From Pseudoroseomonas cervicalis (lineage in GTDB: Bacteria > Pseudomonadota > Alphaproteobacteria > Acetobacterales > Acetobacteraceae): DNA of 64,000 bases. Positions 1-64,000 of this stretch are shown here, in pieces. The notes below the pieces were generated by a model that was not told where the DNA came from, did no database searches, and saw nothing but the letters and a program-made list of their open reading frames with translations. Where the stretch lies: assembly GCF_030818485.1 (NCBI RefSeq), contig NZ_JAUTAJ010000004.1, positions 2,211,001-2,275,000 of the forward strand. Reading direction: 5' to 3'. How positions within the stretch are numbered: the first letter of the stretch is position 1; every line of letters begins with the position of its first letter. Made by a program: the position numbers and the translations under genes.

Positions 1-937
1 GGCCGCCCGAGAGCGGATTGTCCGCCGGGTCCAGCAGCGCGACCGTGCCGGGCGGCGCGGCCAGCGCCTGGGCCAGCGCGTCCTGCGGCCCCGGCAGGGC
101 AAGGTCGAAGCGGGCGCGCCGCGCGGCGATGGCATCCGCCAGGCGGTCGGCCGCGGCCGCCGCCGCCGCGCGGCTGGTGGCATAGACCAGCGCCCCCGGC
201 CCGGCCCCCGGCGTGTCGCCCCAGGCAAAGCCGCCGATCGGCGAGGCGTCGAGGATCTCCGCCGCCGCCTCCTCCCGCCGCGCCAGCTCCCAGATCTCCG
301 CCATCGGCCCGGCCTCGTGCCGCATATGGAAGCTGTGCAGCACCATGGGACGCTTGGCCATCACGCCATGGGCGCGCGGCGCGCCCCCGATACGCCGCTC
401 CAGCTGCGCCAGGGCCCGCCGCGCCGCCGCATCCATGTCGATATGCGGATAGGTGCGGTAGATGCTGGCGCCATCCAGCAGCCCCGCCACCTCGGGCAGC
501 AGATTGGCATGCGGGTCGAAGCTGGCGACCACGGGCAGATCGGGGCCGAGCAGGCCGCGCAGCGCGCGCAGGAAGGCCAGCTCCGGCTGCGCCTCGCCCT
601 CCACCAGGCAGGCGCCGTGCAGGGAGAGATAGACCCCGTCCCAGGGCCCGCCCTGGCGCAGCCCCTCCAGCACCTCGTCCCGCCAGGCGGCGAAGAGATC
701 GGCGCGCAAGGGCGGCCCGGGCTGGGCGCTGGCGCAGCGCAGCACCACCGCCTGCCAGCCCGGCCGCGCCGCCAGGAATTCTGCCAGTGCCCCCAGCTCG
801 GTGGCGGTGCCGCGATAGGCCTCCAGCGCCGCCGCGCCGCGGGCCCATTCGCGGCTGCGGAAGGGTTCCTCCCCGGTCAGGCCGGGGGCGAAGCTGTTCG
901 CCTCATACCAGAGCCGGGCGATGGCGATGCGCGGCAT
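1..937 (-). CDS. M81 family metallopeptidase (MlrC-like), partial
   Basis: This is a partial gene; its 3' end lies beyond base 1. The translation starts MPRIAIARLWYEAN, typical of MlrC-type M81 zinc peptidases, which are named for microcystin breakdown but are widespread in peptide or amide catabolism. Family motifs visible are SLHGA, FDPHAN and YRTYPHIDMD, which carry the expected His/Asp metal ligands. The start at 937 lies 6 bases after the stop of the racemase-fold gene, so the two are probably one transcript. The neighbouring racemase-like, TauD-like and M20-like genes suggest a peptide or amino-acid-derivative catabolic cluster. The substrate cannot be read from sequence. Confidence 0.85.
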   Translation of the reverse strand, partial: MPRIAIARLWYEANSFAPGLTGEEPFRSREWARGAAALEAYRGTATELGALAEFLAARPGWQAVVLRCASAQPGPPLRADLFAAWRDEVLEGLRQGGPWDGVYLSLHGACLVEGEAQPELAFLRALRGLLGPDLPVVASFDPHANLLPEVAGLLDGASIYRTYPHIDMDAAARRALAQLERRIGGAPRAHGVMAKRPMVLHSFHMRHEAGPMAEIWELARREEAAAEILDASPIGGFAWGDTPGAGPGALVYATSRAAAAAAADRLADAIAARRARFDLALPGPQDALAQALAAPPGTVALLDPADNPLSGG

Positions 938-943
938 GGCCCC

Positions 944-1672
944 TCAGCCGGCGCCGAGCAGCCGGGCGAGCGCCGGGCTGACGCCGCTGACCTTGCGCCC
1001 CTGCGGCGGCGCCAGGCTGCCGGCGCTGGGGCGCGGCAAAGCGAGGCCCACCATCGCCTCGGCCAGCTTCACCGCGCAGGCGATGCCGTCCAGCAGCGGC
1101 ACCGGGGCCGAAAGCCGCGCCGCCATGCCGGCCAGCGCCGCGCCGCCCAGGATGACGCTGTCCGCCCCCTGCGCCACCAGCCGGGCGATGCTCTCCTCCA
1201 GCATCGCCTCGACCCGCGCGGGATCGGCCACCGCCTCCTGCGGCGTGGCGGGCAGGCCCTCCAGCGCCGCCAGCCGGGTGGACAGCCCGTGCCGCGCCAC
1301 CAGCTCGCGATAGGTCTCGGTGCCGCCCAGCGTCACCAGGCCGAAGCGCGCTCCCGCCATGCAGGCGACCAGGCAGGCGGCCTCGGTCATGCCGATCACC
1401 GGGCAGGGCATGATCTGCCGCGCCGCCTCCAGCGCCGTGTCGTGGCTGACCGCCAGCACCACCGCATCCACCTGCCCCGCCCGCTCGGCCAGCAGCTCCA
1501 GCAGCGCATGGCCGGCGACGATGTTCTCCGCCCGTGTCGAGATGGCGGCGGCGCCGAAGCGCGGCGTCGCCGGGATGATCTCGCTGCCGGGGCCGGCCGC
1601 CGCCCGCGCCGCCTCGGCGCAGCGGGCGGTGATCGCCTCGGTGGTGTTGGCGTTGGCGACCAGGATGCGCAT
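944..1672 (-). CDS. Asp/Glu/hydantoin racemase-fold protein, catalytic cysteines not conserved
   Basis: This 242-residue protein has the Asp/Glu/hydantoin racemase fold: an N-terminal MRILVANANTT segment, a PVIGMTEAA segment near the middle and a LGG-x-A-x-AGM-like segment near residue 180. Hydantoin and allantoin racemases of this family use one cysteine in an ACFxDP context and a second in an LGCAGM context. Here the matching segments read AVSHDT and LGGAALAG, so both cysteines appear to be absent. The fold assignment is firm, but racemase activity is doubtful; it could be a lyase-like relative or inactive. It lies between the M81 peptidase and the TauD-like gene on the same strand. Confidence 0.75.
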   Translation of the reverse strand: MRILVANANTTEAITARCAEAARAAAGPGSEIIPATPRFGAAAISTRAENIVAGHALLELLAERAGQVDAVVLAVSHDTALEAARQIMPCPVIGMTEAACLVACMAGARFGLVTLGGTETYRELVARHGLSTRLAALEGLPATPQEAVADPARVEAMLEESIARLVAQGADSVILGGAALAGMAARLSAPVPLLDGIACAVKLAEAMVGLALPRPSAGSLAPPQGRKVSGVSPALARLLGAG

Positions 1673-1721
1673 GCGGGCTTGGCTCCGTCAGGGGCGGGGG
1701 GCGGCGGTCAGTCCTGCAGCC

Positions 1722-2510
1722 TCAGTCCGGCGGGGCCAGGGCGGCGAAGGGGCCTTCCGCCAGGCGTGAGGTCTCGCCGCGCAGCGGCAGGCTGGCCAGC
1801 CCGGCGGGGCGGCTGGCCCAGACCAGGAAGGGGTTCACCGCCAGCAGGTCGCCCGGCCGCAGGGTGAGCTTCAGCGCCAGGCCGGGGCGCTCCGCCACCT
1901 GCTCCAGCGCCGCCAGCGCGCCGCCGCAGGCGGCCTCGTCCAGCCCGGCACGGTCGCAGCGCGCGGCGAAGACGCCGCCGGTGACGGCGAAGACCGGCAG
2001 GGGAGAGGCCGGCTCGCCGGGCTCCGCCCCGTCCGCCGGCGGCGGCGGCGGCAGGGCGCGGTAGAGCACCTCCAGCGCGGCGCGGTCGGCCTTCAGCAGC
2101 TCATTGTGCAGGGCGGCGGCGGAGAGCAGGGTGATCTCGGCCGATTCGCGGCAGAGCAGCAGCAGGATGTCGCAGGCCTCGGTGTGGTAGGGGCCGGCGG
2201 GCTGCGGCACCGCCACCGGGCGGCCCATCCGGCTGCCCAGCAGGCCCAGCAGCGCCGCCGATTCCGCCGGCAGCGGCAGGCCGCGCAGCAGGGCGAAGCC
2301 CTGGCCATTGGCCAGCCGCTCCGCCAGCTGGCCCAGCAGCGGCGCCAGCCGCGCCAGCGGCGCGCCCGGGGTGGCCAGCGCCGTCTCGATCTCGGCCGCG
2401 ATCTCGGCGCCCAGCGGCAGCATCCAGTCGGAGGGCGACAGCGCCGCGCCGGTCCAGAGATGCGGCCCGGCCTGCGGCGCGATCCGGCGGGGGGGAGTGT
2501 AATCGGTCAT
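1722..2510 (-). CDS. TauD/TfdA-like protein, probably catalytically altered
   Basis: This 262-residue protein resembles short TauD/TfdA-type Fe(II)/2-oxoglutarate dioxygenases. It has a GFALLRGLPL segment near residue 71 and YHTEACDILLLLC near residue 108, the latter matching the family's HT(D/E) metal site (H109, E111). An ALHNELL segment follows. Near the C-terminus, where the family has a distal metal-ligand histidine (NNHxVLHAR-like), this protein reads NPFLVWASR, so the ligand seems lost. The start ATG at 2510 is the first in frame with homology; the open frame continues much further upstream only as an antisense shadow of the M20 gene. Function is uncertain. Confidence 0.6.
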   Translation of the reverse strand: MTDYTPPRRIAPQAGPHLWTGAALSPSDWMLPLGAEIAAEIETALATPGAPLARLAPLLGQLAERLANGQGFALLRGLPLPAESAALLGLLGSRMGRPVAVPQPAGPYHTEACDILLLLCRESAEITLLSAAALHNELLKADRAALEVLYRALPPPPPADGAEPGEPASPLPVFAVTGGVFAARCDRAGLDEAACGGALAALEQVAERPGLALKLTLRPGDLLAVNPFLVWASRPAGLASLPLRGETSRLAEGPFAALAPPD

Positions 2511-2672
2511 CGCCGCGCATGATGGCGCAGCGGCGGCGCCGATGCATCCCCCCAGCGCCGGGCCTTGCAGAGCCCGGCCCGAGGCCGCAGGCTGCCCGGC
2601 CCGGGCGAATGATCCCGCCACCGCCAATGCCAGGGCCGATTTCAGGGCCAATTTCCAGGGAAGGAAACCCGC

Positions 2673-3840
2673 ATGGACGCCGAAACCGCGACGCGCGACC
2701 AGCCCGAGGCGCTGCGCGCCCTGGCCCTGCCCTTCGAGACCGAGGCGCTGCTCGCCGGGCTGCGCCCCTGGGTGGAGTGCGAAAGCCCCACCTTCGATGC
2801 CGAGGCGGTCAACCGCATGATGGCGCTGGCCAGCCGGGACCTGGCCATCCTGGGCGCGCGGATCGAGCGCATCCCCGGCCGCATGGGCTTCTCCGACTGC
2901 GTGCGCGCCCGCTTCCCGCATCCGGATGGGGAGATGGAGGGCGGCATCCTGGTGCTGGCGCATCTGGACACCGTCCACCCGGTCGGCACGCTGGCGCGCC
3001 TGCCCTTCCGGGTCGAGGAGAACCGCGCCTATGGCCCGGGCATCTGCGACATGAAGGGCGGCACCTATCTCGCGGTGCAGGCCATGGCCGCCATCATCCA
3101 GGCCGGCATCGCCACCCGCCGCCCCGTCACCTTCCTGCTGACCGGCGATGAGGAGGTGGGCAGCCCCTCCACCCGCGACCTGATCGAGGCCGAGGCGGCG
3201 CGGCATGAGGTGGTGCTGGTGCCCGAGCCCGCCCAGCGCGATGGCGGCGTGGTCACCGGCCGCTACGCCATCGCCCGCTTCAACCTGCGCGTCACCGGAA
3301 GGCCGAGCCATGCCGGCGCCGCGCTGTCGGACGGGCGCAGCGCCATCCGCGAAATGTGCCGCCAGGTGCTGGCGATCGAGGCGATGACCACCGAGGCCTG
3401 CACCTTCTCGGTCGGTGTCCTGCAGGGCGGGCAATGGGTGAACTGCGTCGCCACCCATTGCGACGCCGAGGCCCTGACCATGGCCAAGCGGCAGGAGGAT
3501 CTGGACCGGGGCGGTGGAGAAGATGCTCGGCCTCTCCGCCCAGGGCGATGTGCTGCTGGAGGTGCGCCGCGGCGTCACCCGCCCGGTCTGGGAGCCGGAT
3601 GCGGGTACGATGGGCCTGTACCGCACGGCGCAGACCCTGGCCGGGCGGCTCGGCCTGACCCTGCCGCATGCCAGCGCCGGCGGCGGCTCGGACGGCAATT
3701 TCACGGGTGCGATGGGCATTCCCACCCTGGACGGGCTCGGCGTGCAGGGCGCCGGCATCCACACGCTGCAGGAGCATCTGCTGGTCGACAGCCTGGTGCC
3801 GCGGGCGCGGCTCTTCGCCGGGCTGCTGGCCAGCGTCTGA
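2673..3840 (+). pseudogene. M20 family peptidase (glutamate carboxypeptidase-like), single-base frameshift
   Basis: This gene encodes an M20 zinc exopeptidase, related to glutamate carboxypeptidase CPG2 or ArgE-type deacylases. Metal-site motifs are visible in order: LAHLDTVHP, GPGICDMKGG and TGDEEVGS in the first frame, then AGGGSDGNF and GAGIHTLQEH in the next frame. The reading frame breaks at the GGGG run at 3508-3511. Removing one G joins ...QEDLDR to AVEKMLGL and gives a normal 388-residue protein ending at 3838-3840. AAGGA 7 bases before the ATG acts as ribosome-binding site. Either the gene is inactivated or the sequence has an error there. The original frame happens to stay open into the next gene, which mimics a fusion. 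Confidence 0.8.
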
Positions 3841-4415
3841 TGTTCGCCCAAGGGGTCTGGCTGAACGAGCCCGCGCGCTGGCGGGAGGACGGGGAGAGCC
3901 TCTCCGTCACCACCGACCAGGGCAGCGATTTCTGGCGCGAGACGCATTACGGCTTCACCCGCGACAGCGGCCATTTCCTCGGCGTCGAGGTGGCGGGCGG
4001 CTTCACCGCGCAGTTGCGCATCCGCGCCCGCTACGCGGCGCTCTACGACCAGGCCGGGCTGATGCTGCGGCTGGACGAGGCGCATTGGCTGAAGGCCGGC
4101 ATCGAGCTGTCGGACGGCCAGGCCATGCTGGGCAGCGTGCTGACCATCGGCCGCTCCGACTGGGCGACCGCCGCCTATGCCGGCGACCCTGGGGATGTCT
4201 GGCTGCGGGCGACGGTGGAGAAGGGCGTGCTGCGGCTGCAGGTCTCGGGCGACGGGAAACGCTGGCCGCTGCTGCGCCTCTGCCCCTTCCCGGAAGCCGG
4301 GCGCTACCGGGTGGGCCCGATGTGCTGCACGCCGGAGCGCGCCGGGCTGGAGGTGCTGTTCTCCGACTTCACCGTCACCGCGCCGCTCGGGCGCGATCTG
4401 CACGATCTGCGCTGA
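3840..4415 (+). CDS. DUF1349 domain protein (concanavalin-like fold)
   Basis: This 191-residue protein starts at an ATG that overlaps the TGA of the M20 gene by one base, so the two are translationally coupled. It matches DUF1349 proteins, a jelly-roll or concanavalin-like family once labelled 'regulation of enolase'. Segments such as SDFWRETHYGF, DQAGLMLRLDEAHWLKAGIE and VWLRATVEKG are characteristic. It has no signal peptide or membrane segment, so it is probably cytoplasmic. Carbohydrate-like ligand binding is known for the fold, but the role here is unknown. Confidence 0.75.
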   Translation: MFAQGVWLNEPARWREDGESLSVTTDQGSDFWRETHYGFTRDSGHFLGVEVAGGFTAQLRIRARYAALYDQAGLMLRLDEAHWLKAGIELSDGQAMLGSVLTIGRSDWATAAYAGDPGDVWLRATVEKGVLRLQVSGDGKRWPLLRLCPFPEAGRYRVGPMCCTPERAGLEVLFSDFTVTAPLGRDLHDLR

Positions 4416-4430
4416 GGCGGCGCGCGGCCC

Positions 4431-4865
4431 TCACTCCTCCGCGTCGCGCAGCAGCGCCAGCGTCGCCGCATCCGGCGCGGCGCCGTAGAAGCGCGCCAGC
4501 GCGTCGCGGAACAGCGCCTCGCCCGGCGCCAGGGCGGCGAACAGCGTCAGGCAGGAGCGGAACTTCACATCATCCGGGCTGCCGAAGATCTCCTTCGCCG
4601 AGCGCCCGGGCACCGCCAGCACCAGCGCCACCCAGTGGCGCAGCCGCGCCCCCAGCACGGGATGCGCCAGATAGGCCCGCGCCTCCTCGGCGCCGGCGAT
4701 GCCGTAGCGCCGCGCCGTCTCGCTGCGGCCGAGGCCGCGCAGCTGCGGGAAGATGAACCACATCCAGTGGCTGCGCTTCTGCCCCTCGCCCAGCTCGCGC
4801 TCCACCTGCGGCAGCACGGCGTCCTGGGCGCGGAGAAAACGGTCGAGGTCGAAGGGATCGCTCAT
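4431..4865 (-). CDS. DUF1810 family protein
   Basis: This 144-residue protein matches DUF1810, a small cytoplasmic alpha-helical family. The N-terminus MSDPFDLDRFLRAQD, the HWMWFIFPQLRGLGRS segment near residue 33 and the FGSPDDVKFRSCLTLF segment near residue 93 are diagnostic. It is convergent with the DUF1349 gene. The molecular function of the family is not established. Confidence 0.85.
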   Translation of the reverse strand: MSDPFDLDRFLRAQDAVLPQVERELGEGQKRSHWMWFIFPQLRGLGRSETARRYGIAGAEEARAYLAHPVLGARLRHWVALVLAVPGRSAKEIFGSPDDVKFRSCLTLFAALAPGEALFRDALARFYGAAPDAATLALLRDAEE

Positions 4866-4989
4866 CCGCCGCAGATGGGGGCGCCGGGGGGCCGCGGGAA
4901 CCGGCCTCGCGCGGTCGCGACAGGCAGGGCCGTGCTTTCGGCCCCCGCCCCCTTTTCAAATCCCGCCCCTCCGTCATCCTGGCCGCAGA

Positions 4990-5859
4990 ATGACCCTGCC
5001 CGGCAATCTGCGCGGCGCGGCCCTGATGGCCGCGGCCGCGCTGCTCTTCGCGCTGGAGGCGCTGTTCATCCGCTGGATGACCGCCCGCGGCATCCCGATC
5101 ACCACCCAGCTGCTGTTCCGCTGCCTGGGCCAGATCCTGTGGATCGCGCCGAGCCTGATCGCCGCCGGGCCGGCCGTGCTGCGCACCGCGCGGCCGCTGC
5201 TGCACGGGCTGCGCGGCGCCTGCTCGCTCGCCACCTGGGGGCTGTATTACTGGTCGCTGACGCTGCTCGACCTTGCCACCGCCACGGTGCTCTCCTTCAC
5301 CAATGTCATGTTCACCACCCTGCTCGCGGCACCCCTGCTGGGCGAGCGGGTGGGGGCGGCGCGCTGGGCCGGCACGCTGGCCGGGCTGCTCGGCATCGCC
5401 GTGATGCTGCGGCCCTGGGAGGCGGCGCCGGCCTCGGCGCTGGGCGTCACCGTGGCGCTGGTGGCCGCCGTCACCTGGTGCGGCATCACCCTCTCCTCCC
5501 GCCTGCTGACCCGCAGCGAGGGCACGCTGACCATCATCGGCTGGGTCGGCCTGCTGACCACGGCCGGCATCCTGCCCTTCGCCCTCTGGCACTGGCAGCC
5601 GCTCGATTTCGGCGATCTGGCGCTGCTGGTGGGGCTCGCCGGCTTCACCCCCGGCATCCTGGTGCTGATGACCGAGGCCTTCCGCGCCGGCGAGGCCTCG
5701 GCCGTCGCGCCCTTCCAGTATCTGCGCCTGCCGGTGCTGGCCGCGACGGGCTGGCTTCTTTATGGCGAGGCGCCGGACGGCATGGCCTGGCTCGGCGCCG
5801 CGGTGATCCTGGCCGGCGCCCTGATGGTCAGCCTGGCCGAGCTGCGGGGGCGCCGGTGA
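4990..5859 (+). CDS. EamA-type DMT transporter (first of pair)
   Basis: This 289-residue integral membrane protein has about ten hydrophobic helices arranged as two EamA repeats, typical of the drug/metabolite transporter superfamily. The conserved DLATATVLSFTNVMFTTLLAAPLLGERV segment falls near residues 92-120, after helix 3. The start ATG at 4990 opens the first helix directly; the longer open frame upstream is the antisense of the DUF1810 gene. Its stop overlaps the GTG start of a second, similar transporter (GTGA), so the pair is co-translated. They may form a heterodimer, as some small DMT proteins do, or be a duplicated exporter. The substrate is unknown. Confidence 0.85.
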   Translation: MTLPGNLRGAALMAAAALLFALEALFIRWMTARGIPITTQLLFRCLGQILWIAPSLIAAGPAVLRTARPLLHGLRGACSLATWGLYYWSLTLLDLATATVLSFTNVMFTTLLAAPLLGERVGAARWAGTLAGLLGIAVMLRPWEAAPASALGVTVALVAAVTWCGITLSSRLLTRSEGTLTIIGWVGLLTTAGILPFALWHWQPLDFGDLALLVGLAGFTPGILVLMTEAFRAGEASAVAPFQYLRLPVLAATGWLLYGEAPDGMAWLGAAVILAGALMVSLAELRGRR

Positions 5860-6698
5860 ACCCGCTGCTGCAGGCCGCCCTGCTGACCACCGCCGCCGCC
5901 TTCGTCTTCAACCTGGAGACGGTGCTGGTGAAATATCTGGACGGGGTGCCCGCCACCACCATCCTGCTGGCGCGCACCGCGGGGCAGATCCTCTGGGTGC
6001 TGCCGCTGCTGCCGCGCGAGGGGCTCGGCCTGCTGCGCACCCGGCAGCTCGGCATGCAGCTTTTGCGCGGGCTGCTCTCCTTCGTCTCCTGGGGGCTCTA
6101 CTATGTGGGCTTCCTGCGGCTGCCGCTGGCCACCGCCACCACCCTCTCCTTCACCTCGGTGCTGTTCGTCACCGCGCTGGCCGGCCCGCTGCTGGGCGAG
6201 CGGGTCGGGCTGCGCCGCTGGGCGGCAACGCTGCTGGGCTTCGCCGGCGTGCTGCTGGTGGTGCGCCCCGGTGTGCTGCCGCTGGACTGGCCCCTGGCCG
6301 CCTCGCTCGGCTCGGCGCTGTTCGGCGCCGGCATCGTGCTGACCACCAAGGCCCTCGCCCGCACCGAGCGCACCGAGACCATCATGCTCTATATCGGCTT
6401 GGTCGCCACCGCCGGCAGCCTGCCGGTGGCGCTGCCCTATCTGACCTGGCCGGGCTGGGGCAATGCGGCGCTGCTGCTGGGCGCCGCCATCCTGGGGCCG
6501 GCCGGCATGCATCTCTGGATCAACGCGCTGCGGCTGGCCGATGCCTCCTCCGTCGCGCCGATCTCCTATGTGCGGCTGGTCTTCGCCGCCCTGGCCGGCG
6601 CGCTGCTCTTCGCCGAGCCGCTCGACCCCTACCTCGCCGCCGGCGCGTTGCTGATCGTGAGCAGCGCCATCTACATCACGCGGCAAGGGGCGCGTTGA
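5856..6698 (+). CDS. EamA-type DMT transporter (second of pair)
   Basis: This 280-residue paralogue of the preceding transporter has about ten transmembrane helices and two EamA repeats. The same LATATTLSFTSVLFVTALAGPLLGERV signature is present. It starts with GTG at 5856, overlapping the previous stop by four bases. Clear similarity to its neighbour in both the DMT signature and the helix pattern suggests tandem duplication followed by divergence. The final ITRQGAR tail is short and charged. The substrate is unknown. Confidence 0.85.
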   Translation: MNPLLQAALLTTAAAFVFNLETVLVKYLDGVPATTILLARTAGQILWVLPLLPREGLGLLRTRQLGMQLLRGLLSFVSWGLYYVGFLRLPLATATTLSFTSVLFVTALAGPLLGERVGLRRWAATLLGFAGVLLVVRPGVLPLDWPLAASLGSALFGAGIVLTTKALARTERTETIMLYIGLVATAGSLPVALPYLTWPGWGNAALLLGAAILGPAGMHLWINALRLADASSVAPISYVRLVFAALAGALLFAEPLDPYLAAGALLIVSSAIYITRQGAR

Positions 6699-6759
6699 TC
6701 CGGGGATGCGCGGCGGCGCCGCGGCCCCAGATAGAGCCTGACCCCGATAGGAGACCCGC

Positions 6760-7245
6760 ATGACCGCCCTGCCGTTGGACACGCTCTCGGCCCGCCGCTC
6801 CGACGGTACCGACACGCCGCTGGCGGAATTCCGCGGCCAGGTGCTGCTGGTGGTCAACACCGCCAGCGCCTGCGGCTTCACCCCGCAATATGCCGGGCTG
6901 GAGGCGCTGCAGCGCGACTATGGCCCGCGCGGCTTCAACGTGCTGGCCTTTCCCTGCAACCAGTTCGGCAAGCAGGAGCCGGGCGACGATGCCAGCATCG
7001 CCGCCTTCTGCGAGACCCGCTTCCAGACGAGCTTTCCGCTCTTCGCCAAGATCGAGGTGAACGGGCCGCAGGCGCACCCGCTGTTCCAGGCGCTGAAGGC
7101 AGCCCAGCCCGGGCTGCTCGGCAGCGAGGGCATCAAGTGGAACTTCACCAAGTTCCTGATCGACCGGCAGGGCGAGGTGGTCGGGCGCTATGCGCCGACG
7201 ACAACGCCAGAGAAGATTCGCGGGGATATTGAGAAGCTTTTGTAA
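6760..7245 (+). CDS. Glutathione peroxidase family protein (cysteine type)
   Basis: This 161-residue thiol peroxidase reduces organic and hydrogen peroxides with thioredoxin or glutathione in the cytoplasm. The peroxidatic cysteine is C38 in NTASACGFTPQ, followed by the catalytic-site motifs LAFPCNQFGKQEPG and KWNFTKFL. Bacterial members of this class are monomeric and usually thioredoxin-dependent. TAGGAGA, 9 bases before the ATG, is a good ribosome-binding site. The gene ends three bases before a repeat element that also acts as a likely terminator. Confidence 0.93.
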   Translation: MTALPLDTLSARRSDGTDTPLAEFRGQVLLVVNTASACGFTPQYAGLEALQRDYGPRGFNVLAFPCNQFGKQEPGDDASIAAFCETRFQTSFPLFAKIEVNGPQAHPLFQALKAAQPGLLGSEGIKWNFTKFLIDRQGEVVGRYAPTTTPEKIRGDIEKLL

Positions 7246-7357
7246 GAGTTCTTTTTTGAAAAAAAGAACCAAAAAACTTTTGTCAGTTGGCGTCCCGCCT
7301 ATGGCCTGAGGCGGGACGCCAACTGAAAGAAATCTTTTTCTTCAGAAAAAGAAGGCC
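7246..7357. repeat. Dispersed hairpin repeat, copy 1
   Basis: This intergenic element fills the gap between two convergent genes. It contains three perfect stem-loops: a 10-bp T/A-rich stem at 7248-7269, a 16-bp stem with a 10-base loop at 7284-7325, and an 8-bp stem at 7334-7351. Related copies occur at 29321-29443 and 51098-51186. The spacer between the first two stems (CCAAAAAACTTTTGT) is also conserved. It probably terminates transcription from both sides, but conservation outside the stems argues for a spreading repeat family. Confidence 0.85.
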
Positions 7358-8998
7358 TTACTTCCCTTCCTGCTCGACGCCATGCTGCTCGCGCAGGCTC
7401 AGGAAGCGCAGCTGCGGCCATTCCTCCTCCGACCGGCGGCGGCCCCAGTCGGAGGTGAAGAAGGCCACCGGCTCATTGTCATGATCCTCGGCCATCTGGC
7501 TGGGCGCGGTGCGCAGGAAGCGCTCCAGCACCGAGCGGTCCTCGCCTTCCTTCAGCGCCACCCAGCGCATGGTGGACCAGGAGGTGCCGTCGAAGCCGAC
7601 CTGCACGCCGTATTCCGCCTGGATGCGGCTGGACAGCACGTCGAGCTGCAGCTGCCCGACCACGCCCACCACCGGCTGGCTGCCATCCATCGGGCGGAAC
7701 ACCTGGACGACGCCCTCATCCGCCAGCTGGTCGAGCGCCTTGCGCAGCTTCTTGGCCAGCATCGGGTCGTCGAGCCGGACGCGGCGCAGGATCTCGGGCG
7801 CGAAGCTCGGCACGCCGCGGAAATTCAGCTCCTCGCCATCGGTCAGCGTGTCGCCGATGCGCAGCACGCCATGGTTGGCGATGCCGACCACATCGCCCGG
7901 CCAGGCCTCTTCCGCCACCTGCCGCTCCTTGGCGAAGAAGAACAGCGGCGCATTGACCGGGATCGACTTGCCGGTGCGCACCTGCTTCAGCCGCGCCCCC
8001 TTGCGCAGCCGCCCCGAGCAGATGCGCAGGAAGGCCACGCGGTCGCGGTGGTTGAGGTCGGTGTTCGCCTGGATCTTGAAGACGAAGCCGGTCAGCTTCT
8101 CCTCCTCCGGCTGCACCACGCGCGCATCGGCGCGGCGGGCGGAGGGGGGCGGCGCGAATTGCGCCAGCCCGTCCAGCAGATGCCGCACCCCGAAGCCGCG
8201 CAGCGCCGAGCCGAAATAGACCGGCGTCAGATGCCCCTCGCGGAAGGAATCCAGCTCGAATTCGGGATAGACCGAGGCCAGCTCCATGCCCTCGCGCAGC
8301 ACATCGCCCTGGCCATGCGGCAGCAGGCTGTCGATGCGGCCATCCTCGGGGCCGGACAGCGCCTCCTGCCGCTCGCCGCCCTCGGCGATCAGGCGCAGGC
8401 TGTTGTCGTGGCGGTCATAGACGCCGGCGAAGGTGCCGCCCGAGCCGATCGGCCAGGTGGCGGGCGTCACGTCGAGGGCCAGCGTCTTCTCGATCTCGTC
8501 GAGCAGCTCCAGCGGCTCGCGCGCCTCGCGGTCCATCTTGTTGATGAAGGTGACGATGGGGATGTCGCGCAGGCGGCAGACCTCGAACAGCTTGCGGGTC
8601 TGCGCCTCGATGCCCTTGGCGGCGTCGATCACCATCACCGCGGCGTCGACGGCGGAGAGGGTGCGGTAGGTGTCCTCGGAGAAATCCTCGTGGCCCGGCG
8701 TATCCAGCAGGTTGAACACCTGGCCGGCATATTCGAAGGTCATCACCGAGGTCGCGACCGAGATGCCGCGATCCTGCTCGATCTTCATCCAGTCCGAGCG
8801 GGTGCGCCGCCGCTCGCCCTTGGCGCGCACGGCACCCGCGATCTGGATGGCGCCGCCCAGCAGCAGCAGCTGCTCGGTCAGGGTGGTCTTGCCGGCATCG
8901 GGGTGGGCGATGATGGCGAAGGTGCGCCGGCGCCCCGCCTCGGCCGCGGTCTCGCTGCTCGCGGTGTCCATCTGCTCCGACGCGCTCACTCGGTCCAT
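7358..8998 (-). CDS. prfC: Peptide chain release factor 3
   Basis: RF3 is a translational GTPase that recycles RF1/RF2 from the ribosome after termination. The GTPase motifs are AHPDAGKTTLTEQ (G1), DTPGHEDFSEDTYRTL (G3) and NKMDREAREP (G4), followed by the EF-Tu-like second domain and an RF3-type C-terminus. The 546-residue product is close to the usual length of about 530. I place the start at 8998 (MDRVSASEQ); ATG at 8971 and TTG at 9037 are alternatives. It ends against the repeat element shared with the peroxidase gene. Confidence 0.93.
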   Translation of the reverse strand: MDRVSASEQMDTASSETAAEAGRRRTFAIIAHPDAGKTTLTEQLLLLGGAIQIAGAVRAKGERRRTRSDWMKIEQDRGISVATSVMTFEYAGQVFNLLDTPGHEDFSEDTYRTLSAVDAAVMVIDAAKGIEAQTRKLFEVCRLRDIPIVTFINKMDREAREPLELLDEIEKTLALDVTPATWPIGSGGTFAGVYDRHDNSLRLIAEGGERQEALSGPEDGRIDSLLPHGQGDVLREGMELASVYPEFELDSFREGHLTPVYFGSALRGFGVRHLLDGLAQFAPPPSARRADARVVQPEEEKLTGFVFKIQANTDLNHRDRVAFLRICSGRLRKGARLKQVRTGKSIPVNAPLFFFAKERQVAEEAWPGDVVGIANHGVLRIGDTLTDGEELNFRGVPSFAPEILRRVRLDDPMLAKKLRKALDQLADEGVVQVFRPMDGSQPVVGVVGQLQLDVLSSRIQAEYGVQVGFDGTSWSTMRWVALKEGEDRSVLERFLRTAPSQMAEDHDNEPVAFFTSDWGRRRSEEEWPQLRFLSLREQHGVEQEGK

Positions 8999-9207
8999 CC
9001 CCGCAAAAAAGGCGCATATAGCGCGGGCTGTGAGCAAAACCTACCCGCGGGCGTGGCCCCGGGGCATGTCCCAGGGGCATGCCATCGGCGGTGCGGCGCG
9101 GCGGGCCGGCGGGGCAGCGCCGGAAACCCCGGCCCGCCCGGCCGGGTTGTCGGGGCATCTCCCCGCACCGGGGCCGGCTCGGCCCCCAGGACAGAAGGGC
9201 CCATGCC

Positions 9208-9843
9208 ATGACCCCGCGCCCGACGCTTCCGCTGCTGGCCGCCCTGGCGCTGCTGGGCACTGGCCCGGCCTGGGCCCAGGCGCCGAACCCGGGCGCGGCC
9301 CCGGCTCCGGCCCCGGGCCAGAACGCCCCGAACCAGAATGGCCAGGCCCCGGCCACCGGCGGCCAGGACCAGCCGCTGGGCCAGAACCCGAACCAGCCGC
9401 AGGACCCGGCGCGCGGCCCGCAGCCGCCCGGGCCGCAGACCGAGGGCCCCGGCACCCGCGCCCATCCGGAGGCCAGCGTGGCGCCGTCCGACCTGCAGGG
9501 CCGCGCCCAGGGCGGCACCGGCGCGCCTTTGCCGCCCGGCGCCACGGTGTCGCTGGACGCCGATCGCTGGCGCGCCAGCCGGCTGCTGGGGGCGGAGGTC
9601 TTCAACTCGGAAAACCGCAGCCTGGGCAAGGTCGAGGACCTGCTCTTCACCCGCAAGGGCGGGCTGGCGGTGATCGTGGGCGTCGGCGGCTTCCTCGGCA
9701 TGGGGCAGCGGCTGGTCTCCCTGCCCTATGACCGGCTGCAATACAGCGAGCGCTGGGTGCTGCCCGGCGCCACCGAGGCGACCCTGAAGGACATGCCGGA
9801 ATTCCGCTTCGAGCAGGAGCAGCCCCCCGCCCCGCCGCGCTGA
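9208..9843 (+). CDS. Secreted PRC-barrel domain protein with Pro/Gln/Asn-rich linker
   Basis: This 211-residue protein starts with a Sec-type signal peptide (LLAALALLGTGPAWAQA). A low-complexity linker of about 80 residues rich in Pro, Gly, Gln and Asn follows. A PRC-barrel-like domain then begins near residue 120, with ASRLLGAEVFNSENRSLGKVEDLL and GGFLGMGQRLVSLPYDRL. PRC barrels are small beta domains found in photosynthetic reaction centres and RimM and in many periplasmic proteins of unknown role. AGAAGGG precedes the ATG at 9208. It is divergent from prfC. Confidence 0.82.
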   Translation: MTPRPTLPLLAALALLGTGPAWAQAPNPGAAPAPAPGQNAPNQNGQAPATGGQDQPLGQNPNQPQDPARGPQPPGPQTEGPGTRAHPEASVAPSDLQGRAQGGTGAPLPPGATVSLDADRWRASRLLGAEVFNSENRSLGKVEDLLFTRKGGLAVIVGVGGFLGMGQRLVSLPYDRLQYSERWVLPGATEATLKDMPEFRFEQEQPPAPPR

Positions 9844-9849
9844 GCGGGG

Positions 9850-10449
9850 CTAGCCGCCCTCCCCGCCCTTGCGGCCGAACAGATCGAAATCGAACTCCGC
9901 CTGCAGCGCGGCGAAGGGGTCCTCCGCCGCGCGCGCCTCATCCCGGTTCAGGCCGAGCGCGTCGAGCTGCGGGCCGCTGATGGCGGTGAACTCCACCCCC
10001 GCCTCCTGCAGCATGGTGATCGACAGCAGCCCGACCTTGTCCCAGTAGGAGGCGGTGCCCTGCCGCGGCGCGGCCGCCACCACCCGCTTCACCCCGGCCT
10101 GGATCAGCAGCGTGGCGCAGGTGTTGCAGACCGGCTTGCCCACCACATAGGCGTCGCAGCCGCGCGCATTGTGCCCGGCATTCAGCAGCGCGTTCTGCTC
10201 GGCATGCACCATCATGCGCAGCTTGGTGGCCTTGTCCTGCAGCCGCTCGGCGCTGTCCTCGACATTGGAGGGGAAGCCGTTGAAGCCGGTGGCCACGATG
10301 CGCGCCTGGGGCTGGTTGACCAGCACGGCGCCCACCTTGGCACGCGGGTCCTTCGACCATTGGGCGATGTGGTGCGCCAGGCCGATATAGCGGGTGTCCC
10401 AGCGGGCCAGCTTCTCCGGCCTTCCCTCGAAGCTGTTCGGATTGCTCAT
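9850..10449 (-). CDS. Deoxycytidylate deaminase-like protein
   Basis: This 199-residue protein belongs to the zinc cytidine/deoxycytidylate deaminase superfamily. The zinc ligands and catalytic glutamate are visible as MMVHAEQNALLNAG (HAE) and KPVCNTCATLLIQAG (C-x2-C). The GAVLVN and ATGFNGFPSNVED segments resemble dCMP deaminases, which make dUMP for thymidylate synthesis. The C-terminal 45 residues extend beyond the core and are acidic and aromatic. It converges with the PRC-barrel gene. The exact nucleotide substrate is inferred, not proven. Confidence 0.85.
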   Translation of the reverse strand: MSNPNSFEGRPEKLARWDTRYIGLAHHIAQWSKDPRAKVGAVLVNQPQARIVATGFNGFPSNVEDSAERLQDKATKLRMMVHAEQNALLNAGHNARGCDAYVVGKPVCNTCATLLIQAGVKRVVAAAPRQGTASYWDKVGLLSITMLQEAGVEFTAISGPQLDALGLNRDEARAAEDPFAALQAEFDFDLFGRKGGEGG

Positions 10450-10614
10450 GCGCGCGCCCCGCGGCCAGGCCGAAGCTCACGATTCCGGGCGTGACCGATC
10501 ACAGGGACGTTGACGCGACCGGCCCCGCATGCAGCAATCGCGCCCGAGCTGCCGGCACAGGCGGCCACCCAGGGACCACGGCAGTCACATTTCTGATTTC
10601 GGAGACGTTCTATC

Positions 10615-12231
10615 ATGCAGCGCACCGCCATCCGCGCACCCCTGAGCCGCCGCGCCATGCTGGCCCTGTCGGCCGCCACACTGGGCAGCGGATCGCTGGC
10701 CTTCGGTGGCGCGGCCCGGGCCCAGGCCTCGCAGAATCTGAGCCTGGCGGTGGCGGCGCCGCCGACCTCGCTCGACCCGCACTACCACACGCTCTCCCCC
10801 AACAACATGGTGGCGGAGCATTTCTTCGATAAGCTGGTGCACCGCGACGCCAATGCCAAGCTGGTGCCGGGCCTGGCCGAATCCTGGCGCATGGTCAGCG
10901 ACGACACCTGGGAGTTCAAGCTGCGCCAGGGCGTCAAGTTCAGCAATGGCGACGCCTTCACGGCCGAGGACGTGGTCTTCACCATCAAGCGCGTGCCGAA
11001 TGTGGTGAACAGCCCGGGTTCCTTCTCGATCTACACCCGCGGCATCGTCTCCAGCGAGATCGTCGATCCGCACACGATCCGCTTCAAGACCAACGGCGTC
11101 TACCCGCTGCTGCCCTACGACCTGAACAACGTCTTCATCATCTGCAAGAAGGTCGGCGACAATGTCGCCACCGGCGATTTCAACAATGGCCGCGCCGTCA
11201 TCGGCACCGGCCCGTTCCGGCTGCAGAGCTTCACCCCCGACGACCGCGTGGTGATGACCCGCAACGAGGAATACTGGGGCGACAAGCCGGATTGGCGCCA
11301 GGTCACCTACCGCTTCATCACCAATGACGGCGTGCGCGTCGCCGCCCTGCTGTCGGGCGATGTGCAGATGATCGACGTGGTGCCGCCGGCCGACATGCCG
11401 CGGCTGCGCACCACCCAGGGCATCACCTTCTCCGAGATCCCGTCGCTGCGCTCGATCTATCTGAAGCTCGACACGGCGCATGACAGCTCGCCCTACATCA
11501 CCGGGCCGAACGGGCAGCGCCTCGACCGCAACCCGCTGCGCGATGTGCGCGTGCGCCGGGCGCTGTCGATCGGCATCAACCGCCAGGGCATCGTCGACCG
11601 CATCCTGCAGGGCGCCGGCCTGCCGACCGGCCAGATGATGCCGCCCGGCGCCAATGGCTACATCGCCGACCTGCCGGCGCCGGCCTATGACGTGGAGCGC
11701 GCCAAGGCCCTGCTGGCCGAGGCCGGCTATCCGAACGGCTTCAACATCACGCTGATCGGGCCGAACAACCGCTATGTCAGCGACGCGCAGATCATCCAGG
11801 CCATCGGCCAGATGTGGCAGCGCATCGGCATCAAGACGACGGTGGACGCCATGCCCTTCGCCGTGATGGCGCAGCGCCAGGCGCGCAACGACATGTCGGC
11901 CATGCTGATCGGCTGGGCGACCTCGGGCGAGCCCTCGACCGCCATCCGCGGCAACCTGACCACCCGCATCCCGGAGAAGGGCTTCGGCACGGTCAATTTC
12001 AGCGGCTATTCCAACGCCGAGGTCGACCGCCTGACCGAGGAGGGCCTGCGCACCGCCGATGACGCGAAGCGCGAGGAGCTGTTCAAGCAGGCGATGCGGG
12101 TGGCGATGGAGGATGTCTCCCTCATCACCCTGCACATGCAGAAGAACATCTGGGCGATGCGCGGCGGCCTGACCTATGAGCCGCGTGCCGACGAATACAC
12201 CGTCGCCATGAACGTCAACGCCCCCAAGTAA
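10615..12231 (+). CDS. ABC transporter substrate-binding protein, family 5 (peptide/opine type)
   Basis: This 538-residue protein is a family-5 (DppA/OppA/NikA-like) periplasmic binding protein. The N-terminus has a twin-arginine-like SRRAMLAL followed by a hydrophobic stretch and a cleavage site near GAARAQA. Family segments include ESWRMVSDDTWEFKLRQGVKF, GTGPFRLQSFTPDD and VRRALSIGINRQGIVDRIL. No permease or ATPase gene of this family lies nearby, so its membrane partners must be elsewhere. The next gene is a RidA-family enzyme, which suggests amine or amino-acid-derived substrates. Confidence 0.9.
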   Translation: MQRTAIRAPLSRRAMLALSAATLGSGSLAFGGAARAQASQNLSLAVAAPPTSLDPHYHTLSPNNMVAEHFFDKLVHRDANAKLVPGLAESWRMVSDDTWEFKLRQGVKFSNGDAFTAEDVVFTIKRVPNVVNSPGSFSIYTRGIVSSEIVDPHTIRFKTNGVYPLLPYDLNNVFIICKKVGDNVATGDFNNGRAVIGTGPFRLQSFTPDDRVVMTRNEEYWGDKPDWRQVTYRFITNDGVRVAALLSGDVQMIDVVPPADMPRLRTTQGITFSEIPSLRSIYLKLDTAHDSSPYITGPNGQRLDRNPLRDVRVRRALSIGINRQGIVDRILQGAGLPTGQMMPPGANGYIADLPAPAYDVERAKALLAEAGYPNGFNITLIGPNNRYVSDAQIIQAIGQMWQRIGIKTTVDAMPFAVMAQRQARNDMSAMLIGWATSGEPSTAIRGNLTTRIPEKGFGTVNFSGYSNAEVDRLTEEGLRTADDAKREELFKQAMRVAMEDVSLITLHMQKNIWAMRGGLTYEPRADEYTVAMNVNAPK

Positions 12232-12245
12232 TTTTTCTTTCGGTT

Positions 12246-12266
12246 GCCGCGCCCGGTGGGCGCGGC
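12246..12266. terminator. Stem-loop between binding-protein and RidA genes
   Basis: A perfect 9-bp GC stem (GCCGCGCCC / GGGCGCGGC) with a 3-base loop lies 15 bases after the binding-protein stop. There is no T-run after it, so it may attenuate or stabilise the upstream mRNA rather than fully terminate. Confidence 0.45.
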
Positions 12267-12329
12267 GTGTGGGGGCCGTTCGCGGTCCCCACCTCCGCGC
12301 CCCCGGTGGCGCCAGACGGAATCCCCATC

Positions 12330-12719
12330 ATGCCCAAGCGTATCATCGCCTCCGACAAGATCGGCCGCAGCCGGCTGCCCTTCGCCCAGGCCACCGTCGC
12401 CGGCGGCTTCATGTTCGTCTGCTGCATGGGCAATGACCGCGAGGGCCGCTACGCCCTCGGCGATGCCCGCGCGCAGACGCAGCAGGCCATCGACAACATC
12501 CGCACTTTGCTGGAGGAGGCCGGCGGCTCGCTGCGCGACGTGGTGAAATGCACCGTCTACGTCACCGACCGCGCCTATTGGCAGCCGATGAACGAGGTCT
12601 ATTTCTCGAATTTCGCCGAGGATCCGCCGCACCGGGTCTCCTGCATCGTGCAGGGGCTGGGCTCGCCCGACGCGGTGGTGGAGATCGATGCCACCGCGTA
12701 TCTGGGCGAGGAGGACTGA
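12330..12719 (+). CDS. RidA family protein
   Basis: This 129-residue protein belongs to the RidA/YjgF/UK114 family. Members hydrolyse reactive enamine/imine intermediates made by PLP enzymes, or act in amine catabolism. Typical segments are PFAQATVAGGFMFVC, QTQQAIDNIRTLLEEAGGSLRDVVKCTVYVTD and PPHRVSCIVQGLGSPDAVVEIDATA. The arginine in PHRVSC matches the conserved carboxylate-binding arginine. The start ATG at 12330 removes an out-of-family extension. It follows the binding-protein gene by about 100 bases and may be co-regulated. Confidence 0.88.
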   Translation: MPKRIIASDKIGRSRLPFAQATVAGGFMFVCCMGNDREGRYALGDARAQTQQAIDNIRTLLEEAGGSLRDVVKCTVYVTDRAYWQPMNEVYFSNFAEDPPHRVSCIVQGLGSPDAVVEIDATAYLGEED

Positions 12720-12744
12720 CAGGAGATCGGCGCCCTAGGGCCTG

Positions 12745-13152
12745 TCAACCAAAGTAGACCACGTTCAGGAGCCGGATGAGCGGGACTGATACAAAGCCGA
12801 CGAAGATTCCAAACGCCGCGAGAGCACGCGACATTGGCGGCCATGGAGCCAGCCCTCGATAGAACCAGGAGAGCAGGTCGGCCCGACGTGGGAAGATCAA
12901 AGTCGCTGCCGGAAGCGCAACCAGCAATATCAGGAAGAAGGGAAGCCGCAGCGAGACCGATCCGGATACCGCTCCGACAGCCAATCCATTGAACAGCCCG
13001 CTCCACCATGGCGCTCCCGGGCGACTGGCGAGATGCAGCACCGCTGGAATCGAGACATAGGACAGCGCAATCAGCGCAAAAAGAAGCGGTCCTGCCCAAG
13101 GGTACTGCAGTGGCAGCGCGGGTGTGAGTTCGAGATGAGACAAGGGGGTCAC
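12745..13152 (-). CDS. Small hypothetical membrane protein
   Basis: I do not recognise this protein. Starting from GTG at 13152 it is 135 residues and strongly hydrophobic, with about four predicted membrane helices (for example PLLFALIALSYVSIPAVLHL and FFLILLVALPAATLIF). Third codon positions are less GC-rich than in surrounding genes, which suggests recent acquisition or weak selection. The start is uncertain because the frame stays open into the adjacent ATPase gene. It sits between the RidA gene and the amino-acid ABC operon and has no clear partner. Confidence 0.5.
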   Translation of the reverse strand: MTPLSHLELTPALPLQYPWAGPLLFALIALSYVSIPAVLHLASRPGAPWWSGLFNGLAVGAVSGSVSLRLPFFLILLVALPAATLIFPRRADLLSWFYRGLAPWPPMSRALAAFGIFVGFVSVPLIRLLNVVYFG

Positions 13153-13201
13153 GCGTTCATGGGAGATCTTCTGGCAAGCAAGATCCAGACGCTCACAGGC
13201 T

Positions 13202-13987
13202 CTAAACCCCGCCGAGCAGCCCGTGGAACCGCCCCAAGAAGCTCCGCAGCCGCTCGCTCTCCGGGTTCCCAAACACCTCCGCCGGCGGCCCGGCCTGCGC
13301 CACCCGTCCCTGGTCCATGAAGACCACATGGTGCGAGACGTCGCGCACGAACAGCATCTCGTGGCTGACCAGCAGCATGGTCTGGCCGCTTTCCGCCAGG
13401 CTCTGCATCACCGCCAGCACCTCGGCCACCAGCTCCGGGTCCAGCGCGCTGGTCACCTCGTCGAACAGCAGCAGGCGCGGCTGCATGGCGACCGCGCGGG
13501 CGATGGCCACACGCTGCTGCTGCCCGCCGGAGAGCTGGTAGGGGTAGTGGCCGCGCCGCGCCTCCAGCCCCACCCGGGCCAGCCAGTGCCCGGCGATCTC
13601 GCGCGCCTCCGCCTTCGGCTTGCCCAGCACCTTGGTCAGGCCGAGCATGACATTCTCCTCCGCCGTCAGATGCGGGAAGAGGTTGAACTGCTGGAACACC
13701 ATGCCGATCCGCGCCCGCTGGGCGGAGATGGCGGCCTCGCTCATCCGGCGGCGCTTGCCGCCCTCCATGCGGTAGCCGACCGGCTCGCCATCCAGAAGAA
13801 TCTCGCCGGCATCGTGTTCCTCCAGCAAATTCACGCAGCGCAGGAAGGTGGTCTTGCCGGAGCCGGAGGCGCCGATCAGCGCCACCACCTGGCCCTGCCG
13901 CACATCCAGATCGATGCCCTTCAGCACCTCGGTCTCGCCGAAGCTCTTGTGCACCTTGCGGGCCTGCAGCAGCACATCCTCGGCCAT
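13202..13987 (-). CDS. Polar amino-acid ABC transporter ATPase
   Basis: This 261-residue ATP-binding protein is of the GlnQ/HisP type. It shows Walker [10 protein letters not shown] near residue 39, the Q-loop in [13 protein letters not shown], the [14 protein letters not shown] signature and the Walker B segment [14 protein letters not shown], then a VSHE switch histidine. An insert, [18 protein letters not shown], between Walker A and the Q-loop is common in this subfamily. It is the last gene of a minus-strand set with two permeases and a binding protein. Confidence 0.93.
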
Positions 13988-13997
13988 GCGGCCCTCC

Positions 13998-14678
13998 TCA
14001 GTAGCGCAGATAGGAGAAGCGCCGCTCCAGCGCCGCGCCGAGCTGCGCGATGGCGGCGTTGATCACCAGGTAGAACAGCCCGGCGGTCAGGTAGAAATCG
14101 ATGATCAGGTAGTTGCGCGCCATCACCTGCTGGCTGGCCAGCAGCAGCTCCACCACGCCGATCACCGAGAGCAGGGTGGTGCCCTTCACCACCTCCAGGC
14201 CCGTGTTCACCCAGGGCGGCAGCATGCGGCGCAGCGCCTGCGGCAGCACCACATAGACCAGCCGCTGCGGGAAGCGCAGCCCGATCGCCTTCGCCGCCTC
14301 CATCTGCCCGGCAGGCACCGATTCCACCGCGCCGCGCAGCGTCTCCGCCACATGCGCTGTGGCGAAGGCGGAGAGCGCGATGACGCCCGCCCAGAAGGCC
14401 GGCACGTTGATGCCGAACAGCGCCAGCCCGTAATAGGTGAACAGGATCAGCACCAGCACCGGAATGCCGCGCAGGATGTCGACATAGAGCCGCGCCAGGA
14501 AGCGGGAAAAAGCGCCGCCATAGGCCAGCACCAGGCCGAGCAGCGTGCCCAGGATGGTCGCCGCCAGGATGGTCAGCGCCGAGCTCGACAGCGTGGTCCA
14601 GATGCCGGAGAGCAGCGAGTAGCGCGCCTGCCACAGCTCGAACAGATAGGTGCCGGGCTGCATCGAGAGATCGAACAT
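13998..14678 (-). CDS. Polar amino-acid ABC transporter permease (second)
   Basis: This 226-residue permease of the HisM/GlnP type has about five membrane helices. The ATPase-coupling EAA loop reads QMEAAKAIGLRFPQRLVYVVLPQALRRMLP. The start ATG at 14678 (MFDLSMQPGTYLFE) lies 11 bases after the stop of the other permease. Together with that permease it should form the heterodimeric channel of the importer. Confidence 0.92.
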   Translation of the reverse strand: MFDLSMQPGTYLFELWQARYSLLSGIWTTLSSSALTILAATILGTLLGLVLAYGGAFSRFLARLYVDILRGIPVLVLILFTYYGLALFGINVPAFWAGVIALSAFATAHVAETLRGAVESVPAGQMEAAKAIGLRFPQRLVYVVLPQALRRMLPPWVNTGLEVVKGTTLLSVIGVVELLLASQQVMARNYLIIDFYLTAGLFYLVINAAIAQLGAALERRFSYLRY

Positions 14679-14689
14679 CGCGCGCCCCT

Positions 14690-15358
14690 TCAGCGGATGC
14701 TGGCGTAGCGCCGCTCGACCCGGCGCAGCAGCGCGGCGAGCAGCCAGGCGGTGGCGAGGTAGAGGGCCGAGGCGGTCAGCCACACCTCCATCACCCGGAA
14801 GGTGTTGGCGTTGATCTGCCGCGCCACGAAGGTCAGCTCGGGGATGGCGATGGCGGCGGCCAGCGAGGTGTCCTTGAACAGCGAGATCAGGTTATTGCTG
14901 ATGCTGGGGAGCGTGATGCGGAACATCACCGGCAGCACCACCCAGCGCTGCCGCTGCCAGGGCCGCATGCCGATCGCCTTCGCCGCCTCGACATACTGCT
15001 TCGGGATGGAGGCGAGGCCGGCGCGGAACACCTCGGACATGTAGGCGCCGGCATAGAGGGAGAGCGTCAGCACGAAGCTCTGGAACTTGTCCATGCCGTA
15101 GATGCCGAGCTCGGGCAGGCCGAAATAGATGAAGAAGATCAGCAGCAGCAGCGGCGTGCAGCGGATGACCTCGACATAGAAGCGCACCGGGGCGGAGAGC
15201 CAGATGCGCCCGGATTGCCGCGCATAGGCGCAGGCGAGGCCGAGCACGCAGCCGATCGCCAGCGACAGCACCGCGAGCCCGAGGCCGAGCGCCAAGGCCT
15301 CGGCGAAGCGGTCGGCGTTGCGGGTGATGACGCTCCAGTCGAAATGATAGTCGATCAT
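14690..15358 (-). CDS. Polar amino-acid ABC transporter permease (first)
   Basis: This 222-residue permease of the HisQ/GlnP type starts MIDYHFDWSVITRN. The EAA coupling loop reads QYVEAAKAIGMRPWQRQRWVVLPVMFRITLP. The RFYVEVIRCTPLLLLIFFIYFGLPELG segment is characteristic of polar amino-acid importers. It lies between the binding-protein gene and the second permease. Confidence 0.92.
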   Translation of the reverse strand: MIDYHFDWSVITRNADRFAEALALGLGLAVLSLAIGCVLGLACAYARQSGRIWLSAPVRFYVEVIRCTPLLLLIFFIYFGLPELGIYGMDKFQSFVLTLSLYAGAYMSEVFRAGLASIPKQYVEAAKAIGMRPWQRQRWVVLPVMFRITLPSISNNLISLFKDTSLAAAIAIPELTFVARQINANTFRVMEVWLTASALYLATAWLLAALLRRVERRYASIR

Positions 15359-15410
15359 GCCTGGCCCATCAGTGGCGGGGACCGCGCGGCCAAGCGCGCG
15401 CGGCAGAGGC

Positions 15411-15439
15411 GGCCGGGCGGAGGGATCCGCCGCCCGGCC
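15411..15439. promoter_or_regulatory. Stem-loop after the binding-protein gene of the amino-acid operon
   Basis: A perfect 10-bp stem (GGCCGGGCGG / CCGCCCGGCC) with a 9-base loop lies just after the stop of the binding-protein gene and before the permeases. Such hairpins commonly protect the upstream mRNA so that binding protein is made in excess over the membrane parts. This role is inferred from position. Confidence 0.5.
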
Positions 15440-15445
15440 GGGCGG

Positions 15446-16345
15446 TCAGGCGAACTCGTTCGGATAGCCGATCTTGGGCGTCGGCAGCTCGATGCCGAAC
15501 CACTTCTTGTAGGAGGCGGCGAAGTAGTCGAAATCCACCCCCATCATGGCTTCCTTGTAGACGGTGTTGACCCAGTTCAGCCAGATCGGGTCGCCCGGCT
15601 TCACCGCCGAGGCGTAGGAATTCGGCATCCAGCCATAGCCGGCATCGATGAAGCGGCCCGGGGTCTGCTGCATCAGCCAGCGCGCCGCCGACTGGTCGGC
15701 CATATAGGCGTCGATGCGGCGGGCATTCAGCGCCTGCAGCACGGCGTCGGGGCTTTCGAAGGCGTCCACCTTGGCCTGGGGCAGCGCCTTGCGCACCCAT
15801 TCCTCCATGAACACGTTCTGCATGCCGCCGACCGTCACCGCATTGCCGGCGGCCTTCATGGCGTCATAGTTCTGGTACTTGGCGCCGCGCGCCAGCAGCA
15901 GCAGCGTCACGCCCTCGCGGTAATAGGGGATGGTGAACTCGACCTGCTGGGCGCGGCCCGGCGTCACCGTCATCCACTGCACCACGATGTCCACCTTGTC
16001 GGTGATCAGCGAGGGGATGCGGGCATCCGAGCCCTGCAGCACGAATTCGACCTTGTTGGGGTCGTCGAAGAGCGACTTGGCCAGCAGCCGGGCCAGGTCG
16101 ATATCCATGCCCTGCAGCTTGCCGTCGGCGCCCTCGAAATGCCAGGGCGGGTTGGTGCTGCCGGTGCCGACGATCAGCTTGCCGCGGTCCTTGATCATCT
16201 GCAGCCGGCTTCTGCTTACGGTCTGGGCCATGGCTGCCCGCGGCGCGAGCAGGGCGGCGGCACCGCCGAGCGCCGCGCCGGCAGCCCCCATGCCGAACAG
16301 CCCGCGCCGTTCCAGGCTGACGTTCTTCTCGTCCTGCTCACTCAT
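15446..16345 (-). CDS. Polar amino-acid ABC transporter substrate-binding protein
   Basis: This 299-residue periplasmic protein of the family-3 type (GlnH/ArtJ-like) feeds the adjacent permeases. It has an N-terminal export signal (ERRGLFGMGAAGAALGGAAALLAPRAAMAQ). The segments GKLIVGTGSTNPPWHFE, GMDIDLARLLAKSLF and DIVVQWMTVTPGRAQQVEFTIPYY are the classic amino-acid-binding regions. I chose ATG at 16345 because GAAGGGGA lies about 7 bases upstream; an in-frame ATG further upstream lacks such a site. The ligand is not predictable beyond a polar amino acid. Confidence 0.92.
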   Translation of the reverse strand: MSEQDEKNVSLERRGLFGMGAAGAALGGAAALLAPRAAMAQTVSRSRLQMIKDRGKLIVGTGSTNPPWHFEGADGKLQGMDIDLARLLAKSLFDDPNKVEFVLQGSDARIPSLITDKVDIVVQWMTVTPGRAQQVEFTIPYYREGVTLLLLARGAKYQNYDAMKAAGNAVTVGGMQNVFMEEWVRKALPQAKVDAFESPDAVLQALNARRIDAYMADQSAARWLMQQTPGRFIDAGYGWMPNSYASAVKPGDPIWLNWVNTVYKEAMMGVDFDYFAASYKKWFGIELPTPKIGYPNEFA

Positions 16346-16449
16346 CTCGGATCCCCTTCTGTCTCCCGGCATGCCTGGCCGGCATGTCTTGCCGGAAGGT
16401 CAGCAAGAAACCGGCCAGTTGTCACGCGGTCGCAGCGATGCGGCGCGGG

Positions 16450-17682
16450 TCATGCGGTTGCTTTTTCGTCACCCGCGATCAGCCCGGCCAGGCGGCGGCC
16501 GGAACCGGCGGCCATGGTCCAGCCGGTATGGCCATGGCCGGTGTTTAGATAGAGGTTGGGGATGCGGGTCGGGCCGATGCGCGGGCGCCCATCCGGCACC
16601 ATCGGCCGCAGCCCGGCCCAGCGCACCGCGCCCGGCGCCGAATCGGCCACCGCCAATTGCGGGAACAGTTCGCCCACCCCGCGCATCAGGGCTGCGATGC
16701 GGCGCGGCGAGGGGGTGGTGTCGAAATCCGCCACCTCGGCCGAGCCCACGATGCGATAGCGATCGCCGAGCGGGGTGAGGGCGAATTTGCGGCTATCGTC
16801 GAGGATGGCGTGGCGCGGCCCCTCCGGCCAGACGCTGCGCGGCACGGTCACCGACAGGCCCTTCACCGGATAGACCGGCAGCTCGATGCCGATCGGGCGC
16901 AGCAGCGCCGGCGAATGGCTGCCCAGCGCCACCACCACCGCGTCGGAGGCGATGTCGCCCTGGCTGCTGGCCACCGCCGCGACACGGTCGCCCTGCAGCA
17001 CCAGCCCGCGCACCTCGGTGTTGTAGTGGAAGGCCGCGCCGCGCGCGGCGCACCAGGCGGCCAGGCCCTGGCTGAACTTGTTGCAGTCGCCGACCTCATC
17101 CTGCGGGAAATACAGCCCGCCGGCGATGCGGTGCGCCACCGCGGCCAGCGCCGGCTCGCGCGCCACGCAGGCCTCGCGGTCCAGCAGCTCGGTCACCAGG
17201 CCATGCGGGGCCAGCGCCAGATGCGCGGCATGCGCCGCCCCCAGCGTTTCCTCATCGGCGAAGGTCTTCAGCACGCATTGCCCGGCATAGTCGTATTCGA
17301 TTCCGGTCTCGGCGCGGATCTCGGCCATGGAGCGGGCGGAGAGCAGCGCCAGCTCCAGGTTGGAAATCGCCCCCTCATTGTGCCGCGCGGCGCGGGAGGC
17401 GGCGAGGAAGCCCAACCCCCAGCGCCACATGCGCGGCAGGGCGGAGGCGCGCAGCAGCATCGGCGCATCCTCCTTCCCCAGCCATTTCAGCACCTTCAGC
17501 GGCACGCCCGGCGCCGCCCAGGGCTGCACGGAGCTGACATGGATGATGGCGCCATTGCCCCAGCTGGTCTCGACGCCGGCGGCCTCGCGCCGCTCCAGCA
17601 CGGTGACCTGGTGGCCCGCCTTCTGCAGCCAGTAGGCGCTGGCGACGCCGATGACCCCGGCGCCCAGGATGGTGATGCGCAT
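16450..17682 (-). CDS. D-amino-acid dehydrogenase-like FAD oxidoreductase (DadA family)
   Basis: This 410-residue flavoprotein has an N-terminal Rossmann motif (ILGAGVIGVASAYWLQKAGHQVTVLER). Its internal segments are typical of the small subunit of D-amino-acid dehydrogenase: ETSWGNGAIIHVSSVQPWAAPG near residue 40, VYPVKGLSVTVP near residue 280 and NTGHGHTGWTMAAGSG near residue 390. It would oxidise D-amino acids and pass electrons to the respiratory chain. It ends upstream of the amino-acid importer and starts 4 bases after the stop of the threonine-synthase-like gene, which fits one amino-acid catabolic unit. Confidence 0.88.
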   Translation of the reverse strand: MRITILGAGVIGVASAYWLQKAGHQVTVLERREAAGVETSWGNGAIIHVSSVQPWAAPGVPLKVLKWLGKEDAPMLLRASALPRMWRWGLGFLAASRAARHNEGAISNLELALLSARSMAEIRAETGIEYDYAGQCVLKTFADEETLGAAHAAHLALAPHGLVTELLDREACVAREPALAAVAHRIAGGLYFPQDEVGDCNKFSQGLAAWCAARGAAFHYNTEVRGLVLQGDRVAAVASSQGDIASDAVVVALGSHSPALLRPIGIELPVYPVKGLSVTVPRSVWPEGPRHAILDDSRKFALTPLGDRYRIVGSAEVADFDTTPSPRRIAALMRGVGELFPQLAVADSAPGAVRWAGLRPMVPDGRPRIGPTRIPNLYLNTGHGHTGWTMAAGSGRRLAGLIAGDEKATA

Positions 17683-17686
17683 CGTC

Positions 17687-18904
17687 TCAGTCCCTCTCCG
17701 CCGCCGCAGACTCCCAGAGCCGCGCCACCGCCGCAAGGTCGTCCGGATCGGCCACCGCATGGATGCGCGCCGGCAGGGATTGCCACAGCGCCGGGTCCTT
17801 GAAGCCATGGCCGGTGATCATCAGCACCAGCTCGGCCTCCGGCGCCACCAGGCCACGCGCCAGCAGCGGCGCCAGGGCGGCGACCGGGCTGGCCCCGGTC
17901 GGCTCGGCATAGATCCCTTCCAGCCGCGCGAGGTCGCGCATCGCCTGGCGCAGCGCGTCGTCGCTGACCGCGATGGCGCAGCCGCCGCTCTCGCGCAGCA
18001 GGCGCAGCGTCAGCGTGCCATCCGCCTCATAGCCGATCAGCGGGTCGCTGATGCCCGACGCGATGGTGCGCGGCGCGTCCCAGGCCGCGACCCGCGCCGC
18101 GCCGGCCGCCCAGGCGCGGGCGATCGGCGCGCAGCCCTCGGCCTGCACCGCCACCAGGCGGGTGGACAGCCCCGCCATGGCCAGCCCCCGCGCCACACCC
18201 TGCACCAGCGGGCCGCTGCCGGTCGGGATCAGCACATGGTCCGGCGCCCGCCCGCCCAGCTGCCGCGCGATCTCCAGCCCCGCCAGCTTGGCGCCATCCA
18301 CCGCCCAGGGGTTGAGGAAGGTGGTGGTGAGATTGGCCAGGCCCTGCGTCGCGGCGAGTTTTTCGGCGAGCGCGTAGGAGCGGCTGTAATGCCCCTCCAC
18401 CGTCAGCAGCACCGCGCCATGCGCGGCGATCTGCGTCACCTTGCCCTGCGGCGTGTGCGCCGGCACCACGATCACCGCGGGCATGCCCGCCCGCGCCGCA
18501 TAGGCGGCGACTGAGGCGCCGGCATTGCCGGAGGAGGCGCAGACCACGCCCCGCGCCCCCAGCTCCCGCGCCTTGCTGATGCCGGCACTGACCAGCCGGT
18601 CCTTGAAGGAGCCGGTGGGGTTGCGGGTCTCGTCCTTCAGCCAGATCCGGCCGCGGAAGCCGGGCAAGGCCGCCTCCAGCCGCGGCGCACGCAAAAGCGG
18701 CGTCTCGCCCTCGCCCAGCGAGACGATGGCCTCCGGCTCCGTCACCGAGAGATGCGCCGCCTCCCGCCACATGCTGGCCAGCAGCGCCGGCGGCGGCGCC
18801 ATGCCGCTCTCGCCCGCCACCTCCAGGATGCCGCCGCAGCGCCGGCAGGCATAGAGCAGGGCCGGCGCATGGGCCTCCCCGCAGGCGGTGCAGCGCAGTT
18901 CCAT
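17687..18904 (-). CDS. Threonine synthase-like PLP-dependent enzyme
   Basis: This 405-residue fold-type II PLP enzyme has an N-terminal zinc ribbon (CTACGEAHAPALLYACRRCG), as in many threonine synthases. The PLP lysine lies in NPTGSFKDRLVSAG, and the phosphate-binding loop is near ASSGNAGASVAAYAA. The start at 18904 has AGGGGAGGGG upstream. Its place beside a D-amino-acid dehydrogenase and amino-acid importer suggests it may act as a beta-eliminating or replacing lyase in catabolism rather than in threonine synthesis; this is inference. It is 61 bases downstream of the LysR gene on the same strand. Confidence 0.85.
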   Translation of the reverse strand: MELRCTACGEAHAPALLYACRRCGGILEVAGESGMAPPPALLASMWREAAHLSVTEPEAIVSLGEGETPLLRAPRLEAALPGFRGRIWLKDETRNPTGSFKDRLVSAGISKARELGARGVVCASSGNAGASVAAYAARAGMPAVIVVPAHTPQGKVTQIAAHGAVLLTVEGHYSRSYALAEKLAATQGLANLTTTFLNPWAVDGAKLAGLEIARQLGGRAPDHVLIPTGSGPLVQGVARGLAMAGLSTRLVAVQAEGCAPIARAWAAGAARVAAWDAPRTIASGISDPLIGYEADGTLTLRLLRESGGCAIAVSDDALRQAMRDLARLEGIYAEPTGASPVAALAPLLARGLVAPEAELVLMITGHGFKDPALWQSLPARIHAVADPDDLAAVARLWESAAAERD

Positions 18905-18965
18905 CCCCAATCCCCTCCCCTGGCGCCCCCCAGGAGAGGCCAGCGGGGCGGCGATGGGAAGCCCC

Positions 18966-19901
18966 CTAGGGTTCCGGGCCGCGCGCCCGGGCCCGGGCGG
19001 CCGGCCGCACCCCGAGCCGCGCCAGCGCCGCCGAGACGCGCGGCAGGAAGCGCCGCGCCAGCAGCGCCAGCGGCCGCCCCGGCGGCGCCAGCACATGGAT
19101 GTGGAAGGCGGTGCCCGGCGCCAGCCGCAGCGCCGCGGCACGGCCGGCGAAGCCCTGGGCGGAGACCGGGTCGGTCACCGCGAAGCCGAGCCCCGCCGCC
19201 ACCATGGCGCAGGCGGCCTGGGCGTTCTGCGTCTCCGCCACCATCACCCGGCGCACGCCATGCCGCTCGAACAGCTCATCGGCCAGATGGCGCAGCCGGT
19301 ACTGGCCGCCGAGCGAGATGCAGGCCTCGCCCTCCAGCTCGCGCGGCGCCAGCTCGGCGCGGCCGGCGAGCCGGTGGCCCGGCGGCAGCAGCACCATGGC
19401 CGGCAGCCGGTAGGGCGGCGCCGCATGCAGCGAGGCAACCGCCGCCACCGGCAAGGCGAAGCCGAGATCGGCGCCGCCGCGCTGCACCATCTCCGCCACC
19501 TCATGCGAGCTGGCGACGGTCAGCGCCACGCGCGGCCGGCCCTCGCCCTTGGCGAATTCGGCCAGCAGAGCGGGCATGAAGGAAGCGCCGAACAGCGGCA
19601 GGCAGGCGACCCGCAGCTCGCCCATGCCGGTGCTGCGCATGTCGATGGCCAGCTGGTCCACCCGCCGGGCGGCGGCGAACAGCGCCTCCACCTCCGCCTC
19701 GAAGCGCCGCGCCTCGGGCGTCGGCGCCAGGCGGCGGCGGCTGCGGTCGAACAGGGCCAGCCCCGTCTCCTCCTCCAGCGCGCGCAGCAGCTTGGTCACC
19801 GCCGGCTGCGACAGGGTCAGCAGCTCGGCGGCGCCGCCCACCGAGCCGGCGCGCAGCACCGCCCGGAAGGCCTCGAGCTGGCGGAGACGGGTGGGCGTCA
19901 T
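18966..19901 (-). CDS. LysR-type transcriptional regulator
   Basis: This 311-residue regulator has an N-terminal winged helix-turn-helix (LRQLEAFRAVLRAGSVGGAAELLTLSQPAVTKLLRALEEE) and a periplasmic-binding-like effector domain. It heads the minus-strand amino-acid cluster and is divergent from the Pot-type importer operon, 194 bases away, so either or both could be its targets. The start ATG at 19901 opens MTPTRLRQL, the usual LysR beginning. Confidence 0.9.
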   Translation of the reverse strand: MTPTRLRQLEAFRAVLRAGSVGGAAELLTLSQPAVTKLLRALEEETGLALFDRSRRRLAPTPEARRFEAEVEALFAAARRVDQLAIDMRSTGMGELRVACLPLFGASFMPALLAEFAKGEGRPRVALTVASSHEVAEMVQRGGADLGFALPVAAVASLHAAPPYRLPAMVLLPPGHRLAGRAELAPRELEGEACISLGGQYRLRHLADELFERHGVRRVMVAETQNAQAACAMVAAGLGFAVTDPVSAQGFAGRAAALRLAPGTAFHIHVLAPPGRPLALLARRFLPRVSAALARLGVRPAARARARGPEP

Positions 19902-20095
19902 CGGTCCGGGTTTCGCTACTCCAGGGAATGGAACCGGGAGGATTATGTATTTGCCGCGCGGCCGCAACGGATGCCAGCCTTCCCGCTCAGGCCTGGGACG
20001 GCGCCTGAATGGCACGCCACACGGCCGCGCGTATCGACGCGCGGAGCAGATGCCACGCGCCCCCTTCTGGCCGGAGAGGCAAAGGAATGGGGACG
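19902..20095. promoter_or_regulatory. Divergent promoter region between LysR gene and Pot-type operon
   Basis: This 194-base gap separates the LysR gene from the divergent importer operon and should hold both promoters and the LysR binding site. It includes an AT-richer patch (around 19940-19955, ending GGATTATGTATTTG) unlike the coding DNA around it. No specific T-N11-A operator can be assigned with confidence. Confidence 0.4.
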
Positions 20096-21142
20096 ATGAA
20101 GAGACTGCTTCTGGCGGCCACCTCGCTGCTCGCCCTCGGCGCCGGCATGCTCGGTGCCAAACCCGCGCAGGCGCAGCAGCGCCTGGTCGTCGCCGCCTAT
20201 GGCGGCAGCTATGAGCGGGTGATGCGCGAGCATGTGATCCCGGCCTTCGAACGCGCCAACAATGTGCGCATCGACTATCTGGCCGGCAATTCCACCGACA
20301 CCCTGGCCAAGGTGCAGGCGCAGCGCGGCAACCAGCAGATCGGCGTCATCGTCGTCGATGACGGGCCGATGTTCCAGGCGATCGGCCTCGGCTTCTGCCA
20401 GAAGGTCACCGACCGCGCCGCCATCGACGCGCTCTACCCGATCGCCGTGCTGGGCGATGGCGCGGCGCTCGGCACCGGCTTCGGCTATACCGGCCTCGCC
20501 TATAACGAGCAGGTCTTCCGCGAGCGCAATTTGCCGCTGCCGACCAGCTGGAACGATCTGACGCGCGCCGACCTTCGCGGGCGCATCGCCATCCCCGGCA
20601 TCGACAACACCTATGGCGTGCACACCGTCGCCATGATGGCGCGCATCAATGGCGGCTCGGAGCGCGAGCCGGGCCCCGGCTTCCGCGCCATGCGCGAGCG
20701 GGTGAACCCCAATGTGCTCGCCTATGAAAGCAGCCCCGGCAAGATGAGCGACATGTTCACCGCCGGCGAGGTGTGGATGGCGGTCTGGGGTTCCTCCCGC
20801 GCGCGCGCCATGCAGGTGGCGGGTTTCCCGATGGGCTTCGTCGCGCCCAAGGAAGGCGGCGTCGCGCTGATGACCGCGACCTGCGCGGTAGAGGGCGGGC
20901 CGCTGCCCGAGCTGGCGCAGAAATTCGTCGCCCACCTGGTCTCGCCCGATGTGCAGGCCGCCTTCTCGCGCGACTACGGCTCCGGCCCCACCAACCGGCA
21001 TACGCAATTGCCGCCCGAGGTGGCGCAGACGGTGATCTATGGCGAGGAGCAGGTGAAGACCCTGGTCGCCATGGACTGGACCGCCATCAACCCCGCCCGC
21101 CAGGAATGGACGCGCCGCTGGCAGCGCGAGGTCGAGCGCTGA
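20096..21142 (+). CDS. Pot-type ABC transporter substrate-binding protein
   Basis: This 348-residue periplasmic protein resembles PotD/PotF and related family-1 binding proteins for polyamines and similar cations. It has a Sec signal (MKRLLLAATSLLALGAGMLGAKPAQAQ) and binding-protein segments such as LVVAAYGGSYERVMREHVIPAFE and VWMAVWGSSRARAM. I chose ATG at 20096 because AAAGGA lies about 9 bases upstream; the in-frame ATG at 20087 is too close to it. It is the first gene of a nine-gene run in which almost every junction overlaps. Confidence 0.9.
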   Translation: MKRLLLAATSLLALGAGMLGAKPAQAQQRLVVAAYGGSYERVMREHVIPAFERANNVRIDYLAGNSTDTLAKVQAQRGNQQIGVIVVDDGPMFQAIGLGFCQKVTDRAAIDALYPIAVLGDGAALGTGFGYTGLAYNEQVFRERNLPLPTSWNDLTRADLRGRIAIPGIDNTYGVHTVAMMARINGGSEREPGPGFRAMRERVNPNVLAYESSPGKMSDMFTAGEVWMAVWGSSRARAMQVAGFPMGFVAPKEGGVALMTATCAVEGGPLPELAQKFVAHLVSPDVQAAFSRDYGSGPTNRHTQLPPEVAQTVIYGEEQVKTLVAMDWTAINPARQEWTRRWQREVER

Positions 21143-21144
21143 GC

Positions 21145-22188
21145 ATGGCGGGCGAGGCCTTCCTGGCGCTGGACGGGGTGGCGAAGAGCTACGGCCCCGT
21201 CCAGGCGGTGCAGGACATCTCCTTCGGTGTGGCGCAGGGGGAGTTCCTCGGGCTGCTCGGCCCCTCGGGCTGCGGCAAGACCACCACGCTGCAGATGATC
21301 GCGGGGTTCGAGACGCCGAGCCGGGGCAGCATCCGCCTGGCCGGACAGGACCTCACCGCCACACCGCCCAGCCGGCGCAATATCGGCCTGGTGTTCCAGT
21401 CCTACGCGCTGTTCCCGCATATGAGCGCGGCGGAGAATGTCGCCTTCGGGCTGGAGATGCGCCGCGTGCCGAAGCCCGAGCGGCGGGCGCGCGTCGCCCG
21501 CGCGCTGGATCTCGTGCATCTGGCGCATCTGGCCGACCGTTTCCCGCGCCAGATGTCGGGCGGCCAGCAGCAGCGCGTGGCGCTGGCCCGCGCCCTGGTG
21601 ATCGAGCCGCGGCTGCTGCTGCTGGACGAGCCGCTCTCCAACCTCGACGCCAAGCTGCGCGAGGAGATGCAGGTGGAGCTGCGCGAGCTGCAGAAGCGGG
21701 TCGGCGTCACCACCATCCTGGTGACGCATGACCAGCAGGAGGCGATGGCGCTGTGCGACCGTGTCGCCGTCATGCAGGGCGGGCGCATCGTGCAGATCGA
21801 CCAGCCCTGGCGCGCCTATGACGCCCCGGCGGACGGGTTCGTGGCCGATTTCCTCGGCCGCAGCAATTGCCTGCCGGCGCGGGCCGGCGGCGGCATGGCC
21901 GAGGCCGCCGGCCACCGCTTCCGCCTGCCCGAGCCGCTCGCCTCGCTGTCGGGTGAGGTGGCGCTGTCGATCCGGCCGGAGCGGCTGCAGCTGCAGCCGG
22001 AGGATGCGCCCGGCCTGCCCGGAACAGTGCATTCGCGCGTCTTCCTCGGCGGCTTCTGGCTGTACCGCGTGGCGACGCCGGCCGGCGACATGCTGGTGAC
22101 CGCGCAGAACACCGGCGCGGCGCCTGCCGAGGAAGGCAGCCCCGTCACCCTGGCCTGGGAGCCGCACAGCCTGCGGCGCCACGCATGA
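21145..22188 (+). CDS. Pot-type ABC transporter ATPase
   Basis: This 347-residue ATPase of the PotA/FbpC type has Walker A GPSGCGKTTT near residue 40, Q-loop VFQSYALFPHM, signature [15 protein letters not shown] and Walker B LLLLDEPLSNLDAKLR. A C-terminal TOBE-type regulatory domain follows, beginning near ALSIRPERLQLQ. It starts 2 bases after the binding-protein stop and overlaps the next gene by ATGA. Confidence 0.93.
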   Translation: MAGEAFLALDGVAKSYGPVQAVQDISFGVAQGEFLGLLGPSGCGKTTTLQMIAGFETPSRGSIRLAGQDLTATPPSRRNIGLVFQSYALFPHMSAAENVAFGLEMRRVPKPERRARVARALDLVHLAHLADRFPRQMSGGQQQRVALARALVIEPRLLLLDEPLSNLDAKLREEMQVELRELQKRVGVTTILVTHDQQEAMALCDRVAVMQGGRIVQIDQPWRAYDAPADGFVADFLGRSNCLPARAGGGMAEAAGHRFRLPEPLASLSGEVALSIRPERLQLQPEDAPGLPGTVHSRVFLGGFWLYRVATPAGDMLVTAQNTGAAPAEEGSPVTLAWEPHSLRRHA

Positions 22189-23111
22189 GCACGGCGGAGG
22201 AGACCCTGAGCCCCGCCGCCGCGCCACGCCCCGACGCCCCGCCGGCCCGCTTCTGGCGGCCCTCGCCGGCGCTGCTGCTCTCGGCCCCGGCGGTGCTGGC
22301 GCTGGGCATCGCGCTGGTGCTGCCGCTGTTCGGCGTGGCGCTGCTCAGCCTGCAGGGCTTCGACTATGAGAAGGGCATCCTGCCCGGTGCCAGCCTCGCC
22401 AACTATGCCGAGCTGGCGCAGGATTCCCTGTTCCTGGAGACGCTGTCGCGCACCTTCCGCATCGCGCTGATCGTCACCCTGGCCTGCCTCGCCCTCGGCC
22501 TGCCGGAGGCCTGGATCATCCACCGCATGGCGCCGCGCTGGCGCGGGCTGATGCTGCTGGTGGTGGTCGGGCCGCTGCTGGTCTCGGTGGTGGTGCGCAC
22601 CTTCGGCTGGATGGTGCTGCTCGGCAGCAATGGCTTGGTCAACCAGGCGCTGCTGGCGCTCGGCGTGCCCGGCGCGCCCTTCCGCCTGCTCTTCACCGAG
22701 CTCGCCATCATCATCGGCCTGGTGCATGTGATGGTGCCGCTGGTGGTGCTCTCGGTCTGGGCCAGCCTCGGCCGGCTCGACCCCGCTCTGCTGCGCGCCG
22801 CCGAGAGCCTCGGCGCCAGCCGCTTCGCCGCCTTCCGCCGGGTGGTGCTGCCCAGCATCATGCCGGGCCTGCTGGGCGGCGCGCTGATGGTGTTCTGCCT
22901 CTCGGCCTCGGCCTTCGCCACACCGGCCATGCTGGGCGGGCGGCGGCTGAAGGTGGTGGCCAGCATGACCTACACGGAATTCCTCAACACGCTGAACTGG
23001 CCGCTGGGTGCGGCCATCGCCATGCTGCTGCTGGCCGCCATCCTGGCCGCCACGCTGCTCTGGACACGCCTGGTCGAACGCCCGGCGCTGCGCCGGCTGG
23101 GGGCCGCGTGA
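22185..23111 (+). CDS. Pot-type ABC transporter permease (PotB-like)
   Basis: This 308-residue permease has about six membrane helices and a typical EAA loop (LLRAAESLGASRFAAFRRVVLPSIMPG). The segment VRTFGWMVLLGSNGLVNQALLALG is characteristic of PotB-type subunits. It starts in the ATGA overlap with the ATPase gene and ends in a one-base overlap with the next permease. Confidence 0.92.
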   Translation: MSTAEETLSPAAAPRPDAPPARFWRPSPALLLSAPAVLALGIALVLPLFGVALLSLQGFDYEKGILPGASLANYAELAQDSLFLETLSRTFRIALIVTLACLALGLPEAWIIHRMAPRWRGLMLLVVVGPLLVSVVVRTFGWMVLLGSNGLVNQALLALGVPGAPFRLLFTELAIIIGLVHVMVPLVVLSVWASLGRLDPALLRAAESLGASRFAAFRRVVLPSIMPGLLGGALMVFCLSASAFATPAMLGGRRLKVVASMTYTEFLNTLNWPLGAAIAMLLLAAILAATLLWTRLVERPALRRLGAA

Positions 23112-23911
23112 TGCCGCGCAACACCCCGCTCGCCCTGGCCTTCCACCTGCTGTTCTGCCTGTTCATCCTGGCGCCGCTGCTGGTGGTCATCCTCGTCTCC
23201 TTCACCGACAAGGGCTATCTGGCGATGCCCTGGGACGGCGCCTCGCTGCGCTGGTGGCGCGCCATCCCGGAGAATCCGCGCTTCCTGGAAAGCTTCTGGA
23301 CCAGCGTGAAGCTGGCCTTCGCCGCCGCGACGCTGGCCGCCGCCATCGCCGTGCCGGCGGCGCTGGCTATCGTGCGGCTGCGCTTCGCGGGGCGCGACGC
23401 GCTGGTGGCGCTGCTGGCCTCGCCGCTGATGGTGCCGCATGTGGTGCTGGGTGTCGCGCTGCTGCGCTTCTTCTCCGGCCTCGGCCTGGTCGGCTCCTTC
23501 GCGGCGCTGACGGCGGCGCATCTGGTCATCGTCGTGCCCTATATGGCGCGGCTGGTGGTGGCGGCGCTGACCGGCCTCGACCCGCGCATCGAGCGCGCGG
23601 CGGAAAACCTCGGCGCCGGGCGGCTCACCGTGTTCCGCCGCATCACCCTGCCGCTGATCGCCCCCGGCATCGCCGGCGGCTGGACGCTGGCCTTCATCAC
23701 CAGCTTCGACGAGCTGACGGTGAGCCTGTTCCTCGCCTCCCCCACCGAGACGCCGTTGCCCGTGCGCCTCTTCACCTATATCGACCAGATGACCGATCCG
23801 CTGGTGGCCTCCGTCTCCGCCGCGCTGATCGCGGTCACCGCACTGGTGCTGGTGGTGCTGGACCGCTTCTACCCGATCGACCGGCTGCTGACCGGAGAAC
23901 GCCGCGCATGA
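23111..23911 (+). CDS. Pot-type ABC transporter permease (PotC-like)
   Basis: This 266-residue permease has the PotC-type pattern, including the coupling loop RIERAAENLGAGRLTVFRRITLPLIAPGIAGG and the TSFDELTVSLFLASPTETPLPV segment common in PotC/YdcV proteins. I use ATG at 23111; a GTG immediately before it is also possible. It overlaps the next flavoprotein gene by ATGA, tying uptake directly to oxidation. Confidence 0.92.
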   Translation: MPRNTPLALAFHLLFCLFILAPLLVVILVSFTDKGYLAMPWDGASLRWWRAIPENPRFLESFWTSVKLAFAAATLAAAIAVPAALAIVRLRFAGRDALVALLASPLMVPHVVLGVALLRFFSGLGLVGSFAALTAAHLVIVVPYMARLVVAALTGLDPRIERAAENLGAGRLTVFRRITLPLIAPGIAGGWTLAFITSFDELTVSLFLASPTETPLPVRLFTYIDQMTDPLVASVSAALIAVTALVLVVLDRFYPIDRLLTGERRA

Positions 23912-25029
23912 GAACCGAAAGCTATGACGCCCTGGTGGTGGGGGGCGGCCTGGTCGGCGCCGCCATCGCCTATGGGCTGCAGCGCCAGGGCCTGGCCACG
24001 CTGCTGCTGGATGAGGGCGATGTCGCCTTCCGCGCCAGCCGCGGCAATTTCGGCCTGGTCTGGGTGCAGTCCAAGGGGCTCGGCGCGCCGCATTACCAGC
24101 GCTGGACACGCGGCTCGGCCGAGGAATGGCCGGCGCTGGCGGCCGATCTGCTGGCGCGCACCGGCATCGGCACCGGGCTGCACCAGCCGGGCGGCGTGCA
24201 TCTCTGCCTGTCGGAGGAAGAGTTCGAGCAGCGCGACGCCTATATGGCGCGGCTGCAGCGCGAGGCCGGCAATCTCGGCATGGAATACCGCATGATCCGC
24301 GGCGCGGAAGCGCGCGACATGCTGCCCGGCCTCGGCCCCAAGGTGACGGGGGTGAGCTGGACACCCTATGACGGCCATGCCAGCCCGCTCTACCTGCTGC
24401 GCGCGCTGCATAGCGGCTTCACCGGCCTCGGCGGCCGCTACCTGCCGAATGCGCGGGTGGAGCGCAGCAGCGCGGCACCCAACGACTTCGCGGTGGAGGC
24501 CGCCGGCACCACCTATCGCGCGCCGCGCATCGTGCTGGCCGCCGGTCTCGGCAATGCCGATCTCGCCCCGCGCTTCGGCCTGCACGCCCCCGTCCGCCCC
24601 GAGCGCGGCCAGATCCTGGTGACCGAGCGCGCGCAACAGACCCTGCCCATGCCCTGCACCACCATCCGCCAGACCGAGGAGGGCGCGCTGCTGCTCGGCG
24701 ACAGCAAGGAGGATGCGGGCTTCGACCTCGGCCAGAAGCCCGAGATCATGCGCGCCATCGCCCGCCGCGCCGTGCTGGCCTTCCCCTGGATCGCCGAGCT
24801 GAATCTGGTGCGCGCCTGGTCGGCGCTGCGCGTCATGGCCCCGGACGGGCTGCCGATCTACGACCAGTCGGAGCGCTTCCCCGGCGCCTTCACCGCCAAT
24901 TGCCATTCCGGCGTGACGCTGGCCGGAACCCATGCCAACCGCCTGGCGCCGATGATCGCCGCCGGCGCCCTGGAGCCCGAGATGGCCCCCTTCTCTGCGA
25001 GACGCTTCGATGTTCGCCACGCGGCCTGA
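23908..25029 (+). CDS. FAD-dependent oxidoreductase (glycine/D-amino-acid oxidase family)
   Basis: This 373-residue DAO-family flavoprotein starts with a dinucleotide-binding motif (DALVVGGGLVGAAIAYGLQRQGLATLLLDEG). Conserved segments include ASRGNFGLVWVQSKG near residue 40 and the C-terminal ANCHSGVTLAGTHANRLAP. It resembles the catalytic beta-type subunit of multi-subunit amine, hydroxyproline or opine dehydrogenases. It overlaps the permease before it and the ferredoxin-like gene after it. The substrate is probably what the Pot-type importer carries. Confidence 0.87.
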   Translation: MRTESYDALVVGGGLVGAAIAYGLQRQGLATLLLDEGDVAFRASRGNFGLVWVQSKGLGAPHYQRWTRGSAEEWPALAADLLARTGIGTGLHQPGGVHLCLSEEEFEQRDAYMARLQREAGNLGMEYRMIRGAEARDMLPGLGPKVTGVSWTPYDGHASPLYLLRALHSGFTGLGGRYLPNARVERSSAAPNDFAVEAAGTTYRAPRIVLAAGLGNADLAPRFGLHAPVRPERGQILVTERAQQTLPMPCTTIRQTEEGALLLGDSKEDAGFDLGQKPEIMRAIARRAVLAFPWIAELNLVRAWSALRVMAPDGLPIYDQSERFPGAFTANCHSGVTLAGTHANRLAPMIAAGALEPEMAPFSARRFDVRHAA

Positions 25030-25357
25030 GCAACGCCCCGCCACCGTCGAGGTGCTGGTGGACGGCACCCCCATCGCCGTGCCCGAGGGCGCCTCGGCCG
25101 CCGCCGCGGTGCTGCTGGCGGGGCTGCCCGCCCTCCGCGAGACGCCGGTCACCGGCGCGCCGCGCCTGCCCTATTGCATGATGGGCATCTGCTTCGACTG
25201 CCTGGCCGAGATCGACGGCGTGCCGAACCGGCAGAGCTGCATGGTCACCGTCAGCCCCGGCATGCGCATCGCCCCGCAGCGCGGCGCCCGCCATGGCCAC
25301 CGCCTGCCTGCCCCGGGGCTTGCCCCAGGATCTGACGAGCAAGGGACCGCGCCATGA
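25010..25357 (+). CDS. Small (2Fe-2S)-binding protein
   Basis: This 115-residue protein carries a ferredoxin-like 2Fe-2S domain of the type found as the small subunit of HcnABC, hydroxyproline dehydrogenase and opine oxidase complexes. The cluster cysteines lie in PYCMMGICFDCLAEIDG and QSCMVTV. It starts inside the end of the preceding flavoprotein gene (20-base overlap) and overlaps the next by four bases, consistent with subunits made in fixed ratio. Confidence 0.87.
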   Translation: MFATRPEQRPATVEVLVDGTPIAVPEGASAAAAVLLAGLPALRETPVTGAPRLPYCMMGICFDCLAEIDGVPNRQSCMVTVSPGMRIAPQRGARHGHRLPAPGLAPGSDEQGTAP

Positions 25358-26746
25358 ACCGCGCGCAGCACGCCTACGATCTGGCGATCATCGGCGCCGG
25401 CCCGGCCGGCATGAGCGCGGCGCTGGAGGCGGCGGGCCTCGGCCTCTCCGTGCTGGTGCTGGACGAACAGCCGGCGCCCGGCGGCCAGATCTTTCGTGGC
25501 GTCGAGCGGGCCGCCGCCGACCCGGCCCTGCGCGGCGAATATGCCGAGGCGGGCGCGCGTCTGGCGCGGCGTTTCCGCGCCATGCCGAATGTCGATTACC
25601 GCCCGGGCACCCAGCTCTGGCACATCGACAGCGCGACCGGCCTGCTGTCGCTGCGCGGCCCGGATGGGCCGGGCGAGGCCGAGGCATCGCGCATCCTGCT
25701 CGCCACCGGCGCGCAGGAACGCCCCGTCCCGATCCCCGGCTGGACCCTGCCGGGGGTGATGAGCGCGGGGGCCGCGCAGATCCTGCTGAAGCAGGCCGGC
25801 GCCGTGCCGAAGGGCCAGCTGGTGCTGGCCGGCCAGGGGCCGCTGCTCTGGCTGCTGGCGGCGCAGCTGGCCCGTGCCGGCGCGCCCCCTGCCCTGCTGC
25901 TGGAGACGACGCCGCGCGGCGCGCTGCGCCGGGCATTGTCTGCCGGCGGGCTGTGGTCCGGCCGCGCCATGCTGGCCAAGGGGCTGGCCCTGGTCTGGGA
26001 GGCGCGGCGCGCCGGCATGCGCGTGGTCTCCGGCGTGCACGGCCTGCGCGCCGAGGGCGATGGACGCGTGCAGCGCGTGGTGTGGGACGGTGGCAGCGCC
26101 CCCTGCGACACGCTGCTGCTGCATGAGGGGGTGATCCCCTCGACCCATATCTCCCGCGCCATGGGCCTCGCGCATCGCTGGGACGCGGCCCAGCTCTGCT
26201 GGCGGCCGGAGCTGGATGAGTGGGGCGCCAGCAGCGACCCGCGCATCGCCATCGCCGGCGATGGCGCCGGCATCGGCGGCTGGCCGGCGGCGGTGGAGGC
26301 CGGCGCGCTCGCCGCGCTGGACGCCGCGCACCGCGCCGGCAGGCTGGACGCGGCCGCGCGCGACCGCCGCGCCGCGCCGCATCGGCATGCCCTGGCGCGG
26401 GCCCTGGCGCTGCGGCCCTTCCTCGACACCCTTTACGCCCCGGCGCCGGAGGTGCTGGCCCCGGCCGATGATGCGACCTTGGTCTGCCGCTGCGAGGAGA
26501 TCACCGCGCGGCCAGGTGCGCCAGGCGGCGCGCATGGGCGCCACCGGGCCGAACCAGGCCAAGGCCTATCTGCGCACCGGCATGGGCCCCTGCCAGGGCC
26601 GCATGTGCGGCACCACCGTCGCGGCGCTGATCGCCGAGACGCGCGGCATCCCGATCGAGGCGGCCGGCGCGCTGCGCCCGCGCGCGCCCTACAAGCCGAT
26701 CACCGTGGGCGAGCTGGCCGACCTGCCCGCCGAGGAACTGGCATGA
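25354..26746 (+). pseudogene. NAD(P)/FAD oxidoreductase, HcnB-like subunit, single-base frameshift
   Basis: This gene encodes the FAD/NAD-binding alpha-type subunit of the HcnABC/hydroxyproline dehydrogenase kind. It has an N-terminal IIGAGPAGMSAALEAA motif, a PGGQIFRGVE segment near residue 42 and a LLATGAQERPVPIPGWTLPG segment near residue 115. A C-terminal cysteine-rich cluster site begins LVCRCEEITAR. There the frame breaks: one extra C at 26512/26513 puts the rest (QVRQAARMGATGPNQAK and GPCQGRMC) into another frame. Repaired, it is 463 residues and ends at 26744-26746, overlapping the next gene. The break separates the two cysteine pairs of the cluster site. Confidence 0.82.
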
Positions 26747-27363
26747 GCCTGGTGGTGGTCGGCGGCGGCCCCGCCGGCCGGGCGGCGCTGGCGCTGCTGC
26801 CCGGCGCCACCCTGCTCGCCCGGCCCGAGGTCACGGTCTGGCATGCCGAGCCGGGCCTTCTCTGGGCCGAGACGTCCGCGGGGGTGCGCGCCGTGCCGTT
26901 CACCCGCCTGCTGCTCTGCGCCGATGAGCCGCTGCTGCTGCTGGCGCTGGGCTGCGCCTTCGCCACCGGCCGCCCGGTGGTGGATGCCACCGGCGCCACC
27001 AGCCTTCCCGGTATCTACGCCGCCGGCGCCATCCTGGGCGCCACGACGCCGGAAGCGGCCGCCGCCCAGGGCCGCATCGCCGCCCGGGCGCTCGCCGGCC
27101 TGCCGGCCCTGGCGGCCGAGGACGCCATCCCCCCACCCCCGCCCCGCCCCTTGCCCGAGGCGCCGCGCCGCGACCCGGTGGCCATGGCCGCCCTGCTGGC
27201 CCAGCCGCCCGGCCCCGAGCGCAACGCCGCCGCCCTGGCCGAGGCGCTGCGCCAATCGCCCCCCGCCCCCGCCCGGCCGGTGGGCTTCGCGGCCCTGGCC
27301 GCCCTGGCCGGGCCGCGCCCGGACCCGCTGCCCGTCCAGACCGATACGGAGCGCCTGGCATGA
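26743..27363 (+). CDS. Short FAD-binding-like protein, truncated relative to flavoproteins
   Basis: This 206-residue protein begins like a flavoprotein (MSLVVVGGGPAGRAALALLPGATLLARP). It then keeps only fragments of an NAD/FAD oxidoreductase, such as SLPGIYAAGAILGATTPEAAAAQGRIAARAL near residue 86. No complete NAD domain is present. The C-terminal half is rich in Pro and Ala. It is coupled by ATGA to the HcnB-like gene before it and by four bases to the DAO gene after it, so it is probably an accessory subunit of the same complex. Its frame also continues the broken HcnB-like frame, which gives a false 669-residue ORF. Confidence 0.65.
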   Translation: MSLVVVGGGPAGRAALALLPGATLLARPEVTVWHAEPGLLWAETSAGVRAVPFTRLLLCADEPLLLLALGCAFATGRPVVDATGATSLPGIYAAGAILGATTPEAAAAQGRIAARALAGLPALAAEDAIPPPPPRPLPEAPRRDPVAMAALLAQPPGPERNAAALAEALRQSPPAPARPVGFAALAALAGPRPDPLPVQTDTERLA

Positions 27364-28520
27364 GCCACCCCGATGTGCTGGTGATCGGCGGCGGGCTGCA
27401 CGGCCTCTCCGCCGCCTTCCAGATCGCCCGGCGCGGCCGGCGCGTGCGGGTGCTGGAGAAGGAGGTGGCCGGCGCGCATGCCTCCGGCTTCTCGGCCGGC
27501 GGGGTGCGCAGCCTGGGCCGCCACACCGCCGAAATCCCGCTGGCGCTGGCCGCGCTGGAGCTCTGGCACGACCTCGCCGCGCTGCTGGGCGAGGATGGCG
27601 GCTTCCAGCCCACCGGCCAGATCAAGGTGGCCGAGACGCCGGAGGAGCTGGCCATCCTGGAAGCGCGCGTGGCCAGCCTGCGCGCCCAGGGCTACACGCA
27701 TGAGGAACTGATCGGGCCGGAGGCGCTGCGCCGCTGGCTGCCGGCCCTGGCGCCGCATTGCCTGGGCGGCATTCTCTGCGCGCGCGACGGCTTCGCCGAA
27801 CCCTACCGCACCACCCTGGCCTTCCGCCGCGCCGCCCTGGCGCTGGGGGCGGAGATGGTGGAGGGCGCCCGCGTCACCCATCTCGAACGCCGCGACGGGC
27901 TGTGGCAGCTGCGCTGCGCCGATGGCGCGCGGCATGCAGCGCCGATCGTGGTGAACACCGCCGGCGCCTGGGCCGGCCGCGTGGCGCGCGCGGTGGGCGA
28001 GGACATCCCGCTCGGCTTCAACGCCTTCATGATGATGCTGACGGCGCCGATGGCGCCCTTCATCGCCCCGGTGGTGGGCGCCACCGGCCGGCCGATCTCC
28101 TTCAAGCAGACCGCCTCCGGCCAGGTGATGATCGGCGGCGGGCACAAGGGGGTGGGCGACCTGGCCACCGGCCGGGTGACGCTGGATGTGGCGCGCCTGG
28201 CCTTCTCCGCCCGCACCGCGCTCGATTTGTTCCCGATCCTGGCCGGGACCCGCATGGTGCATGCCTGGGCCGGGATCGAGGGCGTGCTGCCCGACGATAT
28301 CCCGGTGATCGGCCGCTCCGCCACCGCGAAAGGCTTGGTGCACGCCTTCGGCTTCTGCGGCCATGGCTTCGCGCTGGCGCCCTGCATCGGCGGCATCGTC
28401 GCCGATCTGGCGCTGCAGGGCGGCACCGACCTGCCCATCGCCGCCTTCGCGCCGGGCCGCTTCGGGCGGGCGGCGCCAGCGATGGCGGCGGGGCAGGCTC
28501 TGGTGCAGCCGGCGGGGTAG
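27360..28520 (+). CDS. FAD-dependent oxidoreductase (DAO family), second copy in operon
   Basis: This 386-residue flavoprotein has a Rossmann motif (VLVIGGGLHGLSAAFQIARRGRRVRVLEKE), a SGFSAGGVRSLGRHTAEIPLA segment near residue 43 and the C-terminal GFCGHGFALAPCIGGIVADL segment typical of glycine or sarcosine oxidase-like beta subunits. It differs clearly from the other DAO protein at 23908. It is the last gene of the importer-oxidoreductase operon and converges with the SDR gene four bases away. Confidence 0.87.
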   Translation: MSHPDVLVIGGGLHGLSAAFQIARRGRRVRVLEKEVAGAHASGFSAGGVRSLGRHTAEIPLALAALELWHDLAALLGEDGGFQPTGQIKVAETPEELAILEARVASLRAQGYTHEELIGPEALRRWLPALAPHCLGGILCARDGFAEPYRTTLAFRRAALALGAEMVEGARVTHLERRDGLWQLRCADGARHAAPIVVNTAGAWAGRVARAVGEDIPLGFNAFMMMLTAPMAPFIAPVVGATGRPISFKQTASGQVMIGGGHKGVGDLATGRVTLDVARLAFSARTALDLFPILAGTRMVHAWAGIEGVLPDDIPVIGRSATAKGLVHAFGFCGHGFALAPCIGGIVADLALQGGTDLPIAAFAPGRFGRAAPAMAAGQALVQPAG

Positions 28521-28524
28521 GCCC

Positions 28525-29292
28525 TCAGGACAGCATCCGCGTATCGCCATCGATGCTGATCGCCTGGCCGGAAATCGTCCGCCCGCGCGGCGAGGCCAGG
28601 AACAGGATCTGGTCCGCCAGCTGCTGCGGCGTGACGTATTCCTTGATCGAGGTGTAGCCGAAGGCGATCTTCTCCATCTCGGCATAGGACACGCCGCGGC
28701 TCTGCGCCTTGGCCTCCAGCACGCGGCGCTGGCGGTCGCCGGCGACCAGCCCGGGCAGGATGGCGTTCACCCGGATGCCGTCATCGCCCAGCTCGATCGC
28801 CAGCGACTTGGTCAGCCCGATCACCCCCCATTTCGCCGCCGCATAGGGGCTGCGCAGCGCGAAGCCGTGCTTGCCCGCCGCCGAGGACAAATTGACGATG
28901 CTGGCATTGCCGCTCTCGCGCAGATGCGGGATGGCCAGCCGGGCGCAGTTGAACTGGCTGGTCAGGCAGACCTCCAGGCAGCGATCCCAATCCTCGGGAT
29001 GGATCTCGTCCAGCCGGCCGGTGGGGCCCGCGATGCCGGCATTGTTCACCAGCACGTCCAGCCCGCCCAGCTCCAGCAGCGCCGCCTGGAACAGCGCCGC
29101 CACCTGGCCGCGATCGGCGACATCGGTGCGGCGCCAGCCGACACCCTCCGGCAGGGTGGCGAGCCCCGCCTCATCCACATCGCAGGTGAAGACGCGCGCG
29201 CCCTCCGCCAGGAAGGCCTCGACAATGGCGCGGCCAATGCCCGCCGCCCCCGCGGTGACCAGCACCCGCGCACCCGCCAGACCGAGATCCAT
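28525..29292 (-). CDS. SDR family oxidoreductase
   Basis: This 255-residue short-chain dehydrogenase has the cofactor motif TAGAAGIGRAI (a TGxxxGxG variant), the NNAG motif in VLVNNAGIAG and the catalytic triad S in NLSSAAGKHG with Y-x3-K in SPYAAAKWGV. An Asp after strand 2 (TCDVDEAG) suggests NAD(H) preference. The C-terminal DGDTRMLS tail ends the family-typical GQAISIDGG-like region. It lies next to a GntR regulator that may control it. Confidence 0.9.
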   Translation of the reverse strand: MDLGLAGARVLVTAGAAGIGRAIVEAFLAEGARVFTCDVDEAGLATLPEGVGWRRTDVADRGQVAALFQAALLELGGLDVLVNNAGIAGPTGRLDEIHPEDWDRCLEVCLTSQFNCARLAIPHLRESGNASIVNLSSAAGKHGFALRSPYAAAKWGVIGLTKSLAIELGDDGIRVNAILPGLVAGDRQRRVLEAKAQSRGVSYAEMEKIAFGYTSIKEYVTPQQLADQILFLASPRGRTISGQAISIDGDTRMLS

Positions 29293-29320
29293 GTCGTTTG
29301 CTCCCTTTATTTTTCTTCAG

Positions 29321-29443
29321 GACGTTCTTTTTTGGAAAAAAGAACCAAAAAACTTTTGTCAGTTTGGCGTCCCGCTTACGGCCTGAGGCGGGGCGCCAAA
29401 CTGAAAGAAGTCTTTTTGCTTCTTTTTCTTCAGAAAAAGAAGG
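29321..29443. repeat. Dispersed hairpin repeat, copy 2
   Basis: This is the second copy of the element at 7246-7357. It has a perfect 10-bp stem at 29324-29345, a 16-bp stem at 29360-29403 with one G-T wobble, and a T/A-rich hairpin just before the GntR stop codon. Compared with copy 1, the long stem has gained one T on its left arm and one A on its right arm, so pairing is kept. It lies 3' of the GntR gene and 5' of the SDR gene. Confidence 0.85.
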
Positions 29444-30148
29444 TTACTCTTCTGTCGGCAACCCGCCCTTGTCGATGATGAAATCCGCCGCGCGCGTGAT
29501 GTCCTCGGCGATCGCGCGCCGCGCCGCTGGCCCATCCCCGGCGCGGATCGCCGCCAGCGCCGCCGCATGGCAGCGCAGCGCATGGCCGGAGGAGAGCCGG
29601 TCGCGCGAATGCCGCAAATCGAGATTGATCACCGGCCCCGCCTTCAGCCACAGCCCGCCGATCACATCCACCAGCGTCGGCAGCCCCGCCGCGTCATAGA
29701 TGGCGAAATGGAAGTCGCGGTTCAGCTGCACCGCATGGCCGAGATCCGGCGCATGCTCGGCGCCGCGCATCGCCGCCTCCGCCGCCGTGATGGCGGCAAG
29801 CTGCGCGGCGCTGCGCGCCTGCGCGGCGAGCTCCGCCGCCCAGCCCTCGATGCCGGCGCGCACCGCCGCCAGCTCGCGGAACTGGGCCCCCGTCATCACC
29901 GGCACGCGCACGGCGCGGTTCGGCGCCACCTCCAGCGCGCCATCGGCGATCAGCCGGCTCACCGCCTCCCGCACAGGCATCACCGAGACGCCAAGCGCCT
30001 CGGACAGGTCACGCAGGGACAGCTTCTCCCCCGGCGCCACGCGGCCGGAGGCGAGCAGGTCGCGCAGATGCGCATAGGCCGATTCACCGAGGGTGCGGCG
30101 CTCGAGCAGCGGCAGGCTGGCCAGGGCCATGGGAAGGACGGGCGTCAC
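29444..30148 (-). CDS. GntR-family regulator with FCD domain
   Basis: This 234-residue regulator has an N-terminal winged helix (ESAYAHLRDLLASGRVAPGEKLSLRDLSEALGVSVMPVREAVSRL) and a C-terminal helical FCD effector domain. Metal and ligand residues fall near LNRDFHFAIYDAAG and in CHAAALAAIRAGD. I chose GTG at 30148 because GAGGGA lies about 6 bases upstream; ATG at 30130 lacks a site. It is divergent from the branched-chain-type importer and adjacent to the SDR gene, so it likely controls one or both. Confidence 0.88.
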   Translation of the reverse strand: MTPVLPMALASLPLLERRTLGESAYAHLRDLLASGRVAPGEKLSLRDLSEALGVSVMPVREAVSRLIADGALEVAPNRAVRVPVMTGAQFRELAAVRAGIEGWAAELAAQARSAAQLAAITAAEAAMRGAEHAPDLGHAVQLNRDFHFAIYDAAGLPTLVDVIGGLWLKAGPVINLDLRHSRDRLSSGHALRCHAAALAAIRAGDGPAARRAIAEDITRAADFIIDKGGLPTEE

Positions 30149-30271
30149 ACACTTCCCTCTGGACAATCCGGGGCGAATAGGCAAGCCTCATTGTGATCAC
30201 AGATCACGACTGTGCATCGTCGCGGAGAGGGCCCCGGAAAACCGCCCCCCGCCAGAGGAGAGGATCCAGGA
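30149..30271. promoter_or_regulatory. Divergent promoter region between GntR gene and Liv-type operon
   Basis: This 123-base gap holds the promoters of the divergent GntR and importer genes. An imperfect palindrome near 30190-30210 (TTGTGATCACAGATCACGA) contains two GATCAC/GTGATC half-sites and is a reasonable GntR/FCD operator candidate. The family often binds short palindromes of this kind; binding here is inference. Confidence 0.5.
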
Positions 30272-31510
30272 ATGACCGAGCTCCCGCGCATCACGCGGCG
30301 GGGCGCGCTGCTTGGCGCCGCCACGCTGCTCGCCGCCCCCGCCATTTCCTACGCGCAATCCGATGTCATCCGCATCGGCCATCTGACGCCGCGCACCGGC
30401 TTCCTCGGCCCGCTCGGCGAGTTCGCCGTGCAGGCCGCGCAGCTCGCCGCCGATGAGGTGAACGCCGCCGGCGGCATCAATGGCCGCCGGCTGGAGATGC
30501 TGTTCGAGGACAGCGTCAACCCGCAGACCGCCAGCGCCAAGGCCGAGCGCTACATCCAGCGCGACCGCGTCAGCTGCATCGTGGGCGAGATCAACTCCGC
30601 CTCGGCGCTGGCGATCGGCCAGGTGGTGCAGCGCGAGCGCGCGCTGTTCATCAACACCGGCGCCAATTCGGATGCGCTGCGCGGCAGCGACTGCCGCAAG
30701 TTCATGTTCCACATCGAGGGCCAGAACTCGATGTATGTGAAGGCGGTGGGCCGCGTGCTGGTGCAGCAGGGGCTGATCCGCGGCAAGAAGACCTATGCGC
30801 TGACCGCCGACTACGCCTTCGGCCACGATTTGCTGCGGGTCGCCAAACGCTTCATGGCCGAGAATGGCGGCAGCGTCGCCAATGAGGATCTGATCCCGAC
30901 CGACCTCACCGATTTCTCGCCCTTCCTGCTGAAGATCCGCCAGGCGCGGCCGGATGTCATCGTCGCCAACCTGGCCGGCGCGCAGATCACCAACTTCCTG
31001 AAGCAGTATTCGGAATTCGGCCTGCGCTTCCCGGTGGCCGGCTTCGGTTTCGACACGGCGCTCGCCTGGGGCGCCGGCCAGGGCAATTTCCTCGGCACCT
31101 GGCCCACCATGTGGCACCACCGGCTGGACAATCCGGCGGCGAAGAAATTCACCGCCGATTTCCGCGCCCGCTTCGGCCGCCCGCCGGAGAACCAGGCCTG
31201 GGGCGACTACAACGCGGTGAAGATCCTCGCCCGCTCGATGAACGAGACCAAGAGCACCGAGGGCCCGCGCATCGTGGAATATCTGGAGAGCGGCGCGAAG
31301 TTCGAGGTGCAGAAGAGCCGCGAGAGCTATTTCCGCGCCCGCGACCACCAGATCATGACGGAGATGTACGCCATCTCCGCCCTGCCGGCGGCCGAGCAGC
31401 GCGACCGCTACGACATCTTCACCTCCTCGCCGCCCGTGCCGGGGCCGGAGGAGAGCCTGGAAGCCATCGCCTCCACCCCGGACGAGGCGAGCTGCACCTT
31501 CCCGACCTGA
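30272..31510 (+). CDS. Branched-chain-type ABC transporter substrate-binding protein
   Basis: This 412-residue periplasmic protein is a family-6 (LivK-like) ligand-binding receptor. It has a twin-arginine-like signal (ITRRGALLGAATLLAAPAISYAQ) and typical segments IRIGHLTPRTGFLGPLG, AADEVNAAGGINGRRLEML and [34 protein letters not shown] lies upstream of the ATG. It is the first gene of the importer operon. The downstream carnitine-dehydrogenase-like enzyme suggests a quaternary-amine or hydroxy-acid substrate rather than leucine. Confidence 0.9.
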   Translation: MTELPRITRRGALLGAATLLAAPAISYAQSDVIRIGHLTPRTGFLGPLGEFAVQAAQLAADEVNAAGGINGRRLEMLFEDSVNPQTASAKAERYIQRDRVSCIVGEINSASALAIGQVVQRERALFINTGANSDALRGSDCRKFMFHIEGQNSMYVKAVGRVLVQQGLIRGKKTYALTADYAFGHDLLRVAKRFMAENGGSVANEDLIPTDLTDFSPFLLKIRQARPDVIVANLAGAQITNFLKQYSEFGLRFPVAGFGFDTALAWGAGQGNFLGTWPTMWHHRLDNPAAKKFTADFRARFGRPPENQAWGDYNAVKILARSMNETKSTEGPRIVEYLESGAKFEVQKSRESYFRARDHQIMTEMYAISALPAAEQRDRYDIFTSSPPVPGPEESLEAIASTPDEASCTFPT

Positions 31511-31577
31511 TCCGCTTGCCCCGCGCCCCGCGCCGCCATCTGGCGCGGGGCCACCGGAGGCGCAGGGAGCCCTGGCC

Positions 31578-32453
31578 TTGGAAATCGTCTTCCTCATCGA
31601 GCAGATCCTCAACGGTCTGCTGATCGGCGCCTATTACCTGCTGATCGCGCTCGGCCTGTCGCTGATCTTCAGCCTGGGCGGCATCGTCAACCTGGCGCAT
31701 GGCGCCTTCTACGCCATCGGCGCCTATCTCACCGTGGCGCTGGCCCCGCATATCGGCTTCGGCGGCGCCTTCGTGGCCGCCCCCGTGCTGGTGGGCCTCC
31801 TCGGCCTGGTGATCGAGCGCTTCCTGCTGCGGCGCTTCTACCGCGCGGATCCGATCCTGTCGCTGCTGCTGACCTTCGGCCTCGCCATGGTGGCCGAGCA
31901 GAGCTTGCGCATGATCTTCGGCGCGCCGCCCTTGCCCTTCTCGATCCCCATCGAGCTGCGCGGGCAGGTCTTCATCGGCGAGTTCATCTATTCCCGCTAC
32001 CGGCTGATGATCCTGGCGGTGGCCGCCCTCTGCGTGCTCGGCCTGTGGTTTCTGCTGCAGCGGACGCATTTCGGCCGCGTGGTGCGCGCCGGCGTGCAGA
32101 ATCCGGACATGGTCGGCGCGCTGGGCATCTCGCTCAAGCCCTACATGTCGGCAGTCGTCATGATCGCGGTGGGCCTCGCCGCGCTCGCCGGTGTCATGCT
32201 CGCCCCCGTCATCGGCGTGCATCCGGCGATGGGCGCGGAAATCCTGACCTTCGCCTTCGTGGTCGTTGTCATCGGCGGGCTCGGCTCCTTCTGGGGTGTC
32301 GTGGTCGCGGCGCTGATCGTGGGCGTGGTGCGCGGCATCGCGGCTTACGCCTTCCCGCCGGCCACCGAGGCCTCGGTCTATCTCCTCATGCTGCTCGTCC
32401 TGCTGCTGCGCCCGCGCGGCCTGTTCGGCGAGCGCATCGCGAAATTCGAGTGA
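31578..32453 (+). CDS. Branched-chain-type ABC permease (LivH-like)
   Basis: This 291-residue LivH-type permease has about eight membrane helices. It starts at TTG (31578) with CAGGGAG about 10 bases upstream. Signature segments are LNGLLIGAYYLLIALGLSLIFSLGGIVNLAHGAFYAIGAY at the start and VVVIGGLGSFWGVVVAALIVGVV near the end. It ends eight bases before the LivM-LivG-LivF fusion gene. Confidence 0.92.
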   Translation: MEIVFLIEQILNGLLIGAYYLLIALGLSLIFSLGGIVNLAHGAFYAIGAYLTVALAPHIGFGGAFVAAPVLVGLLGLVIERFLLRRFYRADPILSLLLTFGLAMVAEQSLRMIFGAPPLPFSIPIELRGQVFIGEFIYSRYRLMILAVAALCVLGLWFLLQRTHFGRVVRAGVQNPDMVGALGISLKPYMSAVVMIAVGLAALAGVMLAPVIGVHPAMGAEILTFAFVVVVIGGLGSFWGVVVAALIVGVVRGIAAYAFPPATEASVYLLMLLVLLLRPRGLFGERIAKFE

Positions 32454-32461
32454 GCCCGATC

Positions 32462-34972
32462 ATGAGCAAAGAGATCCGCCCGCTGCTCATCGCGCTCGCC
32501 GCGCTGCTGCTGCTGCCCATCCTGCTGCCCGCCCTCGGGCTCACCCTCAAATCGGCGACCGATGTCGTCATCTTCGCCATCGCGGCGATGGGGCTGAACA
32601 TCCTGGTCGGCCATACCGGCCTGGTCTCCTTCGGCCATGGCGCCTGGTTCGGCATCGGCGCCTATGCCGCCGGCATCCTCCAGCGGCATTTCTTCCCCGG
32701 CGACATGCTGCTGCCCATGCTGTTCGGCATGGTCTTCGTGCTCGGCTTCGCGGGGCTGGTCGGCCTGCTGATCCTGCGCCGCCGCGGGGTCTATTTCTCG
32801 CTCCTCACGCTGGCCATGACGGCGATGCTCTTCACCATCGCCTTCCGCTGGACCGAGCTGACCGGCGGCGAGGATGGCTTCGGCGGCATCACCCGCTACG
32901 CCTTCCTCGATTCCTCTTCCGCTTACTACACCGCGGTCGCGGTGGTGGGTTTCGGCATGGTCTATGCCCTGTGGCGCTTCCACCACGCCCCCGTCGGCAC
33001 CGTGCTGGTCGCCATCCGCGAGAATGAGCAGCGCGCGCGCTTCGTGGGCTACGACACCACGCGCTACAAGCTGCTGGCCTTCACCCTCTCGGCCGGCGTC
33101 ACGGCGCTGGCCGGCATGCTCTCGGCCTACAATCACCGCTTCGCCTCGGCCGAGCCGATCGCCATAGCCTTCTCGGGCGAGCTGCTGGCGATGGTCGTCA
33201 TCGGCGGCATGCGCGGCTTCCTGGGCCCGGCGCTCGGCGCGCTGTTCTACATCCTGTTCCGCGAATTCCTGTCGATCTACACGGCCAACTGGCTGCTGTT
33301 CTTCGGCCTGCTCTTCGTGGGCTTCATCGTCTTCTCGCCGGACGGGCTGGTGGGGGTCGGCAAGCGCCTGCTCGCCCCCTTCCGCAAGACGCCGGTGGAG
33401 GATGCGGCGATGTCCGCCCGCCGCACCACGGTGCCGGAGCCGGTGCCGCCGCGCTTCATCCGCCCGGGCCAGGGCGGCGCCACCAGCGTCCTCGAAGCGG
33501 ACGCCCTGAAAAAAAGCTTTGGGCGCATCCAGGCGGTGAAGGGCGTCAGCTTCTCGGTCGGCGACCGCACGCTGCACGCGCTGATCGGCCCGAACGGCGC
33601 CGGCAAGACCAGCGCCTTCAACCTGCTCTCCGGCATGTTCCCGCCCGATGCCGGCCGTGTGCTGCTCGATGGCCGCGACGTGACGGGCATGGAGCCGCAG
33701 GCCATCACCCAAGCCGGCATCGGCCGCTCCTTCCAGATCACCAACCTCTTCCCCGGCCTGTCCATCGCGGAGAATCTGCGGCTGGCGGTGCAGGCGCGGC
33801 ACGCCAAGCGCTTCGGCCTGTGGAAGAGCGCGGAATCCTATGGCGACATGGCCGAGGACACCGAGGTGCTGCTGCGCTGGATGGGGCTCGCCGGCATCGA
33901 GCGTGCCGAGGCCGGGGCGCTCTCCTATGGCGGGCAGCGGCTGGTGGACATGGCGGTGGCCGTCGCCACCCGCCCGCGCATCCTGCTGCTGGATGAACCG
34001 CTGGCCGGCCTGGCCACCGCCGAGCGCACCCGGGTGGGTGAGCTGATCAAGCGCGTCTCCACCGACATCCCCGTGCTGCTGGTGGAGCATGACATCGATC
34101 GTGTCTTCGCCCTCGCCGACCGCGTGACGGTGATGAATGATGGTGAGGTGCTGGTCGATGGCAGCGTCGAGGATGCGCGCGGCGATGCCCGTGTGCAGGC
34201 CGTCTATCTCGGCTCCGGCGCCGCCGCCATCGCGGCCAAGCCGCGCCCCTCGGCCGCCGCGCCGGAGGTGCTGCTGTCGCTCGACGACATCCACACCTAT
34301 TACGGCAAGAGCCACATCCTGCAGGGTGTCTCTTTCAGCCTACGGCAGGGTGAGATCCTGGCGCTGCTGGGGCGCAACGGCGCCGGCAAGTCGACGCTGC
34401 TGAAAAGCGTCATGGGCATCACCCGCCCGGCGCGCGGGCAGATGGTGCTGGCGGGCGAGCAGGTGGCGGGCCTGCCCTCCGACCAGATCGCCCGCCGCGG
34501 CGTCGGCTTCGTGCCCCAGGGGCGCGGGCTGTTCGCCGGGATGAGTGTCGCCGAGAACCTCGCCCTCGGCCGGCTGAAGCGCCTGACCGGTGCCGGCAAG
34601 CACTGGGAGGAGGAGAAGGTGCTGGAATTCTTCCCGCGCCTGAAGCAGCGCTGGCGCACGCCGGCCGATGCGCTGTCCGGCGGCGAGCAGCAGATGGTCG
34701 CCGTCGCCCGCGCGCTGTCGGGCGACACCCGCCTGCTGCTGCTGGACGAGCCCTTCGAGGGCCTCTCCCCCGCGGTGACGGAGGAGCTGTTCGAGGCCTT
34801 CGACCGGCTGCGGCAGGAGATCTCGATCATCATCGTCGACCACAACCTGGATCTCGCCCTGGCGCTGTCGGACAGCACCGTGGCGCTGGAGCGTGGCGCG
34901 GTGACCTGGACGGGCGAAAGCCGCGCGCTGCGCGACGATCTCGAGCTGCGGCGGAAAGTGCTTTGGCTGTGA
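32462..34972 (+). CDS. LivM-LivG-LivF fusion: ABC permease with two ATPase domains
   Basis: One 836-residue polypeptide combines three subunits that are usually separate. Residues 1 to about 310 are a LivM-type permease (LVGHTGLVSFGHGAWFGIGAYA, and VVIGGMRGFLGPALGALFY). A linker of about 30 residues follows. Residues about 343-585 are a LivG-type ATPase with Walker A GPNGAGKT, LSYGGQRLVDMAVA and LLLDEPLAGL. Residues about 602-836 are a LivF-type ATPase with GRNGAGKST, LSGGEQQMVAVARAL and LLLDEPFEGLSP. The frame is unbroken and every motif is intact. An ATG at 33410 in the linker (MSARRTTVP) could be an internal start for a separate ATPase. A terminator follows. Confidence 0.9.
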   Translation: MSKEIRPLLIALAALLLLPILLPALGLTLKSATDVVIFAIAAMGLNILVGHTGLVSFGHGAWFGIGAYAAGILQRHFFPGDMLLPMLFGMVFVLGFAGLVGLLILRRRGVYFSLLTLAMTAMLFTIAFRWTELTGGEDGFGGITRYAFLDSSSAYYTAVAVVGFGMVYALWRFHHAPVGTVLVAIRENEQRARFVGYDTTRYKLLAFTLSAGVTALAGMLSAYNHRFASAEPIAIAFSGELLAMVVIGGMRGFLGPALGALFYILFREFLSIYTANWLLFFGLLFVGFIVFSPDGLVGVGKRLLAPFRKTPVEDAAMSARRTTVPEPVPPRFIRPGQGGATSVLEADALKKSFGRIQAVKGVSFSVGDRTLHALIGPNGAGKTSAFNLLSGMFPPDAGRVLLDGRDVTGMEPQAITQAGIGRSFQITNLFPGLSIAENLRLAVQARHAKRFGLWKSAESYGDMAEDTEVLLRWMGLAGIERAEAGALSYGGQRLVDMAVAVATRPRILLLDEPLAGLATAERTRVGELIKRVSTDIPVLLVEHDIDRVFALADRVTVMNDGEVLVDGSVEDARGDARVQAVYLGSGAAAIAAKPRPSAAAPEVLLSLDDIHTYYGKSHILQGVSFSLRQGEILALLGRNGAGKSTLLKSVMGITRPARGQMVLAGEQVAGLPSDQIARRGVGFVPQGRGLFAGMSVAENLALGRLKRLTGAGKHWEEEKVLEFFPRLKQRWRTPADALSGGEQQMVAVARALSGDTRLLLLDEPFEGLSPAVTEELFEAFDRLRQEISIIIVDHNLDLALALSDSTVALERGAVTWTGESRALRDDLELRRKVLWL

Positions 34973-34996
34973 CAGCGAAGTTCATGAATCCGAAGC

Positions 34997-35036
34997 TCCG
35001 GGGGAATGAATTCCCCCGGACCCCCATCTTTTTTCT
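34997..35036 (+). terminator. Intrinsic terminator of the Liv-type operon
   Basis: A perfect 10-bp stem (TCCGGGGGAA / TTCCCCCGGA) with a TGAA loop is followed after a short C-run by a run of six Ts, a typical rho-independent terminator. It lies 24 bases after the fusion gene stop. Confidence 0.75.
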
Positions 35037-35089
35037 GTCGGGCTGCCGCCGTCTCCCGGCCAGGCGGGACGCAACACTGATGGCGGGGT

Positions 35090-35183
35090 CCGGGGGGACC
35101 CTGTCCCCCCGGCCGAGGGGGTCTGGGGGAGGCGGAGCCTCCCCCAGGACAATGGCCGGTCTGGGGAGGCAAAGCCTCCCCAG
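35090..35183. repeat. Cluster of short palindromes
   Basis: Three further perfect stem-loops follow the terminator: 35090-35112 (8 bp), 35123-35147 (11 bp, CTGGGGGAGGC / GCCTCCCCCAG, loop GGA) and 35161-35183 (10 bp, CTGGGGAGGC / GCCTCCCCAG, loop AAA). The last two are near-copies of one palindrome, differing by a base pair present or absent on both arms. This resembles REP-type sequences; no mobile gene is nearby. Confidence 0.65.
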
Positions 35184-35201
35184 CACAAGGAGGAACACTC
35201 A

Positions 35202-36131
35202 ATGACACCGCACAGCGTCGCCATCATCGGCACCGGCCTGATCGGCCGGGCCTGGGCGATGATCTTCGCCCGCGCCGGCTGGCAGGTGGCGCTCTACGAC
35301 CCCGCCCCCGGCGTGGCGGAGGCCGCGACCGGCCTCTGCGCGCAGGGGCTGACCGACCTTGCCGAGCAGGGGCTGTGCGAGGACCCTTCGGGTGCGGCGC
35401 GCCGCATCCGCGCAGTGGGCAGCCTGGGCGAGGCCGTCGCCACCGCCACCCTGGTGCAGGAGAACGGGCCGGAGACGCTGGAGGTCAAGCAGGCGCTGTT
35501 CGCCGAGCTCGACCTGCTGGCGCCGCCGGGCTGCATCCTGGCCTCCTCCTCCTCCGCCATCCGCACCTCGCTCTTCACCGAGGCGCTGCCGGGCCGCGCC
35601 CGCTGCCTGGTGGCGCATCCGGTGAACCCGCCGCATCTGGTGCCGCTGGTGGAGCTCTCCGGCGCGCCCTGGACCTCGCCCGAGGTGGTGGAGCGCGCCC
35701 GCGCCATCTACGCCGCCATCGGCCAGGTGCCGATCACGGTGAAGAAGGAGGTGGAGGGCTTCGTGCTGAACCGGCTGCAGGGCGCCCTGCTGGCCGAGGC
35801 CTTCCGCCTGGTCTCGGAAGGCTATGTCACGCCGCAGGATCTGGACCACACGGTGAAGGACGGGCTCGGCCTGCGCTGGTCCTTCATGGGGCCGTTCGAG
35901 ACGATCGAGCTGAACGCGCCCGGCGGCATCCCCGATTACTGCGCCCGCTACACCGGCTTCTACAAAAGGCTGGCGGCGGAGCCCGCCGCGCCCGAGGTCT
36001 ATGGCACGGCGGCGGTGGGCACCATCCTCGAACAATGGGGCGCGCCCGGCGATTTGCCGGAGAAGATGCGCTGGCGCGACCGGCGCCTCGCCGCGCTGCG
36101 CGCCCACAAGCAGAGCCAGGGAGAGATCTAA
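35202..36131 (+). CDS. 3-hydroxyacyl-CoA dehydrogenase-like enzyme (L-carnitine dehydrogenase type)
   Basis: This 309-residue NAD-dependent dehydrogenase has the Rossmann motif VAIIGTGLIGRAWAMIFARAGW. It also has the lambda-crystallin/L-carnitine-dehydrogenase-type segments QENGPETLEVKQALF near residue 86, SSSSAIRTSLFTEALPG near residue 112 and AHPVNPPHLVPLVE near residue 138 (catalytic His). It oxidises a 3-hydroxy acid or acyl substrate. AAGGAGG precedes the ATG. It overlaps by one base a beta-keto acid cleavage enzyme, a pairing known from carnitine breakdown (3-dehydrocarnitine to betaine plus acetoacetyl-CoA). That assignment is inferred. Confidence 0.85.
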   Translation: MTPHSVAIIGTGLIGRAWAMIFARAGWQVALYDPAPGVAEAATGLCAQGLTDLAEQGLCEDPSGAARRIRAVGSLGEAVATATLVQENGPETLEVKQALFAELDLLAPPGCILASSSSAIRTSLFTEALPGRARCLVAHPVNPPHLVPLVELSGAPWTSPEVVERARAIYAAIGQVPITVKKEVEGFVLNRLQGALLAEAFRLVSEGYVTPQDLDHTVKDGLGLRWSFMGPFETIELNAPGGIPDYCARYTGFYKRLAAEPAAPEVYGTAAVGTILEQWGAPGDLPEKMRWRDRRLAALRAHKQSQGEI

Positions 36132-37057
36132 TGGCCAAGCGGAAAGTCATCATCACCTGCGCCGTCACGGGTGCCATCCACACGCCGAGCATGTCGCCGC
36201 ATCTGCCGATCACGGCGGAGCAGATCGCGGATGCGGCGGTGGGCGCCGCGGAGGCCGGCGCGGCCATCGTCCACCTGCATGCGCGCCATCCTGATGACGG
36301 TCGCCCGGACCAGTCGCCGGAGGGGTTCTCCCCGTTCCTGCAGGTGATCAAGCAGCGCTGCGACGCGGTGATCAACATCACCACCGGCGGCGCGCCGACC
36401 ATGACGATCGAGCAGCGGGTGAAGCCGGCGGCGACCTTCCGGCCGGAGGTCGCCTCGCTGAACATGGGCAGCATGAATTTCGGCCTGTTCGGCATGCTGA
36501 ACCGCTTCAAGGATTTCCAGCATCCGTGGGAGAAGGAATATCTCTCCGACAAGGGCATCATCTTCCGCAACAGCTTCGCCGATATCGAATACATCCTGAC
36601 CACCTGCCGCGAGAACGGCACGCGCTTCGAGTTCGAGTGCTACGACACCGCGCATCTCTACAACCTGAAGTATTTCTACGATCAGGGCATCGTCACCGGC
36701 CCGCTCTTCATCCAGACGGTGTTCGGGCTGCAGGGCGGCATCGGCGCGCATCCCGAGGATGTGCTGCACATGAAGCGCACGGCCGACCGGCTGTTTGGCG
36801 ACCAGTACCAGTGGTCGGTGCTGGGCGCCGGGCGCAACCAGCTGCCGATCGCGGCGATGTCGGCGGCGATGGGCGGCAATGTGCGCGTGGGGCTGGAGGA
36901 CAGCCTCTGGGCCGGGCCCGGGCGGCTCGCCGCCTCGAATGCCGAGCAGGTGCGGCTGGCGCGGCAGATCATCGAGGGGCTTGGCCTGGAGATCGCGACG
37001 CCGGACGAGGCGCGCGAGATCCTGGCGCTGAAGGGCGCCGACAAGGTCGGCTTCTGA
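36131..37057 (+). CDS. Beta-keto acid cleavage enzyme (BKACE, DUF849)
   Basis: This 308-residue zinc TIM-barrel enzyme condenses a beta-keto acid with acetyl-CoA to give acetoacetyl-CoA and a shorter CoA-free product. Family motifs are VIITCAVTGAIHTPS, AAIVHLHARHPDDGRPDQSPE (zinc HLH), INITTGGAPTMT and the C-terminal NVRVGLEDSLWAGPGRLA. It starts in a one-base overlap with the dehydrogenase gene, which makes a 3-keto acid that this enzyme could cleave. Confidence 0.9.
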   Translation: MAKRKVIITCAVTGAIHTPSMSPHLPITAEQIADAAVGAAEAGAAIVHLHARHPDDGRPDQSPEGFSPFLQVIKQRCDAVINITTGGAPTMTIEQRVKPAATFRPEVASLNMGSMNFGLFGMLNRFKDFQHPWEKEYLSDKGIIFRNSFADIEYILTTCRENGTRFEFECYDTAHLYNLKYFYDQGIVTGPLFIQTVFGLQGGIGAHPEDVLHMKRTADRLFGDQYQWSVLGAGRNQLPIAAMSAAMGGNVRVGLEDSLWAGPGRLAASNAEQVRLARQIIEGLGLEIATPDEAREILALKGADKVGF

Positions 37058-37062
37058 CCCGC

Positions 37063-37085
37063 GCGGGCCCCGCGAAGGGGCCCGC
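37063..37085. terminator. Stem-loop after the BKACE gene
   Basis: A perfect 9-bp stem (GCGGGCCCC / GGGGCCCGC) with a 5-base loop begins 6 bases after the stop. There is no T-run, so it is only a possible terminator or mRNA-stabilising end. Confidence 0.45.
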
Positions 37086-37144
37086 ACGAGGCTGTCAGCG
37101 TCCGGCGGCTTGTGGGGCGCCGGCGCTGGCGGCAACAGGAGGGG

Positions 37145-37915
37145 ATGTTCGGCTCCATCACCTCCATCATCCTGCTGATCACCCTCGTCACCCTGGCCGG
37201 CCTGCTCTGGCAGCTCTGGACCGGCTGGCGCGCCGCCGCCTGGCTGAGCCGCCCGCCCGAGGGCATGGTGCTGGTCGAGGGCACCACGGCGCCCTGGGAC
37301 GGGCTGCGCCAGGCGACCCTCTCCGGCGGCTCCTGCCTGTGGGAGGGCTGGGAGGTCGAGAGCTGGAGCCGCAGCGTCAGCGGCCCCGATCGCACCGGCC
37401 GCTGGAGCACCGAGGAATCGGGGGCCAGCCGCGACCCCTTCCTGCTGGTGACGCCGCAGGGCCACCGCATCCTGCTCTGCCCCGATGTCGTCGACATGCG
37501 CATGCTGCCGGTGCGGCAATGGCAGGGCAGCACGCCGCGCCCGGGCGGCGAGGCCGGGCTGCTGTCGGAGCTGACCGGCGGGCTGCTCGGCGAGCGCTTC
37601 CGCTACAGTGAGCGGCTGGTGCTGCCGGCGCAGCCGCTCTTCGCGCTCGGCCGGCCGGAGCTGCCGGGGCCCGGCGACCCGCCCGGCATCGATGGCCGGC
37701 TGCTGCCGGGGCCCGGCGGCATGCTGCTGGGGCTGGAACCGCCGGCCGAGGCCGCCGCCCGCGCGCGGCGCCGGGTGCTGTGGCAGGGGGCGCTCACCGG
37801 CTTGATGCTGCTGCTGATGCTGGCGGTGCTGCTGGGCGGCCCGGCCTTCCTGCCCAATCTGGCTGGGCTGCTCTCGGGAGGCGGGTTCGTGGGCCTCGGT
37901 CCTTTCGGCCGCTGA
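37145..37915 (+). CDS. GIDE-like two-helix membrane protein
   Basis: This 256-residue protein has an N-terminal membrane helix (SITSIILLITLVTLAGLLW) and a C-terminal one (ALTGLMLLLMLAVLLGGPAFL). The loop between them, about residues 35-215, resembles the GIDE domain of mitochondrial MUL1-type ligases and their bacterial relatives, especially YSERLVLPAQPLFALG. There is no RING domain. CAGGAGGGG precedes the ATG. The function of the bacterial proteins is unknown. The similarity is weak enough that this name is a suggestion. Confidence 0.6.
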   Translation: MFGSITSIILLITLVTLAGLLWQLWTGWRAAAWLSRPPEGMVLVEGTTAPWDGLRQATLSGGSCLWEGWEVESWSRSVSGPDRTGRWSTEESGASRDPFLLVTPQGHRILLCPDVVDMRMLPVRQWQGSTPRPGGEAGLLSELTGGLLGERFRYSERLVLPAQPLFALGRPELPGPGDPPGIDGRLLPGPGGMLLGLEPPAEAAARARRRVLWQGALTGLMLLLMLAVLLGGPAFLPNLAGLLSGGGFVGLGPFGR

Positions 37916-38039
37916 GGCGCGCGGCGCTGTGGCGCCGGCGCCACGGGCGGACCGGTTTCAGCGGCACCATTCTTTCTCCCCTACGCAACGGTTCGGCCAT
38001 GGCGGTAGTGTGGGGTGACACCCTCGACGGCAAAGCCAC

Positions 38040-40127
38040 ATGACCAACCCGCCCGGATCCGCCTTCCTCTCGGCAGGGAGCGATCCCCTGTTGCCCGATG
38101 TCATCGCGGCGGCCCGCGGCATCGAATTCACCGGCAGCTCCGGCGATTCCAATGTCGATGCCATGCTTTTCGGCCGGCGCTGGGATGGCCCCATCACCTA
38201 CAGCTTCCCGCGCAAGGCCAGCGACTACACCGGCTATAGCCCCTGGAATGGCGAGCAGACGGAGTTCTCCCCCGTCTCCGCCATGATGGTCGAGGCGGTG
38301 CGGGCGACGATGACGGGCGGCAGCAGCCATCCGAACGTGCTGGGCGCGATGTCGGTGACGGCGCTGACGCAGCTCTCCGTCACGCTGCGCAGCGGCGGCG
38401 AGGGCGATGTGCGCATCGGCCAGAGCGGCCTGATGAAGGATGCCGGCACCTACTATCCGAGCTCCACCCAGGTCGGCGGCGATGTGTGGTTCGACAACGC
38501 GCAATACGCCAATCCGCGCCTCGGCAACTATGCCTACCACACGGCGATCCATGAGCTCGGCCATTCGCTGGGGCTGAAGCACCCGCATGACCGCCTGCCG
38601 CTGCTCGACCCGACCTATGACAGCGTCGAGTACACGGTGATGAGCTACCGCAGCTATGCCGGCGGCCCCACGGGCAATTACCGCTATGGCGCGTGGGACG
38701 CGCCGCAGACCTTCATGATGCTCGACATCGCGGCGCTGCAGACGCTCTACGGTGCCGATTACGGCACCCGCTCCGGCGCCACGACCTATCGCTGGAATCC
38801 CGAGACCGGGCAGATGTCGATCGATGGCGTCGCCCAGGGCATGCCCGGCGGCAACCGCATCTTCATGACGGTCTGGGATGGCGGCGGGCGCGACGTCTAC
38901 GACCTGTCGAACTATTCCACCGCCCTGTCGGTCGACCTGGCGCCGGGCGCGGCCTCCCGCTTCTCCGAGGCGCAGCTCGCCAATCTCGGCAATGGCCACC
39001 GCGCCAGCGGCAATGTCTACAACGCGATGCTGCATGAGGGCGACACGCGCTCATTGATCGAGGATGCGCGCGGCGGCAGCGGCCATGACACGATCCGCGG
39101 CAACCAGGCGGCCAACACTCTGTGGGGCAATGCCGGCAATGACGTGCTGGAGGGGCGCGAGGGCAACGACACGCTGATCGGCGGCGAGGGCTTCGACACC
39201 GCCCTGCTGCGCGGCCGTTTCCTGGCCGAGGGCGCCGAGGGGCGGCTGGAGAGCCGTGTCACCTCCTGGGATGCCGGCGGCCTGACCGTCACCACCTTCC
39301 GCCTCACCAGCGGCGGCGGGGAGGCGGTGGACAGCGACCGGCTGGTCGGCATCGAGACGCTGCGCTTCACCGATGGCGCCATCGTGCTGGACGGCACCGC
39401 GCTGCTCGACCCCTTCGACTATGCGCGCGGCAACCAGGATGTGTTCCGCGCCGGGCTGAACGCGCACAGCCATTACGACCAGTTCGGCTGGCGCGAGGGG
39501 CGCGACCCGTCCGAGCATTTCAGCACCCGCGGCTATCTCTCGGCCAATGCCGATGTGCGGGCGGCCGGCATCAACCCGCTCGACCACTACCAGGCGGATG
39601 GCTGGCGCGAGGGGCGCGACCCGCATGCCGGCTTCGACCTGCGGCTCTACCGCCTGTACAACCCCGACGTCGCGGCGGCCAATATCGACCCGCTGACGCA
39701 TTACGCCCAGTTCGGCCAGGCCGAGGGCCGGCGCATCGGCGCCGCCATCGGCGACGACATCCGCAACGGCTTCGACGCAACCTACTATCTGCTGGCCAAT
39801 CCGGATGTCGGCATGGCCGGCCTCTCGGCCGAGGCGCATTACCGGCAGTTCGGCTGGCGCGAGGGGCGCGATTCCAGCGCCTGGTTCGACACCAGCGCCT
39901 ATCTGGCGGCCTATGCCGATGTGCGCGCCGCCGGCATCGACCCGCTGGCGCATTACATGGCCAATGGCTGGCGCGAGGGGCGCGACCCCTCGGCCGGCTT
40001 CGACAGCAGCGCCTATCTGACGGCCTATGCCGATGTCGCGGCGGCGGGCGTCAACCCGCTGCAGCATTTCCTGACCAGCGGCATCTATGAGGGCCGCTCC
40101 CCCTTCGGCGATGGCGTCATCGGCTGA
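38040..40127 (+). CDS. RTX metalloprotease of serralysin type, first of tandem pair
   Basis: This 695-residue protein has an M10-type zinc site HELGHSLGLKH (H171, H175, H181; E172 catalytic) and a Met-turn in VMSYRSY. Nonapeptide-like RTX calcium repeats follow (GGSGHDTIRGN, GNAGNDVLEGREGNDTLIGGEG) around residues 340-385. The C-terminal 230 residues hold six units of about 38-46 residues ending in variants of HYxxxGWREGRDP. There is no Sec signal, as expected for type I secretion, but no type I exporter lies in the window. It is a secreted calcium-dependent protease by family knowledge. A near-copy follows at 40478. Confidence 0.88.
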   Translation: MTNPPGSAFLSAGSDPLLPDVIAAARGIEFTGSSGDSNVDAMLFGRRWDGPITYSFPRKASDYTGYSPWNGEQTEFSPVSAMMVEAVRATMTGGSSHPNVLGAMSVTALTQLSVTLRSGGEGDVRIGQSGLMKDAGTYYPSSTQVGGDVWFDNAQYANPRLGNYAYHTAIHELGHSLGLKHPHDRLPLLDPTYDSVEYTVMSYRSYAGGPTGNYRYGAWDAPQTFMMLDIAALQTLYGADYGTRSGATTYRWNPETGQMSIDGVAQGMPGGNRIFMTVWDGGGRDVYDLSNYSTALSVDLAPGAASRFSEAQLANLGNGHRASGNVYNAMLHEGDTRSLIEDARGGSGHDTIRGNQAANTLWGNAGNDVLEGREGNDTLIGGEGFDTALLRGRFLAEGAEGRLESRVTSWDAGGLTVTTFRLTSGGGEAVDSDRLVGIETLRFTDGAIVLDGTALLDPFDYARGNQDVFRAGLNAHSHYDQFGWREGRDPSEHFSTRGYLSANADVRAAGINPLDHYQADGWREGRDPHAGFDLRLYRLYNPDVAAANIDPLTHYAQFGQAEGRRIGAAIGDDIRNGFDATYYLLANPDVGMAGLSAEAHYRQFGWREGRDSSAWFDTSAYLAAYADVRAAGIDPLAHYMANGWREGRDPSAGFDSSAYLTAYADVAAAGVNPLQHFLTSGIYEGRSPFGDGVIG

Positions 40128-40477
40128 GGCCGGAAGGGCGCCGCCATCCCGCCGGGCGCGGCGCCGCTGCCACAATGACAAGGCTGGCGCCACCGAGGCG
40201 GCCATTCGTCGCATTCGCGGCCGATGCTGCGCGGTCCCGGCGCCCTCTCGGCCTCCACCGCAGGCAGCTGCCCGGCCCGGGCGGCCTGCCGCCGGGCGCT
40301 GTGGCAGGGGGCGCTCTTGCCGCCCTGCTGCCGCTGGTGCCGGGACGATGCCGGCCGGGCGGGCCGGCAGCCCGGCGGCCACCGCCACACCGGTTTCACC
40401 CGCACCGCATTTCCCCCTACGCAGCTGCCCCATTTTCGCAGTAACCTAATCGTAACATCCTCCGACGGCGCAGCCTC
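40128..40477. other. Intergenic region between the tandem metalloproteases
   Basis: This 350-base gap holds no gene I can support. Bases about 40391-40440 resemble the region just before the first protease (both contain ACCGGTTTCA, GCACC and CCCCTACGCA in order). A promoter segment therefore seems to have been duplicated with the gene. GC-rich inverted sequences just after the first stop may act as a terminator. Confidence 0.5.
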
Positions 40478-42571
40478 ATGACCGAACACACCGGATACGC
40501 TTCTCTCTCGGCGGGGAGCGACGCCGCCATCCCTGACATCTCTGCGGCGGCGCAGGCGGCCTGGTTCTTCGGCAGCAGCGGCCAGGCCGATGTCGACGCG
40601 CTGATCTATGGCACGCGCTGGACCGGCACCCTCACCTACAGCATCCCGCGCAGCATGGGCGACTATTCCGGCTATACCGGCTGGAACAATGAGACCTGGA
40701 GCTTCGTCGCGGTCTCGCCGATGATGGTCGAGGCGGTGCGCGCGACGCTGACCGGCGGCAGCGCCCACCAGAATGTGCTCGGTGCCATGTCGGTCGCCGC
40801 GCTGACCGGGCTGAACATCGTCCAGGTCGATGGCGGCGCCGGCGATCTGCGCTATGGCCAGACCAGCCGCACCCAGACCGCGATGGCGTATCTGCCCAGC
40901 AGCAGCCCGCTCGGCGGCGATGTCTGGTTCAATTCGAGCACCTATGCGAATCCGCGGCTCGGCAACTACGCCTACCACACCGTGCTGCACGAGACCGGCC
41001 ATGCGCTGGGGCTGAAGCACCCGCATGAATACAGCCCCTATCTGGACTATGCGCGCGACAGCATCGAATTCACGGTGATGAGCTATCGCAGCTATGCCGG
41101 CTCCGCCCGCGACATGTACCGCTATGGCGAGTGGGACGGCCCGCAGAGCTACATGATGCTCGACATCGCCGCCCTGCAGACGCTCTACGGCGCGGACTAC
41201 GTCACCCGCTCCGGCGCCACCAATTACAGCTGGGATCCGAACAGCGGGCAGATGTTCATCGATGGCATCGGCCAGGGCACGCCGGGCGGCAACCGTGTCT
41301 TCCTGACCCTCTGGGATGGCGGCGGGCACGATGTCTACGACCTGTCGAACTACGCCACTGATCTGCGCGTCGATCTGGCGCCCGGCGCCTCCTCGCTCAT
41401 CTCGGGCAGCCAGCTGGCCAATCTGGGCGATGGCCACAGAGCCAGCGGCAATGTCTACAACGCGCTGCTCTACCAGGGCGACACGCGCTCGCTGATCGAG
41501 GATGCGCGCGGCGGCAGCGGCCATGACACGATCCAGGGCAACCAGGCGGCCAACACCCTCTGGGGCAATGCCGGCAACGACACGCTGGAAGGCCGCGAGG
41601 GCAACGACCTGCTGATCGGCGGCGAGGGCTTCGATGTCGCCGTGCTGCGCGGCCAGTTCCTCACCGGCGGCGCCGAAGGAAGGCTGGAAAGCCGCGTCAT
41701 GGCCTGGGAGGCCAGCGGCGTCACCGTCACCACCTATCGCATCACCAGCGGTAACCGCGCCGGCGAGGCGGTGGACAGCGACCGGCTGGTCGGCATCGAG
41801 ACGCTGCGCTTCACCGATGGCGCCATCGTGCTGGACGGCACCGCGCTGCTCGACCCCTTCGACTATGCGCGCGGCAACCAGGACGTGTTCCGCGCCGGGC
41901 TGAACGCGCACAGCCATTACGACCAGTTCGGCTGGCGCGAGGGGCGCGACCCGTCCGAGCATTTCAGCACGCGCGGCTATCTCTCGGCCAATGCCGATGT
42001 GCGGGCGGCGGGCATCAACCCGCTCGACCACTACCAGGCGGATGGCTGGCGCGAGGGGCGCGACCCCTCGGCCGGCTTCGACCTTCGGCTCTACCGCCTC
42101 TACAACCCCGACGTCGCGGCGGCCAATATCGACCCGCTGACGCATTACGCCCAGTTCGGCCAGGCCGAGGGCCGGCGCATCGGCGCCGCCATCGGCGACG
42201 ACATCCGCGGCGGCTTCGACGCCACCTACTATCTGCTGGCCAATCCGGATGTCGGCATGGCCGGCCTCTCGGCCGAGGCGCATTACCGGCAGTTCGGCTG
42301 GCGCGAGGGGCGCGATTCCAGCGCCTGGTTCGACACCAGCGCCTATCTGGCGGCCTATGCCGATGTGCGCGCCGCCGGCATCGACCCGCTGGCGCATTAC
42401 ATGGCCAATGGCTGGCGCGAGGGGCGCGACCCCTCGGCCGGCTTCGACAGCAGCGCCTATCTGACGGCCTATGCCGATGTCGCGGCGGCGGGCGTCAACC
42501 CGCTGCAGCATTTCCTGACCAGCGGCATCTATGAGGGCCGCTCGCCCTTCAGCGACGGCGTCATCGGCTGA
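40478..42571 (+). CDS. RTX metalloprotease of serralysin type, second of tandem pair
   Basis: This 697-residue paralogue of the preceding protease has zinc site HETGHALGLKH (first His at residue 171), a Met-turn VMSYRSY, RTX repeats and the same six C-terminal EGRDP-type units. The N-terminal half has diverged visibly from its neighbour, whereas the last 807 bases align with no gap and only scattered differences. That pattern suggests gene conversion or strong constraint on the C-terminus. It carries no Sec signal, and no exporter gene is nearby. Confidence 0.88.
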   Translation: MTEHTGYASLSAGSDAAIPDISAAAQAAWFFGSSGQADVDALIYGTRWTGTLTYSIPRSMGDYSGYTGWNNETWSFVAVSPMMVEAVRATLTGGSAHQNVLGAMSVAALTGLNIVQVDGGAGDLRYGQTSRTQTAMAYLPSSSPLGGDVWFNSSTYANPRLGNYAYHTVLHETGHALGLKHPHEYSPYLDYARDSIEFTVMSYRSYAGSARDMYRYGEWDGPQSYMMLDIAALQTLYGADYVTRSGATNYSWDPNSGQMFIDGIGQGTPGGNRVFLTLWDGGGHDVYDLSNYATDLRVDLAPGASSLISGSQLANLGDGHRASGNVYNALLYQGDTRSLIEDARGGSGHDTIQGNQAANTLWGNAGNDTLEGREGNDLLIGGEGFDVAVLRGQFLTGGAEGRLESRVMAWEASGVTVTTYRITSGNRAGEAVDSDRLVGIETLRFTDGAIVLDGTALLDPFDYARGNQDVFRAGLNAHSHYDQFGWREGRDPSEHFSTRGYLSANADVRAAGINPLDHYQADGWREGRDPSAGFDLRLYRLYNPDVAAANIDPLTHYAQFGQAEGRRIGAAIGDDIRGGFDATYYLLANPDVGMAGLSAEAHYRQFGWREGRDSSAWFDTSAYLAAYADVRAAGIDPLAHYMANGWREGRDPSAGFDSSAYLTAYADVAAAGVNPLQHFLTSGIYEGRSPFSDGVIG

Positions 42572-42581
42572 GGCCCACGCG

Positions 42582-42614
42582 GCGGCGCCGTCCCCTTCGG
42601 AAGGGCGGCGCCGC
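42582..42614. terminator. Bidirectional terminator between protease and GFA genes
   Basis: A perfect 9-bp stem (GCGGCGCCG / CGGCGCCGC), extendable by C-G pairs toward the loop, lies between the convergent protease and GFA genes. There is no strong T-run on either side; position is the main support. Confidence 0.55.
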
Positions 42615-43102
42615 TATTCGACCCAGAGCCCGCGCTTGCGGTGCCATTCCTCGATCGATTCCTCGGGATATTCGTCGAAGCTGGCATCGCCATCCTGGAT
42701 GTCCGGCTCGACCCAGGAGGCCTTGGAGCCCAGCATCAGATGCACCCGGCTGGGCGGCACCGGCAGTTCGGTGTCGATGGCCGAGGCGAAGGGGTGCACC
42801 AGCTCCGGCCAGTTCGGATCGGCCATCCACAGCGCGCTGGCGCAGCGGGCGCAGAAATGCCGCTGGCCGCTCGAGGTCTCGCATTTCCCCTCCGCATCGT
42901 ACAGCTCGGCGCGGAAGACGCTGGTGCGGCCCTCGACCTTCAGCGTCTCCGCCACCCCCATGATGTTGATGGCATAGCCGCCGCCGCCGGCGGTCTTGCG
43001 GCAGATGCTGCAGTAGCAGCGCTGATAGGGGTGCGGCGTGTGGCTCGCCACCGAAAAGCGCACCGCGCCACAGCGGCAGGATCCCTCCAGGGTGATCGGC
43101 AT
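42614..43102 (-). CDS. GFA/CENP-V family zinc protein
   Basis: This 162-residue protein belongs to the GFA (glutathione-dependent formaldehyde-activating enzyme-like) family. The zinc cysteines are visible as GSCRCGAVRF near residue 8, RCYCSICRKTAG near residue 28 and HFCARCASALW near residue 82. Members bind two zinc ions and may act on S-hydroxymethyl adducts, though activity has been proven for few. It is convergent with the second protease gene. Confidence 0.87.
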   Translation of the reverse strand: MPITLEGSCRCGAVRFSVASHTPHPYQRCYCSICRKTAGGGGYAINIMGVAETLKVEGRTSVFRAELYDAEGKCETSSGQRHFCARCASALWMADPNWPELVHPFASAIDTELPVPPSRVHLMLGSKASWVEPDIQDGDASFDEYPEESIEEWHRKRGLWVE

Positions 43103-43349
43103 GCTCAGGCCCTCCTCGGCCCAGCAACGCCAGCGGGCGGCGCGGGTTTGCCCGCGGGTTGGCCATGGCCCGACCCATGGCCCGACCCATGGCCGGCCTG
43201 GGGCCTGCCCGTGGCCCGCCGGCCGCGCCGCGGCGCAAACCGCCCCGGCCCGGCCCCAAACCCCCTGCCAAACCCCTTGCCCCCGGGCCGCCCCCTGCCT
43301 ATTCCTGCGCCAGAGGCAGTCGCATCAGGCGGACGAGCAGAGGGAACCC
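43103..43349. other. Intergenic region with short tandem repeat
   Basis: This 247-base gap between divergent genes should contain their promoters. It includes 2.7 copies of a 12-base repeat (CCATGGCCCGAC) at 43163-43194. No gene is supported. Confidence 0.45.
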
Positions 43350-43508
43350 ATGGCCGAGGCGCATCAGCAGATCGACTTCGTGGAAGTGAAGTCCGAGGAC
43401 ATCCTGGCCGAGCGCACCCATGGCTGGGACTTTTTCGTCACCGCCACGAAATGGGGCATCGGCGCCGTCGTGGTGCTGCTGCTGGCGCTCTACCTGCTCT
43501 GGGGCTGA
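43350..43508 (+). CDS. Small aa3-type cytochrome c oxidase subunit IV-like protein
   Basis: This 52-residue protein has a charged N-terminus and a single C-terminal helix (WGIGAVVVLLLALYLLWG). The segment HGWDFFVTATKWG resembles the small subunit IV of alphaproteobacterial aa3 oxidases, which is a one-helix accessory of complex IV. CAGAGGGA precedes the ATG. The oxidase genes themselves are not in the window. Confidence is limited because the protein is so short. Confidence 0.65.
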   Translation: MAEAHQQIDFVEVKSEDILAERTHGWDFFVTATKWGIGAVVVLLLALYLLWG

Positions 43509-43549
43509 GCCGGCCGGGCCCTGAACCGGGCCCATGACATTCGCATGAA

Positions 43550-43582
43550 AAAAGGCGGCGCCCCCTCGGGGCGCCGCCTTTT
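43550..43582. terminator. Strong bidirectional intrinsic terminator
   Basis: A perfect 15-bp stem (AAAAGGCGGCGCCCC / GGGGCGCCGCCTTTT) with a 3-base loop has an A-run on one arm and a T-run on the other. It serves the convergent oxidase-subunit gene and ndk. Confidence 0.88.
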
Positions 43583-43625
43583 CCGTCTCGGGTGGCGCGG
43601 GGCGGCGGGGCCGCCCCGCCCCGCC

Positions 43626-44048
43626 TCAGCCGACGATCTCGATGCCCGAGAAGAAGAAGGCGATCTCGTTGGCGGCGTTCTCGGCGCTGTCCGAGCCATG
43701 CACGCTGTTCGCCTCGATGCTCTCGGCGAATTCCTTGCGGATGGTGCCCGGGGCGGCATTGGCCGGGTTGGTGGCGCCCATGATCTCGCGGTTCTTGGCC
43801 ACCGCGCCCTCACCCTCGAGCACCTGCACGACCACCGGGCCGGAGGTCATGAAGGAGACCAGGTCCTTGTAGAAGGGGCGCTCCTTGTGCACGGCGTAGA
43901 AGGCGCCGGCCTGGGCCTCGGACAGGTGCAGGCGCTTCTGCGCGACGATGCGCAGGCCCTGCTCCTCGAACTTGGCGTTGATCTTGCCCGTCAGGTTCCG
44001 GCGGGTGGCGTCCGGCTTCAGGATGGAGAGGGTGCGCTCGGTGGCCAT
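43626..44048 (-). CDS. ndk: Nucleoside diphosphate kinase
   Basis: This 140-residue enzyme transfers phosphate between nucleoside di- and triphosphates through a phosphohistidine. The active-site histidine lies in [12 protein letters not shown]. The N-terminus [17 protein letters not shown] and the [18 protein letters not shown] segment are diagnostic. The start ATG at 44048 matches the family length exactly. It is cytoplasmic and part of nucleotide homeostasis, with its own terminator downstream. Confidence 0.96.
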
Positions 44049-44324
44049 GGTCGACTTCCTTCGAAGGGGTGCGTCTGCCGCCGCCGGATAGGCGGGGTCG
44101 CCGCCCGGCGCAAGGGGCAAGCGCGTGGCGCCCCCTGGCAACCCCGCGAGCACCCTGCGGGCAACCCTCCCTGGCAACCCTGCCTGGGCGCAGGCTTTAC
44201 CCCGAAGCCCAAGCCCGGCGCTGCACCGCCCCGGGCACGGTGCCGGGGCCGGCCGCCGCGCCGCCCCGGCCGGGTCCGGCGGTGCCCGGGGCCCTGACCG
44301 GCCCCGGCGGAGGGGGCAGGTTGC

Positions 44325-45353
44325 ATGACGCGCAGGCGGATCTCGCTGCTGGTGCTGGCGGTCGGGCTGGGGCTGCTGCTGTGGCAGGTGCCGCAGGTGC
44401 CGCTGCTGGTCTTTGCCGCCGCCCTGCTGGGCGTCTTCCTCTATGCCGGGGCCGACCGGCTGCGCCGCCTGGTGCCGCGCCTGCCGCATGGCGCGGCGGT
44501 CGGGCTGTTCATCCTGGCCCTCGCCCTGCTCTTCGCCGCCGCCGGCATGCTGGCCGCGGCGCCGATCGCCGAGCAGCTGAACACGCTGTGGCAGGAGGTG
44601 CCGCGCGCCGCCGCCGGGCTCACCGAGCGGCTGTCGCAGTATCAATGGGGGCAGGAGCTGCTGCGCCGGCTGGATGCCGGCGAGATGAGCCTGCCCCAGG
44701 GCGGCGGCAGCACCGCCATGACGGCGGTGAACACCACCTTCGGCGCGCTCGCCAACCTGGTGCTGGTGGGCTTCCTCGGCCTGTATTTCGCGCTCGACCC
44801 GGCGCTGTACCGGCGCGGCATCCAGGCGGTGCTGGCGCCCTCGCTGCGGCCGCGGGCCGAGGTGATCTGCCGCGAGGCGGCGGCGACGCTGCGCGGCTGG
44901 CTCGGCGCGCAGATGGTGTCGATGGCGGTGGTCGGCGTGCTGACCTGGCTCGGCCTCTGGGCCATCGGCGTGCCGCTGGCCCCGGTGCTCGGCATGATCG
45001 CGGCGCTGCTGACCTTCATCCCGACGCTCGGGCCGGTGCTGGCGGCGGTGCCGGCGGTGCTGCTCGGCCTGGCCGACGGGCTGTCCGGCGCGCTCTCGGT
45101 CATCGCCGTCTACCTGGCGGTGCAGACGGTGGAGAGCTACCTCGTCACCCCCTATGTGCAGAAGCGCAGCGTCGACCTGCCGGAGGCCGCGACCATCGTC
45201 GCCCTGGTGGCCTTCGGCCTGCTCTTCGGCTTCCTCGGCATGCTGCTGGCGACGCCCATGGCGGCGCTGCTGCTGATGCTGGTCCGCCGCCTCTATGTCG
45301 AGGACTACCTGAACCAGGAACCGCCGGAGGAGCGGCCCGTGCTGCTGCGCTGA
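44325..45353 (+). CDS. AI-2E family transporter (PerM/YdiK-like)
   Basis: This 342-residue integral membrane protein has about eight helices and the typical long central loop. Family segments are [16 protein letters not shown] near residue 153 and the conserved [28 protein letters not shown] near residue 222, followed by [15 protein letters not shown]. Members include Na+/H+ antiporters and exporters; the AI-2 label is historical. It starts at ATG 44325 after a 276-base gap with no supported gene. Confidence 0.9.
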
Positions 45354-45436
45354 GGGGCCGCGGGGCCGCCCGCCTGGCCGCTTGCGCGCCGCGCCATTCC
45401 ATGGATGGCTGACGCGTCGCCACGCCGGAGCCCGCC

Positions 45437-46063
45437 ATGCCGATCGAGAACTGGCTCGCCTTCACCGCCGCCGCCGCCATCCTGCTGGCGATCCCGGGGC
45501 CCACCATCCTGCTGGTCATCTCCTATGCGCTGGGGCATGGGCGCCGGCCGGCCGCCGCCATCGTGGCCGGGGTCGCGCTTGGCGACCTGACGGCGATGAC
45601 CGCCTCCATGGCCGGGCTGGGCGCGCTGCTCGCCACCTCCGCCGAGCTGTTCACCCTGCTGCGCTGGGTCGGCGCGGCCTATCTGGTCTATCTCGGCCTC
45701 AAGCTGTGGCGGGCGCCGGTGCGGCTGCCGGGCGGCGAGGCGGTGCCGGCCCTCGGCCTCGGCCGCATCTTCGGCCATGCCTATGCGGTGACGGCGCTGA
45801 ACCCGAAGAGCCTGGTCTTCTTCGTGGCCTTCGTGCCGCAATTCCTCTCCCCGGCCGCGCCCTTCCTGCCGCAGGTCGGCGTGATGGTGGCGACCTTCGT
45901 CACCATGGCGGCGGCGAATGCGGCGCTCTATGGCTGGCTGGCCGCCTCGGCCCGCGGCGCGCTGCGCCGGCCCGGCGTGCAGCGCGCGGTCAACCGCACC
46001 GGCGGCGGGCTGCTGGTCGGCGCCGGGCTGCTCTCCGCGCTGTGGCGCAAATCGCCCGCCTGA
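45437..46063 (+). CDS. LysE family amino-acid exporter
   Basis: This 208-residue LysE/RhtB-type exporter has about six helices. Motifs are [33 protein letters not shown] near the N-terminus, [14 protein letters not shown] near residue 77 and [18 protein letters not shown] near residue 118. It exports amino acids or derivatives to limit build-up. It follows the AI-2E gene by 83 bases. Confidence 0.92.
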
Positions 46064-46126
46064 ATTGGCGCCCGGCCGGGATGCCGGCCCGGCGGCCGGC
46101 CTGACGCCCCCTGGCCCTGGCCCGGC

Positions 46127-47278
46127 TCAGCGGCCGATGATGCGGTAATGGATGGTGAAGCGGATCACCGTCTCCTCGCCCGGCATGGTCATCGGGAAGG
46201 CCGGCCCGACCTGGTCGCGGAACAGCGACACCGCCGCCGCATCCAGCCAGCGCGAGCCGGTCGGGCTGATCATCTGCACCGCGGTGATCCGCCCGTCCCG
46301 CGCCACCGTCACCCGCAGCACCACCGAGCCATCCTCGCCACGCATCGCCGCCTGCTCGGGGTAGAAGCCGCGCGACTGCACCCAGCGCTGGAATTGCCGG
46401 CCCCAATCGGCGCCGGGCTGGGCGCCGCCGACATGCGCCATGGCGGTGGTGTTGTTGAAGCTCTGCCCCTCGCGCATGCGCAGCTCGGGCACCCGGCCCA
46501 TCGACAGGTCGACGCCCCCGGCCGAGCCCGGGGCGCGGCGCGACGGCGCCGAGGGCACGGCCGGGCGCAGCGCCTGCTGCCCCATCAGCGGCATGCCGGC
46601 GAAGGGGTTCTGCGCCTGCGGGCGCGGCTGCGGCCGGGGCGGCGGCGGCGCCTCGCTGCGCGGGGGGGTCAGGCGCAGCGGCGTCGGCGGCGCCAGCTCG
46701 GCCGAGAGCTCGGGCAGCGGCGCCGGCGGCGGCGGGGGCGGCAGCGCCAGGGCGCCGGGCGGCGCCGGCTCCGGGAAGGGGGTCAGGGCAGCCGGCGGCG
46801 GCGGCGCCGTCTCCTGCGGGCGGGGCGGCGCCTCGGCCCGGGCGGGCGGCTGCGGCAGCGGCTCGGGCGCCGGCTGCGGCAGGGGCGGCGCCGGCGGCGG
46901 CGGCACCGGCGGGGCCGGCACCGGCAAAGGCGGGGGTGGCGCGGCCTCGGGCGTGGCCTCGGCCTGGGGCTGCGGCGGGGTGGGGTCGGGCGGCGCCTGC
47001 GGGTCGGGCGGCGCCAGCGGCGTCGGCGCGGCGCCGGCTTCCGGCGGCGGCGCCGTCTCGCCGGGCTCCGGCAGGGCCGGGCCGCTCGCCGTGCTCTCGA
47101 ACACCACCGGCACGCCTTCCTCGCCCTGCGGGCTCATCAGCGGCTTGGGCTGCAGCCCGAACAGCAGCCAGGCGACCACCGCCGCGTGCAGCGCCAGCGA
47201 GGCCAGGGCGGCCGGGCCCAGCCGGCGGCGCGCCCGGCCCTCCCGCCCCAGCATCGGTGTGGCGGCGGAGAGCGACAT
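46127..47278 (-). CDS. TonB-type energy transducer with long proline-rich region
   Basis: This 383-residue protein has an N-terminal membrane anchor (ALASLALHAAVVAWLLFGLQP), a long Pro/Ala-rich periplasm-spanning region from about residue 50 to 240, and a C-terminal TonB domain (FQRWVQSRGFYPEQAAMRGEDGSVVLRVTVARDGRI). It couples the proton-motive force to outer-membrane receptors. No exbB, exbD or receptor gene is adjacent. The ATG at 47278 opens MSLSAATPML. Confidence 0.9.
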   Translation of the reverse strand: MSLSAATPMLGREGRARRRLGPAALASLALHAAVVAWLLFGLQPKPLMSPQGEEGVPVVFESTASGPALPEPGETAPPPEAGAAPTPLAPPDPQAPPDPTPPQPQAEATPEAAPPPPLPVPAPPVPPPPAPPLPQPAPEPLPQPPARAEAPPRPQETAPPPPAALTPFPEPAPPGALALPPPPPPAPLPELSAELAPPTPLRLTPPRSEAPPPPRPQPRPQAQNPFAGMPLMGQQALRPAVPSAPSRRAPGSAGGVDLSMGRVPELRMREGQSFNNTTAMAHVGGAQPGADWGRQFQRWVQSRGFYPEQAAMRGEDGSVVLRVTVARDGRITAVQMISPTGSRWLDAAAVSLFRDQVGPAFPMTMPGEETVIRFTIHYRIIGR

Positions 47279-47508
47279 CAGCGGGGCAGGGTCTCGGCGG
47301 GCGTGTGGGGCATCGGGCGGCGTCCGGTCGGACCCGCAACCTAGGGCGGGGGGGCGGGCGCCGCCAGGGCGGATCGCCGCACAAGCCCGGGGGGCCGCGT
47401 GACAGAGAGTGACAGCGGGCCGCCCCCGCCCCGCACAGCGCGCGGGCGGCCCCTGCCCCGCCCGCTCGGCGCTTCCCGCCGCCCCCGCTTCTGGCCTACA
47501 TGCGGGGC

Positions 47509-49384
47509 ATGACCGTGCTCGCCATCCGTGACCTGACCATCCGCATCGCCGGCCGCCCGCTGCTGGAAGGGGCCGATCTGGTCGTCGAGCCCGGCCGCAA
47601 GATCGGCCTGGTCGGGCGCAACGGCGCCGGCAAGTCGACCCTGTTCCGCGCCATCACCGGCGAGATCCAGGCCGATGGCGGGGAGATCCGCCTGGCCTCC
47701 CGCGCCCGCATGACGCATGTGGCGCAGGAGGCGCCGGGCGGCAGCGCCAATTTGCTCGACACCGTGCTGGCGGCCGATACCGAGCGCGCCACCCTGCTGG
47801 CGGCGCTGGAGGCCGAGCATGATGGCGCGCGGCTGGGCGAGATCCATGAGCGGCTGATCGCCATCCGCGCCGACAGCGCGCCCTCGCGCGCCGCCACCGT
47901 GCTGTCGGGCCTCGGCTTCGACGCCGCGGCGCAGGCCCGGCCGGTGGGCGAGTTCTCGGGCGGCTGGCGCATGCGCGTGGCGCTGGCCCAGGCGCTGTTC
48001 CTGGAGCCCGACCTGCTGCTGCTGGACGAGCCCACCAACCACCTCGACCTCGAGGCGACGCTGTGGCTGGAGGGCTGGCTGACCCGCTTCCCGGGTGCGG
48101 CCATCGTCATCAGCCATGATCGCGGCCTGCTGGAGCGCTGCGTCGACGCCATCGCGCATCTGGACCGGCTGAAGCTCGCCCTCTATCCGGGCGGCTACGA
48201 CAATTTCGTCCGCATCCGCACCGAGCGCGCGGCGCAACAGCAGGCGCAGAACGAGAAGATCGCGGCGCAGCGGGCGCATATGCAATCCTTCGTCGACCGC
48301 TTCCGCGCCAAGGCCACCAAGGCGCGCCAGGCGCAGTCGCGGCTGAAGGCGCTGGAGAAGCTGCCCGCCATCGAGGCGGTGGTGGAGGACGCCCCCACCC
48401 GCTTCGCCTTCCCCGATCCGGGCGAGCTGCCGCCGCCGATCCTCTCCCTCTCCCGCGTCGATGTCGGCTATGACGGGCGGCCGATCCTGCGCGGGCTGGA
48501 GCTGCGGCCTGGACCAGGAGGACCGCATCGCCCTGCTGGGCGCCAATGGCAATGGCAAGTCGACGCTGGCCAAGCTGCTGGCCGGGCGGCTCGACCCGAT
48601 GGGCGGCCACACCCATCGCGACCGGCGGCTGAAGGTCGGCTATTTTGCCCAGCACCAGGCGGAGGAGCTGGACATGGCCGGCACCCCGCTCTCCCACATG
48701 CAGGGCGCGCTGGGACCCAAGGCCACCGAGACGCAGTGCCGCGCCCAGCTGGCCCGCTTCGGCCTGGATGAGGAGCGCGCGACCACCACCCTCTCCGGCC
48801 TGTCGGGCGGCGAGAAGGCGCGGCTGCTGCTGGCGCTCTGCACCCGCGACGCGCCGCATCTGCTGATCCTCGACGAGCCCACCAACCATCTGGACATCGA
48901 CGCGCGCGAGGCGCTGGTGAAGGCGCTGGCCGGCTTCGGCGGCGCCGTGGTGCTGATCACCCACGACCCGCATCTGGTGACGCTGGCGGCCGACCGGCTC
49001 TGGCTGGTGGGCGATGGCAAGGTGACGCCCTTCGAGGGCGATCTCGACGATTACCGCGCCTTGCTGGCCGAGCGCGCCCGCGCCGCCCGCGGCGGTGGCG
49101 CCGACACCAGCCCCACCCGCCGCGACGAGCGGCGCGAGCGGGCCGAGAACCGCCAGGCTCTGGCGCCCCTGCGCAGCCGGGTGACCAAGATCGAGGCGGA
49201 GATGGCGAAGCTGCAGAAGGAGGCCGCCCTGCTGCAGAAGAAGCTCGGCGACCCCGACACCTATGCCCGCTTCAAACCCGAGGACATTGCCTGGGCCAGC
49301 CAGCGCCAGGGCGCCATCGCCAAGCAGGTGGCGGCGCTGGAGGAGGAATGGCTGGAGCTGCAGGAGAAGCTGGAGACCGCCTGA
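47509..49384 (+). pseudogene. ABC-F family ATPase (YheS/Uup-like), single-base frameshift
   Basis: This is a duplicated-ATPase ABC-F protein, a ribosome-associated family with no membrane domain. The first cassette has GRNGAGKSTLF, FSGGWRMRVALAQALF and LLLDEPTNHLDLEA. The linker arm is rich in charged residues (RFRAKATKARQAQSRLKALEK). The second cassette has GANGNGKSTLAKLL, LSGGEKARLLLAL and LILDEPTNHLDIDA, then a coiled-coil C-terminus. The two halves lie in different frames: one extra C in the CGGCCTGG at about 48507-48514 breaks GLELR-LDQEDRIAL. Repaired, the protein is 624 residues. The site could be a sequence error. Confidence 0.85.
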
Positions 49385-49425
49385 GAGGGCGGCGGCCGCG
49401 GCCGGTGTGGCGAAGCCCCGCCCGG

Positions 49426-49638
49426 TCAGCCCGTTTGCACGCCGCCCGTCCCGGAGAAGTTGGGATCGAAGGCGAAGAAGTCCGGCCGCTCCTCCCCCGT
49501 GGCGCCGTCGAAGACCCTGACGAGAGGCGGGTTGCCGGTGCCGGCGGCCAGCGCCTGCAGCGCCGCCTCGTCCAGCTCGGTGTTCGGGGCGGGGGCCGGT
49601 TCGGGCCGGGGAGCATCGCCGGGGATGTCGTCGGACAT
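49426..49638 (-). CDS. Small protein with leader-like segment, first of tandem pair
   Basis: This is a 70-residue protein of unknown function. It has a hydrophilic Pro-rich N-terminus, then ELDEAALQALAAGTG at about residues 21-35, then a short aromatic tail (RPDFFAFDPNFSGTGG). The middle matches PLDDAALDQVVGGTA in the neighbouring small protein, so the two are related. GAAGGAA lies 7 bases before the ATG. The pattern resembles a peptide-export leader before a cleaved cargo, but no peptidase-transporter is nearby. Confidence 0.6.
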   Translation of the reverse strand: MSDDIPGDAPRPEPAPAPNTELDEAALQALAAGTGNPPLVRVFDGATGEERPDFFAFDPNFSGTGGVQTG

Positions 49639-49732
49639 GGCGGTTCCTTCGCCGGAGAGGCCCGGCTTCGGCCCAGCCTAGCAGCCCTGCCGGGCCCGGC
49701 CCAGCACGCGGTGCCTCCGCCGGCGGGCCGGC

Positions 49733-49957
49733 TCAGCCCAGCGTGGCGCCGGCGCCATTCTCCCCGGTCAGGGTGAAGGTCGCCGATGTGGGAGAGGTAA
49801 CGCCGAAGGCGGTGGGGCCGAGGGTCATCATCCCGCCCGGGGCGATGCTGCCCGGCGCGGTGCCCCCCACCACCTGATCCAGCGCCGCATCATCGAGCGG
49901 CACGGCCGGGGCGGAGGGCGGCGCCATGTCCTGGGTTTCCGGGCTGTGGTCGGGCAT
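49733..49957 (-). CDS. Small protein with double-glycine-like leader, second of tandem pair
   Basis: This 74-residue protein has an N-terminus MPDHSPETQDMAPP, then PLDDAALDQVVGG ending near residue 32, then a Gly/Thr/Ser-rich tail of about 42 residues with no cysteine. LxxxxLxxVxGG is the classic form of double-glycine leaders removed by C39-peptidase ABC exporters. GGAGGATC precedes the ATG by about 6 bases. It lies 94 bases upstream of its sister on the same strand. Secretion and cleavage are inference. Confidence 0.6.
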   Translation of the reverse strand: MPDHSPETQDMAPPSAPAVPLDDAALDQVVGGTAPGSIAPGGMMTLGPTAFGVTSPTSATFTLTGENGAGATLG

Positions 49958-50122
49958 GGGCGGATCCTCCGGCCAGGGAAGGGCAGGGTTCGATACGATG
50001 CCGACGATAGCGCGACCCCGCCGCTCCCGGGAAGTCACGACAGGCGGCGGCAGAAGCGGCCTCGACGCCGCGCCGCGCGCATGGGATGCAGCGGGCAACG
50101 CCACCGGGGAGAGAAACCACCC

Positions 50123-51091
50123 ATGCAACGCCGCACCCTGCTGCAGGCCGGCCTGGCCGGCACCGTCGCCGCCGCGCTCGCGCGCCCCGCCCTGGCGCAA
50201 TCGACCCCGCCGCTGCGCATCATCGTGCCGGCGCCGCCCGGCGGGCCCACCGACATCCTGGCCCGCAGCCTGGCCGACCGCACTCAGCACAGCCTGGGCC
50301 GCCCGGTGGTGGTGGACAACCGCGCCGGCGCCGGCGGCGTCATCGGCTCGGACGCCGCGGCGCGCAGCGCGCCGGATGGCAACACCATCCTGCTCGGCCA
50401 CAACCAGACCCATGCCAGCAACCAGGCGATGATGCCGCGCCTGCCCTATCATGTGGTGGACAGCTTCACCCCCGTGGCCAAGCTGGCCACCGTGCACCAC
50501 GCGCTGGTGGTGCCGGGCAATTCCGCCTCCACCACGCTGGCCGAGCTGATCGCCCGCGGCAAGCGCGGCCGGCTGACCTACGCCTCCTCCCAGGCGGGCT
50601 CGGCCAGCCATGTCATCGCCGAGACGCTGGTGCGGCGCGAAGGCCTGGACGCCACCCATGTCCCCTATCGCGGCGCCGCCCCGGCGGCGACCGACACCGT
50701 CGCCGGCATCGTCGATTTCTACGTCGCCACCTTCCCCTCCGTCGCGCCGCTGGTGCGCGAGGGGCAGCTCCGCGCGCTCGAGATCGGCGCGCCCGCGCGG
50801 CTGGCGGCCTTCCCGGCCATCCCGACCGCGGCCGAGGCCGGCGCGCCCTATCTGGCGGTGGATGCCTGGTTCGGCCTGTTCGCCCCGGCCGGCACGCCCG
50901 CGCCCCTGGTGCAGCAGATCGCCGACGCCATGCTCCAGGCCCTCGCCGAGCCCGAGATCGGCACCCGCCTGGCCGCCGCCGGCTTCACCCTGGACCCGCT
51001 CGCCCCGGCCGCCTTCGCGGAGTTCCAGCGCCAGGAAGTCGCGCGCTGGGCGGAGATGGTGCGCATCACCGGCGTGACCATCGACGGGTAA
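50123..51091 (+). CDS. Tripartite tricarboxylate transporter (Bug-type) substrate-binding protein
   Basis: This 322-residue periplasmic protein is of the Bug/TctC family. It has a signal peptide (MQRRTLLQAGLAGTVAAALARPALAQ) and the family segments LRIIVPAPPGGPTDILAR, VVVDNRAGAGGVIGSDAAA and HVPYRGAAPAATDTVAG. It binds carboxylates or similar small solutes. No TctA or TctB gene is adjacent, as is common for the many orphan Bug proteins. A repeat element follows its stop by six bases. Confidence 0.92.
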   Translation: MQRRTLLQAGLAGTVAAALARPALAQSTPPLRIIVPAPPGGPTDILARSLADRTQHSLGRPVVVDNRAGAGGVIGSDAAARSAPDGNTILLGHNQTHASNQAMMPRLPYHVVDSFTPVAKLATVHHALVVPGNSASTTLAELIARGKRGRLTYASSQAGSASHVIAETLVRREGLDATHVPYRGAAPAATDTVAGIVDFYVATFPSVAPLVREGQLRALEIGAPARLAAFPAIPTAAEAGAPYLAVDAWFGLFAPAGTPAPLVQQIADAMLQALAEPEIGTRLAAAGFTLDPLAPAAFAEFQRQEVARWAEMVRITGVTIDG

Positions 51092-51097
51092 AGTAAA

Positions 51098-51186
51098 AGC
51101 GTCCTTTTTTGAAAAAAAGGACCAAAAAACTTCTGTCAGTTGGGCGTCCCGCCTCTGTCCTGAGGCGGGACGCCAACTGAGAGAAA
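51098..51186. repeat. Dispersed hairpin repeat, copy 3
   Basis: This is the third copy of the element at 7246-7357. It has a 10-bp stem at 51101-51122 and a 16-bp stem at 51137-51179 with one bulged G. Here the first stem reads GTCC / GGAC where copies 1 and 2 read GTTC / GAAC, a paired change that keeps the helix. The third hairpin is mostly missing. It lies 3' of the Bug-type gene. Confidence 0.82.
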
Positions 51187-51297
51187 GCCCGCGCACCCGC
51201 CATGCGCCCATGAGCGGTGGCGACGCTGGCCCCTGCCTGCTATACGCGCGCGGACGATGCCGCCCCCCTTTCCGGCGGCCAGAGGGATCAGTGGATC

Positions 51298-52058
<761 letters not shown>

Positions 52059-52062
<4 letters not shown>

Positions 52063-52298
52063 AGGCGCGTGTGACCGTCATGCCGAAGAACGGCGTCCTC
52101 GACCCCCAGGGCAAGGCCATCGAGCATGCCCTCTCCACCCTCGGCTTCGCCGCGGTGGGCGAGGTGCGGACCGGCAAGATCATCGAGCTCGAACTCTCCG
52201 AGACCGACCCGGACAAGGCCCGCGCCCAGGCCGAGGAGATGGCCCGCAAGCTGCTGGCCAACACCGTGATCGAGAGCTTCCGCGTCGAACTGGCCTGA
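52059..52298 (+). CDS. purS: Phosphoribosylformylglycinamidine synthase subunit PurS
   Basis: This 79-residue subunit bridges PurQ and PurL in FGAM synthase. It begins with GTG at 52059, overlapping the purC stop. Segments [29 protein letters not shown] and [14 protein letters not shown] match the PurS fold. Its presence means the split (PurS/PurQ/small PurL) form of the enzyme is used. Confidence 0.95.
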
Positions 52299-52337
52299 GG
52301 CCGGCCCGACCCCTCACCCCGCCGGAGCGCTGCCGCC

Positions 52338-52583
52338 ATGGTCAAGGCCTCCCTGCTGCTGATGCTGGTGCTGACCCTGCTGATCGGCATGGGGCTGCGC
52401 TGGCGGCAGGAGCGCCTGCCCCAGGTGGCGGCCGCATCCCCGCGCGGCCGCGCCCGCAAGCCCGGGCTGCTGGCCCGCGGCAAGGCGCGGCTCGACCTCT
52501 GGATCACCGCCGCGGCGCTGGCCTCGGTCGCCACCATCCTGCTGATGGGCGGGCTGCACTGGATTCGTGTCTGGCTGCAGTGA
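52338..52583 (+). CDS. Small two-helix membrane protein
   Basis: This 81-residue protein has an N-terminal helix ([15 protein letters not shown]), a basic loop ([16 protein letters not shown]) and a C-terminal helix ([21 protein letters not shown]). It lies between purS and purQ on the same strand. Small proteins of this kind are found at this position in related bacteria, but I do not recognise a named family. Confidence 0.65.
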
Positions 52584-52632
52584 CCGCGCCGCTTTCCCCA
52601 CCCCCTCCCCTCCAGCCTCCGGGGCCCGTTGC

Positions 52633-53331
52633 ATGAACGCCGTCATCCTCCTCTTCCCCGGCACCAACCGCGAGCGCGACATGGCGATCGCGCTGCACAA
52701 GGCGACGGGGCGGAAACCCACCATCCTGTTCCACCAGGAGACCAGCCTGCCCGCCGGCACCGACCTGGTGGTGCTGCCCGGCGGCTTCTCCCATGGCGAC
52801 TATCTGCGCTGCGGCGCCATGGCCGCCCGCTCCCCCATCATGCCGGCGGTCGCCGAGTTCGCGGCCAAGGGCGGGCATATCCTGGGCGTCTGCAACGGCT
52901 TCCAGATCCTGACCGAGGCCGGGCTGCTGCCGGGCGCGCTGCTGCGCAATGCCAGCCTGCGCTTCCTCTCCATGGATTGCCATTTGCGGGTGGAGACCAG
53001 CGACAGCCCCTTCACCAGCCGGTGGCAGCGCGGCGAGACCTATCGCGCGCCGATGGCGCATGGCGACGGCAACTACTTCTGCGATGACGAGACCCTGGCG
53101 CGGCTGCGGGGCGAGGCGCGCGTCGCCTTCCGCTATGTCGATGCCAGCGGCCAGGCGACGCCGGAGGCCAATCGCAACGGCGCGCGCGACAACATCGCCG
53201 GCATCCTGAGCGAGAACCGCCGCATCCTGGGCATGATGCCCCACCCGGAGGATCTGGTGGACCCGCTGATGGGCGGGACGGATGGGCTTCCTCTCTTTGA
53301 GAGCATTGCTGGGGTGTTTGAGGGGGTTTAA
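52633..53331 (+). CDS. purQ: Phosphoribosylformylglycinamidine synthase subunit PurQ
   Basis: This 232-residue glutamine amidotransferase supplies ammonia to PurL. The nucleophilic cysteine lies in [23 protein letters not shown], and the catalytic His/Glu pair in [28 protein letters not shown] is also typical. In relatives purL usually follows directly; here about 3.2 kb lies between them. Confidence 0.96.
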
Positions 53332-53419
53332 GGCAAGCCGGCTCTCATGCCATATTTGGCTTGATCGCTGATAGGAGCCTGCGCTTCTGTCTGTGCTTAT
53401 TAGTGCTCTTTCGAGCAAA

Positions 53420-53453
53420 CGCTTCATGGCGTATTCATAATCGCCATGAAGCG
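53420..53453. terminator. Stem-loop between purQ and the SIR2-kinase gene
   Basis: A perfect 12-bp stem (CGCTTCATGGCG / CGCCATGAAGCG) with a 10-base AT-rich loop is followed by ATTCATTTTTATG. It may terminate the purC-purQ transcript, or act as an operator for the downstream gene, whose ATG is about 90 bases away. Its base composition belongs to the island rather than to the purine genes. Confidence 0.55.
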
Positions 53454-53545
53454 ATTCATTTTTATGTCGAAAAATTAAAGTCAATATATTTTTCCAAGAA
53501 AAATTGATGATATAGAAGTCATCTCATTGCCAAGGGATGACCTCG

Positions 53546-55924
53546 ATGTCCGACGCCTCATCAACGCTTCAACGACTCAAGGAAGCTTACGCTGAGCGTA
53601 GAAGACCCGTTGTGTTTTGGGTCGGTGCGGGACTGAGTGCTCCAGCAAGCTTGCCAACTTGGGGTACCTTAAGGGACAACCTAGTGGTTGAAGCTCTTGA
53701 AGGCATTGGCCCCAAGAACACTCCCGAGGCACAGGAAAAAGAAAATCTACTTGAAATCGCAAAAGCAAGTAATAATTATTGGGATTCTTTCGAAACAGTA
53801 AAAACTGTAATGGGGAAACCTAATTTTATAGCCAGCATAAGAAGGTCTTTAAAAACAAAAGATAATAATATACCTGATGTATACAAAGAGATTTGGTCGC
53901 TTCGCGGCGTAAATGCCGTACTTACTTTAAATATGGATAAATTTGTAGAAAGAGCCCATCGCCGGATGAGGCCCAAAGAAGATCCGGTGGTTTTTAGTGG
54001 TCGAGATGCTCCGTCTTATATGCACGTTCTTGGAGATCGAAAACCATTTATCGCAAATCTTCATGGAACCATAGATGATCAAAATTCTTGGATTTTCACC
54101 AAATCAGAAGTAGACCATCTTTATTCGATATCAGGATATCAAGAATTTATAACTACTATTTTTGCAAGTTCCATTGTTGTATTTATCGGAATTTCAGCAG
54201 ATGACGCTGCTGCCGGAGGAAATTTATATAACCTCACACAAAAAAATATGGACCTTGGGGAACATTTCTGGATCACCCATCGAACCGGAATTTCCGATTG
54301 GGCTAGTCGCGCAGGCATTCAAGTAATTTCGTATGAGCCTGATTCAACTGGTCCTGAAATCCATAAACACACCAATCCTCTTTGCAGCATACTAAGGGAA
54401 ATCAAATCTTTTAAATCAAGGGATAAACCGGCAGCCAGTGTTTTAGCTCAAGTAGAGCTAAGGGAGAGCCTAGATTCCCCCCGTGAGCTTCGCATGCTGG
54501 ATGATGATGATTTGCGCCTAGCCTTGTCAGGGCACGCAAGATATTTGGTCGAAAAATTTGGCCCCTCTTCAAAAGAATACAATGAATTTCTTGTTAAATA
54601 CGCCTCAAATATTCACCAATCTTGGCACATAAGCACTGATGGAGAGAATAATACTTTTTACGGATACAAAGTTCTTGAGCAGATACATGGATCTTCTTTT
54701 TCCACCGTTTGGAAAGTGGAAGATTCAGAAAGTCGCCGAATGGCTTTAAAGCTATTAAGAATAGACAATATTAAATCCGGCATTCAAATAGATAGTTTCA
54801 GACGCGGTGTTCAATCCCTACAATTCTTAACCAATTCACAAGTACCAGCAACTGCAAGACTATTTAATGCATTTGAAATACCGACATCTTATGTAATGGA
54901 GTACGTAGATGGTTCGAGTTTACAGAATATAATACCTTCTGGAATGGTTAATATATATCCAGACTGTCTGAATATCATGTCAAAAGTCTGCGCTCATTTA
55001 TATTATAGTCATAATTTACCCCAAAGCGTCCTTCATCGTGATATTCGTCCTTCAAATATCATGTTGCCTTATATCATGCTCGAGGAAGCAGACGCAAAAA
55101 CTCTAAATGTTTCTAGATATGACGTAGTTTTGCTAAATTATGACATGTCGTGGCATTCAAATGCAGCGGGTGAAACTATCGCAGGAAATATGGAGGAAGC
55201 TGGATACTATGCGCCCGAACAGCTAGTAACCGCTGGCGAGAAGGCTCGAAGCACGTATGTTGATTCTTACGGCGTGGGTATGACTTTATTCTATGCTTTT
55301 TCTGGAATTTCTCCACCAAACGGGGGCAGTAATTCTCGTGATTGGCTAAAAATATTGTCTGAAAAAATTAGAAACGACAATAGGCTGTCATGGCGCTCAG
55401 CCCCAGCGCGCCTACGCCGACTGATTCAGGGCGCAACAGAGCCAGAGGTTGAAGATCGTTTAAGTATAACTCGCATTAAAACCGATTTGGAGATTTTATC
55501 TCGCGCCATAAGTGGCAATTTAGATAGAATACCTGTCGATTTTTGGGCAGAGGAGATTATGTTTCGCTGCGAAGAAGCTGAATATCAGGCCACAAATAGC
55601 GGATATTCTTTTGTCAGAAATCCAAGGGCAGGAAGATCAATTGTCATTTCTGGAGATGAAAAAAGTAAATCGATATCCGTACAATTCAAAAATCAGGCGA
55701 TAGCTTCAACAGACAGAAAAAATATTGATCGACTTTGGTTTGATAAATTATCAAGCGCGAAGCAGATATTGCAGTCTCATGGATGGGATATTTCCAACGA
55801 AAGCCGATACGGTCAGAGGGAGATCCTATTGTTTGCTTCGGTAAAAGTTGAAGATGCCAGAATTTCTCTTGCCAAATTGGTGACTGGCCTTCAGCGAGGA
55901 TTGCAAGCCGTCAGACTCGACTGA
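53546..55924 (+). CDS. SIR2-like NADase domain fused to a kinase-like domain (candidate defence protein)
   Basis: This 792-residue protein is strikingly AT-rich compared with all neighbours. Residues about 20-270 are a SIR2_2-type domain: GAGLS (27-31), TLNMD (N129, D131), NLHGT (H173) and FIGISADD, all expected for NAD+ hydrolysis. Residues about 370-620 are a protein-kinase-like domain: glycine loop HGSSFSTVW, lysine K402 in MALKLL, HRDIRPSN (D499, N504), NYD at 531-533 where DFG is expected, then YYAPEQL and DSYGVGMTL. The last 150 residues are of unknown fold. I use ATG at 53546 because AAGGG lies 9 bases upstream. A single-gene abortive-infection role is inferred from architecture and context. 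Confidence 0.85.
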   Translation: MSDASSTLQRLKEAYAERRRPVVFWVGAGLSAPASLPTWGTLRDNLVVEALEGIGPKNTPEAQEKENLLEIAKASNNYWDSFETVKTVMGKPNFIASIRRSLKTKDNNIPDVYKEIWSLRGVNAVLTLNMDKFVERAHRRMRPKEDPVVFSGRDAPSYMHVLGDRKPFIANLHGTIDDQNSWIFTKSEVDHLYSISGYQEFITTIFASSIVVFIGISADDAAAGGNLYNLTQKNMDLGEHFWITHRTGISDWASRAGIQVISYEPDSTGPEIHKHTNPLCSILREIKSFKSRDKPAASVLAQVELRESLDSPRELRMLDDDDLRLALSGHARYLVEKFGPSSKEYNEFLVKYASNIHQSWHISTDGENNTFYGYKVLEQIHGSSFSTVWKVEDSESRRMALKLLRIDNIKSGIQIDSFRRGVQSLQFLTNSQVPATARLFNAFEIPTSYVMEYVDGSSLQNIIPSGMVNIYPDCLNIMSKVCAHLYYSHNLPQSVLHRDIRPSNIMLPYIMLEEADAKTLNVSRYDVVLLNYDMSWHSNAAGETIAGNMEEAGYYAPEQLVTAGEKARSTYVDSYGVGMTLFYAFSGISPPNGGSNSRDWLKILSEKIRNDNRLSWRSAPARLRRLIQGATEPEVEDRLSITRIKTDLEILSRAISGNLDRIPVDFWAEEIMFRCEEAEYQATNSGYSFVRNPRAGRSIVISGDEKSKSISVQFKNQAIASTDRKNIDRLWFDKLSSAKQILQSHGWDISNESRYGQREILLFASVKVEDARISLAKLVTGLQRGLQAVRLD

Positions 55925-55926
55925 GA

Positions 55927-55944
55927 CAGGCAGGCAGGCAGGCA
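55927..55944. repeat. (CAGG)4 tandem repeat at right edge of the island
   Basis: Four copies of CAGG plus CA lie three bases after the SIR2-kinase stop. I found no matching copy at the left edge, so it cannot be called a target-site duplication. It marks the change from AT-rich to GC-rich DNA. Confidence 0.6.
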
Positions 55945-55996
55945 TACGGGGAAAGGAAAATTTGCCTATTATCCAGTTTTTTGGCAATTACTCGGA

Positions 55997-56605
55997 ATGA
56001 GCGCGACCTACCCTTCCCGCCTGCCGCCGCCCTCCCCCAACCGCCAGCGGATGACGGACCTCGAATGGGCCGCGCTCCTCCCCTACCTGCTGCACCGCTC
56101 GCCCCAGGGCCGCCCGCTGAAGGAACTCCGCCAGCGGATGGAGGGGATTTTCCTGATTGCCACCACCCACCGCCCCTGGCGTGACCTCCCGGCGGAGTAT
56201 GGCAAAGCGGACACCGTCGCCCGCTATTTCCGCCGCCTCACCCATGCGGGCCTGTGGGAAAGGCTGTTGCAGGCGCTCGCCGATTCTGCGCCGTCCCATC
56301 CGCTCTGGGGCCTGGGCCAGCGCATCCTGCACGCCTGCCGCCGCGCCCACCGCATCCTGGGCCTCGCCTTCAACCGGCTGATCCGCAGCCTCGGCCTGCG
56401 CGCGGCGCTGCCCGGCCCGCCCTGGCTGCTGCCCGATCCGCTTTTGTCCGAAACCCTCGCTCGCATCGCAATTCCGGCCCCGCACACCGCCCCCTGGGGC
56501 CGGCGCGGCGCCCTGAAAGAAAGGCTGCGCAGCCTGCAATGGCTGCACCGCGCCGCCGCAGGCCGCGCGCGGATCAGCCGCGCAACCCGGTTGGGGTGGC
56601 CATGA
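55997..56605 (+). CDS. Stand-alone DUF4096 (IS5-type transposase N-terminal) protein
   Basis: This 202-residue protein carries, at about residues 19-97, the helical DUF4096 domain usually found at the N-terminus of IS4/IS5-type transposases ([13 protein letters not shown], then [34 protein letters not shown]). The remaining 105 residues are basic and have no visible DDE catalytic motifs. No terminal inverted repeats were seen. Its stop overlaps an in-frame ATG of purL (ATGA at 56602). It is either a transposase remnant or a domesticated DNA-binding protein. Confidence 0.7.
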
Positions 56606-56652
56606 CGATGCTTCCTCTGGACAAGCGGCCCATCCCTGCCGAAAAGCCGCTC

Positions 56653-58866
<2,214 letters not shown>

Positions 58867-58889
58867 GGTCAGGACAGGAGAACCAAGCC

Positions 58890-59120
58890 ATGGCGATGCC
58901 CGCGGCCGAAATCGAAGCCCTGATCAAGGCGGCCCTGCCCGACGCCCAGGTGACGATCGAGGATCTGGCGGGGGATGGCGACCACTACGCCGCCACCGTC
59001 GTGTCCGAGGCGTTCCGCGGCCGTTCCCGCGTGCAGCAGCACCAGCTGGTCTATGCGGCGCTGCAGGGGCGGATGGGCGGTGCGCTGCACGCCCTGGCCC
59101 TGCAGACCTCCGCCCCCTGA
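58890..59120 (+). CDS. BolA family protein
   Basis: This 76-residue BolA-like protein partners monothiol glutaredoxins in iron-sulfur cluster handling. The segments AAEIEALIKAALPDAQVTIEDLAGDGDHYAATVVSEAF and GRSRVQQHQLVYAALQGRMGGALHAL are typical, with the conserved His in RVQQHQLVY. It lies between purL and the glutaredoxin gene, the usual arrangement in alphaproteobacteria. Confidence 0.93.
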   Translation: MAMPAAEIEALIKAALPDAQVTIEDLAGDGDHYAATVVSEAFRGRSRVQQHQLVYAALQGRMGGALHALALQTSAP

Positions 59121-59132
59121 AGGATGACCCCG

Positions 59133-59471
59133 ATGAGCAACCCCGTCTTCGAGCGTATCCAGGCCGAGATCACCGAGAACCCGGTGGTCCTCTACATGAA
59201 GGGCACGCCGGTCTTCCCGCAATGCGGCTTCTCCGCCCGCGTGGTGCAGGTGCTGTCCCATGTCGGCGTGCCCTTCAAGGGCGTGAACGTGCTGGAGGAC
59301 ATGGAGATCCGCGAGGGCATCAAGGCCTTCACCAACTGGCCGACCATCCCCCAGCTCTATGTGAAGGGCGAGTTCGTCGGCGGCTGCGACATCATCCTGG
59401 AGATGTTCCAGAATGGCGAGCTGACCGCCCTGCTGGACGAGAAGGGCATCCCGCACCAGGCCGCCGCCTGA
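59133..59471 (+). CDS. grxD: Monothiol glutaredoxin, Grx4 family
   Basis: This 112-residue CGFS-type glutaredoxin carries 2Fe-2S clusters together with BolA. The active site reads FPQCGFSARVVQVL, followed by WPTIPQLYVKGEFVGGCDII. I chose ATG at 59133 because AAGGATG lies about 7 bases upstream; an ATG three codons earlier is less well placed. A strong terminator follows. Confidence 0.95.
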   Translation: MSNPVFERIQAEITENPVVLYMKGTPVFPQCGFSARVVQVLSHVGVPFKGVNVLEDMEIREGIKAFTNWPTIPQLYVKGEFVGGCDIILEMFQNGELTALLDEKGIPHQAAA

Positions 59472-59503
59472 AACGGGCCGGCCCATTGGCGCGAGACGAC
59501 CAG

Positions 59504-59532
59504 GCCGGAGGCGGCGACGCCCCGGCTTTTTT
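59504..59532 (+). terminator. Intrinsic terminator after grxD
   Basis: A GC-rich stem (GCCGG-A-GGCG / CGCC-CCGGC, 9 bp with one bulge) with a GCGA loop is followed by six Ts. It ends the purL-bolA-grxD transcript. Confidence 0.85.
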
Positions 59533-59645
59533 CTTGCGCGCTGAAAGCGCCCGCCCACCTATGCCTCAGCCTGCGCTGGGCGGGCCGGGTGGACAACCCG
59601 GCGCCCCGCCGGCGGTTATGGGGCAGCCAGGGGGAAGAATTCCGC

Positions 59646-60416
59646 ATGACCAGCGACAAGCTCCGCACCATCCTGAACCTCGTCCTGCCGCTGGCGCAGC
59701 CGCTGGTGGGGGCGATGGCGCCGCTCTTCGGCATCGGCCACACCCAGGCCGAGATGTCGGCGCGCAGCCAGACCCCCGTGGTGCCGCAGGGCTATGCCTT
59801 CTCCATCTGGGGGCTGCTCTTCGCGCTCAGCATCGCCTGGGGCATCTGGCAGGCGCTGCCCGCCGGGCGCGATTCGCTGGCGGCGCGGCGCCTCGGCTGG
59901 CCGCTGGCCGCCGCCTTCGGCTTCTCCATCCTGTGGATGGTGCTGAGCCAGCTCACCGAGAATGGCTGGCATCTGGTGCTGGTGATCCTCGGCGTGCTGG
60001 CGGCCGCCTTGGCCGCCTTCTTCATCGAGCTGCGGCTGCCGCAGGGCGGGCGGGTGCAGCGCTGGCTGATCCACCCGCTGGTGGGGATGCTGGCCGGCTG
60101 GGTCTCGGTCGCCACCTTCGCCAACATCGCCGGCGCCGCGCTGGTCAGCGGCGCCTTTCCGCCGAGCGGCGTCGGCCACACCGTGGCGGCGGTGCTGATC
60201 CTGCTGGCCGCCGGCGGGCTGACGCTCGGCGTGCTCTGGGCGGCGCGCGGCGCGCTCTGGTACGCCGCCGCCGTGGCCTGGGCGCTGATCGCCATCCTCT
60301 ACGCCAACACCGCGGGGCGGGATTTCAACCTGGCCGTGGCGCTGGCCTCCGGCGCGCTGGTGGCGGTGGTGCTGGCCATGGCTTGGCAGCGCCGCCGGCT
60401 GCGCGCGCCCGTCTAG
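59646..60416 (+). CDS. TspO-like multi-pass membrane protein
   Basis: This 256-residue protein has about eight hydrophobic helices. The segment TPVVPQGYAFSIWGLLFALSIAWGIWQALP resembles the conserved start of TspO/MBR-related proteins, and other helices are rich in Trp and Ala. It is longer than classical TspO (about 160 residues) and fits the larger relatives annotated as tryptophan-rich sensory-like proteins. GGGGGAAG precedes the ATG. The ligand is unknown. Confidence 0.65.
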   Translation: MTSDKLRTILNLVLPLAQPLVGAMAPLFGIGHTQAEMSARSQTPVVPQGYAFSIWGLLFALSIAWGIWQALPAGRDSLAARRLGWPLAAAFGFSILWMVLSQLTENGWHLVLVILGVLAAALAAFFIELRLPQGGRVQRWLIHPLVGMLAGWVSVATFANIAGAALVSGAFPPSGVGHTVAAVLILLAAGGLTLGVLWAARGALWYAAAVAWALIAILYANTAGRDFNLAVALASGALVAVVLAMAWQRRRLRAPV

Positions 60417-60437
60417 GGCACCAGGCCTGAGGCGTCG

Positions 60438-61757
60438 TTAGGCCGCCCGCTCCCGCCACACCCCCTGGCGGACCGAGGCGGCGGTGACCAGCCCATAGGC
60501 GGTGATACCCAGCGCCACACCCAAAAAGTGCCCCTCCATGCCCATCCCGCCGGCGCCTGCCAGCGCCGCGCCGCCCAGGGTCGCGATGCCGAAGCGGGAC
60601 AGGGCGGCGGCCACCGGCCACTGCATCCGCCCCGCCCCCATGGAGGCGAAATACAGCGCCATGCCGAGGCCGAAGCCGCCAAAGGCCGGGCCGGTATAGG
60701 ACAGCGCCAGCGCCGCCAGCGCCTGCACCGCAGGGTCGGCGGTGAACAGCCGGGCGAAGCCGCCCGGCATCAGCCCGACCGCCAGCCCTGCCACCCCCGC
60801 CAGCAGCAGCGCCATGAGGCCCCCCGCCCAGGCGGTGCGCCGCGCCAGCGCCCATTGCCCGGCCCCGGCGGCGCGCCCCACCAGCGCCGTCAGCGCCGAG
60901 CCGACCCCGAAGACCAGCGGCACGGTGAGGAATTCTAGCCGCGCCGAGATGCCATAGGCCGCCACCGCCACCGGGCCATAGGCGGCGAGCTGGCGCGTCA
61001 CCACCAGCGTGGTGGCATTGGCGATGCAGGCCAGCGCGCAGGCCACCAGCCCGACCGAGAGGATGCGGCGGAACAGCAGCGCCTGCGGCCGGGCGCGCAG
61101 CCGCGGCAGGAAGCCGGCGCCACCCCCCAGCACCTGCCGCGCCAGCACCAGCGCGGCGCCCCAGAACACCGCGGCGAAGCCGATGCCCAGCCCGGCCAGG
61201 CCCAGCCCCACCGGCTCGGCCAGCAGCCAGGCCAGGACGGGATAGAGGATCCAGGCGATGGTCAGCACCCGCGCCGCCAGCGCGTGCTGCCCGCCGCCGC
61301 GCAGCACCGAGGCCAGGGTGTTGGCCAGCCAGACCGGCAGCGCGCCGGCGCCGAACAGCCAGGCGCAGTAGAGGGAAGCCGCACCCGCCGCCGCCTCCCC
61401 CCCAATGGCACCCAGGATGGCACGGGGAAAAAACGCCAGCGGCAGGGCGAAGAGCAGCGCGAAGGCGAGGGCGATCAGCAGCGCATGCAGCACCAGGCCA
61501 GAGGCCTCGTCGCGCCGGCCGCCGCCCAGCGCCCGGGCGATGGCCGCCGCCACGCCGCCGCCCATGGCGCCGGTCGAGGTCTGCTGCAGCAGCAGGGCGA
61601 AGGGCAGCACCACCGCCCAGCCGGCCAGCGCGGCGGTGCCCTGGCGGGCGGCCAGCACCGTCTCGGCCAGCTGGGCCAGCGCCTGCAGCAGCGCGATCAG
61701 CGTCGTCGGCGCCGCCAGCGCGCCGATTCGGCGCAGCACTTCCAGCCATCCCGGCAC
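60438..61757 (-). CDS. MATE family efflux transporter
   Basis: This 439-residue exporter has about twelve helices in two bundles, typical of the MATE/MatE superfamily of cation-coupled drug and metabolite antiporters. Recognisable segments are APTTLIALLQALAQLAETVLAARQGTAALAGWAV at the N-terminus and ISARLEFLTVPLVFGVGSALTALVGRAAGAGQ near residue 280. It converges with the TspO-like gene. The substrate is unknown. Confidence 0.9.
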   Translation of the reverse strand: MPGWLEVLRRIGALAAPTTLIALLQALAQLAETVLAARQGTAALAGWAVVLPFALLLQQTSTGAMGGGVAAAIARALGGGRRDEASGLVLHALLIALAFALLFALPLAFFPRAILGAIGGEAAAGAASLYCAWLFGAGALPVWLANTLASVLRGGGQHALAARVLTIAWILYPVLAWLLAEPVGLGLAGLGIGFAAVFWGAALVLARQVLGGGAGFLPRLRARPQALLFRRILSVGLVACALACIANATTLVVTRQLAAYGPVAVAAYGISARLEFLTVPLVFGVGSALTALVGRAAGAGQWALARRTAWAGGLMALLLAGVAGLAVGLMPGGFARLFTADPAVQALAALALSYTGPAFGGFGLGMALYFASMGAGRMQWPVAAALSRFGIATLGGAALAGAGGMGMEGHFLGVALGITAYGLVTAASVRQGVWRERAA

Positions 61758-61847
61758 AGCTCGTTCCCTTCCCCAACCGGCCGAGGCTAGGCCGGCAGGC
61801 GGCGAGCGGCCAGAGGGGGCTCAGCCAGAGGGGATCAGCCGGGAGGC

Positions 61848-63638
61848 TCAGCCCCAGACCAGAACGATCAGCGGCGTGCCGATCAGCAGGCAGAGCAGCG
61901 CCAGCGGCGCGCCGAGGCGCGGATAATCGGCGAAGCGATAGCCGCCCGGCTCCATCACCAGCGTGTTGGACTGGTGGCCGATCGGGCTGAGGAAGGTGCA
62001 GGAGGTGCCGATGCACACCGCCATCAGCATGGCATCCGCCGACACCCCGGCGGCGGGGCCGAGGCCGAGGGCGATCGGCGCCATCAGCAGCACCGTGGCG
62101 TTGTTGGCCATGATCTCGGACAGCACCATGCAGGCCAGCATGATGGCGCCGATCAGCGCCCAGCCCGGCAGCGCGCCGGCGGGCCCCGAGAGGCTGTCGA
62201 CCAGCAGGCGGATGGTGCCGCTGTTCTCCATCGCCTGGCCCAGCGGGAACAGCGCGCCCAGCAGCACGATCACCGGCCAGTCCACCGCCGCATAGGCCTC
62301 GTCCGGCTTCAGCACGCGGCAGAGCAGCATCGCCACCAGCACGCCGGCGAAGGCGATATGCGCCGGCGCCAGCTCGAACAGCACGGCCAGGATGCCGGCC
62401 AGGAAGAGCAGCCCGGCCAGCCAGGCATGCTGCGGCCGACCCAGCACCACACCCCGCTCGGCCAGCGGCAGCAGGGCGAGCGCCTGGAAGGCCTCGGCCC
62501 GCTTGTCGCGCTGCGCCTGCACCAGCACCACATCGCCGCCGCGCAGCACGATCTCCGCCATGCGGTCGGCCACCCGACGCCCCTGGCGCGACACCGCCAG
62601 CAGGTTCAGCCCGTGCTGGCTGCGCAGCCGGAGCTCGCCCGGCGAACGGCCGATCAGCGGCGAGCCAGGGCGGATGATCGCCTCCACCGCATCGACATCA
62701 TCGGCGACCAGGGCGCGGATGCCGCTCGCCGCACCCTCCCCCTCCGCGGCTTCGGCGCCGGCCTCGCTCAGCGACAGGGAAGCGGCCTCGACCAGGTTGC
62801 GCAGCGCCTCGGCGCTGCCCTCCAGCAGCAGCGTGTCCTCCTCGCGCAGCCGCGCCTCGCCAGGCGGCGCCAGGGTGCGGTTGGGGCCGCGGAACAGGCC
62901 GACCACGGTGACATCGCCCTCGCCCAGCGCCTCCAGCCCGCGCACCGAAAGCCCGATGGCGCGGCTCTTCGCGCCCAGCCGCGCCTCGGCCACATAGGTG
63001 CCGGCATCGATCTCGGCGGTCTTGCCGCTCTTGTCCGGCAGCAGGCGGCGCGCCAGCAGGAGATAGACGATGCCCGCCAGCGCGATGGGCAGGCCGACCC
63101 AGGCGAAGTCGAACAGGGCATAGGGGCCGAGATCGGTCTGTTCCCGCCGGATCGCCGAGATGATCAGGTTGGGCGGCGTGCCGATCAGCGTCACCAGCCC
63201 GCCCAGCACCGAGGCGAAGGCCAGCGGCATCAGCGCGCGGGAGGGGGCGTAGCCCTCCCGGTAGGCGTTGCGCAGCGCGACGGGCATGAACAGCGCCAGC
63301 GCGCCGACATTGTTCATGAAGGCGGAGAAGGAGGCGCAGAGCCCGTTCTGCACCGTGACCTGCAGGCCGGGCCGGCCGCGCATGCCGCCCAGCCGGCGCA
63401 GCAGCAGATCCACCGTGCCGGCCGATTGCAGGCCCTTGGTGATGGCCAGCACGGCGGCCACGGTGGTGACGGCGGGCTCGGCGAAGCCCAGGAAGGCCTG
63501 CTCCGGCGCCACCTGGCCGCACAGCACCAGGGCCAGCAGCAGCAGCATCGCCACCACATCGTAGCGCACCGGCTGCAGCACGAAGCCCGCCAGCGCCAGA
63601 AGGGTGAGGCCGGAGACGAGCAGCTGATCGGTGGTCAT
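61848..63638 (-). CDS. SLC13-type permease with two TrkA-C domains
   Basis: This 596-residue membrane protein is of the divalent anion/Na+ symporter (CitT/ArsB-like) group. It has NNVGALALFMPVAL and LIGTPPNLIISAIRRE in the first half and ANNATVLLMAPIALGL with SCTFLSPIGHQSNTLVM in the second. Two TrkA-C regulatory domains lie between them, around residues 205-390. This layout is common in sulfate, dicarboxylate or arsenite-type transporters. I use ATG at 63638; a TTG 30 bases upstream is possible. Confidence 0.9.
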   Translation of the reverse strand: MTTDQLLVSGLTLLALAGFVLQPVRYDVVAMLLLLALVLCGQVAPEQAFLGFAEPAVTTVAAVLAITKGLQSAGTVDLLLRRLGGMRGRPGLQVTVQNGLCASFSAFMNNVGALALFMPVALRNAYREGYAPSRALMPLAFASVLGGLVTLIGTPPNLIISAIRREQTDLGPYALFDFAWVGLPIALAGIVYLLLARRLLPDKSGKTAEIDAGTYVAEARLGAKSRAIGLSVRGLEALGEGDVTVVGLFRGPNRTLAPPGEARLREEDTLLLEGSAEALRNLVEAASLSLSEAGAEAAEGEGAASGIRALVADDVDAVEAIIRPGSPLIGRSPGELRLRSQHGLNLLAVSRQGRRVADRMAEIVLRGGDVVLVQAQRDKRAEAFQALALLPLAERGVVLGRPQHAWLAGLLFLAGILAVLFELAPAHIAFAGVLVAMLLCRVLKPDEAYAAVDWPVIVLLGALFPLGQAMENSGTIRLLVDSLSGPAGALPGWALIGAIMLACMVLSEIMANNATVLLMAPIALGLGPAAGVSADAMLMAVCIGTSCTFLSPIGHQSNTLVMEPGGYRFADYPRLGAPLALLCLLIGTPLIVLVWG

Positions 63639-63740
63639 GGAGGGATCCTGGTGGTCGGCCAGGAGCAACCGCCGGGGGGGCGCGGCGGTTGCGGCCGCTG
63701 CCCCGGCCCCTGCGCCTGCCAGACCGCAGGCACAAAAAAA

Positions 63741-63760
63741 GCCAGGCCTCTCGGCCTGGC
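63741..63760 (-). terminator. Intrinsic terminator after rpsD
   Basis: An 8-bp stem (GCCAGGCC / GGCCTGGC) with a 4-base loop has seven As on its left on the plus strand, which read as a T-run for minus-strand transcription. It lies 42 bases after the rpsD stop. Confidence 0.85.
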
Positions 63761-63801
63761 TTCGTCGTGTCGGGCCAGGCGGGGAAACCCCCGCCCCCGG
63801 A

Positions 63802-64000
63802 TCAGCGCGAGTAGAACTCGATGACCAGGTTCGGCTCCATCTGCACCGGGTAGGGCACGTCCGAGAGCTTCGGCGCGCGCAGGAAGCGGCCCTTCATCTG
63901 GCGGTGGTCGATCTCGAGATACTCGGGCACCTCGCGCTCGCCGGACTGGGCGGCGTCGAGCACGGCGACGAGCTGCTTCGACTTCTCCTTGACCTCGATG
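63802..64000 (-). CDS. rpsD: 30S ribosomal protein S4, partial (C-terminus)
   Basis: This is the last 65 codons of a gene that continues past the window end. The translation ends [41 protein letters not shown], which is the highly conserved S4 C-terminus. S4 is a primary 16S rRNA-binding protein of the small subunit. A terminator follows. Confidence 0.95.

Follow-up and report, generated by a model that had tools for sequence, protein, structure and literature searches.

An AT-rich island holding a SIR2–kinase fusion gene in Pseudoroseomonas cervicalis, and variable cargo upstream of a lone DUF4096 gene in its relatives

The SIR2 families DSR2, ThsA and LmuA destroy NAD+. In DSR proteins the accompanying part is a large helical sensor and in ThsA it is a SLOG domain, while LmuA has as its partner in Lamassu the SMC-like protein LmuB. 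The locus described here, between purQ and purL of Pseudoroseomonas cervicalis, holds a single polypeptide that joins a SIR2 fold to a kinase fold and ends in a conserved tail. A search of the open-licence literature found no publication on a SIR2–kinase polypeptide in defence, and none on a slot bordered by a DUF4096 gene. The SIR2–kinase fusion family is a new variation on two established themes, SIR2 NADases and defence kinases; likewise, the DUF4096 slot rule is a new variation on the established core-gene hotspots.

The island and the SIR2–kinase gene

The window, meaning the whole stretch of 64,000 nucleotides that was analysed, contains one AT-rich island. In surrounding DNA of 70% GC, the GC content falls from about 0.70 to 0.36–0.43 and climbs back at about position 56000; GC lies below 0.60 in 10 of the 236 overlapping 540-base steps of the window, all 10 over the island and none elsewhere. 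The features of the locus are the following.

52567–53331, forward strand: purQ, the left conserved flank (GATase_5, E 1.6e-40; 99% protein identity in the sister genome G010)
53332–53545, no strand: AT-rich leader, the left part of the island (homology with G010 stops at 53337)
53546–55924, forward strand: SIR2–kinase–tail gene, 792 aa (Pfam SIR2_2 and Pkinase)
53552–54418, forward strand: SIR2 NADase-like domain, residues 3–291 (GAGLS, N129, D131, H173, D220)
54623–55504, forward strand: protein-kinase fold, residues 360–653 (K402, HRD D499 and N504 kept; DFG is NYD; Ser383 and Ser386 in the loop)
55523–55921, forward strand: C-terminal alpha/beta domain, residues 660–792, a probable binding module
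55954–55968, forward strand: conserved element AGGAAAATTTGCCTA 5′ of DUF4096, present once in the genome at one mismatch or fewer
55997–56605, forward strand: lone DUF4096 gene, 202 aa, right border of the slot (PF13340, E 4.7e-19; its stop codon overlaps the purL ATG)
56602–58866, forward strand: purL, the right conserved flank (the right homology break with G010 lies at 56377, inside DUF4096)

The SIR2–kinase gene is the sole gene filling the island. Its reading frame is open from an ATG at 53537 (53537–55924, forward strand, 795 aa), and counting from the ATG at 53546 gives the 792-aa numbering, which agrees with the H173 and D499 of the preliminary description. GC3 of the gene is 0.335, compared with 0.89 for purQ, 0.87 for DUF4096 and 0.92 for purL, and it is similarly low in the SIR2 (0.319), kinase (0.326) and tail (0.356) parts. 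Both Pfam domains pass their cut-offs (SIR2_2, E 3.4e-12; Pkinase, E 3.5e-19). These results confirmed the fall in GC and the codon shift between purQ and the DUF4096 gene that had been described from the sequence, as well as the presence of one large reading frame with intact SIR2_2 motifs fused to a kinase-like domain. The SIR2 domain is of the DSR2/ThsA-like kind, with GAGLS, N129, D131 and H173 all intact; the best PADLOC match of this half is the LmuA model (1.1e-20, residues 9–298), and the kinase half matches PADLOC models of defence-system kinases, including PD-T4-6 and mad6.

A search of 5.8 billion proteins, with 7997 candidates scored, returned 103 matches, among which 88 relatives other than the protein itself stood out at E ≤ 2.1e-62, 85 with both Pfam domains and three being kinase-only fragments; the next match (6.1e-10) is a kinase of another build. 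In a genome collection, 34 loci (L062–L095) match at E ≤ 1e-27, later rows covering the kinase region only. By their titles they come from, among others, Alphaproteobacteria, Planctomycetes, Acidobacteria, Anaerolineae, Bacteroidetes, Cellulomonas, Corallococcus and Cloacimonadota. Closer to the window the gene is rare: it is present in none of the 16 congeners, where matches are partial and kinase-only, and, at E ≤ 1e-30, in two of the 385 genomes available for its class, the window's own included. The single-polypeptide architecture and the foreign origin proposed earlier are both supported. Neither of the outcomes named beforehand as counting against the preliminary description arose: SIR2 and kinase were each matched, and the gene is absent from every congener. 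Two predicted viral contigs in IMG/VR (L210, L211) also encode relatives, with 33% and 30% identity.

In the SIR2 half, N129 and D131 are present in 85/85 and H173 in 86/87 of the aligned proteins with letters at those positions. In the kinase half, K402, H497, R498, D499 and N504 are invariant in the 89 aligned proteins and D533 is present in 88 of them. Among the features of an active Ser/Thr kinase, the ion-pair Lys, the HRD Asp and the catalytic-loop Asn are found in all 89 proteins each; the DFG Asp and the glycine-rich loop are missing from the protein of the window, which has N531 in the DFG position and Ser at loop positions 383 and 386. Across the family, position 531 is Asp in 47 proteins, Asn in 41 and Lys in one. 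All 41 proteins with Asn531 have Ser or Ala in place of the third loop glycine (386), and 46 of the 47 with Asp531 have Gly there; the other clade retains DFD and a glycine loop. A tree of 80 nearly full-length proteins requires a single change at site 531 and four at site 386 (G, S and A counted), and its Asp531 group is monophyletic with a support of 0.50. The tight link between the two sites is easier to reconcile with a functional change of the cleft than with random decay. Most family members carry a [DN][FY]D[LM]SWH motif (residues 531–537) where DFG would stand, and its second Asp (533) is the better conserved (88/89).

The pattern of residues suggests that in the window's clade the kinase half may act as a nucleotide-bound switch rather than as an ordinary kinase, and the C-terminal tail (residues 660–792) is probably a binding module or recogniser. 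As regards the earlier proposal that the kinase-like half senses or switches, the kinase fold is supported (Pkinase, E 3.5e-19), but in this clade the half seems unlike a plain active kinase, given Asn in the place of the DFG Asp and Ser at loop positions 383 and 386. Degenerate kinase domains in other conflict systems are reported in excerpts of PMC7159879. The family is unnamed, and its natural split into normal-looking and degenerate kinase sites makes the switch testable by mutation.

The neighbourhoods of the relatives were compared with those of unrelated kinases, using 122 mechanically called genes beside the former and 122 (of 132 listed) beside the latter. At 1e-10, the neighbours of relatives match 154 PADLOC models, most commonly restriction-modification ones (each with three members at most), alongside mad2, PbeA and type IV restriction. 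The controls match 47, with kinase models at the top. Since models are what is counted, the figures support a defence link of the family without measuring it. A defence link, as suspected beforehand, is supported by the LmuA and defence-kinase matches and by other defence-like genes at the same spot in relatives.

Cargo exchange upstream of DUF4096

The purQ gene was found in all 16 congeners save the least complete genome (G015), with only a 35-base match. Eleven congener stretches were fetched, nine with purQ, DUF4096 and purL and two (G009 and G003) with purQ only. DUF4096 lies 5′ of purL in all nine congeners in which the whole locus was read (as a 3′ fragment in G010), and the gap between purQ and purL varies in length and content among them. 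In eight of the nine, an AT-rich block with a different gene each time ends just before DUF4096; G016 lacks the block. The cargo is GmrSD_N plus HNH in G010, an AAA-type ATPase (weak Pfam matches) with a 254-aa partner in G006, DUF2971 in G005, a 351-aa gene of GC 0.50 in G013, a Drt8-type reverse transcriptase (E 1.6e-83) in G001, a 255-aa gene in G014, a 276-aa gene in G002, and AAA_21/HEC-01A with a partner resembling DUF4276 below cut-off in G008. Two further, other genes occupy the purL slot of G007 (L172). The flanks of different cargos can be nearly identical: 98.6% on the left and 95.2% on the right between the window and G010, and 95.1% and 94.3% between G014 and G002. Between the window and G010, homology is lost at 53337 and regained at 56377 inside DUF4096, and in several pairs the right break falls inside the first codons of this gene.

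The preliminary description had read the island as an insertion into a usually contiguous purQ–purL operon. A foreign origin of the gene is supported; simple insertion does not hold, DUF4096 being 5′ of purL in 9/9 congeners read over the whole locus. The locus is better read as a slot anchored by DUF4096 at which exchange has occurred repeatedly and which recurs at other genes. Different defence genes occupy one conserved locus in related strains, as defines a core-genome defence hotspot.

Two observations concern particular loci. Three congeners that differ in cargo share a palindrome (GGCAGGAACCT..AGGTTCCTGCACCTC) whose end coincides with the left edge of the AT-rich block (L057:6671-6790, L060:4222-4341 and L172:11296-11415, reverse strand). 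The two-gene cargo at L052:3078-5344, a 254-aa gene and an AAA-type ATPase whose C-terminus weakly resembles RNA_pol_A_CTD, had no PADLOC match and is a candidate new system.

At the level of the family, DUF4096 matches at E ≤ 0.001 occur in 107 of 150 genomes, and close copies of the lone gene are often found ahead of housekeeping genes. A first set of 36 loci was made up of the window, the nine congeners and 26 of the 27 highest-scoring loci beyond these. The gene 3′ of DUF4096 is purL in 18 of these; elsewhere we take it, from its protein sequence, to be argG (L190–L192), alaS (L180), NAD synthetase (L195) or a thyX-like gene (L189), and several loci have a different gene there or one of uncertain identity. 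With an AT-rich side defined as GC < 0.60 over 540 bases, and L189 set aside, the upstream side is AT-rich in 28/35 loci, the downstream side in 0/36 and the overlapping background windows taken from these loci in 13/1353; this set includes 11 purL-slot loci of one genus, so that positions are not all independent, and the cargos differ. A hold-out of 12 more copies in the genus, at the same cut-off, gave 10/12 upstream, 0/12 downstream and 6/312 in the background; six of these 12 precede an argG-like gene. AT-rich cargo is missing upstream in 9 of the 47 copies with upstream sequence, and the pattern is mostly absent from lower-scoring copies. A second variable site, with cargo that differs between copies, lies before an argG-like gene (L190, L191, L192, L214, L215, L217, L218, L220, L221).

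A cargo reading frame was called in 27 of the 28 AT-rich loci (all but L192), and 15 of these 27 slots contain one or more cargo genes with a PADLOC match of 1e-5 or below, the scan having covered 29 of the 36 listed cargo ORFs of 150 aa or more. The matches comprise the window's SIR2–kinase gene, NsnA with GmrSD_N, PDC-S31 (9.6e-6), Drt8, HEC-01A, AriAB (2.1e-54), a type II methyltransferase adjoining a BglII-type endonuclease, a CBASS cyclase (3.8e-113), PDC-S23, a ThsA-like SIR2 adjoining a ParA-like gene, PDC-M41B, a PN-superfamily effector, PDC-S02 (4.5e-143), PDC-M63B and PDC-S19. The other 12 slots have no match at 1e-5, two of them having weaker ones (L179, 1.1e-5; L180, 5.1e-5). As a control, 57 GC-rich flank genes were matched by 47 PADLOC models, none matching more than two genes, which indicates that a PADLOC background exists, in units (models) that differ from those of the slot count. 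The leading models were DpdF, PsyrT and BrxHI, presumably helicases. The rule of looking upstream of a lone DUF4096 gene indicates where new defence genes may lie in this bacterial family.

Two cargos deserve separate mention. A ParA-like ATPase and a small ThsA-like SIR2 lie 5′ of DUF4096–purL in another genus (L184:6475-8305), and a 1031-aa AT-rich slot gene has an N-terminal nucleoside-phosphorylase domain and a remainder without Pfam match at 0.01 (L187:3216-6308).

In the 202-aa DUF4096 protein, which in the window is followed by purL, PF13340 alone is above the Pfam cut-off and no DDE domain was found. The best match of this protein is one named for T. cervicalis (P0104; 96% identity over 93% of the query), which makes a Teichococcus/Roseomonas near that species the most likely source. 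The dN/dS ratio was 0.12–0.49 in all eight pairs computed, so the protein is maintained under purifying selection. An intact copy is not required to keep the cargo in G010, since DUF4096 is there a 3′ fragment. Upstream of the gene, AGGAAAATTTGCCTA gave 12 matches in 10 of the 17 genus genomes, eight directly 5′ of DUF4096, two at the ends of purQ-bearing contigs and two elsewhere; the reversed control gave two forward and two reverse matches. In argG-type slots, TTGACAAAAGGA-TAAATTCCT or close variants lie upstream in most copies. A TTGMCW-(16-18)-TANNNT pattern precedes six of 36 DUF4096 copies, such as L056 and L177, and does not precede the window's own copy. The AGGAAAATTTGCCTA element could be a promoter, for which the case is weak, or an operator, and the region 5′ of DUF4096 may drive the next gene or be bound by DUF4096. 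No inverted copy of the element was seen at the left side of the island, and the left borders of AT-rich blocks differ between loci.

Competing explanations

The explanation favoured here, with moderate confidence, is that the gene encodes a one-protein defence effector whose NADase would be released by the kinase-like switch, and that it is one cargo of the exchange slot. Upon infection, the C-terminal and kinase-like parts would detect a phage-linked signal, with ATP or another nucleotide probably bound in the kinase cleft; the released N-terminal SIR2 domain would break down NAD+, and this loss would stop phage growth at a cost to the cell. Strains would swap AT-rich genes just 5′ of the conserved DUF4096, usually singly or in pairs and often of a defence-like kind. 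Confidence is higher for the NADase half than for the model as a whole and lower for the switch. Counting against this explanation are the 12 slots without a PADLOC match at 1e-5, the reduced DUF4096 of G010, the nine copies that lack AT-rich cargo, the PADLOC background among flank genes and the weak case for a promoter. The roles could be reversed, the kinase half phosphorylating host or phage proteins like PD-T4-6 and the SIR2 half sensing or regulating through NAD+ or ADP-ribose. The invariant K402, HRD D499 and N504, the matches to PD-T4-6 and mad6 and the glycine loop and DFD of the other clade would suit such an arrangement, but the substitutions in the DFG and third loop glycine of the window's clade and an intact SIR2 site of the NADase type make it unlikely. 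Even less probable is the chance capture of a toxin–antitoxin-like gene or regulator without a defence role, given the defence-like cargo in the same slot of relatives of the window and the restriction-modification genes near relatives of the protein elsewhere.

For the slot alone, and compatible with the defence-effector explanation, DUF4096 could be an inert marker, with homologous recombination of the conserved flanks as the sole means of exchange, as happens at other core-gene hotspots. The two close pairs with 94–99% identical flanks, the breaks at varying points of DUF4096 and the retention of cargo beside a mere fragment in G010 make this quite conceivable; however, the one-sided layout is seen again, with this protein subfamily, at genes unrelated to one another, and the dN/dS values speak of a maintained gene, so that we lean slightly against it. 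At the other extreme, the Acetobacteraceae might possess a docking system, in which a domesticated, non-catalytic DUF4096 with its own element governs the exchange or expression of AT-rich defence cassettes, the uncharacterised ones being new defence systems. This was a tentative idea from the outset and became slightly more doubtful because the promoter pattern is absent before the window's own copy. If it were true, the SIR2–pseudokinase NADase would be one of dozens of single cassettes placed directly 5′ of housekeeping genes. The slot raises the question of how single immune genes enter and leave beside housekeeping genes harmlessly.

Comparison with known systems

The SIR2–kinase protein shares with the NADases DSR2, DSR1 and ThsA the SIR2 fold and the Asn, Asp and His active-site residues; its partner half is a kinase fold with an alpha/beta tail, unlike the helical sensor of DSR or the SLOG domain of ThsA. 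Lamassu LmuA with SIR2 is the top PADLOC match of its SIR2 half. Unlike Lamassu, the slot has one gene with no LmuB beside it: between purQ and purL no LmuB-like partner was found, the sole AT-rich ORF of at least 80 aa kept being the SIR2–kinase gene. With PD-T4-6, MAD6 and PknB-type kinases it has in common the kinase fold, the Lys and the HRD, whereas it differs from them in the fusion to SIR2, the NYD in place of DFG and the Ser in place of loop glycines. The 202-aa protein of the slot shares its DUF4096 domain with IS5/IS402-type transposases and departs from them in its length, the lack of a detectable DDE, its frequent position directly before housekeeping genes and the purifying selection acting on it. 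Finally, the core-gene defence hotspots described in excerpts of PMC10250203 for P. aeruginosa and of PMC10121019 for E. coli resemble the DUF4096 slot in combining variable defence cargo with a fixed core locus. Compared with the hotspots as those excerpts present them, the DUF4096 slot usually holds one or two AT-rich genes, has this AT-rich DNA upstream of a single protein family (0/48 copies AT-rich downstream) and recurs at several loci across a bacterial family.
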